Shown here: positions 1 to 64,000 of the stretch, piece after piece | Layout: every line of letters begins with the position of its first letter | How positions within the stretch are numbered: the first letter of the stretch is position 1 | Assembly: GCF_020905375.1 (NCBI RefSeq) | Contig: NZ_JAJJBU010000029.1 | Location: forward strand, 1-64,000 | Length of the DNA stretch: 64,000 bases | Reading direction: 5' to 3' | Origin: Arthrobacter cryoconiti | GTDB lineage: Bacteria > Actinomycetota > Actinomycetes > Actinomycetales > Micrococcaceae | Translations under genes and position numbers: made by a program | Notes under the pieces: model-generated | Database searches by the model: none | What the model was told of the DNA's origin: nothing | What the model saw: only the letters and a program-made list of their open reading frames with translations

Positions 1-343
1 GCCACAACAGTTACCACCACGCCACCCCACGCACACCCAAAACACCCTAAACACCCAAAAAGCCCCAAATACAGGCCACGCCGCTTTGCTGGTCAAGGGT
101 CAAGGGTCAAGGGTCAAGGGTCAAGGGTCTGTGTCGGGAAACAGCCAAGTTTCTTGCCCGGCAGTCTCGTGGCCGCCGATGGATGGTCCTCGAAGGCGGG
201 CAATATAGCCGACCTGTCGGCACGGCATGGCATGGCGTACGCGTTCAATTCGATACCAGCGTGCTCATGCCGGGTCAATCTTTACCGGGTCAATTCATGC
301 CAGGTGTTCCCAATCCGTGGAGGGAAAAAGACGATTCCTGGCC
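1..343. other. Left-edge spacer, no supported gene
   Basis: I see no convincing gene here. The first 90 bases are A/C-rich. One forward frame stays open from the window edge to about 378, but its translation is low-complexity and shows no recognisable domain, so I treat it as chance. The stretch holds a heptamer tandem repeat (91-129) and a ten-base repeat ccgggtcaat occurring twice near 270-294. It could include the downstream tail of a gene outside the window. Confidence 0.5.
91..129. repeat. Heptamer tandem repeat GGTCAAG x5.6
   Basis: Five perfect copies of the 7-base unit GGTCAAG followed by a partial GGTC. The unit length is not a multiple of three, so a coding tract would shift through all frames; this fits non-coding spacer that can vary in copy number by slippage. 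Confidence 0.9.
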
Positions 344-940
344 CTATTGACTGTCGGTTACACGGACTCGAATAGAAGCGAAGTCGGCTGCAGCTTTACT
401 GAGGACAGCCAAATTGGGTTCACCGACCTGCAATGGATCAATCCGTGGACGAAGAGTATATGCACGAAGTACAGACTCGGACAGAACAGCTTTTACTAGT
501 TCCCGATCACCGCCGGTGGCCAGATATTCAAAGGTGTTGGCAGAAAAAACTCGGGAACCATCCTCGGCCGCTTTGAGGATGAGAGTGCTGTTGTTCTTTT
601 TCGGCTGCGCATGCTTACCGCCGCATTTGTGGGCTTGAAGCTTTCCGGATGATGCAACCCCGATGGCATAGCCACCGCGACGCATCAGAACAATTCCCAT
701 AGTGCGTTCCTGCGACGCGAGGGAGACTAGCCGATGCAGTAGGTCAGGCCCTTTCCCGGGGCGTCCGTCATCAGGCCATGGCGGTGAGAGCACTGCCAAG
801 GTGCCGTCTTTCATGTTCAGTCTGACGCCGTCGTCCGTGTCAGTGAGAGTGTCACACCCACCATGAGCGGAGCTAAAACGCTCGACCCAGCCGTCGAGCC
901 GGCCGGCGGGTACAAAGGTGAAGCGGGTCGGAGAAGTCAC
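344..940 (-). CDS. VLRF1-like peptidyl-tRNA hydrolase homologue, catalytic loop apparently missing
   Basis: Protein of 198 residues resembling the actinobacterial branch of the Vms1/eRF1-like release factors (acVLRF1), which release peptides from stalled ribosomes. The N-terminal part with the RRGGY segment (88-91), the GGDRELV segment (143-149) and the C-terminal helix fit the family as I recall it. Family members normally carry a loop of roughly 15-20 residues with a GxxQ-type glutamine motif after the strand ending near residue 105. Here the chain runs from KCGGKHAQ (105-112) directly to PKKNN, with no such motif. The GTG start lies 7 nt behind a TANNNT box, suggesting a leaderless mRNA. 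It is divergent from rarA. An enzymatically dead paralogue or a misassignment of family are both possible. Confidence 0.6.
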   Translation of the reverse strand: MTSPTRFTFVPAGRLDGWVERFSSAHGGCDTLTDTDDGVRLNMKDGTLAVLSPPWPDDGRPGKGPDLLHRLVSLASQERTMGIVLMRRGGYAIGVASSGKLQAHKCGGKHAQPKKNNSTLILKAAEDGSRVFSANTFEYLATGGDRELVKAVLSESVLRAYTLRPRIDPLQVGEPNLAVLSKAAADFASIRVRVTDSQ

Positions 941-947
941 GTCTGTC

Positions 948-953
948 AGCCTA
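948..953 (-). promoter_or_regulatory. -10 box of leaderless promoter for the VLRF1-like gene
   Basis: On the minus strand TAGGCT fits TANNNT and is separated by 7 nt from the GTG start at 940. This is close to the spacing seen for leaderless actinobacterial transcripts. No good -35 element is visible. Confidence 0.4.
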
Positions 954-959
954 GCCCGT

Positions 960-965
960 TAGCCT
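960..965 (+). promoter_or_regulatory. -10 box of leaderless promoter for rarA
   Basis: TAGCCT (TANNNT) is followed by exactly 6 nt and then the GTG start codon at 972. Transcription would therefore begin on the start codon. There is no Shine-Dalgarno sequence, which supports the leaderless reading. The divergent start at 940 is only 31 bp away. Confidence 0.5.
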
Positions 966-971
966 AGTGGG

Positions 972-2408
972 GTGAGCGACCTTTTTGATAGCGCCTTTAG
1001 CGACGACCTCGACGACGACGATGCCGGTGTCACAGTCCACGGCGTGCGTACAGGCAACGGCGAGTCACGTCCGCGCAATCCCCTCGCGGTTCGTATGCGG
1101 CCGCGCACTCTGGAGGAGGTAGTTGGTCAACAGCACCTCCTCGGCCCTGGATCCCCGCTGCGTGTGCTCGCGGCGGCAGACTCCTCTGGACCAGCTGGCC
1201 CCGCTTCCGTCATGCTGTGGGGGCCTCCTGGCACAGGGAAAACCACTCTGGCACATGTAATTGCACGCGGTCCAGGCCGGAAGTTCGTGGAACTTTCGGC
1301 CATTACCGCAGGCGTCAAGGACGTGCGCAGGGTCATGGACCAGGCTCTCATCGACCGCGACCTGCATGGGCGCACCACGATTCTGTTCCTTGATGAGATT
1401 CACCGTTTCAACAAAGCCCAGCAAGATGCGCTTTTGCCTGGAGTGGAAAATCGTTGGGTGGTCCTGATCGCGGCAACCACGGAAAATCCGTCATTTTCTG
1501 TTGTGTCGCCTCTTCTTTCCCGGTCCATCTTGCTGACCTTGAAGCCTTTAACGGACATTGATATTCACGCTCTTATAGAGCGTGCAATCACCGATCCGCG
1601 TGGACTCGATAATGTGGTTAGCCTCACTGATGAGGCCCTTGACCATCTGGTTCGGTTAGCTTCCGGCGATGCGCGCCGGGCGCTCACCACACTTGAAGCT
1701 GCTGCTGGTGTGGCCCTATCTCAAAGGCACGAGGGGCATGCCGGCGGGGAAGAGCCCGCAGTTGTCGACCTCGACATCGCAGAACGTGCGATCGACGCCG
1801 CCGCCGTGCGCTATGACCGAGCCGGAGATCAGCACTACGACATCATCAGCGCATTCATTAAGTCCATCCGGGGATCCGACGTTGATGCCGCATTGCACTA
1901 CTTGGCCAGGATGCTAGAGGCTGGCGAAGATACGCGGTTCATTAGTCGGCGGATCATGATTTCCGCAGCAGAAGACGTTGGTATGGCAGATCCCACGGCA
2001 CTACAAACAGCCGTTGCAGCTGCCCAAGCCGTCGCCCTGATCGGTATGCCTGAGGCGAGGATCATCTTGGCAGAAGCCGTCGTCCACGTGGCGACGGCAC
2101 CAAAATCAAACGCGGCGTACTTGGGCATCAATGCCGCCATCGCAGATGTCCGTGCTGGACGCGGAACAAGTGTCCCGTTGCCTCTGCGAGATGCCCACTA
2201 CGCCGGTGCCAGCGGCCTGGGCCATGGGAAGGGTTACATCTATTCTCACGATGAACCGCATTCAATCGCGACTCAGCAGTATGCCCCCGACGACCTTGTT
2301 GGAACGAACTACTACAACCCCACCGGTAATGGCGCTGAACGGGACCTCACAGTGCGGGTTGAGAGGCTGCGTTCCATCATCCGTGGCAAAGGCCCCTTGC
2401 CGAAGTGA
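972..2408 (+). CDS. rarA: Replication-associated recombination protein A (RarA/MgsA)
   Basis: AAA+ ATPase of 478 residues of the clamp-loader clade, acting at stalled replication forks. Walker A is GPPGTGKT (84-91) and Walker [10 protein letters not shown] (138-146). The C-terminal third corresponds to the MgsA tetramerisation region, with the [11 protein letters not shown] segment typical of RarA. Length matches the family plus a short acidic N-terminal extension (DDLDDDD). The GTG start is preferred because it sits 6 nt behind a TANNNT box. It is followed by rpsD in the same direction, separated by 258 bp. Confidence 0.95.
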
Positions 2409-2479
2409 CGCCAAACGCCCACCCATCAATCGTCTTTCTTGGGTGCAGAACGACGTGGAACACGTGTTGTGACAGGTGG

Positions 2480-2485
2480 TAGAGT
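2480..2485 (+). promoter_or_regulatory. Candidate -10 box upstream of rpsD
   Basis: TAGAGT fits TANNNT and would start a transcript near 2492 with a leader of about 175 nt before rpsD. No convincing -35 element was found. The 258-bp rarA-rpsD gap otherwise shows no clear gene; a 33-codon minus-strand ORF is discussed among the rejected items. Confidence 0.25.
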
Positions 2486-2666
2486 TGGTGGCGCACTGGC
2501 AAGCTCCGGCTCCATGCCCAACACCATGAATCGTCCCGACCTTTGGTCGCGTGATCTTTGACGTGTAGGAACATGCCCGGGTGCTGCAGCGATGGGCCGC
2601 AACAGCCCTAACTCTCCGTACCGGAGGCCAGAACACAAGATTGTTGCACATATTGGAAGGACACAA

Positions 2667-3293
2667 GTGGCTAACAACACACGTGCCCGCCGGCAGGCAC
2701 GCCTTTCGCGTGCCCTCGGCATTGCTTTGACTCCCAAGGCTGCTAAGTACCTAGAGCGCCGCCCGTATGGCCCCGGTGAGCATGGTCGCGCCCGCAAGAA
2801 ACAGGACAGCGACTACGCCGTGCGTCTGCGCGAAAAGCAGCGTCTGCGTGCCCAGTACGGCATCCGTGAAGCACAGATGACTCGTGCCTTCGAGGAAGCC
2901 AAGCACACCAAGGGCATGACCGGCGAAAACCTGGTGGAGATCTTGGAAACCCGTTTGGATGCTTTGGTTCTGCGTGCCGGCTTCGCCCGCACCACGGCTC
3001 AGGCCCGCCAGCTGGTTGTTCACCGTCACATCATGGTTGACGGCGCCCGCGTGGACCGCCCGTCATTCCGCGTTGCTGAGGGTCAGCTGATCCACGTGCA
3101 CCCGCGCAGCCAGACTATGACCCCGTTGCAGCTTGCTGCTGCTGGTGCTCACCGCGATGTGCTTCCCATGGTTCCGGCCTACTTGGACGTGAAGCTGGAA
3201 AGCCTGCAGGCTCGTTTGGTGCGCAAGCCCAAGCGTGTTGAGGTTCCCGTAACCTGTGAAGAGCAGCTGGTCGTCGAATTCTACTCACGCTAA
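2667..3293 (+). CDS. rpsD: 30S ribosomal protein S4
   Basis: Primary 16S rRNA-binding protein of the small subunit, 208 residues. The N-terminal region contains the conserved RRPYGPGEHG segment, followed by the S4 RNA-binding domain (about 95-160). The GTG start at 2667 gives the usual N-terminus (ANNTRARRQARLSR) and has a GGAAGG ribosome binding site at 2655-2660. A longer reading from 2592 adds 25 unrelated residues and is rejected. It stands alone next to rarA, away from the large ribosomal operons, and is followed by a strong terminator. Confidence 0.97.
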   Translation: MANNTRARRQARLSRALGIALTPKAAKYLERRPYGPGEHGRARKKQDSDYAVRLREKQRLRAQYGIREAQMTRAFEEAKHTKGMTGENLVEILETRLDALVLRAGFARTTAQARQLVVHRHIMVDGARVDRPSFRVAEGQLIHVHPRSQTMTPLQLAAAGAHRDVLPMVPAYLDVKLESLQARLVRKPKRVEVPVTCEEQLVVEFYSR

Positions 3294-3336
3294 GTCTTTA
3301 GCGTTTGTGGGCCGGCTAGTTCCGGTTCGACACCCC

Positions 3337-3373
3337 AAAGCAGCCCGTGGCACGCGCCGCGGGCTGCTTTTGG
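3337..3373 (+). terminator. Rho-independent terminator after rpsD
   Basis: Perfect 11-bp stem aaagcagcccg / cgggctgcttt with a 12-nt loop, followed by a short T run. It lies about 45 bp behind the rpsD stop. Confidence 0.85.
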
Positions 3374-3425
3374 TTATGGTATCTAATGGAATACTTGTCT
3401 AATCGACTGAAATGAGGCGCTATCC

Positions 3426-3800
3426 ATGAGCGGTGGAGATATAGCGGGATTGATTGCAGCCGGCGTCTTCGCCGTGTTGGTGGCCCTACTAGCAGTTCCA
3501 ATCTTCAAACTCGGCAAGGTGTTTGACGAAATTCGTGTCACCATCCGTCAGGTCGGTGACGGAACGACCCCACTCATCGATGAAGTGACCAACACTGTGG
3601 TCAGCACGAATGCCCAGCTGGGCAAGGTTGATGATATTTCCAACAACATCTCTGATGCGACAGCCAATATTTCGGCATTGTCGTCTCTGCTCGCTGCCAC
3701 GGTAGGTCAACCGGTCATCAAAGTAGCGGCGTTCTCCTATGGCATCCGTCAAGCTTTTGCTAGCCGAGGCAAGCCCACGCGCGCCCGCCGTAGCCGCTAA
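3426..3800 (+). CDS. DUF948 domain membrane-associated protein
   Basis: Small protein of 124 residues with one N-terminal membrane segment (about residues 6-27) and a helical segment rich in NISNNIS/DATANIS-like heptads, as in the DUF948 family. A basic tail (KPTRARRSR) follows. The molecular role is unknown; relatives are often called general stress or methyl-accepting-like proteins. An ATG start with a GAGG site 6-8 nt upstream is used. It is followed 28 bp later by another small membrane-associated protein, and both precede alaS, an arrangement I recognise from other Micrococcaceae. Confidence 0.8.
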   Translation: MSGGDIAGLIAAGVFAVLVALLAVPIFKLGKVFDEIRVTIRQVGDGTTPLIDEVTNTVVSTNAQLGKVDDISNNISDATANISALSSLLAATVGQPVIKVAAFSYGIRQAFASRGKPTRARRSR

Positions 3801-3828
3801 CCCTCACATTGATGGAGGAAACACACTC

Positions 3829-4065
3829 ATGAAGAAGATCTTTTGGCTTGGTCTGGGTATTACCGTTGGAGTCATTGCCGCCCGCAAAGTTGCTGCCGCC
3901 AAGGGAGCGATTGGCCCTGAAGGGCTCAACCGCGCAGTGGGCAAGATGAGCGACGCCGTCCATGACTTCGCGGATGCGCTGCGGGAAAACATGGACCAGC
4001 GTGAAGGTGACTTACGCCTGGCACTGGGGTTGGAGTCGGAAAAGCAATCGAGTCCACGTCACTGA
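3829..4065 (+). CDS. DUF6167-like small membrane protein
   Basis: Predicted 78-residue protein starting MKKIFWLGLG, with one N-terminal hydrophobic segment (about 3-20) and a polar helical remainder. The ATG at 3829 has a strong GGAGGAA site at 3814-3820; the longer reading from 3739 overlaps the DUF948 gene and lacks a ribosome binding site. Family assignment to the actinobacterial DUF6167 group rests on context (between a DUF948 gene and alaS) and on the N-terminus. Function is unknown. Confidence 0.7.
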   Translation: MKKIFWLGLGITVGVIAARKVAAAKGAIGPEGLNRAVGKMSDAVHDFADALRENMDQREGDLRLALGLESEKQSSPRH

Positions 4066-4205
4066 CGTTAGCCCTTGGCCACCAGTCAGGTTCGCTTTTT
4101 GCGCTGTTTGCGTCAGCGTAAATTTAACCATCTAATTCCTTGACCACGCACCACACGGCAGCGCGTTACTGAACTGTTTTCACTATTGAAGGAGCCAACA
4201 GGCTA

Positions 4206-6884
<2,679 letters not shown>

Positions 6885-6891
6885 GTCGGGC

Positions 6892-7482
6892 GTGAAAGGA
6901 AAAAATTATCCACACGGAGTGAAGTTGGGAGTTGACGTGGGCATGGTCCGCGTCGGCTTGGCCGCCTGCGACCCAGACGGCATCCTGGCCACGCCTGTGA
7001 AGACTCTGACGCGTGATGCCAAACGAAATTCCGATATCCGTCTGGTGGCCAAGGAAGCCGGCACCCGAAATGCAGTTGAGGTCTTTGTAGGCCTTCCGCG
7101 CACCCTAAAGGGTGCCGAAAAGGCGTCCGCTGAGATGGCACGGGGATATGCGGCTCTGTTGGTGACTGAACTGGCGCGCGTTGGTCTGGACACCCCCGTG
7201 CGGCTCATTGATGAGCGGTTAACGACGGTGAGTGCACACCAGGCGCTGCATGCGGCTGGCCTCGACGGTCGGGAACACCGTAAAGTAGTTGATCAGGCGG
7301 CTGCCGTAGGAATCTTGCAGCACGCCTTAGACATGCAAAAAGGAAAGAATGGCATTGTGGGGGAGCTGGTGCCTGCAGACGTTGCGACCGTCCCTGGTGA
7401 TGGAGCGCATTCCCGAACAGAAGAAGGTTTAGCCATTACCACGGAAGCACTAACGCCCCGCACCCCATGGTCCGCGTCATGA
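6892..7482 (+). CDS. ruvX: Holliday junction resolvase-like YqgF/RuvX
   Basis: RNase H-fold nuclease of 196 residues, implicated in pre-16S rRNA 5-prime processing and/or junction resolution. Expected acidic positions are present: GVDVG near the N-terminus, DERLTT in the middle and the DQAAAVGIL motif. A roughly 45-residue C-terminal tail beyond the core has no recognised domain. Start is uncertain: GTG at 6892, or GTG at 6919 (VKLGVDVG), for which AAAGGA at 6895-6900 could serve though spacing is long. The stop overlaps mltG by 4 nt (ATGA), so translation is probably coupled. Confidence 0.88.
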   Translation: MKGKNYPHGVKLGVDVGMVRVGLAACDPDGILATPVKTLTRDAKRNSDIRLVAKEAGTRNAVEVFVGLPRTLKGAEKASAEMARGYAALLVTELARVGLDTPVRLIDERLTTVSAHQALHAAGLDGREHRKVVDQAAAVGILQHALDMQKGKNGIVGELVPADVATVPGDGAHSRTEEGLAITTEALTPRTPWSAS

Positions 7483-8693
7483 GTGATCTTTTCAACGGCA
7501 ACGGCTATCCTCCGCATGCAGCCGAAGACCCCGTCGAATCAAGCTCCCTTCACGGAGATGGTCGGCCCCCTTCTGAAGAGTATTTTGAGCAGCCACCCCT
7601 TCCCTCTAGACGCACCACTCGTGTCTCCAAAAGGGTCCGTAAACGTCGTCGGACGCTTGCGTTCTTCGTGATTCTTGCCCTGTTTGCGGTTGTGGTGTTC
7701 TTCGTGGTTCAGACGGTTAAACCCATGCTGGGCGGTTTTTCAGCTTCCGACTACCCCGGCCCGGGAACTGGCACAGTGGAGTTGGTCGTCCAGGATGGAG
7801 CTACCGCACGTTCAGTAGCCGCCGAGTTACGCACCCAGGACATTGTGGCGAGCGAACAGGCCTTCTTGGATGCGCTCAGTGCAGCGAAAGGTGCTGCATC
7901 TCTTCAACCTGGAACGTTCAATATGCGCAAGCAGATGAAGGCGACAGACGCCGTTGGCGTCCTATTGGCAGGAGACCCATCCAAGGTTCACTACGCTGCG
8001 GTGGCACAGAATCTGCGAATTGGTGAAGTGTTGGAAGTTCTCGCCAAGAGCACCAGCATTCCACTTGCGCAGTTCACCGCACTGGCGAATTCACCAGCAC
8101 AATTCGGTCTTCCGGTGCAGGCTAAGACACTTGAGGGGTATCTATCCCCAGGTGAGTACCGTTTCGCCGTCGAGCTGGACGCCAAGGGGATTCTGACTCA
8201 GATGGTCGAGGGAACCAAGAAGAACCTTGTGAGTGTTGGAGTAAGTGATCCTGCCGAACAGTTCCGGGTTTTGACCATCGCCAGTATTATTGAATTTGAG
8301 GGGAACACGGCAAATTACGCCAAGATTTCCGGCGCCATAGAGAACCGCATCAACAACCCCAACGGGGAGACCGGTGGGCGGCTCGAATCGGATGCCACTG
8401 TTGCCTATGGGCTGGGGATCAAGTCGTACAATATTTCCGACGCCCAAAAGGCGGACAAAACCAACCCCTACAACACCTTTGCCAACGCCGGGCTGCCAAT
8501 CGGCCCTATCGGTTCACCTGGCCTTGAGGCCATCCGAGCTGCCGCCCATCCAGAGGCTAACCCTTACTACTTCTGGGTCACAGTCAATCTGAAAACGGGT
8601 GAGACGCTGTATGCCACCACCTATGCACAACACCTGCAAAACGTGGCGAAATACACCGCGTGGTGTGCAGCCAACGCTGGGGAATGTAAGTAG
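7479..8693 (+). CDS. mltG: Endolytic murein transglycosylase MltG (YceG-like)
   Basis: Membrane-anchored lytic transglycosylase of 404 residues that cuts nascent glycan strands. A polar N-terminal tail (1-50) and a basic patch precede one transmembrane segment (about 59-80); the YceG domain lies outside. The family segments ASIIEFEG (around residue 272, with the predicted catalytic glutamate) and RLESDATVAYGLG are visible. The ATG at 7479 overlaps the ruvX stop by 4 nt and is preferred over an upstream GTG/ATG in the same frame at 7467. It is followed directly by aroE. Confidence 0.93.
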   Translation: MSDLFNGNGYPPHAAEDPVESSSLHGDGRPPSEEYFEQPPLPSRRTTRVSKRVRKRRRTLAFFVILALFAVVVFFVVQTVKPMLGGFSASDYPGPGTGTVELVVQDGATARSVAAELRTQDIVASEQAFLDALSAAKGAASLQPGTFNMRKQMKATDAVGVLLAGDPSKVHYAAVAQNLRIGEVLEVLAKSTSIPLAQFTALANSPAQFGLPVQAKTLEGYLSPGEYRFAVELDAKGILTQMVEGTKKNLVSVGVSDPAEQFRVLTIASIIEFEGNTANYAKISGAIENRINNPNGETGGRLESDATVAYGLGIKSYNISDAQKADKTNPYNTFANAGLPIGPIGSPGLEAIRAAAHPEANPYYFWVTVNLKTGETLYATTYAQHLQNVAKYTAWCAANAGECK

Positions 8694-8699
8694 TTGGTA

Positions 8700-9590
8700 A
8701 TGCGGCGGCACGGTGCAGTAATTGGGTATCCGATCGGACATTCCAAGTCACCGGCGTTGCATAATGCTGCTTATGCGGCGTTGGAATTGGGCTATACGTA
8801 CACGGCCATTGACGTCCAGAAGTTTGAGCTTGCACCATTTTTGGCACGAGTAAGAACAGAGAGTAATTGGTATGGGCTCTCAGTAACCATGCCATTGAAA
8901 AATACAGCTGCTGCGTTAGCCGATGAACTTACGGACGCCGCGAGGGCTCTTGGCGCCGCCAATACTTTGGTCATGACAGACGGCGACGACGGCGCCACCC
9001 ATGTTTTGGGCGACAACACGGATGTCGCTGGGATTATCAACGCACTGATCCATGCCGGTGTATGTGCGCGGCCACGCGCCGCCGTGCTCGGAGGCGGTGG
9101 CACGGCAGCTTCTGCGGTGGCTGCATTTTCAGTTTTGGGGGCTGCCGGAGTCGATGTTTACGTTCGTAGCCCGGAAAAGGCGGTAGCCCTCGAGGACGTG
9201 GCACAGAACGTTGGAGTACAACTGCGCTTACTGCGTTTTGACGATGCCGCACAATCATTGGGCGGCTACGACGTCGTCATCTCCACTTTGCCACCGCATG
9301 CCGGTGACCCCCTTGCGGAGAAAATGCTGCACAGTCTTGAATCAGTGGCCGGCGCTTGCCTGCTCGATGTTGCCTACGATCCCTGGCCCAGTGCATTGGC
9401 CCAGACTTGGGAGCACCAAGGTGGGACGGTGATTCCGGGGATTGAGATGCTTTTGTATCAAGGTGTGGAACAGGCCAAACTGTTTGTAGCTGCCGGTGGT
9501 AATGCCGATTGCATGCAGGGGCGCACAGCGGAGATTCTCAATGTGATGTGCGACGCACTTGGTCTAGCCCGGCGTCCCCCGCACGAATAG
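8700..9590 (+). CDS. aroE: Shikimate dehydrogenase
   Basis: NADP-dependent reduction of 3-dehydroshikimate to shikimate, step four of the shikimate pathway. The 296-residue protein opens with the substrate-binding [10 protein letters not shown] segment, followed by MPLKN containing the catalytic lysine, and the [10 protein letters not shown] nucleotide-binding loop. ATG at 8700 is chosen; a TTG two codons earlier, immediately after the mltG stop, is also possible. It begins the run aroE-aroC-aroK-aroB. Confidence 0.95.
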
Positions 9591-9619
9591 CACCCGTAGA
9601 GCATGGCAGGATGGAGAGT

Positions 9620-10818
9620 ATGTTGCGTTGGTTGACCGCCGGGGAATCACATGGACCGGCCCTAGTTGGAATTATCGAAGGCGTACCGGCCGGAGTTGAG
9701 CTCACTAGTGCCCTGGTCCAAGAAGCACTTTCACGGCGCCGACTGGGCTATGGCCGCGGTGCTCGTATGAAGTTCGAGCAGGATGTGGTGACCATTCTGG
9801 GCGGTGTGCGCCATGGTCTAACTCAAGGCGGGCCCATCGCCATCCAGGTCGCGAACTCAGAATGGCCCAAGTGGGAACAGATTATGTCTGCGGATCCTGT
9901 GGCCGCAGAGGTGCTCGCGAGCCAGGCGCGCAACGCGCCGCTGACACGCCCACGCCCTGGTCATGCAGATTTCACTGGAATGCAAAAATACGGCTTTGAC
10001 GAAGCTCGCCCCGTCCTAGAGCGGGCGAGCGCACGCGAGACGGCTACTCGTGTAGCCCTCGGTGTTGTGGCCGCACAAATTTTAGCCGCGGTGGGCGTTG
10101 AACTTCTAAGCCACACCGTCCAGATCGCCGGTGTTGCATGCCCGGTAGACGCCGCCATCCCGGTTTTCTCCGATGTTGCCGCTTTGGATGCGGACCCTTT
10201 GCGGTGTTTTGATCCCACCACCTCGGCCGCCATGGTCGCCGAGGTCGATGCCGCGCATAAGGAGGGCGAGACCCTTGGTGGTGTTGTTGAGGTGCTCGCC
10301 TACGGACTGCCGCCAGGACTGGGTAGTTATGTGCACTGGGATCGTCGTTTGGACTCCCGCCTTGCGGGTGCGCTCATGGGCATACAGGCGATTAAGGCCG
10401 TAGAGATCGGTGATGGTTTTGCCACTGCCGCTCGTAGAGGCTCAGTTGCCCACGACGAAATTGTCCGTGACGACCGCGGCCGTATCACCCGCACCTCAAA
10501 TCGTGCTGGGGGCATTGAAGGTGGCATGAGTATTGGAGACGTAGTTCGCGTCCGGGCCGCTATGAAGCCGATCGCAACCGTGCCTCGTGCCTTGGCGACC
10601 ATCGACATCGCTACGGGCGAGCCTGCCAAAGCACACCATCAGCGTTCGGATGTGTGCGCTGTCCCGGCTGCTGGTGTTGTGGCTGAGGCCATGACAGCAT
10701 TGGTGTTAGCCGAGGCGCTTATGGAGAAATTCGGCGGGGACTCCATGACTGAGACCAAGCGCAACATGGACAGTTATCTTGCCGCTATCCCGACGAATTT
10801 GGACACGCTGGGACACGG

Positions 10819-10822
<4 letters not shown>
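9620..10822 (+). CDS. aroC: Chorismate synthase
   Basis: FMN-dependent conversion of 5-enolpyruvylshikimate-3-phosphate to chorismate, the last step of the pathway. The 400-residue protein starts [15 protein letters not shown], the usual N-terminus, and carries the family signatures [24 protein letters not shown] and [17 protein letters not shown]. An in-frame ATG at 9611 three codons earlier is possible. The stop overlaps aroK by 4 nt. Confidence 0.97.
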
Positions 10823-12485
<1,663 letters not shown>

Positions 12486-12986
12486 ATGGGACTAAAAGAT
12501 TGGCCCGCTGCAGGATTCCCCGGTACTGCGGTGAATCCAGAAACTTTGCTGCCTGAGGTGGTGGACGAAGAACAGTGCACCGCCGCGTTAGAGGTCACCA
12601 CTGATGCCGCCGACCACGTATTTGTTCTGCTGGCGCGGGGGCTCACTAGCGAGGCTGCCGAGATGGCCGCAACTGCAAGGCTCGTTGATCCAGAGTCGAT
12701 TCGACTGCAGGTGCTAGATGCCGAGGTTTTGCGGGCTACCCGGCACTTTGACAGGGCCGAGCGAGTACTGAAAGCCCTGATTTCATCGGTAGCCGGTACA
12801 CCCGTGGAGGCCTGGATTCATCAGCAGCTTGGCAAAGTCTATTTTTCTAACGACAACTTCGATGCTGCAGCGAGGAGTTTCACGACCGCTTTAGAGCAGC
12901 GGGTGGCCTCGGGGGCTGACGCTGCGGCGATCTATTCCTCAACAGTTTCGCTGCAACGGGCACTGGATCTTGCCGAACGTCAGTAA
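12486..12986 (+). CDS. TPR-like protein at the end of the aro operon
   Basis: Protein of 166 residues beginning on the base after the aroB stop, so certainly co-transcribed. The central and C-terminal parts look like two to three tetratricopeptide-type helical hairpins (for example the stretch around QLGKVYFSNDNFDAAARSF, about residues 118-136). No signal peptide or membrane segment is seen. I recognise no catalytic motif; the role is unknown, and an adaptor function is a guess from the fold only. Confidence 0.65.
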   Translation: MGLKDWPAAGFPGTAVNPETLLPEVVDEEQCTAALEVTTDAADHVFVLLARGLTSEAAEMAATARLVDPESIRLQVLDAEVLRATRHFDRAERVLKALISSVAGTPVEAWIHQQLGKVYFSNDNFDAAARSFTTALEQRVASGADAAAIYSSTVSLQRALDLAERQ

Positions 12987-13014
12987 AAGCAAACGCCAGT
13001 AGAAGCGGATGCGG

Positions 13015-13020
13015 TAGTAT
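13015..13020 (+). promoter_or_regulatory. Candidate -10 box for efp
   Basis: TAGTAT fits TANNNT and would give a leader of about 36 nt before the efp GTG. No clear -35 element. Confidence 0.3.
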
Positions 13021-13062
13021 GGTCAATGGATTTTTGATAACACTTATACGTAAGAGGCAATT

Positions 13063-13626
13063 GTGGCAACGACTAACGACATTAAGAACGGCACCGTTCT
13101 CAAGCTTGAGGGACAACTGTGGAACATCATTGAGTTCCAGCATGTTAAGCCTGGCAAGGGCGGAGCGTTTGTCCGCACCAAGATGCGCAATATCCTGTCC
13201 GGCAAGGTTGTCGATAAGACGTTCAATGCAGGCCTGAAGATCGAGACCGCGACGGTCGATCGCTCTGACTACCAGTACTTGTACCAAGACGGTGAAGACT
13301 ACGTTTTCATGGATACCCACAATTATGACCAACTGACCGTCACTGGTAAGACGGTCGGGGACGCCACCAACTTCATGCTGGAAAACCTCAACGTGACGAT
13401 TGCTCTGCATGAAGGTAACCCTCTTTACCTTGAATTGCCGCCGTCCGTGCAGTTGCGCATCACCTACACGGAGCCGGGCCTACAAGGTGACCGATCCTCG
13501 GCAGGTACTAAGCCCGCCACGGTGGAAACAGGCTATGAAATTCAGGTTCCCTTGTTCGTTGAGAACAACACCCTGGTTAAGGTTGACACTCGAGACGGCA
13601 GCTACCTGGGACGTGTCAGCGAGTAG
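13063..13626 (+). CDS. efp: Translation elongation factor P
   Basis: Relieves ribosome stalling at polyproline. The 187-residue protein has the three-barrel layout; the tip lysine is K32 in the KPGKGG loop (29-34). The [11 protein letters not shown] segment is the typical EF-P signature of the last domain. The start is GTG with AAGAGG upstream. Its stop overlaps the nusB start by one base, so the pair is co-translated, an arrangement common in actinobacteria. Confidence 0.97.
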
Positions 13627-14072
13627 TGGCAAGCAGTCAACCCAACCCCTCAGGTAAGCCGAATTCGGCTCGCAGCAAAGCTCGCCGTCGTGCCTTGGAT
13701 ATTTTATTTGAGTCGGAGCAAAGAAATGTCACCGCATTTTCAGCCCTGACGGCACGGCGTGAGAAGACCGATCAGATCATCAACCCTTACACGGTAGAGC
13801 TGGTGGAGGGTGTCACGTCAATGCAGGAAGTCATTGACGAGCACCTCCAGACCTACTCGCAGGGATGGACGCTGGAGAGAATGCCCGCCGTGGACCGCAT
13901 TATCTTGCGCCTCGGAGCTTGGGAACTGTTGTTCAATGACGACGTCCCGGACGCGGTTGCTGTCAGCGAAGCCGTGGAATTGGCGAAGGTCCTCTCCACG
14001 GATGAGTCCCCGCAGTTCGTCAATGGACTGTTGGGTCGTCTTCAGCAGATCAAACCGACCCTCCTCGCGTAG
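13626..14072 (+). CDS. nusB: Transcription antitermination factor NusB
   Basis: All-helical RNA-binding protein of 148 residues that with NusE binds boxA and supports rRNA antitermination. The N-terminal RSKARRRALDILFE and C-terminal FVNGLLGRL segments are characteristic. GTG start shares one base with the efp stop. Closed by the long hairpin at 14120-14179. Confidence 0.95.
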   Translation: MASSQPNPSGKPNSARSKARRRALDILFESEQRNVTAFSALTARREKTDQIINPYTVELVEGVTSMQEVIDEHLQTYSQGWTLERMPAVDRIILRLGAWELLFNDDVPDAVAVSEAVELAKVLSTDESPQFVNGLLGRLQQIKPTLLA

Positions 14073-14119
14073 ATCGTTCACGGCGAACCGAGTCGATTCA
14101 GGAAGACCTTAGTCACTTG

Positions 14120-14179
14120 AACTGAGCCGCAGTACGTGCATGAAAACGCCTTGTTTTCAGCACGTACTGCGGCTCAGTT
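14120..14179. terminator. 27-bp hairpin between convergent nusB and prsW-like gene
   Basis: Left arm 14120-14139 and right arm 14160-14179 are perfect 20-base inverted repeats; inside them TGAAAAC (14141-14147) pairs with GTTTTCA (14153-14159), leaving one bulged A and a 5-nt loop. It lies between two converging genes and can serve both strands. There is no clean U tract on either side, so it may act as a U-less terminator. Confidence 0.75.
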
Positions 14180-14195
14180 GTTTAAACGGGCATAT

Positions 14196-15536
14196 TTATG
14201 GGTGGAACTGCTGGGCCTGCCATAGGGCACTTTGGTGCTTTCCGAGGAGTTCGCTGCGCGTGGCCTCAGACTTACGCAGCAGGCTGAGCTCAAGTGACTG
14301 CTCCGCAGCAAATCGTTTGGCCCGGGACGTTCCAGGTAATCCATTGGCGTCAACTAACAACCGCTGGCGTGTGAAGGCTAGACGTGTTGCCAGCCTGATG
14401 AATTCTTTCATTGTTGCCGCTGCACCGAAGGATTTTGACCATGCCAAGGCACGACGGCGGCCTGCCCCGGAAGCCAGCATCGGTACTTCTTGGGAACTGA
14501 ACCAGCCCGAGGGTACGTAGTCAGAAAGCCTGCTGCGCGTTAGCTTGGCCTCTGAGCGGCGCAGGAAGATGATACTGAGGATGAACCCAGCGAAAAGAGG
14601 AACCTGGAGTACCAGGTACAGCAGGAGGAAGTTACCTCCGATGAACGTCAGGCTATTCCAAAGACCGTGCAAGAGCATCGCCGGGACCAGTCCAAGGACC
14701 CAAGCGCACAGCACCATGATGGTTCCGCCGTGACGTGCAGCGTAACCAACACAGGCACCGAGTGCGCCCGTGAACATCACATGCGCAAAGGGGGACATGA
14801 GCCCGCGCAGGATGAAAATACCCACCAAGCCGCCAGCGTTCCCGTCACTCTCCGTCAGTGCCTGGCCAAAGTAGAGGATGTTTTCGGTGAAAGCAAAGCC
14901 AGCAGCAATGATTCCCGCATACACAACACCGTCGATAGGGCCATCGAATGTGCGCCGCCGTAGGAAAAAAAGTACAAGAACACCAGCACCCTTGCAGAAC
15001 TCTTCCACGAGTGGCGCCTGCAGTACGGCGCCTACCATGTCTGGATCTGCAGATGAGTTTGAGGCCATCAACACCGGCTGCACCCAGCTACCGACAACCA
15101 GCGTGGTCACTACGGCCATACCTGCGCCCCAGCAGAAGCCGAAGAAGAGTGCGGACTTAGGCTCAGGCTCCCAGCGGTCAACCCAGATCAGGGTCAGCAC
15201 ACAGATGGCCAACGGAATCAGCGCTAAAGCGCCGCAGATCAGAAAGACGTTGATACCAATAGCAACGGCGAAGAAGGCCAAGATTCCAAAGGTCAGCAGC
15301 GCTATCAGGCACAACAAGATGACATTCGTTACTCGCAGGCCTGTCCCTTTAGACGAGCGATTCCGTGGGGCCTTCGCATTGCTCGTCCAATAATCCGGTG
15401 ATGGTTGTTGCCAGGGTTGCGTTGTTTGGGGTTGGCCCTGTTGTTGCCAGGGTTGCGTCGCTTGGGGTGCTTGTGTTGCGTGCGGTTGGCTTGGTTGCTG
15501 CCAATGCTTGTTTTGCCAGCCACTCGGATCAGTCAT
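14196..15536 (-). CDS. PrsW-family intramembrane metalloprotease
   Basis: Protein of 446 residues. A Gln/Pro-rich N-terminal tail of about 65 residues (repeats of PWQQ) is followed by around eight hydrophobic segments. PrsW/CAAX-protease-like motifs are visible: VEEFCKG with paired glutamates, FTEN, and conserved histidines in SPFAHVMFTG and LLHGLWNS. A charged cytoplasmic C-terminal tail of roughly 90 residues follows the last segment. Relatives in Bacillus cleave an anti-sigma factor; no anti-sigma gene is adjacent here. The ATG lies 6 nt behind TAGGCT, so the mRNA is probably leaderless. Confidence 0.85.
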   Translation of the reverse strand: MTDPSGWQNKHWQQPSQPHATQAPQATQPWQQQGQPQTTQPWQQPSPDYWTSNAKAPRNRSSKGTGLRVTNVILLCLIALLTFGILAFFAVAIGINVFLICGALALIPLAICVLTLIWVDRWEPEPKSALFFGFCWGAGMAVVTTLVVGSWVQPVLMASNSSADPDMVGAVLQAPLVEEFCKGAGVLVLFFLRRRTFDGPIDGVVYAGIIAAGFAFTENILYFGQALTESDGNAGGLVGIFILRGLMSPFAHVMFTGALGACVGYAARHGGTIMVLCAWVLGLVPAMLLHGLWNSLTFIGGNFLLLYLVLQVPLFAGFILSIIFLRRSEAKLTRSRLSDYVPSGWFSSQEVPMLASGAGRRRALAWSKSFGAAATMKEFIRLATRLAFTRQRLLVDANGLPGTSRAKRFAAEQSLELSLLRKSEATRSELLGKHQSALWQAQQFHP

Positions 15537-15542
15537 GGCTCA

Positions 15543-15548
15543 AGCCTA
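15543..15548 (-). promoter_or_regulatory. -10 box of leaderless promoter for the prsW-like gene
   Basis: On the minus strand TAGGCT is followed by exactly 6 nt and the ATG at 15536. No Shine-Dalgarno sequence precedes the ATG. Confidence 0.45.
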
Positions 15549-15694
15549 AAGGTAGTGTCACCCCTCTCCAAGAACTCCGGATTTCCACAAAGAAGGCGGC
15601 TCTCCAAGATCTCCAAATTGGAGGCTGCCGGCAGTGGAGCGCGTCAGAGGCTGAACCGAATTTACGCGCGGCAGAACGCTGACGTTCCTTGTGA

Positions 15695-15700
15695 TAGTTT
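15695..15700 (+). promoter_or_regulatory. Candidate -10 box for the pyr operon
   Basis: TAGTTT fits TANNNT and would start the transcript near 15707, leaving a leader of about 54 nt that contains the whole PyrR-type hairpin. No strong -35 element is visible. Confidence 0.3.
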
Positions 15701-15726
15701 TGAAAGCGCAAACATCCTTTTAATTC

Positions 15727-15753
15727 CGTCCTGTGAGGCGGGGAAAGGGGACG
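15727..15753 (+). promoter_or_regulatory. PyrR-type RNA binding hairpin over the pyrR ribosome binding site
   Basis: CGTCC (15727-15731) pairs with GGACG (15749-15753). The apical region reads TCCTGTGAGG, which fits the PyrR-binding consensus UCCNGNGAGG known from Bacillus anti-antiterminators and mycobacterial leaders. The purine-rich ribosome binding site (15740-15750) lies inside the hairpin, 8 nt or so before the pyrR ATG. There is no downstream terminator, so binding by PyrR with UMP would most likely block translation rather than cause termination. Confidence 0.75.
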
Positions 15754-15760
15754 CGAGAAA

Positions 15761-16369
15761 ATGAATAGCCCCTCAACACCATCTGAGGACGCCCCATTCA
15801 ACGCAGAGCCTGTGATTGTGTCACGCGTGGTCCTAACGGCCGCTGACATCGACCGTGCGTTGACTCGTATCGCCTATGAAATTCTGGAAGCGAACAAGGG
15901 CTCAGCAAATCTGTTGCTGCTTGGAATTCCACGCCGTGGCTACCCACTGGCCCAACGTCTGGCTAATAAACTGGCCGCCACGGACCCCAGCATCGATGCC
16001 GCGGCCATTGTGGGCCAACTAGACGTCACAATGTTTCGTGATGATCTTGCCCATCAACCCACCCGAGCCCCCCAACGCACCCGAGTTCCGGTCTCTGGCA
16101 TTGACAATAAAGTTATTGTGCTCGTTGACGACGTCCTGTATTCCGGGCGCACTATCCGTGCCGCGTTGGATGCACTTGTAGACCTGGGTCGTCCCCAGGC
16201 AGTGCGCTTGGCGGTGCTCGTAGACAGAGGCCACCGCGAACTGCCCATCCGCGCAGACCATGTGGGCAAGAACTTACCCACTTCCTCCACCGAAAAGGTT
16301 CGAGTCCGCTTAGCGGAGATCGATGGGCCAACGGTGCGGGATGAAGTTGTAATCGAGGCCGGCATATGA
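15761..16369 (+). CDS. pyrR: Bifunctional pyr operon regulator / uracil phosphoribosyltransferase PyrR
   Basis: RNA-binding regulator with a phosphoribosyltransferase fold, 202 residues. The PRPP loop is [18 protein letters not shown], and the [10 protein letters not shown] and [14 protein letters not shown] segments are typical. The first 20 residues are a polar extension. It is the first gene of the operon it is expected to control, with the RNA target just upstream of its own start. The stop overlaps pyrB by 4 nt. Confidence 0.96.
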
Positions 16370-17400
16370 GGCATCTTTTAGATACCGAAGACCTCAGCCG
16401 GGACCACGCAGTCCAGATCTTGGATACTGCTCAAGAGATGTCCGCGGTGGGGGAGCGTGAGGTTAAGAAACTGCCAGCGCTGCGGGGGCGCACCGTCGTG
16501 AACCTGTTCTTTGAGGACTCAACCCGCACCAGAATCTCATTCGAAGCCGCAGCCAAACGCCTCTCTGCCGACGTCATCAATTTCACTGCCAAGGGTTCTT
16601 CAGTCTCCAAAGGAGAATCTCTAAAGGATACGGCGCAAACTCTTGAAGCCATGAGTGCAGATGCCGTTGTCATCCGGCACTGGGCATCCGGTGCTCCGGC
16701 GCGGCTTGCCAACTCTGGCTGGATCGACGCAGCGGTCATCAATGCCGGTGATGGTACCCACGCCCACCCCACCCAGGCGCTCCTTGATGCCTTTACCATG
16801 CGGTCACATTGGTCCAAGCTGTCGGGGATTCCTTCCGTAGGTGCAGATCTAAAGGGAATGCGAATCATCATTGCCGGGGATGTTTTACATTCCCGGGTAG
16901 CCCGGTCCAACGTATGGCTGCTGCGCACTTTGGGCGCGCATGTCACCCTCGTTGCCCCACCCACATTGCTGCCCGTCGGCGTCGAGCACTGGCCGTGCAA
17001 GGTCAGCTATGACCTGGACGCCACACTCGAGGCTGGCGTGGACGCCATTATGATGCTGCGAGTTCAGGCGGAACGGATGAAAGCATCCTTCTTCCCTTCC
17101 ACAAGGGAATACGCCCGACGATGGGGTTTCGACGATGCCAGGCTCGCTACCTTGGACCGGCTAAATCTCAAAGACACCATCATCATGCACCCGGGGCCCA
17201 TGAACCGCGGACTTGAAATCTCTTCAGCCGCTGCGGATTCAGTGCGATCCACAGTGCTAGCCCAGGTCCGCAACGGTGTTTCGGTCAGAATGGCTGTCTT
17301 GTACCTGCTCCTGGCAGGGGAAATTCGTGACCCACAGCCCAACTCAAAACAAAACCCCACAGCACCGGCCACAGCAATGCCAGCAAAGGATAATTCATGA
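16366..17400 (+). CDS. pyrB: Aspartate carbamoyltransferase catalytic subunit
   Basis: Forms N-carbamoyl-L-aspartate, the committed step of pyrimidine synthesis. The 344-residue protein has the carbamoyl-phosphate loop [13 protein letters not shown] and the [17 protein letters not shown] motif. No pyrI follows. The C-terminus extends about 20 residues beyond the core with a T/A/P-rich tail. Coupled by ATGA overlaps to pyrR and pyrC. Confidence 0.97.
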
Positions 17401-18740
17401 GCTCCGCACGTTACCTGATTCGTTCGGCGTCTATTCTCGGCGGGGAACGAGCGGACATCCTCATTCAAGGTGGCATCATCACGGCTCTTGGGGAGGATCT
17501 GGGCAATGAGGTGATCGGTGATGCCACGGTAATAGATGCGAGGACTCTTATCGCCCTGCCTGGCATGGTTGACCTGCATACTCACCTCCGCGAGCCTGGC
17601 CGCGAAGATGCGGAGACCGTTGAGAGCGGTACACGTGCCGCAGCCTTGGGCGGCTTCACCGCGGTGCACGCTATGGCAAATAGTTCCCCTGTCGCCGACA
17701 CAGCCGGAGTAGTGGAGCAGGTGTACTCCTTAGGCCGGGAATCTGGCTGGGTGGATGTGCGGCCCGTGGGCGCTGTGACTGTAGGTCTTGCCGGAAAACA
17801 GCTTGCTGAGCTCGGTGCCATGGCCGATTCCCGGGCTCGCGTCCGAGTTTTCTCAGACGATGGAATCTGCGTCAGCGATCCTGTGATGATGCGTCGGGCC
17901 TTGGAATACGTCAAGGCGTTCGACGGCGTTATCGCCCAGCACGCACAGGAGCCGCGCCTCACCGAAGGCGCTCAAATGAACGAGGGCAAGGTATCAGCTG
18001 TTCTCGGTCTAGCAGGCTGGCCTGCCGTTGCCGAGGAATCCATCATCGCCCGTGATGTCCTACTGGCCCAGCACGTAGATTCTCGCCTTCACGTGTGTCA
18101 TGTCTCCACAGCTGGTTCGGTTGAGATTATCCGTTGGGCCAAGGAGCGTGGCATTAACGTCACAGCGGAAGTTACCCCGCACCACCTTTTGCTGACGGAG
18201 GAACTGGTCCGTAGCTATAACCCGGTCTACAAGGTCAACCCGCCGCTACGCGCTGATTCCGATGTTCAAGCACTCCGCAAAGCCCTAGCTGATGGAACCA
18301 TTGACATAGTTGGTACTGACCACGCCCCGCACCCCAGTGAGGCCAAGGAATGCGAGTGGGCAGCCGCAGCCATGGGCATGACCGGTCTGGAGACAGCACT
18401 CTCCGTGGTCCAGGAAACCATGATCGAAACCGGCCTGATGTCGTGGGCTGACTTTGCTCGTGTCACGTCCACGACGCCGGCCAAGATAGGCAGGGTAGTC
18501 GATCAAGGAAGGCCCTTGAATGTGGGTGAGCCAGCCAACATTGTGCTCGTTGACCCGGCCGCGCGCAGGGCCGTGGACCAAACGCTCATGGCTACTAAGG
18601 GTCGGAACTCACCCTTCGCTGGCATGGAACTGCCTGGCAAAGTGGTCGCCACGTTCTTCCATGGGCACCCCACCGTGCTCGATGGCCGACTGAATACTCC
18701 ACGAAGACTTCAGGGTGCTACCCAGACAGGTGGGAACTGA
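17397..18740 (+). CDS. pyrC: Dihydroorotase
   Basis: Zinc amidohydrolase of 447 residues closing carbamoyl-aspartate to dihydroorotate. The metal ligands are H61 and H63 in [10 protein letters not shown], with further ligand histidines in RLHVCHVST and the catalytic Asp in GTDHAPHP. Length fits class I dihydroorotases. It overlaps pyrB by 4 nt and the following gene by one base. Confidence 0.97.
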
Positions 18741-19300
18741 TGGGGGAGCGGACCGTACCTGCAATTTTGACCATGCTACTTGTGGTGGTCGTCTTTGGAC
18801 TTATGTGGTGGGGCTGGCGCAGCAAGCTCAAACGTCAATCGGATGTGGCTCCCTTGCCCGTGGTTCCGGACGATCTAGGGACGCCCACCATGAGCGTTTC
18901 GGGTCAGTACGTGGTTACTACCAGCGCCGGTGACTGGCTGGACCGGATCGCTGTGCACGGCCTTGGTATCCGTACTAGAGCAACTCTGGACGTTTACCCC
19001 GGCGGCATCTTGATTGCCCGGACTGGTTCCGCTGACATATACATCGCTGCGGACGAACTGCGCGAGATCACGACGCAAAGCGGTATGGCCGGAAAATTTG
19101 TGGAAAAGGAAGGCCTGGTGGTCATCACCTGGGTGCTAGGCGCTCTAGACGTCGACACAGGATTTAGAACCACTGAAGCCGAAGCCAAGAGGCCTTTGGT
19201 TAATACCTTGAGAGAACTGCTTGGCTCCGACGCCGACCAAGCCGACAACACACAGACACCTGACGCAGACATCAGCAGAAAGAACAATGAGAATGAGTGA
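18740..19300 (+). CDS. PH-like domain membrane protein within the pyr operon
   Basis: Protein of 186 residues with one N-terminal transmembrane segment (about 8-28), a linker, and a beta-rich domain (about 55-150) resembling the PH-like domain proteins found at this spot in Micrococcaceae. A polar tail ends in NNENE. Its ATG shares one base with the pyrC stop and its end overlaps carA, so it is translated with the pathway genes. No catalytic motif is seen; its role in pyrimidine synthesis is unknown. Confidence 0.7.
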
Positions 19301-20474
19301 AGCAACCATGCCTGCACAGGCAGTTCTGGTCTTAGAAGACGGCCGCACGTTTCGTGGCACCAGCTACGGGGCAATCGGCACTACCTTGGGTGAAGCAGTC
19401 TTCACTACTGGGATGACCGGCTATCAGGAAACACTGACTGATCCGTCCTACGCCCGCCAGCTGATCGTCCAAACGGCACCCCATATTGGCAACACCGGAG
19501 TCAACTCCTCAGACAACGAGTCTTCCAGGATCTGGGCCGCTGGTTACATAGTGCGCGACGCTGCTCGTCGGCCCTCTAATTGGCGTTCTGAAGGAACCTT
19601 GGATGGCCAGCTCACCGCCGAGGGAATCGTCGGTATTCAAGGTGTTGACACCCGGGCCATCACGCGTCACCTGCGCGAACGCGGTGCCATGAAAGCCGGT
19701 ATCTTTTCCGGTGCCGATGCCGCCCGCTCAGAGGCTGAACTCCTCGTTGCCGTCAAAGCCCAACCGTCCATGGAGGGTTTGGAACTGGCGCAGGAAGTCA
19801 GCGTAACGCAAACTTACGTCGTCGAGCCTTCCGATCATGGTTGGGAAGGTGAGACGAAATTCACCATCGCCGCATTGGACCTGGGAATCAAGGGGATGTC
19901 GCCCCAACGCTTTGCCGAACGCGGCGTGCGCGTGCACGTCATGCCGGCGGGATCCACATTTGAAGAAGTCCAGGCCGTCAACCCGGATGGAGTGTTTCTC
20001 TCCAACGGTCCCGGGGACCCTGCAACGGCCGATGCCCAGGTTGCGCTGTTGCGAGAAGTCCTAGACTCGCGCACACCGTTCTTTGGTATCTGCTTCGGCA
20101 ACCAGATCCTTGGCCGAGCCCTAGGCTTTGGTACCTACAAGTTGCGCTACGGTCACCGGGGTATCAATCAACCGGTCCTGGATCGCTCTACCGGCAAGGT
20201 TGAGATCACGAGCCAAAATCATGGCTTCGCCGTTGACGCCCCCAAAGATGGCCCGGTAACCGCCCCGGAGGCACGCTTCGGCCGTGTTGAAGTTAGTCAT
20301 GTCTCCCTCAACGACGACGTCGTAGAGGGTCTGGCGTGCCTGGATGTGCCTGCTTTTTCCGTCCAGTACCATCCTGAGGCAGCCGCGGGCCCACACGACT
20401 CCGCCTACCTGTTTGACCGTTTTATAGACCTGATGGCCGGCAACGCCGCGACGAAGACTGAGGAAAATAAGTAA
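19293..20474 (+). CDS. carA: Carbamoyl-phosphate synthase small subunit
   Basis: Glutaminase subunit of 393 residues supplying ammonia to CarB. The class I amidotransferase nucleophile is C267 in FFGICFGNQ, with partner VQYHPEA near the C-terminus. Start choice is uncertain: ATG at 19293 is used (8-nt overlap with the preceding gene); ATG at 19287 or 19308 are in frame. The stop overlaps carB by one base. Confidence 0.96.
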
Positions 20475-23400
20475 TGCCGCAGAGAGAAGATCTGAAGTCC
20501 GTTCTGGTTATTGGTTCCGGGCCCATCGTCATTGGTCAGGCCGCCGAGTTTGACTACTCAGGCACACAGGCGCTGCGAGTGTTGAAGGAGGAGGGCCTGC
20601 GGGTAATCCTCGTCAACTCCAATCCTGCGACGATCATGACCGACCCCGAGTTTGCCGACGCCACCTATATTGAGCCGATTACGCCCGAGGTAGTTGAGAA
20701 GATCATTGCCAAGGAACGCCCCGACGCGATTCTTCCCACGCTCGGCGGTCAGACAGCGCTGAACACGGCGATTGCCTTGGATAAGGCTGGCGTCTTGGCC
20801 AAATACGACGTCGAACTGATCGGTGCGAACATCGCCGCCATCGAACTCGGTGAGGACCGCGAAAAGTTCAAGGGTGTTGTAGCGCGCTGTGGCGCCGAAT
20901 CAGCTCGCAGTCACATTATCCATACGCTTTCCGAAGCGCATGTAGCGGCCGAGGACCTCGGATATCCGATGGTAGTGCGGCCATCATTCACCATGGGAGG
21001 CCTAGGCTCCGGATTGGCGTACACGCCCTCTGATCTCGATCGGATCGTCGGGCAAGGCCTGCAATACAGCCCCACTACGGAAGTTCTTTTGGAAGAGAGC
21101 ATCCTTGGGTGGAAGGAATACGAGCTGGAGATGATGAGGGACAAGAACGACAACGTCGTCGTAGTCTGTTCCATCGAGAATTTTGATCCCGTAGGTGTCC
21201 ACACGGGTGACTCCATCACGGTAGCCCCGGCCATGACGTTGACCGACCGCGAATACCAGAACCTGCGCAATATCTCGATCGCCGTCATTCGAGAAGTAGG
21301 TGTTGACACGGGCGGTTGCAATATCCAATTTGCCATTGAGCCAGATACCGGGCGCGTGGTCGTTATTGAAATGAACCCGCGCGTCTCCCGTTCCTCTGCA
21401 CTAGCTTCCAAGGCGACCGGTTTCGCCATTGCCAAGATCGCCACAAAACTGTCCTTGGGCTATACCTTGGATGAGATTCCCAACGACATCACGCAGAAGA
21501 CGCCAGCCTCATTTGAGCCTGCTCTTGACTATGTTGTTGTCAAGGTGCCCCGCTTCGCTTTCGAGAAGTTCCCGGCCGCGGACCCCACCCTGACCACCAC
21601 CATGAAGAGTGTTGGAGAGGCAATGGCCCTGGGCCGTAACTTCACCGAAGCCCTGCAGAAAGCGCTGCGTTCATTAGAACAAAAGGGTGCCAGCCTGGAT
21701 TTCAGTTCGGTAAACGCCTTGGATGTCCCGGATTTGATCGAGGCTTCCAAACGGCCGACCACTGAACGCCTGTCACAAGTCCAGCGAGCTCTTTTAGGTG
21801 GGGGCAGTGTGGAAGAACTCTACGCGGCCACCGGGATCGACCCCTGGTTCCTTGACCAGCTGGTGCTCTTGAACGAGGTTTCAGAAACAATCCGAACCTC
21901 TGCGGCGTTGACGCCGGAGATGTTGAAACTGGCCAAACGTCATGGTTTCTCCGACGCCCAGATCGGCTCGCTGACGTTCAACTCTGAAGCTGTGGTGCGA
22001 GGGGTGCGCCAGGCATTGGCTATCCGCCCGGTCTACAAGACCGTGGACACCTGTGCGGCGGAATTCAACGCCTACACCCCCTATCACTACTCTTCCTACG
22101 ATGAAGAGGACGAGATTGCGCTGCATGAAAAGCCCTCTGTCATCATCCTCGGCTCAGGTCCCAACCGGATTGGCCAGGGTATTGAGTTCGATTATTCTTG
22201 TGTCCATGCCTCGATGGCACTCCGGAAGGCCGGCTACGAGACCGTTATGGTCAACTGCAACCCGGAAACAGTTTCCACTGACTACGATGTCTCTACACGA
22301 CTCTACTTCGAGCCACTGACACTAGAAGACGTACTGGAAGTCATTGCGGCAGAAGAACGCACCGGCGGCGTCATGGGTGTCTTTGTTCAGCTTGGCGGCC
22401 AAACACCACTGAAGCTGGCTCAAGAACTTGCCGACGCCGGCGTGCCGATTCTTGGTACCTCACCGGAAGCAATCGACCTAGCTGAGCACCGTGGCATGTT
22501 CTCACGCGTTCTCGACGAAGCCGGGCTGATCTCGCCGAAGAACGGCACCGCCGTCTCCTTCAACGATGCCAAAAAGATCGCCGATGAAATCGGATACCCC
22601 GTGCTGGTACGCCCGTCATACGTTCTCGGTGGGAGGGGCATGGAGATCGTCTACGATGAGGCCCATCTGTCTCGCTATATCAAGAACGCCACGGAAATCA
22701 CCCAAGCACACCCCGTGCTGATTGACCGTTTCTTGGAGGATGCGATCGAAATTGACGTCGATGCTCTCTTTGACGGCAAGGACATGTACTTGGGCGGAAT
22801 CATGGAGCACATTGAAGAAGCCGGGATTCACTCCGGTGACTCCGCGTGTGTCCTGCCTCCGATCACTTTGGGTAAGGACGTTCAGGAGAGGGTCCGTAAG
22901 GCCACCCGAGCTATCGCTGAAGGAGTAGGCGTCCGGGGCCTGATAAATATTCAGTTCGCCTTGGCGGCAGATATTTTGTATGTGCTAGAAGCTAACCCGC
23001 GCGCTTCACGAACTGTGCCGTTCGTTTCAAAGGCCACCGGAGTGCAGATGGCTAAGGCGGCCGCGCTGATCGGTGTAGGGGTTTCGATCGCCCATTTGAG
23101 GAGCGTCCATCACATTCTCCCGGAGGTCGGCGACGGCGGTACCTTGCCAGATAGTGCCCCTGTAGCAGTCAAAGAAGCTGTCATGCCGTTTAGTCGCTTC
23201 CGGACTCCCGAAGGACACGTTGTGGACTCGCTCTTGGGCCCGGAAATGCGATCTACAGGCGAAGTCATGGGCATTGACAAGCACTTTGACACAGCCTTCG
23301 CCAAGAGCCAGGCAGCGGCAAACGGGGCTCTTCCGGTCTCCGGAAAGGTGTTCGTCTCCGTTGCCAACCGGGACAAGCGCTCCATCATCATGGCGGTCAA

Positions 23401-23809
23401 GCGCCTAGTCGATCTTGGTTATGAGATTGTCTCCACCGGAGGAACCGCGGACGTACTTCGCCGCAACGGCATCGCGTCCAGTACGGTGCGCAAGATCAGT
23501 GAAGAACGCCCCGCAGCTGGGGAAAGTTCTAGTAAGGAAAACGATGGCGGCGAAAGCATTGTGGACCTGATCAACAACGGCGAAATCGATATGATCTTCA
23601 ACACCCCGACGGGCGGTCAAGCACGTGGTGACGGGTACGAGATCCGAGCTGCCGCCGTGTCCAACGGCAAGCCGTGCATCACTACAGTGGCCGAGTTCAA
23701 CGTAGCCGTCCAAGCCATGGAGGCGCTCCGCACTTACGAATGGGACGTGACGAGTTTGCAGGAGCACGCGAAGGTCCTGCGGGCCGGACAGGCGGCACAG
23801 CGTGGCTGA
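20474..23809 (+). CDS. carB: Carbamoyl-phosphate synthase large subunit
   Basis: Synthetase subunit of 1111 residues with two homologous ATP-grasp halves: the first begins with [21 protein letters not shown], the second with [21 protein letters not shown] around residue 560. The C-terminal MGS-like allosteric domain (about 940-1095) carries [13 protein letters not shown], where UMP binds in the E. coli enzyme. An insert rich in S/K/E/N near residue 1020 is a small length variation. It overlaps pyrF by 8 nt. Confidence 0.98.
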
Positions 23810-24683
23810 GCCGGATGGCACTCCTGATGCACAGGTAAAGTCCACGGAGAGCCCGAAGGTTGCATTTGGGACGCGGCTAGCTGAGGCCATGCGGGCTAGG
23901 GGGCCGCTATGTGTTGGCATAGATCCGCATCCGGGTCTGCTATTGAAGTGGGGGCTAGAGGATTCCGTTGCAGGGCTTCGTAGCTTTTCTCGTACGGTCC
24001 TAGAAGCCGTGGGGCCTCTGGCCGCAGCGGTCAAACCTCAGGTAGCCCTTTACGAGCGCCACGGTTCTGCTGGATTGGCGGTGTTGGAGGAGCTCCTGGC
24101 AGCAGCCAGGGAGGCTCGGGTACTTAGCATCGCTGATGCCAAGCGCGGCGATATTGGCTCCACTATGGCCGGTTATGCGGATGCTTGGCTGCGGGATGGG
24201 TCCTCGCTGGCGGCAGATGCGCTGACTCTGAGCCCGTATCTCGGATTTGAGTCTCTGCGTCCGGCGTTGGATCTGGCGGCGGAGAACGGTCGGGGAGTTT
24301 TTGTGCTGGCGCTCACTTCCAACCCGGAGGGTGCGTCCGTGCAACATGTGGGCGGGAACCAGTCGGTTGCCAAAGGTATTGTGCAGGCCGCAGCCAGGGA
24401 GAACGAGCGCTACGCCAAGGAGACATTGGGTTCTGTGGGCCTGGTTGTGGGAGCGACGGTTGGAACAGCCTTGAACGATTTGGGGATTGACTTGGCAGCC
24501 GTGCGTGGACCAATCCTGGCGCCCGGGCTCGGTGCCCAGGGGGCGACGGGTGCCGACATGCGTGCCACCTTTGGTGATGCTTATCAAGCCGTTCTGGCGA
24601 CGTCTAGCCGTGGAATCCTAGGGGCGGGGCCGAATATCTCCGCTTTGCAGCAGGCAACCGTGGAGACGCTGCGAGGACTCTAG
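23802..24683 (+). CDS. pyrF: Orotidine 5'-phosphate decarboxylase (mycobacterial type)
   Basis: Decarboxylates OMP to UMP. The 293-residue protein is of the longer type 2 family: GIDPHPGLL near residue 39 and the catalytic [10 protein letters not shown] segment (112-121, K114). PGLGAQGAT is the phosphate-binding region. GTG start overlaps carB by 8 nt, so it is the last gene of the pyr block; pyrD and pyrE are not in this window. Confidence 0.96.
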
Positions 24684-24693
24684 CTCGCGTGGA

Positions 24694-24723
24694 TTGATTT
24701 TCACGCCCCAGTGCGGATAAGTT
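24694..24723 (+). promoter_or_regulatory. Promoter for mihF-gmk-rpoZ
   Basis: TTGATT (24694-24699), an 18-nt spacer and TAAGTT (24718-24723) form one of the better two-hexamer promoters in the window. Transcription would begin near 24730 and leave a leader of about 54 nt before the mihF GTG. Confidence 0.5.
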
Positions 24724-24783
24724 CAGTAGACACCCGCTGTGTACGAACCCGTCCGCGCTGTGGCCATCGCAAGGAGCCAAGTT

Positions 24784-25104
24784 GTGAGTTTGCCGTCACT
24801 GACAGCGCAAGAACGCGCAGCAGCACTGGAAAAAGCCGTCGCAGCCCGGACCATCCGTTCCGACATCAAGTCGGGGCTCAAGACTGGATCGGTGTCGGTA
24901 GCCGACGTCATTGGTGCTGCAAGCGAGGAACCTGCTCTAGGCCGACTCAAGGTGACAGACTTATTGGAAGCCCTTCCGGGCATTGGAAAGGTACGTGCAA
25001 CATTGATCATGAGCGAGCTGGGCATAGCCCCAACGCGCCGGGTGCGGGGACTGGGCGTTCACCAGCGGCGCGCCCTCGTAGAGCATTTAGGTCAGCAGCA
25101 GTGA
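24784..25104 (+). CDS. mihF: Actinobacterial integration host factor
   Basis: DNA-binding nucleoid protein of 106 residues of the mIHF family, unrelated to the proteobacterial IHF subunits. The N-terminal helical region (LTAQERAAALEKA) is followed by the helix-hairpin-helix-like LPGIGKVRATLIMSELGI and the GLGVHQRRAL tail. GTG at 24784 has AAGGAG at 24771-24776; a longer reading from 24739 lacks a ribosome site. Adjacent pyrF and gmk are the usual neighbours of mIHF. It overlaps gmk by 4 nt. Confidence 0.92.
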   Translation: MSLPSLTAQERAAALEKAVAARTIRSDIKSGLKTGSVSVADVIGAASEEPALGRLKVTDLLEALPGIGKVRATLIMSELGIAPTRRVRGLGVHQRRALVEHLGQQQ

Positions 25105-25715
25105 GCGAGGTGGTAGTTCCTATGGAATGCACAGTACGCTCCAAGCCACGTAGCGGAGTGACGGTTTTGGCCGGGCCCACGGCAGTCGGCAAAGGGACTG
25201 TTTCTACGTTTATCCGCGACCACTACCCTCAGGTTTGGCTTTCTGTCTCCGCCACGACCCGCCCGGCCAGGCCAGGCGAAGTGGAAGGAGTCCATTACTT
25301 TTTCAAGACGGCTGAAGATTTTGATTCGCTCGTTGAGCAAGGTCAGCTTCTTGAATGGGCGGTGGTCCATGGAGTCAACCGTTATGGAACCCTTCGCAGC
25401 ACAGTGGATGCGGCCGTTGCCGCTGGCAAGTCGGTGTTGTTAGAAATTGACTTGCAAGGCGCACGTCAGGTGAAAGCAGCCATGCCGGAAGCAGATTTTG
25501 TCTTTCTTTCACCGCCCAGCTGGGATGAACTTGTCCGGCGGCTAGTCGGTCGCGGCACGGAAACGAGCGAAGAGCAGCAAAGGCGGCTGGAAACAGCTAA
25601 ACTAGAACTTGCTGCCCATCCGGAGTTTGATTACACCATCGTCAACGATGATGTTAGCCGTGCCGCAGACGCGCTAGTCACCTTGATGGGGCTCACTCCC
25701 AGCCATGCTGGCTAG
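25101..25715 (+). CDS. gmk: Guanylate kinase
   Basis: Phosphorylates GMP to GDP. The 204-residue protein has the P-loop LAGPTAVGKGT and the GMP-binding region SVSATTRPARPGEVEG. The GTG start overlapping mihF (GTGA) is used; an ATG at 25122 with GAGGTGG upstream is an equally good alternative. A longer open frame from 24711 is a shadow over mihF. Confidence 0.96.
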   Translation: MSEVVVPMECTVRSKPRSGVTVLAGPTAVGKGTVSTFIRDHYPQVWLSVSATTRPARPGEVEGVHYFFKTAEDFDSLVEQGQLLEWAVVHGVNRYGTLRSTVDAAVAAGKSVLLEIDLQGARQVKAAMPEADFVFLSPPSWDELVRRLVGRGTETSEEQQRRLETAKLELAAHPEFDYTIVNDDVSRAADALVTLMGLTPSHAG

Positions 25716-25749
25716 CCGGCACCACCACCACACGATTTTGGAGAAGTAA

Positions 25750-26007
25750 TTGACTACACAGCTCGAAGGCATCATCAACCCGCCCATTGACGACCTGCTT
25801 GAGCGTTCGGACTCGAAGTATGGACTGGTCATCTTTGGGGCCAAGCGTGCGCGCCAGATCAACGCCTACTACGCTCAGCTGCATGAGGGCCTCTTTGAGT
25901 ACGTGGGTCCGCTTGTTGACACCAAGCTGAACGAGAAATCACTGTCCATCGCTTACCGCGAAATCAATGAAGGCCTACTGGTCTCTAAGCCCGTAGAGAC
26001 TCTCTAG
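25750..26007 (+). CDS. rpoZ: RNA polymerase omega subunit
   Basis: Small RNA polymerase assembly subunit of 85 residues, starting with TTG and preceded by GGAGAAG. The conserved region includes [19 protein letters not shown] and a C-terminal segment typical of actinobacterial omega. It lies between gmk and coaBC, the usual place. Confidence 0.95.
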
Positions 26008-26029
26008 TAGCGGCAACGCTGCGGATCAA

Positions 26030-27376
26030 GTGAGCGCGCTGAACATTGTTCTGGGAGTAGGCGGCGGCATCGCCGCCTACAAGTCGGCTCTGTTGCTCCG
26101 CCTCTTCACTGAGGCTGGGCACCAGGTCACTGTGATTCCCACAGAGGCTTCCACGAAGTTTGTTGGGCTGGCTACTTGGGAAGCATTGAGCGGGCATCCC
26201 GCTACAAATAGCGTCTTTGACGCCGTTGACACTGTTAACCACGTACGTCTGGGCCATGAGGCGGACCTGATAGTCGTAGCCCCGGCAACCGCTGATCTAC
26301 TCGCTAGAGCAGCGGCCGGGCAGGCCAATGATTTATTGACCACCACGCTTTTGATGGCCAAGGGACCGGTGCTGTTCGCGCCGGCCATGCACACGGAAAT
26401 GTGGCGCCATGCTGCCACCACGGCTAACGTCGCTACCCTGCGTTCGCGTGGAGTGCATGTTCTTGACCCCGATGTTGGTCGGCTCACCGGTCCTGACACC
26501 GGGCCCGGACGACTCCCGGAACCTTCTGCCATCTTCGCCGCGGCTATGGCGCTCATGGGATCTCCAGGGCACGCCGTAGGCGAGGCTGTTGGCGTGAGCT
26601 CGGAGGATGATGTTCTCCCGGCCGATTTCGTCGGGCGGCCTGCGCGGGGACACTCTGGAAACGGCGGGTCGCGCAAGACCGGCAAACTGTTGGGCAAGAG
26701 GGTCGTCATCACGGCAGGAGGAACCAGAGAACCCCTGGACCCTGTCCGCTTCTTGGGCAACAAGTCGTCTGGCAAACAGGGCGTTGCCCTCGCTGAAGCT
26801 GCCGTGGATGCCGGAGCGGACGTCATTTTGATCCACGGACACATGGACGTCGCCCCGCCGCAGAACGTCAAACTACACAGCATTCAGACAGCTCTAGAAC
26901 TGCGAGCAGCCACTTTATCAGCGGCAGCCGGTGCTGACGTTGTTATTATGGCAGCTGCCGTTGCAGACTTCCGTCCGGCAAGTGTTTCCATGGGAAAGAT
27001 TAAAAAGCGCGACGACGTCGCCGACCCGGTAATTAGCTTGGTCCGCAATCCAGATATTCTCGTGGAAGTTGTGGCCCACCGGTCCGCTCAGAATCTTTCG
27101 CAGCTGATTGTGGGCTTCGCTGCCGAAACCGGTGACGCCGACTGCGATGCTCGAAGTTACGCGGAAGCGAAGCTGAAACGTAAAGGGTGTGACTTGCTGG
27201 TGGTCAACGAAGTTGGTCCTGATGAGGATGGTGCAGAGAGAGTGTTTGGGCAAGAATCCAACACCGTGGAAATCATTGCCCTTGATGGAGCCGAGCCGGT
27301 GCATGCTGCCGGTTCAAAGCGGGCAGTGGCGGACGCCGTCGTAGCTCTCGTGGCGGAGCGTCTGGGTACCAGCTAG
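26030..27376 (+). CDS. coaBC: Bifunctional phosphopantothenoylcysteine decarboxylase / phosphopantothenate-cysteine ligase
   Basis: Two steps of coenzyme A synthesis. The N-terminal flavoprotein CoaC half (1-180) shows GVGGGIAAYKS, the HVRLGH region with the candidate active-site histidine, and PAMHTEMW in place of the enterobacterial PAMN motif, as in other actinobacteria. A linker of about 40 residues leads to the CoaB half with ITAGGTREPLDPVRF, AAAVADFRP and KIKK. Length 448 is slightly long because of the linker. GTG start. Confidence 0.96.
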   Translation: MSALNIVLGVGGGIAAYKSALLLRLFTEAGHQVTVIPTEASTKFVGLATWEALSGHPATNSVFDAVDTVNHVRLGHEADLIVVAPATADLLARAAAGQANDLLTTTLLMAKGPVLFAPAMHTEMWRHAATTANVATLRSRGVHVLDPDVGRLTGPDTGPGRLPEPSAIFAAAMALMGSPGHAVGEAVGVSSEDDVLPADFVGRPARGHSGNGGSRKTGKLLGKRVVITAGGTREPLDPVRFLGNKSSGKQGVALAEAAVDAGADVILIHGHMDVAPPQNVKLHSIQTALELRAATLSAAAGADVVIMAAAVADFRPASVSMGKIKKRDDVADPVISLVRNPDILVEVVAHRSAQNLSQLIVGFAAETGDADCDARSYAEAKLKRKGCDLLVVNEVGPDEDGAERVFGQESNTVEIIALDGAEPVHAAGSKRAVADAVVALVAERLGTS

Positions 27377-27407
27377 CCCTGCATTCATTGCCATGTGACA
27401 TTTCATG

Positions 27408-27428
27408 CCGCGAGCCATGGGCTCGCGG
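27408..27428. promoter_or_regulatory. 21-bp palindrome at the metK -35 region
   Basis: CCGCGAGCC (27408-27416), spacer ATG, then GGCTCGCGG (27420-27428), a perfect 9-bp inverted repeat. If metK is leaderless with its first base at 27452, the palindrome lies at about -44 to -24, that is over the -35 region and outside the mRNA. It is therefore more likely a protein-binding operator than an RNA hairpin. Confidence 0.55.
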
Positions 27429-27439
27429 AGAGAACAAAG

Positions 27440-27445
27440 TAGAGT
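27440..27445 (+). promoter_or_regulatory. -10 box of leaderless promoter for metK
   Basis: TAGAGT (TANNNT) is followed by exactly 6 nt and the GTG start at 27452. No Shine-Dalgarno sequence is seen. Confidence 0.5.
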
Positions 27446-27451
27446 AGATCA

Positions 27452-28654
27452 GTGACTTCACCTAACCCATTGCGCCTTTTTACCTCCGAGTCCGTCACGG
27501 CGGGGCATCCCGACAAAATTTGCGATCAAATTAGTGACGCCATTTTGGACGCGCTCCTGGCCGAGGACCCAGATTCTCGTGTTGCCGTGGAAACAATGGC
27601 CACCACGGGCCTAGTTCATGTGGCGGGTGAGGTCACTACCAATGCGTATGTGGAAATCCCAGCCATTGTTCGCAATACCATCTTGGACATTGGCTATGAT
27701 TCTTCGGCCAATGGTTTTGATGGCGCTCGTTGTGGGGTTTCGGTGTCGATCGGACAGCAGTCACAGGACATCTTTGACGGCGTGTTCAACGCCCTGGAAG
27801 TGCGTGAGGGTACTGCCGTCGACGACTACGATACCCAGGGCGCCGGAGACCAGGGCATCATGTTTGGTTACGCGAGCAATGAAACAGCTTCCTACATGCC
27901 GACCCCCATCTATCTAGCACACAGGCTCTCCGAGCGCCTTAGCCACGTGCGTAAGTCTGGACTGTTGGACTACTTGCGCCCGGACGGCAAAACCCAAGTC
28001 ACCATCGGGTACGACGGTGACGTACCCGTTTCTGTAGACACCGTTGTCATCTCCAGCCAACACGCGCAGGGGACATCCTTGGAGAAGCTGCGCGCGGACT
28101 TGCAAGAGTTTGTCATCTCTCCCGTCATGGACGCCTCAGGGCTTGATGTTTCGGCTATCAAGATGTACTTGAATCCCGCAGGCGCCTTTGTGGTCGGTGG
28201 ACCGGTAGGCGACGCCGGTCTGACCGGTCGGAAGATCATTGTTGATACTTATGGTGGCATGGCTCGCCATGGTGGAGGAGCGTTTTCCGGCAAAGATCCG
28301 TCAAAGGTGGACCGGTCCGCAGCCTATGCCATGCGTTGGGTTGCCAAGAACGTTGTGGCAGCCGGGTTGGCATCCCGGGCCGAAGTCCAGGTCGGTTACG
28401 CCATCGGCGTTGCTCGGCCCGTGGGCGTTTATGTTGAGACGTTCGGCACCGAAACGGTTGACCCACGCCGCATTGAGGAAGCAATTGCCGCTGTCTTCGA
28501 CCTGCGTCCGGCGGCTATTATCAAAGACTTGGACCTTAAACGACCCATTTACGCCAAGACTGCGGCCCATGGGCATTTTGGCCGGGAGGACCCCGATTTT
28601 ACGTGGGAGTACTTGGATCGCGTTGATAATTTGAAAGCTTTCTTCAACGTCTAA
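27452..28654 (+). CDS. metK: S-adenosylmethionine synthetase
   Basis: Makes S-adenosylmethionine from methionine and ATP. The 400-residue protein opens with [20 protein letters not shown], has [11 protein letters not shown] and [16 protein letters not shown] motifs, and normal length. GTG start. It may have its own leaderless promoter although coaBC ends only 75 bp upstream. Confidence 0.98.
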
Positions 28655-28733
28655 AGTCTTCATTGAATCAAGCAAAACAGCTGAGTTCTCCACAGTCGGT
28701 TTGAGCGGACAGGTAAATGTCAGTGGCGCGTGC

Positions 28734-28763
28734 TTGACTGGTTGCAGGCTAAGGGCTTCTTAT
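28734..28763 (+). promoter_or_regulatory. Candidate promoter for priA
   Basis: TTGACT (28734-28739), 18-nt spacer, TCTTAT (28758-28763). The leader of about 60 nt contains the direct repeat gcaatgagctaa twice (near 28787 and 28809), the second copy ending in the AAGGAGG ribosome site. Confidence 0.35.
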
Positions 28764-28829
28764 CTCGATGAAGCGTCTAGCAGATATTGCAATGAGCTAA
28801 AAGACTGGCAATGAGCTAAGGAGGCTGCG

Positions 28830-31016
28830 ATGTCCGAACAGGAGAGTCATGGCGTCCAACTAAGCTTGTTGAGCGGCTTTGTTGGGCGGGAGCGAACTGC
28901 GGATCCGCACTCGGGCGTTGAACTGGCACAATCCCTTCCCGTGGCACGCGTGATCATTGACTCGCCACTGCCGCACCTGGACAGGGTTTTTGACTACTCT
29001 GTTCCCCGCGAGCTCGACGACGTCGCAGGCCCGGGTGTGCGTGTCCGGGTGAAGTTCTCCGGCCAGGACCTCAATGGCTTTCTGATCGAGCGCGTCGATG
29101 TTTCAGAAAGTGAACGACTAGTGCCACTGGCCCGGGTCTATTCGGCTGTCCCGGTTCTGGCACCGCAGATACTCGAGCTAGCTCAGAGCGTTGCACTACG
29201 TTATAGCGGAACGGTGGCAGATGTGCTGCGAGTGGCTGTGCCGCCGCGCGTCGCCAGCTTGGATAAGTTGTTTCTGAAAACGGCGGCGGATCGGGCAGCG
29301 GCCAAAACAGCCGGATCATTCCAGTCAGGAGATAAATCGGCTGGAGGTGGCCACGCGCCCGTCGCCGTTGCCGAAGCGGGCCACGCGCCCCAAAGTCCGG
29401 CAACGCTACCACGACCTGCTCGCTCCCTATTCACCGGTTACAGCCACGGGGATGAATTCCTCACCCAGCTCGCACTCGGTGCCTCCCCCAGAGCAGTCCT
29501 AGGCTCCCTAGCTGGCTATGGGCCACAATCGTGGCACCATCAGCTCGCTCAGGCTGCTTCCTACGCTCAACTTTCCGGGCGTGGCACCATCATCGTGGTG
29601 CCGGATCTTCGCGACCTTCACTTGTTGGAGAATGCGTGCTCCGCGGTGCTGGCTGCGGATAGTTTCGTGAAGCTGACGGCGGATGATGGTCCGGCAGTAC
29701 GCTACGAGAACTTTCTGCGGGTTCTAAATGGGGAAGTTCAGATTGTTATTGGTACTCGTTCAGCGGCCTATGCCCCGGTATGGAACCTAGGACTAGTTTG
29801 TTGTTGGGACGATGGCGACGAGCTCCATATTGAGCGTCGGGCGCCATACCAGCACAGCCGAGACGTGCTCCTACTGCGCTCTGAGGCAGAGGGAACCGCC
29901 GTCCTGATGGCCGGCCATAGCCGAAGTAGTGAAGCCCAGCGCCTCGTGGCCACAGGCTGGGCACAATCTATGGTCGCAGAACGCACCGTAGCCCGGATGT
30001 CCACGGCCAGAGTAATCAGTACCGCGGACAGTTACGAACAAGAACGCGATCCACTCGCTTCCCTGGCCCGCTTACCACATAGGGCGTGGGAGAGTGCCAA
30101 GTCAGCGCTTTTGGCCGGACCGGTACTGGTGCAAGTGGCGAGAACCGGTTACGCGCCAGCTCTGGCTTGTCAGCGCTGCCGTGAGGTAGCCCGCTGCGCG
30201 GATTGCACCGGGCCCCTCATGCAATCCAAATCTGCAGGGTCTGCCCAGATTCTGCTGACTTGCCGATGGTGCGCGCGGGTCGAAACACATTTCACCTGTT
30301 CCACGTGTGGAAACCAGTCCTTGCGGGCACTAGCTGTTGGGGCATCTCGCACCGCAGAAGAACTGGGGCGCGCTTTTCCCTCCGTGCCCGTGATTTCATC
30401 CGCCGGCGATCACGTGAAAGCAACTGTGCCTGACCGTCCAGCAATTGTCGTCGCCACGGTAGGCGCTGAACCGGTGGCCGCTCATGGCTATGCTGCCGCG
30501 CTGCTACTCGACGGCGACTCGTTGCTGCGGCGCGAATCCCTGCGTTCTGGAGAAGATACTCTCCGCCGCTGGATGAATGCAGCGGCCTTGGTCCGCCCGG
30601 CTAAAGACGGGGGGACAGTGGTAATCACTGCGGATGATTGCGTGGAATTATCTGCTCTGGTGCGTTGGGACCCGGCTGGCTACGCCGAACGTGAGTTCGC
30701 GCTGCGCCACGAATTAGGTCTGCCACCTGCAGTGCGAGTCGCGGCGTTGACCGGGCGTGAGGCCGACGTTGTCGCTTTCACGGAGGCGCTTAAATTGCCG
30801 TTGTCAGTGCGAGTCATTGGTCCAGCACCCCTAGCGAGAGCTTTTTCATCGCCATCGGATCCGAAGGACGAGCCAGACTACCGGATGCTTCTTTTCTTCC
30901 CATACGGGATGGCCCTCTCTGTCACTGCTGCCATGCGGGCGTTGAAGGCCAGCAATGCCGCACGACGTGTCGGCTCACCAGTTCAGGTGCGCTGTGACGG
31001 GGTGGACGTCATCTAA
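28830..31016 (+). CDS. priA: Primosomal protein N' (PriA), helicase-motif-deficient actinobacterial type
   Basis: Replication restart protein of 728 residues. The N-terminal DNA-binding domain (ARVIIDSPLPHLDRVFDYSVP) and the paired zinc-binding cysteines are clear (C-x2-C-x5-C-x2-C, then C-x2-C-x7-C-x2-C, about 446-500). No Walker A GKT is found where helicases have one, and the DEAH position reads WDDGDELH, so ATP-driven unwinding is unlikely; such forms are typical of actinobacteria. An A/G-rich insert near residues 150-200 is a variable linker with two GGHAP/AGHAP repeats. AAGGAGG precedes the ATG. Confidence 0.9.
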   Translation: MSEQESHGVQLSLLSGFVGRERTADPHSGVELAQSLPVARVIIDSPLPHLDRVFDYSVPRELDDVAGPGVRVRVKFSGQDLNGFLIERVDVSESERLVPLARVYSAVPVLAPQILELAQSVALRYSGTVADVLRVAVPPRVASLDKLFLKTAADRAAAKTAGSFQSGDKSAGGGHAPVAVAEAGHAPQSPATLPRPARSLFTGYSHGDEFLTQLALGASPRAVLGSLAGYGPQSWHHQLAQAASYAQLSGRGTIIVVPDLRDLHLLENACSAVLAADSFVKLTADDGPAVRYENFLRVLNGEVQIVIGTRSAAYAPVWNLGLVCCWDDGDELHIERRAPYQHSRDVLLLRSEAEGTAVLMAGHSRSSEAQRLVATGWAQSMVAERTVARMSTARVISTADSYEQERDPLASLARLPHRAWESAKSALLAGPVLVQVARTGYAPALACQRCREVARCADCTGPLMQSKSAGSAQILLTCRWCARVETHFTCSTCGNQSLRALAVGASRTAEELGRAFPSVPVISSAGDHVKATVPDRPAIVVATVGAEPVAAHGYAAALLLDGDSLLRRESLRSGEDTLRRWMNAAALVRPAKDGGTVVITADDCVELSALVRWDPAGYAEREFALRHELGLPPAVRVAALTGREADVVAFTEALKLPLSVRVIGPAPLARAFSSPSDPKDEPDYRMLLFFPYGMALSVTAAMRALKASNAARRVGSPVQVRCDGVDVI

Positions 31017-31143
31017 AGCCGGATCTTCTACATCGTTGGTGAGCGCTCGATGCCGTCTGCTCGATGCCGTCTGGTCGATCACATCTCCGGGACGCTTACC
31101 TGCGACCAACATTTATGTAGTCTTCGCGCGCTGCGGCCTGCGA

Positions 31144-31280
31144 TCACCCGACTCCGGCACCCGACTCCGGTCACCCGACTCCGGCACCCGACTCCGGTCA
31201 CCCGTGTCCGGCCTCCAGGCACCCGTCTACCGCCTCCAGTCACCCGCCTACCGCCTCCAGTCACCCGCTTCCGGTCACCG
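31144..31280. repeat. Degenerate tandem repeat between convergent priA and glycosyltransferase
   Basis: Four copies of (T)CACCCGACTCCGG alternating 14- and 13-base units (31144-31197), a variant TCACCCGTGTCCGG, then larger units built on CACCCGYCTACCGCCTCCAG (two copies), ending in TCACCCGCTTCCGG just at the stop of the leftward gene. A second short repeat, ctcgatgccgtctg twice, lies near 31047-31074. Unit lengths are not multiples of three, fitting non-coding spacer. Confidence 0.85.
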
Positions 31281-32390
31281 ATGATGCTTGGCGACGAGTT
31301 CGGCGGTGATTGCGAGCAACTCTTTGGCTGAGGCATCCCAGCTGAACGTGGCGGCCTGGGCAATGGACGCCGTCGAACTTGCTGCCCATGTCTCATCCGT
31401 CTCCAGGGCACGTACGGCGGCAGCAAAGGCAATGGGAGAGTCCGCCGGAACGTAGTGTGCCGCGTTGCCTCCCACCTCACGAAAGATTGGAGTGTCAGCT
31501 ACTACCACCGGGGTGCCCAGTGCCATGGCTTCAACCAGTGGCAAACCGTAGCCTTCGGCCTTGGATAAGGTGACTAACGCCGTTGTGTGCAGGAGCAGAT
31601 CGTCATATTCGGCGTCGCTCACTCCGTCATGGAATCTAACAGTTGAGCCAATCGGGATAAGAGCGGAGAGCTCTGCACGGCGCTGCGGCGTGATGCGGCT
31701 GAGCAGGTTCAGGGTGAAATCGGGAAGCTCCGCCATGGAGGCAATGAGCGTTTCTACGTTTTTGTAGGGCATGAAGGAGCCCATATATGTCAGGGTCTTC
31801 TCGGGAGCCACACTCGGGTCACGGGGCGCCCGCGCAGCCTGTGGAGCATTGCCCACTATGCGGATGGGCTGGCGCGTGAGTCTAAACTTTTTCATAAGGT
31901 TCAGCGTGGTGGTACTGATGGTAGCCACCACATCCGCTCGGTTCAGCAGCATGCGTTGCGGCCAGTAAGCCTTGTGATACAACCTCCACAGCACCCGCAC
32001 AGGAGCCGGTAGAAAACCTGGTGGGGCGGGGTGTTCGTAGTAGATCAGATCATGGAGCGTGAGCACTAGTGGGTACTTCCTGCCCCAACTGCCCATTGTT
32101 TGCATGGGGCAAAAGACCAGATCGGCGTTAAGTTTGTTCACCTGCCGGGCCACAAAAAGTTCCATGGGCGAAAGTGGCGAATTGATTAATACCCAGGGAA
32201 GATCTGGCAGCAGAGCCAACTGACGGCGATCATGGATGAGCATAGTGACATCTGCATAGGGCGCAACGGCGGCTATGAGACTTGCGCCGTAACGGCTGAT
32301 GCCGTCGTGGTGGTCCATGCGAGTAAAACGGGCGTCCATAACAAGTTGGGGGCGGCGGGCTTGCTCGGCACTGGTGTTGCTTTCGGTCAC
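31275..32390 (-). CDS. Family 4-type glycosyltransferase
   Basis: Predicted retaining GT-B fold glycosyltransferase of 371 residues. The C-terminal donor-binding half shows LTYMGSFMPYKNVETLI and the EGYGLPLVEAMALGTPVVVAD segment with the E-x7-E motif. The N-terminal half carries HDGISRYGASL, usual for acceptor binding. No signal peptide or membrane segment. The acceptor cannot be deduced. GTG start overlaps the hydrolase stop by 4 nt, so it is the last gene of the leftward operon. Confidence 0.85.
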   Translation of the reverse strand: MTESNTSAEQARRPQLVMDARFTRMDHHDGISRYGASLIAAVAPYADVTMLIHDRRQLALLPDLPWVLINSPLSPMELFVARQVNKLNADLVFCPMQTMGSWGRKYPLVLTLHDLIYYEHPAPPGFLPAPVRVLWRLYHKAYWPQRMLLNRADVVATISTTTLNLMKKFRLTRQPIRIVGNAPQAARAPRDPSVAPEKTLTYMGSFMPYKNVETLIASMAELPDFTLNLLSRITPQRRAELSALIPIGSTVRFHDGVSDAEYDDLLLHTTALVTLSKAEGYGLPLVEAMALGTPVVVADTPIFREVGGNAAHYVPADSPIAFAAAVRALETDETWAASSTASIAQAATFSWDASAKELLAITAELVAKHHR

Positions 32391-33325
32391 GGGGCAGGGT
32401 GCCTTTCCAAGAAGTCAATAATGGCGGCCGCGGCAGGGGCGGGCGTTTCATAGTGGATCAGATGCCCGACGTCCTCTATGACCACCAATTGTGCGTCTAC
32501 AAGCAGAGATAGGAGCTTGTGTTGGTTGGGCAGTGTAGCGATCTCATCCTGTGCACCAGCTATTAGCAGCACAGGAAGACTAAGACGGTCTGCCACTTCA
32601 CGCACAGTGCCACTTACCGAGGCTCGGAAGGATTCAAGGAGCATGTCGCGGTTGGCGAAGTCGCTGAAGTAGGCGTGGTGCTGGCCATGAATGAAAGTCA
32701 GCAAAGCCTTGTCCTTAGTTTTAGCCATCGTGACACTCATGACGTGGACTATAAGTTTGCTACGTAGCAAAGAATTGCCAAGGGCGGCCGGTAGTTTGGC
32801 AGCGGCCCAATAGTAGAAGACGGCAAGTTTGGTCATGATGCCTTTGGGGCCTTCCAAGGCGGGAGCCGCGATTGGATTGACCAAGATCAGAGGTTGCACA
32901 CGTCCGGGATGGCTCGCAACGAAATGACTGGCCACAATCGAGCCAAAGGAGTGGCCCAAAAGTACGGTGTTGGGGCCCAGCGCCAGGCAGTCCAAGAACT
33001 CGGATAAGAATTCCCCATAGCTGGCTACGCTGTGTTCGATCCGGGGGAATGCCTGCGAAAGACCGAATCCTGGCAGGTCTGCCATGATGACCCGATGATT
33101 GGGTAGCAGCTCCACTACGCGTTCTAACCCGTGGTGATCCCCACGGAATCCGTGCACCATGACGATGGTGCGCGTCTGTGGGGTCCACTGTTCCGGGGCA
33201 TAGTCCCAATAGTGAACTTCTGCGCCGGTCACCTCAACGGTATGTTCGCTGACCCTCTTGGTCAGGTTGAGGGTGATCGGGGCTTGGGTCGACGTTGTGT
33301 TTTCCTTCAAGGATTTTTCCATCAT
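32387..33325 (-). CDS. Alpha/beta hydrolase
   Basis: Protein of 312 residues with the alpha/beta hydrolase fold: oxyanion region MVHGFRGDHHG, nucleophile elbow GHSFGS (S126), candidate acid in AGAQDEI and the catalytic histidine in DVGHLIHYE near the C-terminus. A hydrophobic lid-like segment (AVFYYWAAAKLPAAL) suggests a lipophilic substrate. The ATG overlaps the upstream reductase stop by one base. Substrate unknown; esterase or lipase-like activity is an inference. Confidence 0.87.
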   Translation of the reverse strand: MMEKSLKENTTSTQAPITLNLTKRVSEHTVEVTGAEVHYWDYAPEQWTPQTRTIVMVHGFRGDHHGLERVVELLPNHRVIMADLPGFGLSQAFPRIEHSVASYGEFLSEFLDCLALGPNTVLLGHSFGSIVASHFVASHPGRVQPLILVNPIAAPALEGPKGIMTKLAVFYYWAAAKLPAALGNSLLRSKLIVHVMSVTMAKTKDKALLTFIHGQHHAYFSDFANRDMLLESFRASVSGTVREVADRLSLPVLLIAGAQDEIATLPNQHKLLSLLVDAQLVVIEDVGHLIHYETPAPAAAAIIDFLERHPAP

Positions 33326-34158
33326 TAGTTGACGTTGTTAGGGTGGGAACCAGAGCGCTGCTCGCGATCTAATCCGGCGATCAACTCCATTTGCGCCTCC
33401 GTGAGACAAAAGTCAAACACCCGCAGGTTCTCAGCGATCCTGGCCGCGGAGGAAGCCTTAACGATTGCGGAGTGCGAACTTTGTACGTGCCAGCGCAGCA
33501 CCACTTGTGCCACAGAGCGGCCATGGCTTGCTGCGATGGATTCCAGCACCGGGTCGTGAAGTATCTTACCGCGAGCCAAAGGGCTCCATGCCTGGGTTGC
33601 TATGCCTAGGCTCGAATGCAATTCGCGTAGTTCGTTTTGTTGGAGCCACGGGTGGAGCTCGATCTGGTGGATGGCCGGTACCACGTCGGTGGCATCAAGA
33701 AGCCGTAACAAGTGTGTTGGCAAAAAGTTACTGACGCCGATGGCTCTGACACGGCCTTCGCGATAGAGGGTTTCAAGTGCCTTGTACGTGGGTATGTACA
33801 AGTCCTGCTCCGGGCAGGGCCAATGAATCAAGAACAGGTCCAGATAGTCCAGTTGCAACCGCTGCATTGACGCCTCGAAGGCTGCGAGTGTCGCGTCGTA
33901 GCCGTGAGAGTCGTTCCAGACCTTTGAGGTGACGAAGAGCTCTTCCCGAGCGCTGCCCGCAGCGACTGCGGTATTGACGGCGCGGCCCACTCCGGCTTCA
34001 TTGCCATAGAAGGCTGCCGTGTCCACGCTCCGGTAACCGGACTCGATGGCCGTTGAGACCAGATCCGCGCAGTCTTCAGCCGGGACTTTGTAGACACCAA
34101 ATCCTAGTGCGTCGATCCGGACACCGTTATTGAGGGTGAGCTTGGGAGCCAAATGCAT
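33325..34158 (-). CDS. Aldo/keto reductase
   Basis: NADPH-dependent oxidoreductase of 277 residues with the full catalytic tetrad: D46 (SVDTAAFYGNE), Y51, K79 (TSKVW) and H112 (IHWP). The cofactor motif is seen in KASSAARIAENL near the C-terminus. Members of this group reduce aldehydes and keto acids; 2,5-diketogluconate reductase-like annotation is common but unproven. It is the first gene of the leftward operon and appears leaderless (TAGAGT six bases before the ATG). Confidence 0.92.
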   Translation of the reverse strand: MHLAPKLTLNNGVRIDALGFGVYKVPAEDCADLVSTAIESGYRSVDTAAFYGNEAGVGRAVNTAVAAGSAREELFVTSKVWNDSHGYDATLAAFEASMQRLQLDYLDLFLIHWPCPEQDLYIPTYKALETLYREGRVRAIGVSNFLPTHLLRLLDATDVVPAIHQIELHPWLQQNELRELHSSLGIATQAWSPLARGKILHDPVLESIAASHGRSVAQVVLRWHVQSSHSAIVKASSAARIAENLRVFDFCLTEAQMELIAGLDREQRSGSHPNNVN

Positions 34159-34164
34159 ATCTTG

Positions 34165-34170
34165 ACTCTA
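34165..34170 (-). promoter_or_regulatory. -10 box of leaderless promoter for the aldo/keto reductase operon
   Basis: On the minus strand TAGAGT is followed by exactly 6 nt and the ATG at 34158. No ribosome binding site precedes the ATG. Confidence 0.5.
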
Positions 34171-34205
34171 CCGAGCAAAGTCAGACCATGTGCATATGCC
34201 ACGGT

Positions 34206-35216
34206 TTAGAGGCCTTCTAGACTATTGAGGAAGCCAAAAATCGGGTCACTTGAGGCGCTTTCGGCCTCCACCAACTCCCTGGCCGTGGATTCATCGAGTA
34301 TCAAGTCGGTGGCCAGTCCTGCAGCCAGTGCCCCCCGGAGCCCCTTTATTTTTTTAGTCCCGGAGACTACACAGATCCGACGTCGAATCTTGCGTAAGTC
34401 GGCCAAGCTGGGTCCGCTGGAACGGTCGTTGAGCACAATTCCCGCATCGGTTCCGTCATCGCGGAAGAAGACGGTGGCCACGTCCCCGGCCACTCCGCTA
34501 GCTTCCAGGGAATCGATGTCGGTGGAATCGAGGTAGCCTCCCGAGTACACATGGCTGGGTACGTCTGAATCTATGGAACCCACGCCAAAGATGGCGATCG
34601 TCATCCGGTGCTGCAGATCTAAAATTCGCTGCACGCTGCGTTCTTCCCACATCATTCGTTTGGTTTCGGCATGGTCGAAAAAGGCCGGAACAGGGAATTG
34701 CTCCACTTTTGCACCATAGGCGGTGCCGAACCGGCGGATGATTTCCGAAGCGTAGGTGATACCTGTCGTTTGAGTGTTGCCTGCTCCATTCAATTGAACT
34801 ATCACAGTCCCGTGGGTTGTCTTGCGGGTAAGGTGCCGGCTCACGGCGCTGAGCGTTGACCCCCAAGCCACCCCAATCACGGCGTTGGAGTCCACCAACG
34901 GAGTGATCGTCCTTGCGGCCTGCATGCAAACACGGTCGAGCACCTCAATCTCGTTGAGCGTGTCCGCGACCGGAACTACGTGGACTTCCACCTTGTAACG
35001 CTCACGGATTGCCCGTTCCAACTCAGGTGCCCGGTCCGCTGGTGTTTTGATTTGAATCTGTACAAGTCCAGATTCTCTGGCCATGGAAAGCAGCCGCGAA
35101 ACCGTGGATCGGGACGTGCCTAATTCACGCGCAATTGCATCCATTGTCTGATCCTGCAAATAGTACATTTGTGCAGCGCGGAGGGCATCGAGCTGTTTAG
35201 GGTGCTTGTTAGCCAT
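34206..35216 (-). CDS. SorC-type sugar-binding transcriptional regulator
   Basis: Protein of 336 residues. An N-terminal helix-turn-helix (about 25-50; MDAIARELGTSRSTVSRLL) is followed by the SorC/DeoR-type effector domain with GVAWGSTLSAV and GVGSIDSD segments. ATG at 35216 gives the usual family start; a longer frame from 35270 runs into the divergent promoter. It is divergent from glpD, so control of glycerol use is a reasonable inference, with a phosphorylated sugar or glycerol 3-phosphate as possible effector. Palindrome TGCAC-N4-GTGCA lies 17 bp from its start. Confidence 0.88.
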   Translation of the reverse strand: MANKHPKQLDALRAAQMYYLQDQTMDAIARELGTSRSTVSRLLSMARESGLVQIQIKTPADRAPELERAIRERYKVEVHVVPVADTLNEIEVLDRVCMQAARTITPLVDSNAVIGVAWGSTLSAVSRHLTRKTTHGTVIVQLNGAGNTQTTGITYASEIIRRFGTAYGAKVEQFPVPAFFDHAETKRMMWEERSVQRILDLQHRMTIAIFGVGSIDSDVPSHVYSGGYLDSTDIDSLEASGVAGDVATVFFRDDGTDAGIVLNDRSSGPSLADLRKIRRRICVVSGTKKIKGLRGALAAGLATDLILDESTARELVEAESASSDPIFGFLNSLEGL

Positions 35217-35233
35217 GAGAAGCCTCAGCTTTC

Positions 35234-35247
35234 TGCACGTTTGTGCA
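35234..35247. promoter_or_regulatory. Candidate operator between the SorC-type regulator and glpD
   Basis: TGCACGTTTGTGCA is a perfect 5-4-5 inverted repeat. A related half site (ATTTGTGCAG) occurs inside the start of the regulator gene at about 35167-35176. A possible -10 box TAGTTT at 35259-35264 would place the palindrome across the -35 position, fitting a repressor site. An alternative -35 TTGACT sits at 35254-35259. Two ACTAGT hexamers flank the next 24 bp. Confidence 0.5.
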
Positions 35248-35334
35248 ATCCGGTTGACTAGTTTTTCCACCTATCTCAAGACTAGTGGGAACAGGCGCTC
35301 AGCGCACAGCTACGAAGACTCGGATGAGGTCAAC

Positions 35335-37110
35335 GTGAGAACCCTCGGCAATGCTGCCAAGAATGTACAAACCACAAAAACACAGGCGGCTAATCGGCCC
35401 CAAGTGGAGGCACTACGGGACCGCCCACACGCCCAAGTGTTGATCATCGGCGGCGGCATCAACGGCGTCGGAACCTTCCGTGATTTGGCCCTACAGGGTG
35501 TCGACGTAGCTCTGGTGGAACGGGGTGACTACTGTCAGGGGGCCTCGGGGGCGTCCTCGCATATGATCCACGGGGGAATTCGTTATCTAGAAAACGGTGA
35601 GTTCCGTCTGGTCAAGGAGTCAGTGGTCGAACGCAACCGCCTCCTGAAGATCGCCCCTCACTATGTCAAGCCGTTGAAGACCACCATTCCAATCTTCAGC
35701 ACCTTCTCAGGCATTATGGCCGCGCCGATGCGTTTTTTGACCCACAAACAGGGGAAACCTCAGGAACGTGGCGCCTTCCTCATCAAGGCCGGGCTTACGA
35801 TGTATGACTCCTTCTCCCGTGACGGTGGCTCTGTTCCGCGTCATGAGTTCAAGGGCCGCGCCAAGGCACTTACGGAACTTCCGGCACTGAATTCAGGCAT
35901 CAAGTACGCTGCCACATACTACGACGCCTCCGTCCATAATCCGGAGCGACTTACCTTGGATGTTCTCCAAGACGGCGAAAAGGCAGGGCTGCGGGCAGAC
36001 GGTGTCGCCGGGGCCCGGGCCACTAACTACCTCAAGGTCACCTCCATCACGAAGGACGGCGTCGAACTCACCGATCAACTCTCGGGAGAATCATTCAATT
36101 TCACAGCAGACGTCATCGTCAACACCACAGGTGCGTGGGTAGATGAAACCAATAAAGCCATGGGTGCGCTGACTCAATTCATGGGAGGCACCAAAGGCTC
36201 CCATATTGTTCTGGATCACCCGGAACTGTTGGCGGCGTGCAATGGTGGCGAAATCTTCTTTGAACACACCGACGGGCGCATCGTATTGATCTACCCCATG
36301 GGTGACCGGGTCCTGGTTGGCACCACTGACATCGACGCGGACATGACTCAGGACGCTGTCTGTACTGATGCCGAGATCGACTATTTCTTTGACCTAATTG
36401 GTCACGTTTTCCCGGAGATTGTGGTTACCAGGGACGAGATCGTCTACAGTTTTGCCGGCGTGCGCCCCTTGCCCCGCCATGATGAGACGGCCCCAGGTTT
36501 TGTTTCTCGCGATTACCGCATTGAACGTGCGGAGCGTGCTATCGCGGGTGCAACCGTACCAGTGTTGAGCCTGGTCGGAGGGAAATGGACCACGTTCCGG
36601 GCCCTATCCGAACACATGGCCAATGATGTACTGGCGGTCCTGGGCCTGGAACGGAAAGTCTCCACGGCGAAGCTAGCCATCGGAGGTGGTGCCGACTTCC
36701 CGTCAACTGAAGCTGGTATCGAAGCCTGGATCCGTGAGCATACTAGCGAGAGCATCGATGCTACGCGCGCCGCTGTCCTTCTCACCCGATACGGGACTCG
36801 CGCCGAGAAGGTATTGACCTTCTTGGCGGCTGGAATGGACACGCCATTTGCCTCGACCCATGAGCTAAGTGTGCGGGAAGTTGAATTCATGGTGGAGCAC
36901 GAGCAGATCGGCCACCTCATCGACGTGTTTATTCGCCGCACCTCTTTGGCCTTCCGTGGCTTGGTCTCAGGAGAACTCCTGAGTGAGACGGCCTCCGCTC
37001 TGGCCGGCCCCTTGGCCTGGACCAAAGAAAAGCAGGAGGAAGAAATTCTGCACGCACAGGACATCCTGGCCCGTTTTCACGGCGTTCAGGTAGCAAGCTT
37101 GATCGACTAA
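35335..37110 (+). CDS. glpD: Glycerol-3-phosphate dehydrogenase (aerobic type)
   Basis: FAD-dependent membrane-associated dehydrogenase of 591 residues that converts glycerol 3-phosphate to dihydroxyacetone phosphate and feeds the respiratory chain. The Rossmann FAD loop IIGGGINGVG lies at about 37-46, followed by GDYCQGASGASSHMIHGGIRYLE, typical of GlpD/GlpA. GTG at 35335 has GATGAGG upstream; the longer frame from 35206 crosses the operator region and is rejected. It starts the glpD-glpF-glpK set. Confidence 0.95.
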   Translation: MRTLGNAAKNVQTTKTQAANRPQVEALRDRPHAQVLIIGGGINGVGTFRDLALQGVDVALVERGDYCQGASGASSHMIHGGIRYLENGEFRLVKESVVERNRLLKIAPHYVKPLKTTIPIFSTFSGIMAAPMRFLTHKQGKPQERGAFLIKAGLTMYDSFSRDGGSVPRHEFKGRAKALTELPALNSGIKYAATYYDASVHNPERLTLDVLQDGEKAGLRADGVAGARATNYLKVTSITKDGVELTDQLSGESFNFTADVIVNTTGAWVDETNKAMGALTQFMGGTKGSHIVLDHPELLAACNGGEIFFEHTDGRIVLIYPMGDRVLVGTTDIDADMTQDAVCTDAEIDYFFDLIGHVFPEIVVTRDEIVYSFAGVRPLPRHDETAPGFVSRDYRIERAERAIAGATVPVLSLVGGKWTTFRALSEHMANDVLAVLGLERKVSTAKLAIGGGADFPSTEAGIEAWIREHTSESIDATRAAVLLTRYGTRAEKVLTFLAAGMDTPFASTHELSVREVEFMVEHEQIGHLIDVFIRRTSLAFRGLVSGELLSETASALAGPLAWTKEKQEEEILHAQDILARFHGVQVASLID

Positions 37111-37141
37111 AACCCCGTGGGGGGATCAGTCACAAGAAATA

Positions 37142-37163
37142 GGCGCCCCACCGGGTGGGCGCC
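37142..37163 (+). other. Intercistronic hairpin glpD-glpF
   Basis: GGCGCCC(C)A pairs with TGGGCGCC around a 5-nt loop; a small CCCCGTGGGG palindrome precedes it at about 37113-37122. Placed 33 bp before glpF; it may stabilise the glpD mRNA end or attenuate readthrough. No U tract follows. Confidence 0.5.
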
Positions 37164-37196
37164 GATGACAAAAATGAATAACTAAAGGAGTCAAAG

Positions 37197-37937
37197 ATGT
37201 CTCTAGGAATTGTGTTCCTGTCGGAAGTGATGGGAACCTTGATGCTCACGCTGCTCGGTTGCGGTGTTGTTGCCAACGTTGCCCTGAAGGGTACGAAGGG
37301 TAACTCGGGCGGATTTTTGCTCGTCAACTGGGGTTGGGGCCTGGCCGTTATGGCCGGTGTATTTGTTGCCGCGAAGTCCGGGGCTCACCTGAACCCCGCC
37401 GTTACAGTGGGTATCCTCTCCAGCGGTGCAGCCGACTATGCACCGAATGTACCCATCACATTTGCCTCGACGATGACGTATTTCGGTGCGGAAATGCTGG
37501 GCGCATTTTTGGGTGCAGTCTTCTGCTGGATTGCCTATAAGCAGCACTTCGATAATGAGCCTGACGCCGCTTCCAAACTGGGCGTTTTCTCCACAGGCCC
37601 GGCCATCCGCAGTTACGGCTGGAACGTTGCCACTGAAATCATCGGTACCTTTGTTCTCGTTTTCGTGATCCTCCACTTCGGTGGCGGAGTCACAGGGCTT
37701 GGGCCGCTGCCAGTTGCATTGCTCGTTGTCGGTATCGGTGCTTCCCTCGGTGGGCCTACCGGTTACGCCATCAACCCTGCTCGTGACCTCGGCCCGCGCA
37801 TCGCGCATGCCTTGCTCCCCATCAAGGGCAAAGGCTCCAGCGACTGGAGCTATGCCTGGGTTCCGGTTGTTGGACCGCTGGTAGGTGGTGCACTGGGTGG
37901 TCTCATGGCACAGTGGCTGCCACTGGTAGTGAAATAA
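37197..37937 (+). CDS. glpF: Glycerol uptake facilitator
   Basis: Major intrinsic protein family channel of 246 residues with six hydrophobic segments and two half-helices. NPA motifs are at 66-68 (GAHLNPAV) and 193-195 (AINPARD); the Asp directly after NPAR is a mark of glycerol-conducting aquaglyceroporins rather than water-only channels. AAAGGAG precedes the ATG by about 8 nt. Position between glpD and glpK supports the substrate. Confidence 0.95.
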   Translation: MSLGIVFLSEVMGTLMLTLLGCGVVANVALKGTKGNSGGFLLVNWGWGLAVMAGVFVAAKSGAHLNPAVTVGILSSGAADYAPNVPITFASTMTYFGAEMLGAFLGAVFCWIAYKQHFDNEPDAASKLGVFSTGPAIRSYGWNVATEIIGTFVLVFVILHFGGGVTGLGPLPVALLVVGIGASLGGPTGYAINPARDLGPRIAHALLPIKGKGSSDWSYAWVPVVGPLVGGALGGLMAQWLPLVVK

Positions 37938-37950
37938 CCCTTGTTGTTTA

Positions 37951-37989
37951 GGGCCCAATGACGTAGACCAAGAAGTGGACATTGGGCCC
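37951..37989 (+). repeat. Inverted repeat between glpF and glpK
   Basis: GGGCCCAATG (37951-37960) and CATTGGGCCC (37980-37989) are perfect 10-base inverted copies around a 19-nt loop. No T run follows, so it is more likely an mRNA-stabilising hairpin or partial terminator inside the operon than a complete terminator. Confidence 0.7.
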
Positions 37990-38021
37990 ACCATTCGCAG
38001 ACGGTACAAGCAAAGGAAACA

Positions 38022-39539
38022 ATGATGTCTCAGTATGTAATCGCCATTGACCAAGGAACAACTAGCAGCCGTGCCATCGTGTTTGATCACGACGGTAACA
38101 TCGTCTCAACCGGTCAGCTTGAGCATGAGCAGATCTTTCCGAAGGCCGGTTGGGTGGAGCACAATGCCACCGAAATTTGGAACAATACCCGTGAAGTGAT
38201 CGGGACCGCGTTGGCTCAGGCTAACCTGACTCGGCATGACATTGTCGGCGTCGGTATCACTAACCAGCGTGAGACCGCTGTTGTCTGGGATAAGAACACC
38301 GGTGTGCCCGTCTACAACGCCATCGTCTGGCAGGACACGCGTACGCAGTCGATCGTTGATGAACTGGCGGCCGACGGCGGGGTGGAGCGTTTCAAGGCGA
38401 AAGTCGGACTTCCTCTGGCGACGTACTTCTCCGGTACAAAGATCAAGTGGATCTTGGACAACGTTGAAGGCGCCCGCGCTAAGGCGGAAGCCGGCGATCT
38501 CCTGTTTGGTAACACTGATAGCTGGGTTACCTGGAACCTGACGGGTGGCACCGATGGTGGCGTGCACATCACCGATGTCACCAACGCCTCGCGCACCCTC
38601 TTCATGGATCTTGAAACTTTGCAGTGGGATGACGAGATTCTGGACATCTTCGGTGTGCCCAAGTCCATGATGCCAGCCATCAAGTCCTCATCTGAGGTTT
38701 ATGGTCACGTCCACGGTAGCCAGCTACTTCGCGAAGTGCCGGTGGCCGGGATCCTCGGAGATCAGCAGGCGGCTACGTTCGGCCAGGCCGCGTTCGATGC
38801 CGGCGAGGCGAAGAACACGTACGGAACCGGTTGTTTCCTGATCTTCAATACAGGCGAGGAAATTGTCCATTCCAAGAACGGGCTTTTGACGACTCTCGGC
38901 TACAAGCTAGGTGATGCCGCACCGCATTACGCTCTGGAAGGCTCCATCGCAGTTACCGGTTCACTGATTCAGTGGCTGCGTGACAACATCGGCATGATCA
39001 AGTCCGCTCCGGAGGTCGAGGAGCTTGCTGCCGCTGTTGAGGATAATGGTGGCGTCTACATCGTTCCGGCGTTCTCGGGTTTGTTCGCTCCGTACTGGCG
39101 TTCTGACGCCCGTGGAGCGATCGTTGGCCTGACTCGCTTTGTGAACAAGAACCACATTGCCCGTGCTGCGTTGGAGGCCACGGCATTCCAGACGCGTGAG
39201 GTATTGGATGCCGTGAACGCGGATTCCGGAGTGGACTTGACCGAATTGAAGGTCGATGGCGGCATGGTTGCCAATGATGCCCTCATGCAGTTCCAGGCCG
39301 ACATTCTGGGTGTGCCGGTTATCCGTCCTAAGGTCACCGAGACCACTGCCCTGGGTGCGGCCTACGCAGCAGGATTGGCTGTGGGCTTTTGGAAGGATTT
39401 GGGGGAGCTCTCCTCCAACTGGTCCGAAGACAAACGCTGGGAGCCAAACATGGACTCTGCTGAGCGGGATCGTCAGATGCGCCTGTGGAAGAAGGCAGTC
39501 ACCAAGTCCATGGATTGGGTAGACGAAGACGTAAGGTAA
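38022..39539 (+). CDS. glpK: Glycerol kinase
   Basis: Phosphorylates glycerol to glycerol 3-phosphate. The 505-residue FGGY-family protein has [14 protein letters not shown] near the N-terminus, QDTRT and the [21 protein letters not shown] signature near the C-terminus. AAAGGA precedes two adjacent ATG codons (38022 and 38025); either could be used. Together with GlpF and GlpD it completes the route from external glycerol to dihydroxyacetone phosphate. Confidence 0.98.
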
Positions 39540-39607
39540 GCCCTTTGCACGCCTAACGCTGTTTGGGCGCCTAGTGTTGCCAGCCCATCCCGGCTAGCAG
39601 TGTTGGG

Positions 39608-39636
39608 AACGGGTCCGGTTGAATATGGGCCCGTTT
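39608..39636 (+). terminator. First terminator after glpK
   Basis: AACGGGTCC (39608-39616) pairs with GGGCCCGTT (39627-39635) with one G-U pair and a 10-nt loop; the arm ends in TTT. Confidence 0.6.
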
Positions 39637-39656
39637 GAAAAAGGCCGAGCTATGCC

Positions 39657-39691
39657 AAGGTGGGGCCCCACACGTTGTGGGGCCCCACCTT
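39657..39691. terminator. Second, strong hairpin after glpK
   Basis: Perfect 15-bp stem: left arm 39657-39671, loop ACGTT, right arm 39677-39691 (AAGGTGGGGCCCCAC and its complement). No long U tract follows. It isolates leuS from the glp operon. Confidence 0.75.
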
Positions 39692-39742
39692 AGTGTGTTC
39701 TGGCTTTAGGGGACACCTTAATAAAGGGGATTCCGAATGCGC

Positions 39743-39748
39743 TAAAGT
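39743..39748 (+). promoter_or_regulatory. -10 box of the leuS leader promoter
   Basis: TAAAGT (TANNNT) is followed by exactly 6 nt and ATG at 39755, the first codon of the leader ORF. The mRNA would start on this ATG. No strong -35 element is visible. Confidence 0.45.
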
Positions 39749-39754
39749 AGGAGA

Positions 39755-39781
39755 ATGGAAATGAGGCTCCTCCTTAGCTAG
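39755..39781 (+). CDS. Leucine leader peptide of leuS (MEMRLLLS)
   Basis: Mini-ORF ATG GAA ATG AGG CTC CTC CTT AGC TAG, with three consecutive Leu codons. Two modes of translation are possible: leaderless from 39755, or from the inner ATG at 39761 using AGGAG at 39749-39753 if transcription starts further upstream. Both give the same Leu run and stop. It is followed by alternative RNA pairings ending in a terminator, the arrangement of classical ribosome-mediated attenuation. The Leu run ahead of a leucyl-tRNA synthetase gene makes the logic clear, although expression has not been shown. Confidence 0.7.
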   Translation: MEMRLLLS

Positions 39782-39800
39782 CCGCAACGAAGAGTTGCGG
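39782..39800 (+). promoter_or_regulatory. First hairpin of the leuS attenuator and competing antiterminator
   Basis: CCGCAAC (39782-39788) pairs with GTTGCGG (39794-39800). The alternative helix is CGAAGAG (39788-39794) with CTCTGTCG (39811-39818), seven pairs with one bulge. The alternative uses the hairpin 1 loop and encloses the left arm of the terminator, so it excludes both hairpin 1 and the terminator. Confidence 0.55.
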
Positions 39801-39802
39801 CC

Positions 39803-39828
39803 GCCCCTTGCTCTGTCGAGGGGCTTTT
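39803..39828 (+). terminator. Attenuator terminator upstream of leuS
   Basis: GCCCCT (39803-39808) pairs with AGGGGC (39819-39824) around a 10-nt loop and is followed by TTTT. It lies 29 bp ahead of the leuS start, so it must be read through for expression. Confidence 0.7.
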
Positions 39829-39857
39829 GTGTGTAAAGAGCGAGGTGCAAGAAGCCA

Positions 39858-42386
39858 ATGATGAATGAAGAGGCAGGGTACGTGAGCGTGCAGTCCCACA
39901 CTGATGAGAACAGCGAAGAGGGCGTCTACAATTTCGCCAGGATGGAAGCCAAATGGCCAGCCGTCTGGGATGACCTTAAAGTCTTCACCCCTCTCGACGA
40001 TGGTTCTAAGGAACGTCGCTACGTCCTTGACATGTTCCCTTACCCGTCCGGCGACCTTCACATGGGCCATGCTGAGGCTTTCGCCATGGGCGACGTCGTC
40101 TCACGCTATTGGCGCCAACTCGGTTACGACGTTCTGCACCCGATCGGTTGGGACTCGTTTGGCTTGCCTGCCGAAAACGCGGCCATCAAGCGCAATGCCC
40201 ACCCGAGTGAGTGGACGTATGCCAACATCGACACTCAGGCGGAGTCGTTTAAGCGCTACGCCATTTCTGTGGATTGGTCCCGGCGTTTGCAGACCTCGGA
40301 TCCTGAGTACTATCGGTGGACTCAGTGGCTATTCAAGCGGTTTTACGAACGCGGATTGGCTTACCGGAAAGATTCCCCTGTTAATTGGTGTCCGCAGGAC
40401 CAAACAGTATTGGCCAATGAGCAGGTGGTTAACGGTACTTGTGAGCGTTGCGGGGCCATCGTCACAAAGAAGTCTTTGAACCAGTGGTACTTCAAGATCA
40501 CCGATTACGCTGACCGCCTTTTGGAAGACATGGATGCGCTCAAGGGTCTGTGGCCCGATCGCGTCCTCGCAATGCAGCGGAACTGGATCGGCCGCTCCGA
40601 GGGTGCCCATGTGAGTTTCGTTATTGAGGCAGCTAGCGACGAAAAGCCGCAACGGGAACTGACCGTTTTTACCACCCGCCCAGACACGCTCTATGGAGCT
40701 ACCTTTTTTGTCGTAGCTGCGGACTCTCCCCTTGCTCTTGATCTGGTCACGGGTGAAAATGCTGAGGCTCTCAGTGACTACCGTGAACAGGTTAAGGCTC
40801 TGAGTGACATAGAGCGCCAGTCCACGGAGCGCCCGAAGACAGGAGTATTTACCGGCCGTTTCGCGATAAATCCACTCACTGGCGAAAAGCTACCCGTTTG
40901 GGCCGCTGACTATGTCCTTGCTGATTACGGCACAGGAGCCATCATGGCTGTGCCTGCCCATGACCAGCGTGACCTTGATTTTGCTAAGGCATTTGGTCTA
41001 CCTGTGCGTTCAGTCGTCGACGCTGGAAGTTCTGATCCGGAGGCGACGGGCATTGCCACGGTGGGGGAGGGCACCCTCATCAATTCTGGCGAGCTGAATG
41101 GTCTTTCGAAATCTGAAGCCATCCCTGCCGCTATTGAAATCTTAGAAAAGTTGGGCACAGGTGAGAAGTTTGTGAACTTCCGCCTGCGCGACTGGCTGCT
41201 GTCTCGGCAACGTTTTTGGGGCACACCTATTCCGATTATCCATTGCCCTGACTGTGGTGAGGTTCCGGTTCCGGATGATCAGCTTCCCGTTCGGCTTCCA
41301 GAGAACCTGCGCGGGGAGGATCTCTCGCCGAAGGGCACATCACCGTTGGCCGCAGCATCAGATTGGGTCAATGTTGACTGCCCCAAGTGTGGTGGAGCAG
41401 CTAAGCGTGATACCGACACGATGGATACCTTCGTTGACTCTTCGTGGTATTTTCTGCGGTTTGTTTCGCCGCAGTTTACCGAAGGTCCTTTCGACCCCGA
41501 AAAGGTCAACGACTGGATGCCAGTGGGCCAGTATGTCGGCGGTGTTGAGCACGCCATTTTGCACCTGCTCTACGCGCGCTTCTTTACGAAGGTCATCCAT
41601 GACATGGGCATGCTGGAGGCCACTGAGCCATTTAGCCGCCTCCTTAATCAGGGTCAGGTGCTCAACGGCGGTAAAGCCATGAGTAAGTCCTTGGGTAATG
41701 GGGTGGACCTCGGCGCGCAATTGGACCGTTTTGGTGTCGACGCCGTGCGCCTGACAATGGTTTTTGCCGGACCCCCTGAGGACGACGTCGACTGGGCGGA
41801 TGTTTCGCCGTCGGGCTCGGCTAAGTTCCTTGCCCGGGCCTGGCGGTTAGGCCAAGATGTGACCAGCGAACCCGGAACTGCTGCGACTTCGGGAGATCGC
41901 GTCCTGCGTTCTCTGACTCACCGCTGTGTCCACGAGGCTAAAGCTTTGTTGGAAGGCCACAAGTTCAATGTGACGGTGGCCAAAATTATGGAGCTGGTCA
42001 ATGCCACCCGCAAGGTGATTGATACGGGTGCTGGGGCGGGAGATCCAGCAGTTCGCGAGGCCACGGAAGCTGTAGCTGTCTTGCTGAGCCTGTTTGCCCC
42101 CTATACAGCTGAGGACATGTGGCAGGCTCTAGGACACCCGGCCTCCGTAGCAAACGCCGGGTTCCCTGCCGTTGATGAGAGTTTGCTGGTGCAGGCGAGC
42201 ATCACAGCCATTGTCCAGGTGGCGGGCAAGGTCCGTGACCGTCTGGAGGTCTCTCCGAATATCACTGAGGACCAGCTACGCGAGCTTGCGCTGGGATCGG
42301 CTGCTGTGCAGAAGGTCTTGGATGGCCGCGAGATCCGCACGGTGGTGGTGCGGGCGCCTAAGCTGGTCAATATCGTTCCGGCGTAG
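39858..42386 (+). CDS. leuS: Leucine--tRNA ligase
   Basis: Class I synthetase of up to 842 residues that charges tRNA-Leu and edits misactivated amino acids. The HIGH motif reads HMGH (68-71), KMSKS reads KAMSKS (606-611); the editing domain lies between, with TTRPDTLYG and the conserved [17 protein letters not shown] region. Start is uncertain: ATG at 39858, or GTG at 39882 (VSVQ), which better matches family N-termini and has AAGAGG upstream. Expression is likely governed by the leucine attenuator just upstream. Confidence 0.97.
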
Positions 42387-42400
42387 TCAAGCCATCATCG

Positions 42401-42448
42401 AATAGAAGCTCTCGCGCTGGCTACTCGGTCAGAGTGAGAGCTTCTATT
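42401..42448 (+). terminator. Terminator after leuS
   Basis: Perfect 13-base inverted repeat AATAGAAGCTCTC (42401-42413) and GAGAGCTTCTATT (42436-42448), 22-nt loop, right arm ending in CTATTT. It lies just before degV and supports the later start of that gene. Confidence 0.75.
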
Positions 42449-42470
42449 TGTGCAGCAGAAAGGGAGCTCG

Positions 42471-43448
42471 GTGGAGAGGAAATCAGTAGGCGTGTGGTTT
42501 CGACATCAGGTCGAGCGCCTGCGCGCCTCGCCCATACCCACGAGCAGCCAGCCCCGGCACCGAGTCGCCGTAGTGACTGACTCGGCCGCAGCACTTCCCC
42601 CTGATTGGGTGGCCATCCATGAGACTACGGGTCAGCTGGCCGTTGTGCCGATGCCCGTCATCATTGGCGAAGGTGTTCACTCCGACGGTGACGTTGGACT
42701 TGAAGCACATATTTCTCTCGCTTTGGCATCTGGAAGCGGAGTTCGCACTTCTCGACCGTCGCCAGGGCAATTTGCTGCCGCTTATCAGGCGGCCTTCGAT
42801 GCAGGCTTCGACTCAGTCGTTTCCATCCATATTTCTGCGAACCTCTCTGGCACCCATGATGCTGCACAATTAGCAGCGGACTGCGCACCTCTTCCCGTTC
42901 TGGTTTTTGACACTCGCACAGTAGGAATGGCTCAAGGCGCAGGCGTCGAAGCTGCCGTGTGTGCGGCAGCTTCGGGTTTGGCCATGGACGGTGTACTAGC
43001 CGCCGCTCTGGCTGCCGTGGAGGCCACCAAAGTCTTCTTCTACGTCCCAAGTCTTGAGCAGTTGCGTCGAGGGGGGCGGATCAGTCTGGCGTCCTCATGG
43101 CTTGGAACCGTGTTCGCGGTCAAACCAATTCTGGGTATCCGCGACGGATCAGTTGTTCCCCTTGAAAAGATACGGGGTGTCGAGAAAGCACTAGCCCGTT
43201 TGGAGGCGCTTGCTGTCAAGGAAATCCTTGGCAGAGGCGCTGATCTGGTTATGGTTAATCTTCACCATTTCGGTAACGAGCAGCAGGCACAGACTATGGC
43301 GGAAGCTCTGACTGTGCGTTGCCCCGGTCTGCCTGCTCCTGTTTTGACTCGGTTACCGGCAGTACTTGCCGCGCATGCTGGGTTGGGAGTAGTGGTAGTT
43401 GTCGTCTCAGATCGGGATTGTCCTCCACAGGGAGGTGGGAAGGACTAA
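42471..43448 (+). CDS. DegV family fatty-acid-binding protein
   Basis: Protein of 325 residues with the EDD/DegV fold. VVTDSAAALP near residue 36, the HISANLSGTHDAA segment and VFDTRTVGMAQG are family landmarks that bind a fatty acid; in Firmicutes such proteins (FakB) deliver the lipid to a kinase FakA, which is not in this window. GTG at 42471 has AAAGGGAG five bases upstream; an in-frame GTG at 42450 falls in the leuS terminator and is rejected. Lies 53 bp ahead of the comEA promoter region. Confidence 0.9.
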   Translation: MERKSVGVWFRHQVERLRASPIPTSSQPRHRVAVVTDSAAALPPDWVAIHETTGQLAVVPMPVIIGEGVHSDGDVGLEAHISLALASGSGVRTSRPSPGQFAAAYQAAFDAGFDSVVSIHISANLSGTHDAAQLAADCAPLPVLVFDTRTVGMAQGAGVEAAVCAAASGLAMDGVLAAALAAVEATKVFFYVPSLEQLRRGGRISLASSWLGTVFAVKPILGIRDGSVVPLEKIRGVEKALARLEALAVKEILGRGADLVMVNLHHFGNEQQAQTMAEALTVRCPGLPAPVLTRLPAVLAAHAGLGVVVVVVSDRDCPPQGGGKD

Positions 43449-43495
43449 CAGTCCACATTCGTGGGACGAGGGCTCCAAGCGTTTCCCTGCGGGCC

Positions 43496-43501
43496 TAATG
43501 T
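43496..43501 (+). promoter_or_regulatory. -10 box of leaderless promoter for comEA
   Basis: TAATGT (TANNNT) is followed by exactly 6 nt and ATG at 43508. This argues for 43508 rather than the ATG at 43502 as start, since 43502 would lie before the transcript. Confidence 0.45.
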
Positions 43502-43507
43502 ATGGAC

Positions 43508-44359
43508 ATGAGCGGACAGAATCGCCAAACGCGCTGGATTTCTAAGCCGGATGAAACCACCGGGCAAGGGTTGTCGGATGAGATAAATCCGCAGCCACTT
43601 GACCAGGCTGGACGGAGGCCCCGGTGGGTAATTTCTGTCCGGGCCCTGGTGGTAGTTCTGGCTATCTCCGTGGCCGTCGTGGCGGTCCTTTGGTTACAAC
43701 AGGCGGGGATCGCGGCGGCAGCAGCGGGTGCTTCGTCACAAGTATCCGTGAGTGTTCCTCCCTTAGATGTCTCCGGCAGTTCCAATAGTTCGCCCGCCCC
43801 CTCAGCAAAGGCCGTGGCCAGCACGGCAACGGATTCCAAAAGTGCGTCAGCGAAGACTGAGACAGACACGGCATCGAGGAGTGTGGTGGTGCATGTTGCC
43901 GGCGCTGTGCGGACGCCCGGAATTATTAACTTGCCTCGTGGAAGCAGGGTGTATCAAGCGATAGATGCGGCCGGTGGCGCCTTACCCGAAGCCGCACTGT
44001 CGGCCCTGAACCTTGCCGCCGAAGTCGTGGACGGTTCCCAAGTGATGGTCCCGACCATGGATGACGCCAAGGACCAGGCCGTCCAACCTGGTTCCGGCGT
44101 GAAAATAGGCCCCGGAGTCAAGACGTCCCAAACTGCTGGGCAGGGGCAGTCAGGACTTCAAGGCGGCATGATCAATTTGAATACCGCAACCGCCGCGGAA
44201 CTAGATACCTTGCCCGGGGTTGGTCCGGTCATGGCCGAACGTATCGTAAAGTGGCGCGCGGATTTTGGGTCATTTAAGTCAATAAACGAATTGGATGGCG
44301 TCTCAGGCGTGGGTCCAAAGCTGCTTGAGGCACTGCGCCCGTTAGTGGTTGTCTCTTGA
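43508..44359 (+). CDS. comEA: ComEA-type DNA-binding competence protein
   Basis: Membrane-anchored protein of 283 residues. A cytoplasmic polar N-terminus is followed by one transmembrane segment (about 42-64), a Ser/Ala/Lys-rich linker, an SLBB domain (VVVHVAGAVRTPGIINLPRG, from about 125) and a C-terminal double helix-hairpin-helix domain (INLNTATAAELDTLPGVGP, from about 222). It is expected to bind incoming double-stranded DNA outside the membrane. The stop overlaps comEC by 4 nt. Whether the organism is transformable cannot be told from here. Confidence 0.92.
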   Translation: MSGQNRQTRWISKPDETTGQGLSDEINPQPLDQAGRRPRWVISVRALVVVLAISVAVVAVLWLQQAGIAAAAAGASSQVSVSVPPLDVSGSSNSSPAPSAKAVASTATDSKSASAKTETDTASRSVVVHVAGAVRTPGIINLPRGSRVYQAIDAAGGALPEAALSALNLAAEVVDGSQVMVPTMDDAKDQAVQPGSGVKIGPGVKTSQTAGQGQSGLQGGMINLNTATAAELDTLPGVGPVMAERIVKWRADFGSFKSINELDGVSGVGPKLLEALRPLVVVS

Positions 44360-46239
44360 ACGATGAGAGTCCGCCTTGGGCCAAATACACGCGTTTGGCA
44401 ATGAAAACGCCTGCAGAACTCACTTCTGATACGGATTCAAATCTTCTCCCAATCCGCACTTTAGCAGCGCAAGGAAAAGGCCAGGGGGAGCATAGACTCA
44501 GCTGGGTCCGAGTGCCAAGAAGACCGAGGCCATCGACCCTTCGCGCTCTGGCCGTCAGAATGGGGGAGCGGTCACGTTATGTCGTGGCAGAGCCACGACG
44601 GCAGCGAGCGGATATTCGGCTCGTGCCAGCCGCCTTTGCCACTTGGAGCGGTGCTGGCATATTCATCACGCTCCCGTGGGCCTGGTCAGCCGCAGGATCC
44701 CTGGTAGCACTCGTGGTGGGTGCCATACTGGCCTTGGTGATCAGGTTGGCGCAGATCGGAATTGTCCCGGTTCGTGCTCCCTTCAGATCGATCGGACTGA
44801 TGCTCTCTGCGGTGCTGCTGATGGTATGTCTAAGCACGCTGCTATTCAGCATTGGCCTTCGCCAACACGAGCGGACTACAACCCCGCTATCCATAGCCGT
44901 AGCCCACGGTCAGCAGCTTTCCATGACGCTTCGGCTGATGTCCGCACCGAGACCACTGGATTCAGTCCATGGACCACGCCAAGTGATCTTTGATGCGCTC
45001 GTAGTTCAAGCAAGAGCTGAAGGTCGTGCTATCGCTGGGATCATCAGGGTTCACGTCATAGCAGGAGCTGGATGGGAAGACCTGGCAGAAGGTTCGGAGG
45101 TGAGCACCTCGGGACGGATCACTCCAACGCCATTGCAGGATCCGGCGGTGGGATATCTACACCCGGCCACTGCACCCCTTAACGTTGTGGTAGCAGTCGA
45201 TTCGCCTTCGCGTACCCTCAGAAATGGGTGGGAGGCTTCTGCTCGCCGCGTATGGGGGCATGCATCACCAGACACGCAGGGCTTGCTTCCAGGAATGGTG
45301 ACGGGTGAGCGAAGCCTCATGGCGCCGGGTTTGGAAGCTGCCATGAAAACAGCGGGGCTGACCCACTTGACGGCAGTCTCTGGTGCAAATTGCACATTAG
45401 TCCTGACACTTCTCATGACGCTGCTGCGGTCTTGGCATATTCCTAGATTTCTCAGCGTCATGGTCGCAGTCCTCGGACTGGGGGGATTCGTGGCTGTGGT
45501 CGGCCCGGACCCCAGTGTGCTCCGAGCCGCGACTATGGGTGCCATAGGTGCATTGGCAATGGTGGGCGGAAGGCCCCGGCGGGTAGGGACGCTGCTGTCG
45601 ATGAGTATCATCGCATTGATAGTCATGGATCCATGGCTGGCCTTGGACTACGCCTTCATTCTTTCTGTGGTGGCCACCTTGGGTTTGCACCTCTTTGGCA
45701 AACGCTGCGCCTACTGGCTCGGTATTTGGATGCCACAGTGGTTGGCCCAAGCTGCAGCGATTCCGATGATTGCCCAGTTGCTCTGTGCCCCCGTATTGGT
45801 GCTACTCCAACCTCGCCTGACACCTTTTTCGATTCCAGCCAACATCGCTGTCGCTCCCGTTGTGGCGTTGGTGACAACGGTAGGGACTCTAGGAATGGCG
45901 GTCACCGTCTTTGTGCCGGCAGTCGCTGATGTGTGCGCGGGGATCAGCGGAGCCGGCGCATGGTGGGTTGGAACGGTTGCCCGTTGGGTCTCAGCGATGC
46001 CAGGTTCCAGCGTCGCTTGGCCGTCGGGGGCGCCGGGTGTGGTCCTCATGGCCACTTTGGGAGCATTGATAATGCTGGCTTTAGCCAGCTTGGCAAATCC
46101 AAAATTCGCTTCTACCGTTTCTACCTGGATCAAGTCTAGGGTGTCTCGGCGGTGGCGCTTTCTCCTAGGCTTCGGTCCACTAACAGCTTTGGCTGCCGGA
46201 ATCGGTGCCCTAATGACGCTGGCCATCGGTGGATTGTGA
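44356..46239 (+). CDS. comEC: ComEC/Rec2-type DNA channel protein without metallo-beta-lactamase domain
   Basis: Polytopic membrane protein of 627 residues. After a basic N-terminal region, two hydrophobic segments flank a DUF4131/OB-like domain, then the competence domain with THLTAVSGANC and further hydrophobic helices. Full-length ComEC proteins usually end with a metallo-beta-lactamase-like nuclease domain beginning near a DVGQGD-type motif. Here the reading ends after IGALMTLAIGGL, and I find no such motif in any frame of the next 200 bp. TTG at 44356 overlaps comEA; ATG at 44401 is an alternative. Truncated forms occur in other actinobacteria. Confidence 0.87.
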   Translation: MNDESPPWAKYTRLAMKTPAELTSDTDSNLLPIRTLAAQGKGQGEHRLSWVRVPRRPRPSTLRALAVRMGERSRYVVAEPRRQRADIRLVPAAFATWSGAGIFITLPWAWSAAGSLVALVVGAILALVIRLAQIGIVPVRAPFRSIGLMLSAVLLMVCLSTLLFSIGLRQHERTTTPLSIAVAHGQQLSMTLRLMSAPRPLDSVHGPRQVIFDALVVQARAEGRAIAGIIRVHVIAGAGWEDLAEGSEVSTSGRITPTPLQDPAVGYLHPATAPLNVVVAVDSPSRTLRNGWEASARRVWGHASPDTQGLLPGMVTGERSLMAPGLEAAMKTAGLTHLTAVSGANCTLVLTLLMTLLRSWHIPRFLSVMVAVLGLGGFVAVVGPDPSVLRAATMGAIGALAMVGGRPRRVGTLLSMSIIALIVMDPWLALDYAFILSVVATLGLHLFGKRCAYWLGIWMPQWLAQAAAIPMIAQLLCAPVLVLLQPRLTPFSIPANIAVAPVVALVTTVGTLGMAVTVFVPAVADVCAGISGAGAWWVGTVARWVSAMPGSSVAWPSGAPGVVLMATLGALIMLALASLANPKFASTVSTWIKSRVSRRWRFLLGFGPLTALAAGIGALMTLAIGGL

Positions 46240-46444
46240 GCGGCTTGGGAATCGGGGGTCCAGATGGCAGAGTTGAGTGTGTGAACAGACCATTGATCGC
46301 GCAGCAGAGAATCACACGGCAGCGAAACGCGCAGCAAGCGATCCCCCAGCAGTTAATCGTAAAGTGCCGAAAAGGGCAGCCTTTGATTGCGGAGCAGGGA
46401 AACGGGCGGCAGTTGATGATGAAAAAGTCGAACATCGAGGCACT
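46240..46444 (+). other. comEC-holA spacer with degenerate GC-rich repeats
   Basis: Contains imperfect repetition of GCGCAGCA-like and GGGCAGC-like motifs (46300-46420); in the holA frame it would read as repeats of KRAA. The open frame begins at GTG 46277, but homologues I know start at the equivalent of 46445. I read it as non-coding or as a drifting remnant. Confidence 0.5.
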
Positions 46445-47443
46445 GTGAGCCCGGCATCCAAGGCTGCCTCTGGTGCATCAGACTGGCGGGACGTACCACT
46501 TGCCCCCATCGTGTTGCTGTTTGGTCCAGAAGACTACCTTGCCTCCCGGGCAAGGGAGAACTTGCGGGCAAAATTGCGAGCGTCCGACCCTGAGCTGGAG
46601 CTGAGCGCCCTCGAGGCCGCACAATATACTCCTGGAGCTTTGGCCATGGTGGCCAGCCCCTCACTCTTCAGCGAACCAAAGCTCATCGAAGTCTCAGGCC
46701 TTTCGGCTATGACAGATGATTTTCTCAGCGACGCGATCGCTTATTTGAAAGATCCGGCCCCGGATGTGACGCTGGTTCTCTGGCACAGTGGCGGCACCCG
46801 GGGGAAGAAACTGTTGGATGCGCTCAAGGCTTGCGGGGCCCCCCGCATCGAGTGCCAGGCTCTCAAAAAGGACCAAGACAAGACGCAGTTCGTCAGTCAC
46901 GAATTTCTTGCCGCGAGGCGGCGCATAGATAACGCCGCGGTTCGGGCACTCGTTGCCGCAGTCGGTGCGAACCTCTCTGAACTCGCGGCTGCCTGCCAGC
47001 AACTAATTTCTGACACCGACGGCCTGGTGGGCAGTGATGACGTTGATAAATACTACGGCGGCAGGGTAGAGGCCACTGCCTTTAGGGTGGCTGATGCCGC
47101 CCTGGCTGGCAACGCTGCCTTGGCTCTGTCTTCTCTGCGGCATGCCCTGGCGACTGGGGTTGATCCCGTGCCTCTCGTTGCAGCGCTTGCCATGAAAGTT
47201 CGCCAAGTAGCTAAAGTATTCGCCGCTCACGGTAGTTCCGCCCAACTTGCGCGGGAACTTGGCATGGCTCCATGGCAAGTGGATTCTGCACGTCGCGATG
47301 CTGGACGCTGGACCAGTGAGGGTCTCGTGGCAGCCATCAAGGCGCTTGCCTTGGCCGACGCGGAGGTTAAGGGTGCGTCGCGAGACCCCGTCTACGCCGT
47401 CGAACGAGCCGTGACACTCATCTCGAACTCAGCCCGGCGCTAA
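46445..47443 (+). CDS. holA: DNA polymerase III subunit delta
   Basis: Clamp-loader subunit of 332 residues. N-terminal APIVLLFGPEDYLASRA replaces a functional P-loop, as in delta subunits. The central YYGGRVEATAFRVADAAL and the C-terminal GMAPWQVDSARRDA segments are typical of HolA. GTG at 46445 (GAGG site 5 nt upstream) matches family starts; the frame from 46277 adds 56 low-complexity residues. comEA-comEC-holA-rpsT is a conserved order. Confidence 0.93.
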   Translation: MSPASKAASGASDWRDVPLAPIVLLFGPEDYLASRARENLRAKLRASDPELELSALEAAQYTPGALAMVASPSLFSEPKLIEVSGLSAMTDDFLSDAIAYLKDPAPDVTLVLWHSGGTRGKKLLDALKACGAPRIECQALKKDQDKTQFVSHEFLAARRRIDNAAVRALVAAVGANLSELAAACQQLISDTDGLVGSDDVDKYYGGRVEATAFRVADAALAGNAALALSSLRHALATGVDPVPLVAALAMKVRQVAKVFAAHGSSAQLARELGMAPWQVDSARRDAGRWTSEGLVAAIKALALADAEVKGASRDPVYAVERAVTLISNSARR

Positions 47444-47562
47444 CTTCGAATATTGGCGGGCGTCGTGAGAGTGCGGTGTCCTGAATCCAGAGTAAGTCTC
47501 GGGCAGGGCTTTGTGAGAATGATTCTGGGTCCAGAGAGTCTGGCTATAGATACGGCTTAAAC

Positions 47563-47596
47563 GTGTTGACCCCCACCAAAGGGTGGGGGTCAACAC
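47563..47596. terminator. Bidirectional terminator between holA and rpsT
   Basis: Perfect 15-bp stem (47563-47577 with 47582-47596) and a 4-nt loop. On the minus strand it is followed by GTTTAA, a weak T run. It can serve both converging genes. Confidence 0.8.
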
Positions 47597-47622
47597 ATGA
47601 GTTGCGAAGCGAATCAGCTTCC

Positions 47623-47883
47623 TTAGAGGGCGTTAACCTTCTTGGAGATGGCCGACTTGCGGTTGGCAGCGTTATTGGCGTGAATGACGCCCTTGCTGAC
47701 AGCCTTGTCCAGCTTACGGCCTGCATTCACCAGGGCAGTCGTAGCGCTATCCTTGTCAGCTTTGGCCACTGCCGTATTGACCGCACGGATGGCGGTCTTT
47801 AGCTCGGACTTCACCGAAATGTTGCGTTGACGCGCTTTCTCGTTAGTGAGAATGCGCTTCTTCTGAGACTTGATATTAGCCAC
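47623..47883 (-). CDS. rpsT: 30S ribosomal protein S20
   Basis: Small-subunit protein of 86 residues starting [20 protein letters not shown] and ending [10 protein letters not shown], both typical. GTG at 47883 has AGAGAG upstream; a longer frame from 48018 is rejected. Convergent with holA. Confidence 0.97.
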
Positions 47884-48054
47884 GTTGTATAACTCTCTTT
47901 TGATACGAAAATACGGTCGTAGAGGGCGTAGCTTGGCCATTGACAGCGGCGTGGGGATGCTCGAATTATGGTGAACGTCAGGCCAAGCTGTTGCAACCGC
48001 CGACCTGCACGGGTGCACACTACCAAAAAGTCTAGCAGATACGCGCGGCGGTTT

Positions 48055-48639
48055 TCACTTCCAGCCGTACCGTGTCCGCAGGACATTGGCTACACCAGAA
48101 AAGCGTTTGGCATCCAAAATCGCTCCTTCGCGGCGAACGTCGGCCATGTTGATTTGTATCACTCGATCGAGCTTAACTTCGCTGGGACGGCCCGCTCTAT
48201 CCCACGGACCAGTACCGATATCGAGATAGTCGTTATCGTCTCGGTGGTCATTCGAGTGATCCTTGCTTGTCAACATCAGCCCCAATAGTCGTTTGCCGTT
48301 GTGAGCTATCAAGAGGACGGGACGGTCTTTGCCCTGACTGTAATCTTCTTCGAATGGAACCCATGTCCAGACGATTTCCCCGGGATCTGGCTTCCCGTCT
48401 GGATGAGGCGAGTACACCACGGCGCCCGTGCCCTTGAAATCGCCTGGATAGGGAGAGGAAAGGGGGGAGAGGTCATTCCCGGAAGCCTTCCGCCCTGGAG
48501 AAGTAGAGGCAGGGCGCCGGAGAGGGCGAGGTGCCTGGCTGCCAGCGGATCTTTTGGGCGCGGCGCTGGTTCCGGCCTTTAGGAGAGATTCGGCAAGGCC
48601 GCGCAGCAGGGAGAAGAGACGTTTACTAGTAGAAGCCAT
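48055..48639 (-). CDS. PemK/MazF-like protein with basic N-terminal tail
   Basis: Protein of 194 residues. The N-terminal 80 residues are basic and Ser/Pro-rich with no fold recognised; the C-terminal part has GEIVWTWVPFEEDYSQGKDRPVLLI and KLDRVIQINMADV, the pattern of the PemK/MazF mRNA interferase barrel. No antitoxin-sized gene is adjacent, so it may be a domesticated member rather than a toxin. ATG at 48639 has TTGGAG upstream. Related genes are frequent beside lepA and rpsT in actinobacteria. Confidence 0.8.
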   Translation of the reverse strand: MASTSKRLFSLLRGLAESLLKAGTSAAPKRSAGSQAPRPLRRPASTSPGRKASGNDLSPLSSPYPGDFKGTGAVVYSPHPDGKPDPGEIVWTWVPFEEDYSQGKDRPVLLIAHNGKRLLGLMLTSKDHSNDHRDDNDYLDIGTGPWDRAGRPSEVKLDRVIQINMADVRREGAILDAKRFSGVANVLRTRYGWK

Positions 48640-48840
48640 AGCTCCAAGGATATCGATTCGTGACAGCAAGGTCATGCGTCCAGGATCAAGTAAAAATCCG
48701 CCGGTTCTTTGTCGCGGAGAGTTACGTGGGAGACTTGTTGGCAATGAGTGTTCGGCATCCTTTGCGCGGACACAACCCCCTGCACGGTGTGGCCCGACCA
48801 GGCTTGTCCGTTGCGTTCATGCAACAGTAAGGAAACCCCA

Positions 48841-50697
48841 GTGTCACCCATGGCCCGCACTGCCCCGGTGCCCGCCGCAACCGATCCGGCGATCATCAGA
48901 AACTTCTGCATCATTGCTCACATCGACCACGGCAAATCGACCCTGGCGGATCGGATGCTCCAGCTGACAGGTGTTGTTCAGCAGCGTGACATGAAGGCAC
49001 AGTATCTTGATCGCATGGATATTGAGCGTGAACGTGGCATCACGATCAAGTCCCAGGCAGTGCGTATTCCCTGGGAGCTTGATGGAACGTCTTACTGCTT
49101 GAACATGATCGATACCCCAGGGCACGTTGACTTCACCTACGAAGTCTCACGGTCCTTGGCCGCCTGCGAGGGTGCCATCCTCCTTGTCGATGCGGCTCAA
49201 GGGATAGAAGCCCAGACTTTGGCCAACCTTTATTTGGCAATGGAAAACGATCTGACGATCATCCCGGTGCTGAATAAGATCGATCTTCCTGCGGCGCAAC
49301 CAGAAAAGTATGCGGCAGAGCTCGCAAATCTGATCGGTGGAAAGCCTGAGGACGTTCTCATGGTCTCCGGTAAGACCGGCGTCGGCGTGGAGGCTCTTCT
49401 GGATCAGATTGTCCGTGATCTTCCCTCTCCGAAGGGGGACCCGGATGCACCGGCCAGGGCCATGATCTTTGACTCCGTCTATGACACCTATCGTGGAGTC
49501 GTGACGTATGTGCGGGTCATCGATGGAAGCTTGAGTCCACGCGAGAAGATCCAAATGATGTCCACACGCGCCACCCACGAATTGTTGGAAATAGGTGTTA
49601 GTTCCCCGGAACCTGTCCCGTCCAAGGGGCTCGGAGTGGGCGAAGTCGGCTATCTGATCACTGGCGTTAAGGATGTGCGCCAGTCCAAGGTCGGTGATAC
49701 CGTCACCACTTTCAGTAAGCCAGCGACCCAGGCACTGGCCGGCTATCACGACGCAAAACCTATGGTTTTCTCGGGTTTGTACCCAATGGACGGCGCCGAC
49801 TATCCCGTGCTCCGTGATGCTCTTGAAAAGCTCATGCTCAATGATGCTGCGCTCATTTACGAACCCGAAACGTCAGCGGCTCTAGGCTTTGGTTTTCGCG
49901 TAGGTTTCTTAGGTCTGCTGCACCTAGAAATTACTCGCGAACGCCTTGAACGTGAACATAACCTTGACCTGATTTCAACGGCTCCCAATGTGGAATATGA
50001 AGTCACTCTCGAGGACAAGAAGGTCGTGCAGGTCACTAATCCCAGCGAATATCCAACAGGCAAAATTGCCGAGGTCCGGGAACCTATGGTTGCTGCCACC
50101 ATCTTGGCCCCTACCGAGTTTGTTGGCGCCATCATGGAGTTGTGCCAGAGCCGGCGCGGCATACTCGGTGGCATGGACTACCTTTCCGAGGATCGGGTAG
50201 AGATTCGCTACCGTCTGCCGTTGGCGGAAATTGTCTTTGACTTCTTCGATATTTTAAAGTCTAAGACCCGCGGTTACGGTTCTTTAGACTGGAAGGCCGA
50301 CGGCGACCAGGTCGCTGATCTTGTCAAGGTCGACATCCTGTTGCAGGGTGAACAAGTTGATGCGTTTAGTGCCATCACGCACCGGGACAAGGCCTACGCC
50401 TACGGGGTTATGATGACCGGAAAGTTGCGCGAACTCATTCCCCGTCAACAGTTTGAAGTACCCATTCAGGCAGCCATCGGGGCAAGGATCATCGCCCGCG
50501 AGAGCATCCGGGCCATCCGAAAGGATGTTCTTGCCAAGTGCTACGGAGGCGATATTTCACGTAAGCGCAAGCTTTTGGAAAAGCAAAAAGAGGGTAAGAA
50601 ACGCATGAAAATGGTGGGCCGGGTTGAGGTTCCTCAGGAAGCCTTCATCGCTGCCCTGACGACCGGTGAATCTGCCAAGGACAAGTCGAAGAAGTGA
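48841..50697 (+). CDS. lepA: Translation elongation factor 4 (LepA)
   Basis: Ribosomal GTPase of 618 residues thought to back-translocate or help 30S maturation under stress. The G1 loop is AHIDHGKST (26-34), switch region [19 protein letters not shown] as G3 and NKIDLP as G4. The C-terminal LepA-specific domain ends with [19 protein letters not shown] at 48841 with AAGGA 7 nt upstream is preferred over ATG 48850. The stop overlaps hemW by 4 nt, the usual pairing. Confidence 0.97.
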
Positions 50698-51923
50698 CGC
50701 CGTCCGCACTGCCCCTTGGCGACCCTGCCCCAGCTGACGGAATCCTGCCTGAGCAGGCTGCCGTCGGGGCTCAGGCCCGTCAATTTGGGCTCTACACGCA
50801 CATTCCGTTCTGTGCTGTACGGTGCGGCTATTGCGACTTCAACACCTACACGGCCACCGAACTAGGTGGCGGTGCATCCCAGGATGCATATGCCTCAACT
50901 GCCATACAGGAGATTGAGTTTGCTGCGCGAGCGCTTGCAGAGTCGAATGTTCCCGCTCGAAAATTGAGCACAGTCTTTTTTGGTGGTGGCACCCCCACGC
51001 TCTTACCTGCCGGTGATCTTGTTTCCGTTCTACGGGCAGCGGTGAAGCAATGGGGAATCAAGGACGGTGCTGAGGTGACCACGGAAGCCAATCCGGACTC
51101 TGTGACGGCCGAGTCTCTTGCGGAATTACGTGCGGGCGGTTTTACCCGCGTGTCCTTTGGTATGCAATCGGCGGTTCCCCATGTACTCAAGGTCCTTGAC
51201 CGGACCCACAGTCCCCAACGCGTCCCGCAAGCCGTTTCTTGGGCACGCGAAGCAGGTCTAAAGGTCAGTGTGGACCTGATCTATGGGACTCCGGGGGAGT
51301 CCCTTGTTGATTGGGAAACCTCAGTGCGCACGGCATTGTCGTACCATCCAGACCACATCTCCGCTTACTCGTTGATCGTCGAGGAGGGAACCAAACTTGC
51401 CGCGCAAATCCGCCGTGGACAGGTTCCAAATATCGACGACGACGACCATGCCGTGAAGTATGAGCTAGCCGATACCCTGTTCACCGAGGCAGGCTTGGAC
51501 TGGTACGAGGTGAGCAACTGGGCCCGAACTCCGGGCGACGCCTGCCAACATAACATGGCCTACTGGCGCGGTGATGACTGGTGGGGAATCGGCCCAGGAG
51601 CACATTCTCACGTTGGTGGTGTGCGCTGGTGGAACGTCAAGCATCCTACGGCCTATGCCAATCGGCTCGGTAAGGGTGAATCTCCTGCTGCAGGGCGTGA
51701 AACCCTTGACGTTGACACGCGCACCATGGAAAGAATCATGCTAACTTCTCGTCTAGCTGAAGGTCTCGATACGGGTGTACTCAGTCCAGAGGGCCGCAAG
51801 GCCATTGCCGGGCTCATCGCCGCAGAGCTTGTTGATCCGCTCAAGGCCTTTAATGGGACATTGGTTCTCACACGGAAGGGGCGTTTGCTCGGTGACGCAG
51901 TGACCCGGGCACTACTTGCCTAG
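50694..51923 (+). CDS. hemW: Radical SAM heme chaperone HemW
   Basis: Protein of 409 residues with the radical SAM cluster motif C-x3-C-x2-C at C40, C44 and C47 ([14 protein letters not shown]). The GGGTPTLLP and [17 protein letters not shown] segments are family hallmarks. It lacks features required for coproporphyrinogen oxidase activity of HemN, so heme transfer is the likely role. GTG start coupled to lepA. Confidence 0.95.
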
Positions 51924-52001
51924 AATACTTTTTCGTGCCGAACCCACACGTTGTACTCGATGGCACCTCTTCGCTTTTCCGGTATTGCGTTCGATCGCTG
52001 A

Positions 52002-52394
52002 TTACTTCATCAGGCGCAGGTTCCACCGGTAGCGGTACGGGTTGCCACGGTTGACCGCCAGTGCAGCGAGAACGGAAAACACCGTCAAGAAAACCCACAC
52101 AATCAGGGCCAGAAGCTGAAAGACTGATGCAGCGCCCGCGGATACAGTGCTGGTGAGCAAAGCAATGATGTAGAGCACTATTGCCAGGACAGTGGGTGGG
52201 AGAGTGAAGTTCAGTGCCTCTCGAGATTCTTGAGCAGTGAACGGGCCTCGAGTGGCAAAAAGCCAGTAAATCACCGCTGACGGGATGCAGCCCAAAATTC
52301 CGCCACAGTGTGCCAAGAAAGCCCACTGATTGTCTTCGGCAGGCGAGAGCGCGGGCTTGGCCGGATTGCGGGAAGAATTCCCCTGGTTGCTCAC
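52002..52394 (-). CDS. DUF4870 membrane protein
   Basis: Small membrane protein of 130 residues with about three hydrophobic segments: AFLAHCGGILGCIPSAVIYWLF, a central pair around VLAIVLYIIALL, and a final segment ending with NRGNPYRYRWNLRLM. The N-terminal motif WAFLAHCGG and the NPYRYRW tail identify DUF4870. Function unknown. GTG at 52394 has AAAGGGA 7 nt upstream. Convergent with hemW. Confidence 0.88.
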   Translation of the reverse strand: MSNQGNSSRNPAKPALSPAEDNQWAFLAHCGGILGCIPSAVIYWLFATRGPFTAQESREALNFTLPPTVLAIVLYIIALLTSTVSAGAASVFQLLALIVWVFLTVFSVLAALAVNRGNPYRYRWNLRLMK

Positions 52395-52454
52395 TGTTGT
52401 GTCCCTTTCACCATGCGGACATTGTGTTCTACGGTCGTTTTGTCGCGCTACCTT

Positions 52455-53306
52455 CTAGGATACGGGTGCCGTGAGAAAATCGATGACTTCTTCAACTCTG
52501 CCCAACAGGGATGGTTCCAGATCCGCGTAGCTGTTCACTTGGGATAACAGCCGCTGCCATCCCAGGCCGACGTCCTCTTTCGTTTGGTGGGGCCATCCAA
52601 ATGACTCCAGAATTCCTAATTTCCATTCCTTAGTGCGTGGAACCGTTGGCCAGGAGCTGATTCCAAGGGCACTAGGCTTAATGGCCTGCCAAACGTCAAT
52701 ATAGGGATGACCCACCACCAGGACGTTGAATTTCGCTGATGGCGATCTCATGAGATCCGCCACAATTCGTGATTCCTTCGAGTGCGGCACAAGATGGTCG
52801 ACAAGGACTCCCAAACGACGCTCCGGCCCCGGCTGAAAGTCATTCACCGCTGCTGTGAGATCGTCGATCCCGCGAAGGGCTTCCACCACGATTCCTTCAA
52901 CGCGCAGATCGTCGCCCCAGACCTTTTCCACGAGTTCGGCGTCGTGCTTACCTTCTACCCAAATGCGGCTGGCTTTAGCGACCTGGGCCCGCATCCCCTG
53001 GACCTTCCTGGATCCCGAGGCTGTCCGGACGGGTGCCGTGGTGACAGGGCCTGCCGCAGGGGAGACTAGCTCTATGGGCTCACCGTCGAGAAGAAAGCCA
53101 GGCCCCAAAGGGAAAGCGCGGATTCTGTTTTTGCGATCCGCAAGTTCCACAATGAGCATGCCGCCTGACTTTTCCAGCCTGACGATGGCCCCAACCCAGC
53201 CGGTGTGAACGTCCTCAAGGACGAGTTCGCGTTTGGCCTGGACCTTGCGCAGCGTTCGAGGTTTAGGTGCGCTGAGGTCCTGGGGACCCCAATTCTCATA
53301 CTGCAC
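52455..53306 (-). CDS. DUF3097 protein with TOPRIM-like region
   Basis: Protein of 283 residues typical of actinobacteria. After an N-terminal beta domain (residues 20-80) there is a stretch with RIWVEGKHDAELVEKVWG and, further on, GVLVDHLVPHSKESRI, which looks like the Glu and Asp-x-Asp-like positions of a TOPRIM fold. The GTG at 53306 gives the usual family start (QYENWGPQDLSAPKPR). Role unknown; a nucleic-acid-processing enzyme is an inference from the fold. Divergent from hrcA. Confidence 0.8.
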   Translation of the reverse strand: MQYENWGPQDLSAPKPRTLRKVQAKRELVLEDVHTGWVGAIVRLEKSGGMLIVELADRKNRIRAFPLGPGFLLDGEPIELVSPAAGPVTTAPVRTASGSRKVQGMRAQVAKASRIWVEGKHDAELVEKVWGDDLRVEGIVVEALRGIDDLTAAVNDFQPGPERRLGVLVDHLVPHSKESRIVADLMRSPSAKFNVLVVGHPYIDVWQAIKPSALGISSWPTVPRTKEWKLGILESFGWPHQTKEDVGLGWQRLLSQVNSYADLEPSLLGRVEEVIDFLTAPVS

Positions 53307-53474
53307 TATGCTTCTCATCCTGCACTGCGTTCTTGGCCCTGTCTTCCGGTGTGGCTTCGCGTTTGTGTTGAAGCCATCTTGGTGGTGCGTAGTTGGGTAA
53401 AAGCCCATGCTAGCGTGGCACGGCGGCAAGACCATGGCAACGTGCCGGAATGTAGGTGTTTAAAGGTATTAGAC

Positions 53475-53501
53475 TTAGCACTTGGGCACCTAGAGTGCTA
53501 A
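53475..53501. promoter_or_regulatory. CIRCE operator for hrcA-dnaJ
   Basis: TTAGCACTT (53475-53483), nine bases, then GAGTGCTAA (53493-53501). It fits the HrcA operator consensus TTAGCACTC-N9-GAGTGCTAA with one mismatch (T for C at the end of the left arm). A -10 candidate TAGAGT lies at 53491-53496, inside the operator, so HrcA binding would block initiation. Confidence 0.95.
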
Positions 53502-53559
53502 GTACATGTCAACAACTTTGCTAAGGCGATGTGGAGAGCGACGAGGGAGGTGCATCAGC

Positions 53560-54573
53560 ATGAGTGAGCCACGAAAACTCGAGGTTCTGCGCGCCATCGT
53601 TGAGGACTATGTTCATTCCCGGGAACCCGTTGGCTCCAAGGCGTTAGTTGAGCGCCATCATCTAGGCGTTTCCAGTGCAACGATCCGTAACGACATGGCG
53701 GCATTGGAAGAAGAGGGGCTTATCGTCGCTCCTCACACCAGTTCTGGGAGGATTCCCACCGACAAGGGCTACCGATTGTTTGTGGATCAGATTTCCAGCG
53801 TCAAGCCGCTCTCAGCTCCTGAGCGTCGAGCAATTGCTGTGCTGTTGGATGGTTCTACGGACTTGGATGATGTCTTGGATCGGACTGTACGCACCTTGGC
53901 GCAGCTAACGAATCAGGTGGCAGTGGTCCAATATCCACGGGCCGCCAAGGCCACGGTGCGCCACATAGAGTTCGTCTCACTTGGCCCATCCCAAGTGCTG
54001 ATCGTGTTGATCCTGGCCACCGGCAAGGTAGAACAATCTGTGATCGACGCTGAGACACCTTGTGTGGAAAGTGTGCTGACCGGGCTACGTCAGAAGTTCC
54101 TTGGCGGCGTTTATGGCCTGACTGTTGCTTCACTTCCGGCAGCACTGTCCGGTATTCCGGCTACTGTGCCGCTGAATGAGCAAGAGCTGGCCTACAAGCT
54201 TGCACGCGGTCTGGAGCAGCTGGCTCAGGCGGCCCGTGAGGACCGCATAGTCCTGGCCGGAACTGCCAATCTGGCGCGTTCCAACGTGGACTTCCCGCTG
54301 AGCATCGGTCCAGTTCTTGATGCCTTGGAAGAACAGGTGGTCCTGTTGCGTCTCCTAGAAGAGATGGCACAGGATTCCCTCGGCATGGCGGTGAGCATCG
54401 GCAGGGAAAATCCCCATGATTCATTGGCTGAGGCGTCTGTTGTAGCTACCACCTACGGTCGCGGGGAAACCGCAAAGCTTGGCGTGTTGGGGCCTACTCG
54501 GATGGATTATCCCAACACCATGTCCAGCGTTCGTGCCGTCGCACGCTATCTTTCCAGAATTTTGGCCGGCTGA
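53560..54573 (+). CDS. hrcA: Heat-inducible transcription repressor HrcA
   Basis: Repressor of chaperone genes, 337 residues. The winged helix at the N-terminus includes [22 protein letters not shown]; the GAF-like domain follows with [18 protein letters not shown] at 53560 has GAGGGAGG upstream; the longer frame from 53506 begins in the promoter. It controls its own operon through the CIRCE element 59 bp upstream. Followed by dnaJ. Confidence 0.97.
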
Positions 54574-54623
54574 TACTAGCTGGGCTTTTCCGTATCGACC
54601 TTTCACAAAAGAGAGCAATAATT

Positions 54624-55754
54624 TTGACTAACCATTACGATGCACTTGGCGTTTCGCGTAACGCAACGCCGGAAGAAATCAAGAAGTCATACCGGAAGCT
54701 TGCCCGCAAGCTGCACCCGGACGTGAACGATGCTCCCGACGCCGCGGATCGCTTCAAAGCCGTTACTCACGCGTACGAGGTTCTTTCTGATCCGCAAAAA
54801 CGCCAGGTCTACGACACCACCGGCAATGAGAACGGCAACAGCAACGGTAACGGTGCCGGGAATTATGATGGCCAGGGATTTGCGTTCCAGGACATCTTCG
54901 AGACCTTCTTTGGCGGCAGTGGCCAAAGCCACGGTCCAGCATCACGGACACGACGCGGACAAGACGCACTGATCACAGTGCGCGTGGAATTGGCGGAGGC
55001 CGTTTTCGGTGTCAACAAAAAGCTGGAAATAGACACTGCTGTGACGTGCACCAGCTGCGATGGTGACTGCTGCCGCCCGGGTACTCATCCCATCACCTGC
55101 GACGTATGCCACGGAAGTGGACAGATTCAGCGTCCCATGCGCTCAATCTTGGGTAACGTCATGACACTGGCTGCATGCAATTCCTGCCAAGGATTTGGAA
55201 CTCGGATCGAGGACCCCTGTAATGAGTGCCTCGGTGAAGGACGAGTCCGCAGTCGGCGAACACTGACCATCAAGGTCCCTGCCGGTGTGGGAACTGGTAC
55301 TCGTATACAACTTGCCGGACAGGGTGAGGCCGGGCCAGCAGGTGGTCCCGCGGGTGATCTGTATGTAGAGATGAAGGTCAGCAACGATCCCAATTTCCTT
55401 CGTGATGGAGATGACCTTCACGCAACCCTCAGTGTTCCCATGACAGCTGCAGCCTTGGGAACTGAGCTCACATTGGAAACCTTCGATGGTGAACAGCCAA
55501 TTTCCATCAAACCCGGCACTCAAGCAGGGGAAGTCATGACCTTACGCAACCTCGGTGTCACGCACCTGCGCGGCTATGGGCGCGGTAACTTGTTGGTGCA
55601 CGTCCATGTTGAGACGCCCACGAAGCCCGACGCCGCGCAGGAAGAGTTGCTCAAGCAACTGGCGGCACTTCGCGGGGAGACCTTCACCGAGGGCAAGTTG
55701 GTGTCAAGCGGCGGGATGTTTGCTAAGCTGCGCGATAAACTCGGCAACCTCTAA
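54624..55754 (+). CDS. dnaJ: Chaperone DnaJ (DnaJ2-type)
   Basis: Hsp40 co-chaperone of 376 residues. J domain with HPD at 31-33, a Gly/Asn-rich linker (65-90), a zinc-binding region with four C-x2-C repeats (about 138-210, the first as CTSCDGDCC rather than C-x2-CxGxG), and the C-terminal peptide-binding domains. TTG start with AGAGAG upstream. It lies in the HrcA/CIRCE operon rather than with dnaK. Confidence 0.97.
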
Positions 55755-55759
55755 GTGCT

Positions 55760-56545
55760 ATGAGTAACCCAGTCTTCTATGCCGATCCCGTGCAACTCGC
55801 AGAGCTTAGCGTTGGCGACCACCATACGCTGGACGGAGCTGAGGGCCGGCACGCTGTAACGGTCAAGAGACTAAGCGCGGGGGAGCCCGTTGACCTGTGC
55901 GACGGCGCTGGACGCCGTCTTGTGTGCGTCGTAGCAGCCGCAGCAGCTGGCGTATTGGATGTAGAGGTCAAGGAGATTCGCTTCGATCAGCTAGAGGACT
56001 ACGAGCTGGTCTTGGTGCAGGCACTGGCCAAGGGCGATCGTGATGAACTTGCTGTCGAGACGGTCACTGAGCTGGGCGTGAACGGCGTCGTTCCATGGCA
56101 AGCAGAGCGTTCCATTGTGCGTTGGAAGTCAGAGAAGGCTCTCAAGGGTGTCACTAAATGGAGAACTGTTGTCGCTGTGGCAGCAAAGCAAGCCCGCCGC
56201 TCGCGTATTCCTTGGGTGGGCGAACTGGTGGGTACGGCTGCTCTTTGCGACTTGATCCGGGATTGTTCATTGGCCTTAATTCTCCATGAGGATGCCACCG
56301 AGTCTCTGCCGGATGTGCTTCGATCATGGCAGGCGGAGCAAAATAGGCACGAGGTCACGAGTGCTCCGGTACCCCGTCGCATTGTGTTGATCGTAGGTCC
56401 TGAAGGTGGCATGAGCCCTGCGGAAGTTTCGGCATTTCGCCTAGCCGGAGCACGTACTGCGTTGCTGGGGCCGCATGTCTTGCGTTCCTCCACAGCCGGT
56501 CCGGCCGCCGTCGTCCTGTTGAGCGCAGAACTGGGTCGCTGGTAA
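55760..56545 (+). CDS. rsmE: 16S rRNA (uracil1498-N3)-methyltransferase RsmE
   Basis: SPOUT methyltransferase of 261 residues methylating U1498 of 16S rRNA. An N-terminal PUA-like region (HHTLDGAEGRHAVTVKRL) and the C-terminal trefoil knot with LIVGPEGGMSPAEVSAF and LGPHVLRSSTAGPAA bind the methyl donor. ATG starts 6 nt after the dnaJ stop without a good ribosome site, so translation may be coupled. Confidence 0.95.
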   Translation: MSNPVFYADPVQLAELSVGDHHTLDGAEGRHAVTVKRLSAGEPVDLCDGAGRRLVCVVAAAAAGVLDVEVKEIRFDQLEDYELVLVQALAKGDRDELAVETVTELGVNGVVPWQAERSIVRWKSEKALKGVTKWRTVVAVAAKQARRSRIPWVGELVGTAALCDLIRDCSLALILHEDATESLPDVLRSWQAEQNRHEVTSAPVPRRIVLIVGPEGGMSPAEVSAFRLAGARTALLGPHVLRSSTAGPAAVVLLSAELGRW

Positions 56546-56568
56546 AAATCGGCCTGGACGCTTATGTC

Positions 56569-57495
56569 TTAGGGCGCGGAGATCGAAAGGACTTTGGTGT
56601 CGACGCCGACGCGTACCCCGGGTCTGCTCGGATCTTCGATGAACACGGAGACCTGATAGTTTCCCAACGGCGGTACCAACACGAAATTGAAAGAGCCTAG
56701 CTCATTAGGTCCTTGGCTAATCTCAACAGTGCCGGACATGGCTACGTGTGAGACTTTGCCGTCCTCCATTGCTTCTAGGATCCAGACAAGCTTTCCGGTA
56801 GGAGACATACCCGATCCACTGACGTTCAAAGGAAGGGCCTTGGTAACTGTTCCGTTGCTAGGCTCCGTGATCCACACGGGTGCTACGAACCCGGTGTTTC
56901 GCGTGAGCGGCTTATCTAGGAGCACATGCCCGAAAGCGTTATAGCCAGTGTGTCCATCCACCAGGATGGACACACCAATATTTGCTGACGGGTCGATGAG
57001 CCCTGACATGGACGCCGACGCAGTTGCTGTGTAAACCAGCTGTGCGATCGAGCGCTCTGCAATACCTGCATCGACTTTCTGGGCGAAGGCGTCGGAGGAG
57101 ATGTCAATGGTGATGACGTTCTTGGCAGAGATGGATGCCCCCAGTTGAGAGGGTTCATTCCACACCGAAAAGAAGTCAGGGTCTTGGGGTTTGTCAGCCA
57201 TCATGATGCGAAGAGAAGCGACGATCGGATCATCTGTGGTGGGCACTGGTGAAAACTCACGGTAGAGAAAAACCGATTCATTGCTGTGCCCTAACCAGTA
57301 GACAGGAATTTTCTGGTTGGCTGTGGGCGTCTCCAACGGAGTGGTTGTTGGCAGACCAGAGTCTTGGCCACTTGCTGTGGTGGGCAGAGCCGAATGCTGG
57401 CTGAGGATTGCAGGGCCCGGCGTGCAAGAAACTGTGGTGAGAGTGAGTGCCAAAGCAAGCGAAGCGATTCCCAGCAGGCGTCGGTAACGTTTCAC
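56569..57495 (-). CDS. GerMN/Gmad2-domain lipoprotein
   Basis: Secreted lipoprotein of 308 residues. Signal peptide 1-23 with a basic start (VKRYRR) and lipobox TVSC (Cys24), then a Ser/Thr/Pro linker, a GerMN domain (about 65-195: KIPVYWLG to the DGHTGYNAFG region) and a C-terminal immunoglobulin-like Gmad2 domain (from about 210, VWITEPSNGTV). GTG at 57495 has GTGGAAAG upstream; an ATG at 57570 would add 25 residues. GerMN/Gmad2 proteins occur in sporulators as germination factors, but here the context is non-sporulating, so the role is unknown. Convergent with rsmE. Confidence 0.8.
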   Translation of the reverse strand: MKRYRRLLGIASLALALTLTTVSCTPGPAILSQHSALPTTASGQDSGLPTTTPLETPTANQKIPVYWLGHSNESVFLYREFSPVPTTDDPIVASLRIMMADKPQDPDFFSVWNEPSQLGASISAKNVITIDISSDAFAQKVDAGIAERSIAQLVYTATASASMSGLIDPSANIGVSILVDGHTGYNAFGHVLLDKPLTRNTGFVAPVWITEPSNGTVTKALPLNVSGSGMSPTGKLVWILEAMEDGKVSHVAMSGTVEISQGPNELGSFNFVLVPPLGNYQVSVFIEDPSRPGVRVGVDTKVLSISAP

Positions 57496-57929
57496 AATAG
57501 GCTTTCCACCGTGCAACTGGCCAACTGGCGTGCTTGAGCCCGGCAGAGGACGGTGCAAAGTAGCTGGCATGCGAATTGTTTGCTCGCTTAAGGTCTAAAG
57601 GGATGGACTCCCGCAACAAAGACAAAGTGTGCGTTCCAAGACTCCCCAAAAACTTCGAACAATAATTTAGCTTGGCACATCTGCGGGTATCGACGGGGGC
57701 TATTAGAAGGATTCAAGCGAACTGAAACCGTATCGATACCCTAAAGTAACCGGGCCTTAATCGGGAGCGCACATGAAGGGTGACTGAGGATACTCTGCCT
57801 CGCTGATCGTCATTGCACATGAAGGGTGACTGAGGATACTCTGCCTCGCTGATCGTCATTGCACTAGGATTGAGACTAAGAAAACAACCGGGAAGTCCGG
57901 TTTAGTCAAGGAGAGATTGAAGGCCTGGC
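57496..57929. other. Divergent spacer between the GerMN lipoprotein and phoH
   Basis: No gene seen. It contains a GTATCGATAC palindrome (57730-57739), TANNNT boxes (TAAAGT 57742-57747, TACTCT in each repeat copy, TAGGAT 57865-57870) and the 46-bp duplication. Promoters for both genes should lie here. Confidence 0.6.
57769..57864 (+). repeat. Perfect 46-bp tandem duplication upstream of phoH
   Basis: Copy 1 spans 57769-57814, copy 2 57815-57860; the match runs on for 4 bases (GCAC). The copies are identical, so the event is recent or actively maintained. The junction creates TTGCAC (57813-57818) 16 bases ahead of GATACT in copy 2, a possible promoter that copy 1 lacks. Confidence 0.95.
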
Positions 57930-59030
57930 ATGGCCGACTTTATGACAGAGCAATCCAGCAGCCACCAAGGACCGATTGTGGAACCGTCACAGGGGCTGGG
58001 GTTTCCACACTCAGTTGACGGCACCCGCACCGAAATAGTGCAGTTCGCATCCACTGAACAGATGGTCGCCACACTTGGCGCCGAGGACGATGGTCTGCGC
58101 ATCGTGGAAAATAACTATCCGGGTATTTCCTTCCTTGCCCGTGGCAACGTTCTATCCATCACGGGCCCGCGCGCAGTTGTCCCGCGGATCATGCATTTGA
58201 TGGAAGAAGCTCGTGGCATGGTATCTCGGCATTCCACCATGAGCGCCGCGGTATGGGAGCAGCTGGTGACTTTGCTCAAGGATCGACCTGATGGGTCTCT
58301 AGTGGACGTCCTCACTTACGACATCCTTTCCTCACGCGGACGTAAGATTCGACCCAAAACGCTCAACCAGAAAAAATATGTTGAGGCGATTGACCGAAAC
58401 ACAGTGGTGTTTGGGATCGGGCCGGCAGGCACAGGCAAGACGTACTTGGCTATGGCCAAGGCCGTTGCGGCACTCGAGAGGAAAGAGGTGAGCCGCATTA
58501 TCCTCACCCGGCCAGCCGTTGAAGCGGGAGAGCGATTGGGGTTCTTGCCGGGCACGCTCAATGATAAAATTGATCCGTATCTTCGCCCGCTGTATGACGC
58601 ACTGCACGAGATGATGGATCCGGAAACTATTCCACGTCTGATGGCGGCGGGCACGATCGAGGTGGCACCGCTGGCTTATATGCGAGGCCGTACGCTCAAC
58701 GATGCATTCATCATTCTTGACGAAGCTCAGAACACCACTGCCGAACAGATGAAAATGTTTTTGACGCGGCTCGGTTTTGGTTCCAAGATTGTTGTCACCG
58801 GCGACATCACTCAGATTGACTTACCCAGTGGCACTGCGTCGGGGTTGCGTGTGGTTCGTGACATTCTTCTGGATGTCGATGACATCTCGTTTTCCTTGCT
58901 CGATGCCACGGATGTGGTGCGTCACCAACTAGTGGGTGCCATTGTCAGTGCCTATAACCACTGGGATGAAAGCAATGCCTCCCGTTCCGATACACCCCTT
59001 CAACGCCGCAAGGACATCCACCAACCATGA
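57930..59030 (+). CDS. PhoH-like ATPase
   Basis: P-loop ATPase of 366 residues. The N-terminal KH-like region is followed by the ATPase domain with Walker A GPAGTGKT (164-171) and Walker B FIILDEAQNTT. PhoH proteins of this class are RNA-linked ATPases co-encoded with YbeY; their exact substrate is not established. ATG with GAAGG upstream. Overlaps ybeY by 4 nt. Confidence 0.95.
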   Translation: MADFMTEQSSSHQGPIVEPSQGLGFPHSVDGTRTEIVQFASTEQMVATLGAEDDGLRIVENNYPGISFLARGNVLSITGPRAVVPRIMHLMEEARGMVSRHSTMSAAVWEQLVTLLKDRPDGSLVDVLTYDILSSRGRKIRPKTLNQKKYVEAIDRNTVVFGIGPAGTGKTYLAMAKAVAALERKEVSRIILTRPAVEAGERLGFLPGTLNDKIDPYLRPLYDALHEMMDPETIPRLMAAGTIEVAPLAYMRGRTLNDAFIILDEAQNTTAEQMKMFLTRLGFGSKIVVTGDITQIDLPSGTASGLRVVRDILLDVDDISFSLLDATDVVRHQLVGAIVSAYNHWDESNASRSDTPLQRRKDIHQP

Positions 59031-59500
59031 GTATTGAAATCAATAATGAGTCCGGCGTCCAAGTCCGTGAAGAAGAGTTAGTGAAGCTTGTTCGGCACAT
59101 TCTCACGGCAATGCATGTCCATCCGGAAACTGAGGTTTCCATCATCATGGCGGACGTGGAAAACATGGAGAAGCTGCACATCGAATGGATGGATGAGACT
59201 GGTCCTACCGACGTGCTCTCGTTTCCCATGGATGAACTGCGCCCAGGCAGCCCTGATCTGCCCACACCTGCTGGTCTGCTAGGCGACGTAGTCCTTTGCC
59301 CCGAGGTTGCCGGCGAGCAGGCTCTTGCCGCGGGACATTCCTTAGAGGAAGAACTGTTACTTCTGACTACGCACGGCATGTTGCATCTTTTGGGCTATGA
59401 CCATGCTGAACCGGAAGAGAAAGCAGAAATGTTTGGCCTCCAGCGTGAATTGCTCTCAAGTTTCTTGGGCAAGGAAGCCCCTGTCGAGACAACACAGTGA
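59027..59500 (+). CDS. ybeY: Endoribonuclease YbeY
   Basis: Zinc endoribonuclease of 157 residues for 16S rRNA 3-prime maturation and ribosome quality control. Metal ligands are seen as H116, H120 and H126 in THGMLHLLGYDH. The TDVLSFPMDE segment is another family landmark. Coupled by 4-nt overlaps to phoH and the CBS protein. Confidence 0.96.
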   Translation: MSIEINNESGVQVREEELVKLVRHILTAMHVHPETEVSIIMADVENMEKLHIEWMDETGPTDVLSFPMDELRPGSPDLPTPAGLLGDVVLCPEVAGEQALAAGHSLEEELLLLTTHGMLHLLGYDHAEPEEKAEMFGLQRELLSSFLGKEAPVETTQ

Positions 59501-60861
59501 CAACAGTAGCCTTACCTGCCCTGGCGGTGGTTTTCGCGGCTTTCGCTGCCCTTTTAACAGCTATTGAGTCGGCCCTGAGTTTTTTCCCTCGTCACGATGC
59601 TGAAACTGTGACAGCACAGAGCAGAGGTACAGCTCTGGCCCGAATCCTTCAAACACCCATGCTGCACTTGAACGCCTTACGTTTTTGGCGGGTCTGGTTC
59701 GAGATGGCAGCGGCCGTGGCCGTAGCCCTGTTTCTCATGGGCTTGATCGGGAACGTTTGGCTGGCTGGACTCATCGCCACTGTAGTTATGGCGTGTATTG
59801 GCTTCGTCCTGGTGGGGCTGTCCCCGCGACGCTATGGCCGTATACATGCCACGTGGCTGGTCGGACGCACTGCGTGGCTGGTTGATTTTATGTATCGAAT
59901 ATTAGGACCAATGCCGGGATGGTTTGTAAAACTGGGAGGAGCTCTCTCTAAAGAGCGCCTTGACGGTGATGACGCGTTCGTTACCGAGGAGGAATTTCGA
60001 GAATTTGTGGATCGTGCCAGTGATTCGGAGATGATCGAGGACAGCGAGGCTGAACTTATCCAGAGCGTGTTTGATCTGAGCGAGACAATGGTTCGAGCCG
60101 TGATGGTGCCACGCACCGATATCCGCAGCATTGATCAAGGATCCGAGCTGGAAGAGGCCATGGATGTTTTCCTTGACTCAGGATTCTCTCGTGTCCCGGT
60201 GATTGGGGAGAGTTCTGATCACGTGTTGGGCATCCTCTATCTGAAGGACCTCGTCGCAACCTTGCACCGCCACGATGATGGTCTTTCCCGCCCTCGGGTG
60301 GAGGATCTGGCTCGGACTGTGCGTTATGTGCCAGAATCCAAGCCCGTAGATGATCTTTTGCGTGAACTGCAGCAAGAATCCACTCACCTCGCAATCGTCG
60401 TGGACGAGTACGGTGGAACGGCAGGACTTGTCACCTTAGAGGACTTGATCGAGGAGATCGTCGGTGAGATCGCCGACGAGTATGATCAGGTTTCTCCTGA
60501 AGTCCAAGCCCTGGGTGAGGGTATGTACCGAGTTCAGGCTCGCATGGCGGTCGATGAGCTGGGTGAGTTGTTTGGCAAGGAGCTTGATGACGACGAGGTC
60601 GACTCCGTGGGCGGGCTGCTTTCAAAATATCTAGGTCGCATCCCCACTGTGGGGAGCACCGTGGAGGTCTCTGGTATCCGCTTAGTCGCGGAGCGGATGG
60701 AAGCAGGGCGCAATCGTGTCAGCCATGTCATTGCCAGGGCCGTACCCTTATCCGAGAATAAGAATGACAGCAGTGTTTCTGTCCGGGGCATTAACCACGA
60801 CGGCGAGATAAGCCCGAGTGAGACGCAAGCTAAGCAAAACCACAGGAGTAACCATGACTAA
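59497..60861 (+). CDS. CNNM/CorC-type CBS-domain membrane protein
   Basis: Membrane protein of 454 residues in the hemolysin-like DUF21-CBS family. Hydrophobic segments around residues 4-24, 63-85, 88-110 form the DUF21 transmembrane part; the paired CBS domains (about 200-335) include MVPRTDIRSI and HLAIVVDEYGGTAGLVT; the CorC/HlyC domain (about 345-430) ends the fold. Predicted role is divalent cation export or sensing. GTG overlap with ybeY, 8-nt overlap with era. Confidence 0.92.
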   Translation: MTTVALPALAVVFAAFAALLTAIESALSFFPRHDAETVTAQSRGTALARILQTPMLHLNALRFWRVWFEMAAAVAVALFLMGLIGNVWLAGLIATVVMACIGFVLVGLSPRRYGRIHATWLVGRTAWLVDFMYRILGPMPGWFVKLGGALSKERLDGDDAFVTEEEFREFVDRASDSEMIEDSEAELIQSVFDLSETMVRAVMVPRTDIRSIDQGSELEEAMDVFLDSGFSRVPVIGESSDHVLGILYLKDLVATLHRHDDGLSRPRVEDLARTVRYVPESKPVDDLLRELQQESTHLAIVVDEYGGTAGLVTLEDLIEEIVGEIADEYDQVSPEVQALGEGMYRVQARMAVDELGELFGKELDDDEVDSVGGLLSKYLGRIPTVGSTVEVSGIRLVAERMEAGRNRVSHVIARAVPLSENKNDSSVSVRGINHDGEISPSETQAKQNHRSNHD

Positions 60862-61819
60862 GCAAAAAGGGAAGCTGGCCATGCCAACTCCTAAAGATGA
60901 GGGGTTTCGTGCGGGCTTTGCGGTTCTCGCAGGACGTCCCAACGCTGGAAAATCGACGTTGACGAATGCTCTGGTAGGGCAGAAGGTGGCCATTACCTCT
61001 GCCAAGCCACAGACCACCCGGCATACCATTCGAGGAATTGTGCACCGGGAGGGTTACCAGTTGGTACTAGTTGATACGCCAGGACTTCATCGCCCCCGGA
61101 CTCTCCTTGGAAAACGACTCAACGACCTAGTTGCAGACACCCTTTCGGAGGTGGATGCCATCGGGTTTTGTTTGCCTGCGAATGAGAAAATTGGTCCCGG
61201 AGATCGCTATATAGCGCAGCAGCTGGCGAATGTTGGCAAGAAACCCGTCGTGGCGATTGTCACCAAGACGGACACCGTGGATCGGCAGGCTGTCACTGAA
61301 CAACTCATCGCGGTTGAAAAACTCGGACGCGAAGTCATGGGGGAGTCCGGATTCGCCGACGTCGTACCTGTCTCTGCCGTGGAAGAATTCCAGGTAGAAA
61401 CTCTCGCCAGCGTACTGGCCGGATACATGCCGCTATCGCCGGCACTTTACCCTGACGGTGACTTGACGGACGAACCAGAAGCCGTCATGGTCGCCGAACT
61501 GATTAGGGAAGCTGCCTTGGAAGGCGTGCGCGATGAATTGCCGCATTCACTGGCGGTAGTTGTGGAGGAAATTATTCCCAGGGAAGGCCGCACGGAGGGG
61601 CATGAACTGCTTGATGTTCGAGTCAATCTTTACGTTGAGCGCCCCTCCCAGAAGGCTATCGTGATCGGTAAGGGTGGTGCACGACTGCGAGAAGTCGGCA
61701 CGAATGCGCGTCTTGGAATTGAGGCACTTTTAGGAACTCGAATCTATTTGGACCTCCACGTCAAGGTTGCTAAAGACTGGCAGCGGGACCCGAAACAGCT
61801 GGTGAAGCTGGGTTTCTAG
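60854..61819 (+). CDS. era: GTPase Era
   Basis: Ribosome-assembly GTPase of 321 residues. G1 is GRPNAGKST (27-35), G3 DTPG (74-77), G4 TKTD, and a C-terminal KH domain (IVIGKGGARLREVG) binding the 16S 3-prime end. ATG at 60854 with CAGGAGT upstream is chosen. The order phoH-ybeY-CBS-era is widely conserved. Ends before a strong hairpin. Confidence 0.97.
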   Translation: MTKQKGKLAMPTPKDEGFRAGFAVLAGRPNAGKSTLTNALVGQKVAITSAKPQTTRHTIRGIVHREGYQLVLVDTPGLHRPRTLLGKRLNDLVADTLSEVDAIGFCLPANEKIGPGDRYIAQQLANVGKKPVVAIVTKTDTVDRQAVTEQLIAVEKLGREVMGESGFADVVPVSAVEEFQVETLASVLAGYMPLSPALYPDGDLTDEPEAVMVAELIREAALEGVRDELPHSLAVVVEEIIPREGRTEGHELLDVRVNLYVERPSQKAIVIGKGGARLREVGTNARLGIEALLGTRIYLDLHVKVAKDWQRDPKQLVKLGF

Positions 61820-61837
61820 GTACCGTTGCAACGGTTC

Positions 61838-61881
61838 GAAGTCCCGTAAAGCGGCCCTCCGGCGCGGCTTTGCGGGACTTC
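61838..61881 (+). terminator. Terminator after era
   Basis: GAAGTCCCGTAAAGC (61838-61852) pairs with GCTTTGCGGGACTTC (61867-61881) over 15 bases with one G-U pair, 14-nt loop. No long U tract. Confidence 0.7.
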
Positions 61882-61895
61882 ACAGTTTGGCCCGG

Positions 61896-61901
61896 TAAAG
61901 T
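61896..61901 (+). promoter_or_regulatory. Candidate -10 box for the LCP gene
   Basis: TAAAGT fits TANNNT. Transcription would start near 61908 and leave a leader of about 30 nt with GAAAGG before the ATG. No -35 element stands out. Confidence 0.4.
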
Positions 61902-61937
61902 AGCGGGAGTCATTTGTTCACAGTGAAAGGTTCATCC

Positions 61938-63527
61938 ATGGCTCGACGCCGTGCCGAAACGGCGGCAGCTACAGCTGCCGGCACCACAAAAGATGAATCC
62001 TCCGACACTAAACTTCCGGCTGGACGTCACTTCAAGCCTCATCGTAAGACGGCACTGTGGATTAAGATCGTAGCCATTGCTCTCAGTGGAGTGTTAGTTA
62101 TCGGGCTGGGGGCCGCTGGACTGCTTTACCTCAAGCTGCAGAACAATATCACCACGGCACCCTTGAATGCAGCGCTTTCCCCCGGTAAGGGAAACTCTTC
62201 GCAACAGCCTGAAGACACCGGATCATTGCAGATCCTCATTTTGGGTACGGACACCCGGGCAGGTGCCAACAGTGAATATGGCACCCTGGCTGACTCTTCT
62301 GGCGAAGGAAATTCCGACGTCATGCTGCTGATGAATATTTCCGCGGACAATTCCCAGGTGTCCGTTACAAGCTTTCCTCGTGACCTTATGGTACCGATCC
62401 CCGACTGTAAGCGGCCTGACGGCAACGTAATTTATGGGCAAGCAATGGGGCAGCTTAATTCGGCCTTGGCTGGCGGTCCGGGATGCACGGTGGCCGCCAT
62501 CAATGACCTCACCGGATTAACCATTGACCACTTCATGTTGGCAGATTTCACAGCCGTGAAGGAACTTTCCACAGCTCTTGGCGGGGTTGAAGTGTGCGTC
62601 GATCATGCCATGTACGACGTCAACGGTTCCTTCTTGAAACTCCCCGCGGGAAAGAGCTTGGTTCAAGGTGAACAGGCGCTAGCGTTTTTGCGCACGAGGC
62701 ATGCTTTTGGCGATGCCAGTGATTTGGCCCGGATCGCCGCACAACAGTATTTCCTAGGTTCCCTAGTGCGTAAGCTCAAAAGTGACGGGACACTGACTAA
62801 CTTGCCGCAGCTGTACACCCTCGCTGACGTGGTGACCAAAAATCTTACGATCGATCAAGGCTTGGCAAATGTTCCGGCTATGGTCTCGATTGCCAAACGA
62901 CTTGCAAAGATTGACGTTGCCAACGTTGCTTTCGTCACCGTGCCAACGGAACCCTATGTACGCGACCCAAATCGGGTCCAGCTCTTGGAGCCTGCAGCCG
63001 GACAGTTCTTTGCCGTGCTTCGCAACGAGACGCCACTGACGAAAGTGGCGCCCACACCCACTAGTAATTCAACGGTGGCCCCCACCGCGTCATCGGCGGC
63101 AACTGTACCGGCCACGGCTGAGCCCACCGTCCCAGTTGCTCCTGCGTATGACAAGTCGATCCAACCAATCACGGTTACCAATGGATCCACTGTTGCGGGG
63201 CGTTCCCTTGAGCTTATTAAGGCCCTTGCGGGTCAGGGCTATACGTTGTCGTCCAACGGCGGGGATATTGCAGCACAGAACAAGACAACTATCCTCTATG
63301 GTGCCGACATGGCGGACGTCGCCCATGACGTAGCAGTGCTTTTCAAGATCTCCGACTCGGCGGTTCATTCGGACCCCACAGTCAGGGGTGTGAAGGTAGT
63401 GGTCGGTACCGATTGGATTTCTGGAGTCGACTTTGGCACTGTCACCGTTCCCAAGGACATCGTCTCCAGCACAGCGGCCGAAAGCGACCAGTGCCTGACC
63501 GTGAATCCGCTCTACTACACGTACTGA
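61938..63527 (+). CDS. LytR-CpsA-Psr family cell-wall ligase
   Basis: Membrane-anchored enzyme of 529 residues. Polar N-terminus, one transmembrane segment (about 40-65), then the LCP catalytic domain: LGTDTRAG (102-109), SFPRDLMVPIP with the essential Arg (148) and FLRTRHAFGDASDLARIAAQQ. A Thr/Pro/Ala-rich linker (about 360-405) leads to a C-terminal LytR_C domain. The LCP family transfers secondary polymers (teichoic acid or arabinogalactan) to peptidoglycan. GAAAGG precedes the ATG. Which polymer is attached here is unknown. Confidence 0.93.
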   Translation: MARRRAETAAATAAGTTKDESSDTKLPAGRHFKPHRKTALWIKIVAIALSGVLVIGLGAAGLLYLKLQNNITTAPLNAALSPGKGNSSQQPEDTGSLQILILGTDTRAGANSEYGTLADSSGEGNSDVMLLMNISADNSQVSVTSFPRDLMVPIPDCKRPDGNVIYGQAMGQLNSALAGGPGCTVAAINDLTGLTIDHFMLADFTAVKELSTALGGVEVCVDHAMYDVNGSFLKLPAGKSLVQGEQALAFLRTRHAFGDASDLARIAAQQYFLGSLVRKLKSDGTLTNLPQLYTLADVVTKNLTIDQGLANVPAMVSIAKRLAKIDVANVAFVTVPTEPYVRDPNRVQLLEPAAGQFFAVLRNETPLTKVAPTPTSNSTVAPTASSAATVPATAEPTVPVAPAYDKSIQPITVTNGSTVAGRSLELIKALAGQGYTLSSNGGDIAAQNKTTILYGADMADVAHDVAVLFKISDSAVHSDPTVRGVKVVVGTDWISGVDFGTVTVPKDIVSSTAAESDQCLTVNPLYYTY

Positions 63528-63544
63528 CCTCTTAGCCGCGCAGA

Positions 63545-63583
63545 TCTGGTGAGGCTTGGATCGATGATCTGAGCCTCACCAGA
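63545..63583. terminator. Hairpin between the convergent LCP and M13 peptidase genes
   Basis: TCTGGTGAGGCT (63545-63556) and AGCCTCACCAGA (63572-63583) are perfect 12-base inverted repeats around a 15-nt loop. No U tract on either side. Confidence 0.7.
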
Positions 63584-63588
63584 CGGCG

Positions 63589-64000
63589 TCACCAGATGTT
63601 AACGCGGTCCTTCGGGTCAAGCCACAGACCGTCTGTGGGTGCCGTTTCAAAGATGTCGTGGAAGGCGTCGAGATTGCGGACCACTGCATTGCAGCGCCAT
63701 TCGGCGGGGGCATGAGGATCCGTTGTAATTCGTCGTATTGCTTCCTCAGGTCGAGTCTTTGACCTCCAGCACTTTGCCCAGGAGAAGAAGAATCTTTGCC
63801 CCGCGCTCAAATCGTCAATAGTGGGAGGCTGCGTCCCGTCAAGGCTGAGCAGATATGCCTTGTAGCTAATGGCCAAGCCGCCAAGGTCACCGATGTTCTC
63901 TCCTAGCGTTAGCCGGCCATTGACGCGTTCGTGAGGGGCCGCCGAAGGGGAGAGCGCATCATATTGCTCTATGAGCTTTTGGGTGAGTGCCTCAAAAGTA
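63589..64000 (-). CDS. M13 family metallopeptidase, C-terminal part (gene runs off the right edge)
   Basis: Reading from the right edge to a TGA at 63589 gives about 136 residues of a neprilysin/PepO-type zinc endopeptidase. The segment GRLTLGENIGDLGG carries the third zinc ligand (Glu) and conserved Asp of the M13 family, and NLDAFHDIFETAPTDGLWLDPKDRVNIW is close to the usual C-terminus. The HExxH motif and the N-terminus lie beyond the window. A TTG within the frame (63876) should not be read as the start. Confidence 0.88.
   Translation of the reverse strand, partial: TFEALTQKLIEQYDALSPSAAPHERVNGRLTLGENIGDLGGLAISYKAYLLSLDGTQPPTIDDLSAGQRFFFSWAKCWRSKTRPEEAIRRITTDPHAPAEWRCNAVVRNLDAFHDIFETAPTDGLWLDPKDRVNIW

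Follow-up and report, generated by a model that had tools for sequence, protein, structure and literature searches.

The eukaryotic VLRF-1 protein Vms1/ANKZF1 is a release factor of 60S quality control that severs unfinished proteins from the ribosome. Release by yeast Vms1 is strongly impaired or abolished by changes at R288, G292 and Q295, and the mutants bind Rqc2 normally or more strongly (PMC5989216). The actinobacterial and chloroflexi VLRF-1 proteins form the acVLRF1 family (PF18859, NF041024), which was described with a conserved loop glutamine (Burroughs and Aravind, 2019) in the catalytic motif GGxSQ (Burroughs and Aravind, PMC6514570). Our literature search found no published activity of any acVLRF1. 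To our knowledge, the bacterial VLRF-1 families are predicted rather than demonstrated release factors. Dom34/Pelota carries the eRF1 fold without the catalytic GGQ loop, in a three-domain protein with a GTPase partner and an ancient, single origin. Bacterial aeRF1-type hibernation factors of the Balon/baeRF group (Rv2629, Msmeg1130) are also GGQ-less A-site proteins with three domains and an EF-Tu contact; Balon occupies the A site without a GGQ (PMC10901736). The only earlier account of inactive members of this superfamily that we found concerns Dom34 and most baeRF proteins, with none for acVLRF1, and recurrent loss of the catalytic loop in acVLRF1 was not found in the literature searched. 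Here we describe an acVLRF1-family gene without this loop in a 64,000-nucleotide stretch of DNA from Arthrobacter cryoconiti (hereafter, the window).

An acVLRF1 Protein Without Its Catalytic Loop

The gene is transcribed divergently from its neighbor, and its parts map to the window as follows:

344..940, minus strand: acVLRF1-family gene without the loop, read from 940 to 344 including the stop codon (GTG start, 198 amino acids)
617..940, minus strand: residues 1-108, in which a short N-terminal extension leads into the first half of the RNase H-like core (strands to 100-108)
590..607, minus strand: deletion junction, residues 112-117 (Q-P-K-K-N-N), at the TAAGGxSQxRFARRR site of relatives; net loss of 16 codons
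347..592, minus strand: residues 117-198, comprising the helix that follows the loop site and the remaining half of the core
972..2408, plus strand: rarA/mgsA, divergent neighbor 31 bp away (Pfam match to the orthologue in locus L006)

A GGTCAAG-type heptamer is repeated about five times head to tail on the 3' side of the acVLRF1 gene, near the contig end (window 92-128).

The affiliation with VLRF1-like proteins proposed in a preliminary description of this DNA was borne out by both family profiles. The window protein scored 58.9 bits against Pfam PF18859 (cut-off 27.1) and 148.2 bits against NCBIfam NF041024 (cut-off 125), the latter match being split into two stretches that break at residue 114. 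Like other family members, it has a single RNase H-like domain with a short N-terminal extension and no stop-codon or Pelota domain. It also retains the invariant residues of the body on both sides of the loop site: R14, W18, F22, G46, L85, R87, G89, G90 and G107 within residues 1-108, and G143-G144-D145, P175 and L180 within residues 117-198. By descent, the window protein is an acVLRF1.

The GGxSQ motif, which family members carry on an extended loop following core strand three, is deleted. KCGGKHAQ (residues 105-112) runs straight into PKKNNST (113-119), exactly as first reported, so that KYVQSK[TAAGGQSQHRFARRRA]NQAD of the nearest loop-bearing relatives is reduced to KHAQPKKNNST (window sequence at the loop site: KCGGKHAQPKKNNST). 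Also deleted is the RFARRR block, with the conserved arginines that start the post-loop helix; only K114-K115 remain near the junction. Alignment to two loop-bearing loci (L002 and L003) gave a net loss of 16 residues, or 48 nt, in frame, within the 15-18 residues estimated earlier. An intact second copy, the presence of which the preliminary description had suggested checking, was sought with short and loop-bearing queries, and none was found in the genome (3.6 Mb, 99.97% complete). The absence of the loop is more than chance, given that its GG, SQ, R and RRR residues are identical in every one of 110 non-redundant loop-bearing relatives. Further, each of the 65 loci that were read in 16 other actinobacterial families has GG[WQR]SQ. 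The replacement of W by Q in GGWSQ was considered as a prelude to loss and rejected, because in other families many intact proteins carry GGQSQ.

Recurrent Loss of the Loop in the Micrococcaceae

A plain single-protein scan of the genome contigs returned no matches, and an alignment-based version of the search did return them. Among 395 Micrococcaceae genomes, the gene scored above the cut-off in 179 and was absent from 216; acVLRF1 is therefore not generally essential. The loop was missing in 44 of the 179 gene-bearing genomes, distributed over four genera (17 in g1, the genus of the window; 13 each in g10 and g32; one in g29). All 23 genomes of g1 carry the gene and 17 of them are loop-less. 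The six loop-bearing copies read K.G.K[YH][VI]QS[RK][TS]AAGG[QG]SQ[HQ]RFARRR.NQAD, one with R for the second K; among the loop-less copies, 15 read K[VA]G..S.RSRG or close variants and one reads KVGKGGRQAG. The 10-genome clade of g10 corresponds to Paenarthrobacter (histidinolovorans, nitroguajacolicus and nicotinovorans in the named records) and is loop-less in all 10 copies read. A. globiformis and most of the Pseudarthrobacter read have kept the loop.

Deletion boundaries separate nine types: the 15-species clade of g1, the window, L004, L056/L058, L057, the 10-genome clade of g10, a 12-genome clade of g32, L079 and L067. Two additional copies have eroded without losing the loop completely, one with GGSPQ and five residues deleted (L086) and the other of full length with RGSAQ (L096, Pseudarthrobacter sp. 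PS3-L1; RGSAQKKSARRR); both are likely intermediates of loop loss. In a g32 genome (L105, genome G327) a frameshift splits the gene upstream of an intact GGGSQ loop, marking either a pseudogene or a sequencing error in a loop-bearing copy. Short f45 genes had been suspected of lacking the loop, an idea that reading them refuted. Typical Arthrobacter-type loop-less loci were also met in records titled Sporosarcina beigongshangi (NZ_JADHDY010000020.1) and Acidobacteria MAG (JABBNV010000163.1). They are identical over the compared stretch to Micrococcaceae genomes G014 and G050, and the records are probably mislabelled or contaminated.

A RarA tree of 80 loci, in which the genera themselves were intact, required 10 changes of loop state, as did a tree built from the acVLRF1 body after removal of the loop region. 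Forcing all loop-less rows into one clade of the body tree was rejected (p-AU 1.6e-97). One of the 10 changes is the eroded copy L096, leaving about nine losses. In a tree of rarA, rpsD, DUF948 and alaS from 28 genomes, the genome of the window grouped with four loop-bearing species (support 98/92), a position that makes its deletion probably a separate event. The same tree rejected joining the window genome to that of L004 (p 0.007), to the 15-species clade, with 14 members included (p 0.034), and to both (p 0.0125), though these values are moderate and the window branch is long. A single ancestral loss within the genus is rejected only moderately (AU p 0.0125). Unordered parsimony would also permit one loss and one regain in the genus, which is unlikely because the deletion boundaries differ. 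The differing boundaries are independent support for separate losses. Both trees and boundaries thus indicate that the loop was lost at least nine separate times in Arthrobacter and close relatives. What the preliminary description had presented as a single oddity is one of about nine to ten losses within one bacterial family.

Selection on the Loop-Less Body

Because pairwise dN/dS approached saturation in two clades, selection was estimated by codon maximum likelihood with the loop excluded. Omega was 0.139, 0.098 and 0.131 in the three loop-less clades, against 0.102, 0.086 and 0.070 in the loop-bearing clades compared with them. The loop-less values are higher by a factor of 1.1-1.9, and selection may be relaxed to some degree elsewhere than in the loop. 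Apart from the loop and its base, almost every position that is conserved in loop-bearing proteins remains so in the loop-less ones. R14, W18, F22, G46, A49, P54, L85, R87, G89, G90, G107, G143, G144, D145, P175 and L180 are each 92-100% conserved in loop-less proteins. Only the loop base (109-115) has lost constraint, apart from slight decreases in conservation at H26, G27, D45, R146 and D174. Codon substitutions thus indicate that selection on the loop-less genes is purifying and at most slightly relaxed. Together with the retention of the invariant residues, this argues for a selected function of the body. The suggestion that the gene might be decaying did not hold up: the reading frame is open in 44 of 44 loop-less copies, dN/dS is 0.10-0.14, and the invariant residues outside the loop are kept.

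Predicted Structure and Comparison With Known Factors

AlphaFold2 modeled the window protein with a complete core (pLDDT 96.0, pTM 0.90) and a short turn at the loop site (residues ~109-116). The loop-bearing protein of L002 (93.5) was predicted to have a loop of lower confidence and a longer helix. A PDB sequence search with the window protein gave no match, and solved structures were matched by fold comparison only. In Foldseek searches, eRF1 and archaeal Pelota topped the matches of the window model and Balon ranked lower, with TM-scores that were modest throughout. The best query-normalised score, at 0.50, was to Vms1 on the 60S subunit (6r84). The loop-bearing model matched eRF1 first. 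For the window model, the matches are to the middle domains of eRF1, Pelota and Vms1. Model and sequence agree on an eRF1 middle-domain fold without GGQ.

The predicted fold and the homologous loop position link the window protein to Vms1, although Vms1 needs R288, G292 and Q295 for release and the window protein has no such loop. RqcH, the usual partner system of Vms1, was below the family cut-off in all 63 actinobacterial genomes searched, of both loop states (18.8 bits in the window genome against a cut-off of 31), making an Rqc2-style partnership unlikely. For the same reason, RqcH loss was rejected as the cause of loop loss. The window protein shares with Dom34/Pelota and Balon the absence of the catalytic loop, but resembles them in working principle only. 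It is a single domain without the decoding and Pelota domains that these factors use, is distant in sequence from Balon, and represents many recent, independent losses rather than one ancient origin. No baeRF family 2 protein was above the cut-off in the genus of the window.

A Candidate Function for the Loop-Less Protein

Repeated loss of the catalytic loop only, with a body that is almost unchanged and under selection, indicates that the body probably has a second job without the cutting activity. We give about an even chance to the reading that the protein is an acVLRF1 derivative without catalytic activity, maintained for a role in which the loop has no part. That role would most likely be non-catalytic binding at the large subunit and A site. 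By this account, a descendant of an acVLRF1 hydrolase would have lost the loop that reaches into the peptidyl-transferase center, together with the arginines that start the next helix. Without the glutamine loop, the known mechanism of hydrolysis is unavailable. The loop-less protein could then no longer hydrolyze peptidyl-tRNA by that route, a loss of catalysis that we infer from the Vms1 mutants. Purifying selection would have kept the body for a second function independent of the loop. The protein may occupy the A-site region of the large subunit in stalled or idle ribosomes, without catalysis, and shield, mark or help dismantle them, a ribosome binding and cellular role that we infer by analogy. 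Release would be left to ArfB and tmRNA, as with GGQ-less Pelota/Dom34 and Balon, the two systems that make a ribosome binder plausible. ArfB was above the cut-off in 45 of 48 genomes, and tmRNA was present in 23 of 23 genomes of the window's genus. ArfB was found with both loop states, and its presence was rejected as a switch for loop loss. A real difficulty for binding at the same site is the loss of RFARRR alongside the loop. These arginines are thought to contact rRNA, and their deletion could weaken such binding.

The main rival is a job of the body away from the ribosome, perhaps with RarA/MgsA in replication stress. It draws on the divergent adjacency of acVLRF1 and rarA in the Micrococcaceae loci examined (L001-L105), the same family that loses the loop, and on 65 loci from other actinobacterial families in which no rarA was detected next to the gene. 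This explanation is nevertheless improbable: loop-bearing Micrococcaceae have the same neighborhood, and the adjacency arose once, so that its coincidence with loop loss counts as a single event. Slow decay, in which ArfB and tmRNA made catalysis redundant, the unselected loop eroded and a nearly functionless gene is now leaving the genomes, is slightly less probable still. It would account for the 216 genomes without the gene, the motif-eroded and frameshifted copies (L096 and L105) and the slightly raised dN/dS of the loop-less clades. However, no loop-less copy is interrupted, and the only frameshifted copy found still has its loop. All nine deletion types are in frame, an outcome expected about once in 20,000 if one third were in frame by chance (survivorship ignored). 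Further, the 15-species clade has held the gene, with omega 0.14 and its invariant residues unchanged, through divergence near dS 1.2.

Nor do we expect, except as a very slim prospect, that peptidyl-tRNA hydrolysis persists in the loop-less protein through other residues. Such an activity would fit two observations: all forms score high enough for NCBI to name them 'acVLRF1 family peptidyl-tRNA hydrolase', and the window protein keeps a Gln (Q112) near the turn. Yet Q112 is not conserved across loop-less forms, no conserved Gln or Gly pair is left, and a protein lacking the loop is not expected to bring any side chain to the peptidyl-transferase center. The preliminary description had allowed for short homologues of known activity; many short homologues exist, and no acVLRF1 activity was found in the published literature. 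Least credible, to the point of being negligible, is an assembly or sequencing artefact. The species is represented by one assembly, on which the window deletion rests, and the gene is 344 bases from the contig end. Against this, the deletion preserves the frame, its junction residues match those of no other form, and deletions of the same class recur in dozens of independent, named assemblies.

We give slightly less than even odds to a tentative further reading: within one bacterial family, nine or more separate in-frame deletions of this invariant loop each turned a peptidyl-tRNA hydrolase into a non-catalytic ribosome factor that was then retained. If true, the eRF1-to-Pelota transition would have a natural counterpart that took place repeatedly, and what selection maintains in the acVLRF1 of these bacteria would be binding rather than hydrolysis. 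Closely related species that differ in having the loop, among them culturable Paenarthrobacter and Arthrobacter, provide a ready comparison. Because the window protein was checked for the motif that defines acVLRF1 hydrolases and does not have it, it should not be classed with them by function. Every loop-less form tested passed the 125-bit cut-off of NF041024 (148-183 bits), which leads to their systematic mis-annotation as 'peptidyl-tRNA hydrolase'.

Follow-up and report, generated by a model that had tools for sequence, protein, structure and literature searches.

A probably leaderless leucine leader upstream of leuS in Arthrobacter and other Actinomycetota as a candidate ribosome-mediated attenuator

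Attenuators upstream of leuS have been described in Streptomyces, with a short leader peptide containing Leu codons and with antiterminator hairpins (Seliverstov et al. 2005, PMC1262725). One such leader, LeuL2 of S. lividans TK24, is described in the accessible part of PMC8079986 as leaderless by RNA-seq, with an LLL run followed by a hairpin and a uridine stretch. These two papers were the only reports of leuS attenuators found in our literature search, which covered few of the subscription journals. In attenuators of the trp/his/leu type, too, a terminator follows a leader peptide that carries regulatory codons. Canestrari and colleagues reportedly described, in 2020, leaderless polycysteine attenuators of mycobacteria, short ORFs of regulatory codons that resemble the leader described here but specify cysteine rather than leucine. 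The accessible text of a paper citing Canestrari et al. 2020 names mycobacterial cysteine genes as being under translation attenuation. The LEU element of actinobacterial leuA has a Leu-run leader ORF as well, but forms a pseudoknot in which the Leu run pairs with the leuA SD (PMC1262725), whereas here a terminator follows the leader. In pyrBI of E. coli a nearby ribosome keeps the terminator unfolded (PMC10135430 and PMC4824070, as far as their accessible parts describe it); that system senses UTP via RNAP pausing, whereas here the signal would be a Leu codon, with a hairpin setting the distance.

We analysed the leuS region (39738-42386) of Arthrobacter cryoconiti in a window comprising the whole 64,000-nucleotide stretch of DNA. 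Our interpretation, to which we assign a probability of roughly 0.6, is that leuS is preceded by a leucine-responsive, ribosome-mediated transcription attenuator that is a relative of the Streptomyces one and whose terminator would be blocked by a parked ribosome. That the region is an attenuator as such is very likely; that it responds to leucine, and in which direction, we infer from its sequence. Its kind is already known from the Streptomyces leuS attenuators and from the leaderless LeuL2 as set out in the accessible part of that report, and the window shares with them the position upstream of leuS, a Leu leader ORF, a terminator with a U-rich tail and relatedness to LeuL2 elements, the leaderless transcript being indicated by sequence geometry. 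As far as the literature was searched, what is new is the spread over Micrococcaceae and other Actinomycetota, a single-codon rule, fixed spacings and an absent antiterminator. This takes the leuS attenuator beyond Streptomyces, into most of a large family of soil bacteria and into further actinomycetes.

All elements lie on the forward strand. The promoter (39738..39748) consists of TGCGC and the -10 hexamer TAAAGT (39743-39748), and six bases separate the hexamer from the ATG at 39755, which opens the predicted leaderless ORF of the peptide MEMRLLLS (39755..39781; ATG GAA ATG AGG CTC CTC CTT AGC TAG, with the stop at 39779-39781). Its penultimate sense codon, CTT at 39773..39775, is the invariant and putatively regulatory Leu codon. 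Eight nt past the first base of this codon begins hairpin H1 (39781..39801), an 8-bp stem with arms at 39782-39788 and 39794-39800 and an extra pair, G39781-C39801, in the computed fold. H1 ends 1 nt short of the intrinsic terminator (39803..39824), which is followed by the U-rich tail TTTTGTGTGT (39825..39834). The sequence-only reading had located TAAAGT, the ATG, the peptide, the stop, H1 and the terminator correctly; its terminator arms (39803-39808 and 39819-39824) were in the right place but too short, as the stem really has 8 bp (39803-39810 with 39817-39824, around a 6-nt loop). The gene itself (39882..42386; TIGR00396 leuS_bact, E 1.6e-288) probably starts at GTG 39882. The longest ORF begins at an ATG at 39858 that is missing in some members of the genus, and of the 128 loci that could be read in this way (78 of the 206 could not), 94 have an in-frame GTGAG start of leuS.

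Several lines of evidence indicate that these elements are real and not the product of chance. The segment 39755-39834 folds better than shuffled versions (z -2.53; 3 of 200 as good), with energies, each element taken alone, of -14.3 kcal/mol for H1 and -13.2 kcal/mol for the terminator. Random sequence matched to the window in dinucleotide make-up (4 Mb, one strand) contained three chance occurrences of a TANNNT box followed after 6 or 7 nt by a short ORF with CTT or CTA as its penultimate codon, and none of them had H1 and an adjacent terminator.

To follow the module among relatives we used 206 leuS loci. The gene was present in all 23 genomes of the genus and in all 148 family genomes searched, seven genomes being in both sets; 126 family loci were sampled, one from each of the 23 genus genomes and 103 from the remaining 141, with genera g13, g14, g15, g22 and g29 lying outside the sample. 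Eighty named loci were added, of which the nearest is Arthrobacter silviterrae (89%) and four have under about 120 bases upstream. The pattern of promoter, short Leu ORF and terminator, detected as TANNNT 5-7 nt before ATG or GTG, at least one Leu and a C-run/G-run/TT pattern, was found in 130 of the 206 loci (103/126 family and 27/80 named). Its parts follow one order: TGCG-N-TANNNT, 6-7 nt, ATG or GTG, the ORF, H1, 0-4 nt and the terminator. Carriers among the named loci include Arthrobacter, Pseudarthrobacter, Glutamicibacter, Microlunatus, Nocardioides, Marmoricola, Nonomuraea, Thermoactinospora and Actinomadura. Within the family the distribution is nearly all-or-none. The module occurs in 20 of 27 genera, 19 of which have it in every examined genome (23/23 in the genus of the window) and one in five of six; 23 of the 126 family loci showed no sign of it, and the remaining seven genera have none. 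The leader-to-leuS distance varies among loci.

A covariance model (R1), built from 54 aligned leaders (49 from the family and five from named Arthrobacter, Nocardioides and Marmoricola loci), recognises one copy in the genome of the window, at leuS (E 9.4e-17), the next match being at chance level (E 7.9). Across the phylum it gave 19 matches in 18 of 296 genomes at E <= 0.01 with strict filters, and tblastn placed leuS downstream of 17 of them. TIGR00396 was the best family in the ten of these 17 that were scanned, although the proteins are partial and nine fall below the curated cut-off. A further match lies where the sequence ends in what by eye resembles the leuS N terminus (L234), and another (L237, E 0.0048) precedes leuA, the gene for 2-isopropylmalate synthase (NF002086, E 8e-229), and has the leader MSQNLLLT with H1 and terminator. 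Eight matches (E 6.8e-6 to 5.0e-4) come from one genus and encode the peptide MRAVRLLLSEPR in seven cases and MRAVRLLLSGPR, with one residue changed, in the eighth. The peptide MRAVRLLLSEPR is the published LeuL2 peptide of S. lividans, as given in the accessible part of PMC8079986. In the MRAVRLLLSEPR loci, representing the Streptomyces type, the 5' arm of H1 contains the stop, whereas the leaders described here usually have eight codons and their stop lies right before H1.

The sequence-only reading had offered two modes of initiation for the leader, a leaderless one at the outer ATG and a standard one at an inner ATG preceded by AGGAG, and the comparison favours the first. Among 89 distinct leaders defined by LLL, for which a promoter was not required and which contain a few stray LLL frames such as L049, TANNNT ends 6 nt (69 leaders) or 7 nt upstream of the start codon in 84, only 15 have an SD-like tetramer and 19 start with GTG; where several in-frame starts were available, the one nearest to eight codons was taken. 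This fixed distance from -10 box to start, together with the rarity of SD-like sequences, points to a transcript that is very probably leaderless, consistent with the RNA-seq result for the same leader, LeuL2, in S. lividans (accessible part of PMC8079986). The inner ATG is not a conserved start. The outer ATG at 39755, which the comparison identifies as the leader start, gives the conserved eight-codon frame, and because the six bases vary even within the genus, the AGGAG of the window is most simply taken as fortuitous. In 127 distinct promoters, all preselected for TANNNT 6 or 7 nt before the start, the -10 box is preceded by TGCG (T 82%, G 84%, C 74%, G 85%), and between -34 and -6 of the hexamer conservation never rises above 46% in any column, so that no conserved -35 element is visible.

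The Leu run of the peptide had been expected to be conserved as a run, and this did not hold: the middle codon is not Leu in five of the 23 genus members, being Pro in L010, L019 and L026, Arg in L023 and Phe in L012. What is invariant is the last Leu codon. The usual leader ORF has eight codons and typically reads MxxxLLLx, and other genera have peptides such as MVLRLALR, MVVPPVLR and MNPKRNLV. Among 108 distinct loci whose leader has 6-8 codons, the penultimate sense codon, a position set by the stop and not by its meaning in loci that had been selected for Leu anywhere in the peptide, is Leu in 107, and the two codons before it are Leu in 81 and 87. The single exception is a Pro in L073, whose contig has homopolymer stretches. 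The codon is CTT in 86 loci, CTA in 18, CTG in two and CTC in one; CTT and CTA, which make up 104 of the 107, account for 14.8% and 8.0% of Leu codons in seven genes of the window. Because the last Leu is fixed while the other codons of the run vary, a lone minor Leu codon appears to act as the sensor, and the run to be an optional extra. The use of a minor codon is consistent with theory in which codon choice tunes the sensitivity of attenuation (PMC1183508, in its accessible part). The same counts bear on a reading in which the leader peptide is translated without sensing leucine and a partly efficient terminator merely lowers leuS expression. That seven of 27 genera do without the module, and that changed leader codons of S. 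coelicolor ilvB had no effect (PMC1262725), agree with it, but a Leu anchored at one position in 107 of 108 loci, as CTT or CTA in 104 of 107 and ahead of leuS or leuA, makes it very improbable.

Both H1 and the terminator are conserved as structures. In alignment A1, whose 54 sequences were hand-picked from 95 candidate rows and mostly have a short H1, 92.1% of cells are paired in H1, with both-sided changes at five of seven counted pairs, and 95.6% are paired in the terminator; the whole structure is 93.9% paired, versus 39-54% for slid versions. The base of H1 is its best-conserved part, and over 120 loci the mean H1 stem score is 6.93 versus 2.08 in shuffled segments. The terminator also stands clear of the stop, with a gap of at least 20 nt in 97 of 104 short leaders and of less than 15 nt in two.

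Two spacings are held constant. Counted from the first base of the Leu codon, the best helix begins at +8 in 88 of 109 short leaders when offsets 3-21 are scanned, with H1 at +3, +6, +7, +11 or +12 in the remainder, and at +7 or +8 in all 12 longer leaders. At its other end, H1 comes to within 0-4 nt of the terminator in 106 of 112 loci, versus 28.6 expected if uniform, in a search in which the 5' end was fixed at +8 or +9 and the 3' end was sought over the whole interval; earlier spacing scans had sought the 3' end only within 6 nt of the terminator. The H1-terminator spacer has an sd of 0.81 (the search limited it to 0-5), whereas the linear distance from Leu codon to terminator runs from 29 to 70 nt with an sd of 10.8 (113 loci), and H1 itself measures 17 to 60 nt. 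There is no room for H1 in four of 124 loci, and it is weak in seven. In three species of one genus (L037, L049 and L050) H1 is absent and the terminator itself lies at +8; the other two examined members of that genus (L040 and L055) do have H1. Across these natural variants the parts that remain the same are the leaderless start, a single minor Leu codon and both spacings.

The same variants also argue against the antiterminator that is usually assumed. The sequence-only reading had proposed classical three-state attenuation, in which a ribosome stalled at the Leu codons prevents H1 and the freed strand pairs with the terminator region in an alternative helix (39788-39794 with 39811-39818), and had expected both helices to covary across Micrococcaceae. 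That helix can be drawn as described and belongs to the best fold of 39786-39818, before the 3' arm of the terminator emerges, and antiterminator hairpins are described for the Streptomyces leuS attenuators (PMC1262725); in the loci studied here we found none. In alignment A1, however, only H1 behaves as expected: the alternative helix is paired in 40.8% of cells versus 38.0% when shuffled, a value reached by 27 of 500 shuffles and within the 32-45% of slid versions, and we rejected it as a conserved element. Its covariation score, one of five measures, was matched by seven of 500 shuffles only, but does not surpass that of the version slid by -2. On its own the helix has -2.6 kcal/mol, and the intermediate holding it folds like shuffles (50 of 200 as good). 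Nor does the interior of H1, leaving aside its first four bases, show more complementarity to the terminator than shuffles do (120 loci tested): p<0.05 was found in 0.8% of loci for the terminator loop (mean z -0.15), in 0% for the 5' arm with the loop (-0.42) and in 2.5% for the 3' arm with the tail (-0.37). One fold had the freed 3' arm of H1 pairing with the U tail, a pairing that by eye is unavailable in relatives with other arms, such as L069, and that we set aside.

Folding with a ribosome in place likewise leaves the terminator dominant. We computed equilibrium base-pair probabilities for 124 of the 130 loci, six having no parsed terminator. For the ribosome states, which excluded the three H1-less loci, the ribosome was given an assumed footprint on the mRNA of 13 nt, counted from the start of its A-site codon. 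The probability of the terminator exceeded 0.9 in 117 of 124 free transcripts, in 118 of 121 when a ribosome occupied the last Leu codon (the window reaching 1.00) and in 115 of 120 when it occupied the stop; among the seven free transcripts not above 0.9, L007 and L208 had 0.00. Before its 3' arm appears, the 5' arm of the terminator is sequestered to mean extents of 0.31 (free), 0.29 (last Leu) and 0.32 (stop). None of the three states, in these equilibrium calculations, generally abolishes the terminator, and the proposal that a stalled ribosome exchanges it for an antiterminator was not supported. A mutually exclusive antiterminator is neither conserved nor enriched nor thermodynamically competitive, although a kinetic one is conceivable; with some species lacking H1 altogether, we regard three-state attenuation as improbable. 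The attenuator part of the earlier proposal is supported by the conserved module; the three-state helix switch is not supported. Relative to the trp/his/leu type, the differences are the leaderless start, one obligatory codon and no competing antiterminator found. The earlier statement that T-box features are missing was confirmed: neither a T-box nor another Rfam family matched at gathering score in the window, and up to E 10 in 39600-39900 there were seven matches, all at chance level and none a T-box.

The most reasonable explanation for these constants may be that the ribosome acts on the terminator by proximity. Transcription would start at the A of ATG 39755, and a ribosome would load on the bare 5' end and read the eight codons. 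With charged tRNA-Leu plentiful, it would pass the last Leu codon, unwind H1, end at TAG and leave, whereupon the terminator, 21 nt past the stop, would form and most transcripts would end. With charged tRNA-Leu scarce, it would wait with CTT 39773 in the A site. The mRNA enters the ribosome about 8 nt ahead of the A-site codon. H1 begins 8 nt ahead of that codon and could remain folded during the wait, and because H1 abuts the terminator, the codon-to-terminator path of 30 nt would be reduced to about 10 nt. A ribosome parked at that codon might then block the terminator directly, so that leuS is transcribed and a competing antiterminator is unnecessary. An E. coli test system showed repression of a terminator by a ribosome up to about 27 nt away, and the minimum free RNA from A site to hairpin was 10-15 nt (PMC4824070, in the part accessible). 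A path of about 10 nt is inside this published repression zone. Once the codon has been read, H1 would be unwound, and most terminators lie 20 nt or more from a ribosome that has reached the stop; regulation would then run in the expected direction with no third helix involved. Where H1 is missing, a ribosome at the stop codon would cover the terminator as well, and in those species the sign would depend on how fast the ribosome is released.

Taken on its own, blocking of the terminator by ribosome proximity is a proposal to which we give slightly less than even odds. The footprint of a ribosome at the Leu codon may melt up to four H1 pairs, which would weaken the idea of a folded H1; the minimum of about 18-20 nt that separates stop and terminator may simply reflect how small a hairpin can be; and a starvation stall may occur at an earlier Leu codon of the run, farther from H1. 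Its generalisation to a phylum-wide, antiterminator-free attenuator, in which folded H1 would serve as a ruler from one minor Leu codon to the terminator and reading the codon would free the terminator, is more tentative still. The leader offers a small and inexpensive test case in which a ribosome on a leaderless mRNA possibly controls RNA polymerase.

In the main rival of the proximity model, H1 would assist the terminator by promoting termination or pausing, and a ribosome melting the base of H1 would make termination fail, again without an antiterminator. The abutment of H1 on the terminator and the conservation of its base are consistent with this, as is the 8-9 nt offset, which with the footprint assumed above sets the first bases of H1 at the footprint edge. 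The tail could mark a pause or release point, with T at +8 and G at +9 past the terminator stem in 110 of 119 loci (positions counted one base further on where the stem lacks a closing C). Three species manage without H1, however, and the terminator folds well alone, and we consider this explanation unlikely, preferring the proximity of the parked ribosome.

Two related ideas were examined and dropped. As a hairpin-stabilised RNAP pause, H1 showed no exact fit by eye. The T-G of the tail was considered as a leuS-specific mark, but it may be general: similar T-G tails follow two other hairpins of the genome, at 39657-39691 and at L220.

The leuA gene (2-isopropylmalate synthase) of genome G214, a distant member of the phylum, is preceded by the same module as leuS (locus L237): a leaderless leader encoding MSQNLLLT (about 1589 to 1563, minus strand), the hairpin H1 and an adjacent terminator, with leuA running from 1488 downward on the same strand. 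The leader and H1 vary among loci. Three loci of one genus (L037, L049 and L050) have lost H1; their leader peptide is MAYFLG, and the terminator begins within its stop codon, at 8 nt past the conserved regulatory Leu codon. H1 is retained in the two other members of this genus that were examined. At L048 the leader stop TAG is changed to CAG and the leader therefore reads on through H1 (MRAILLLSQPPSVRTNG), resembling the longer leaders of the MRAVRLLLSEPR type, whose stop codon lies inside the 5' arm of H1. Four loci of another genus (L064, L077, L081 and L083) and one from Glutamicibacter (L128) have leader peptides such as MNPKRNLV with a single Leu codon, CTA, and a smaller H1 whose position has moved by a few nucleotides.

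The leuS promoters that carry the module, in the window and its relatives, have no conserved -35 element; strongly conserved ahead of the -10 box is TGCG (window 39738-39742), which departs from TGN, the usual extended -10.

In the terminator tail (39825-39834), positions +8 and +9 past the stem are kept as T and G, respectively, in 110 of 119 loci and may mark a release or pause point. Comparable tails follow two other hairpins of the window's genome, L220 and a 16-bp hairpin at 39657-39691; the latter lies between glpK and the leuS promoter and may thus insulate leuS from the glp genes.
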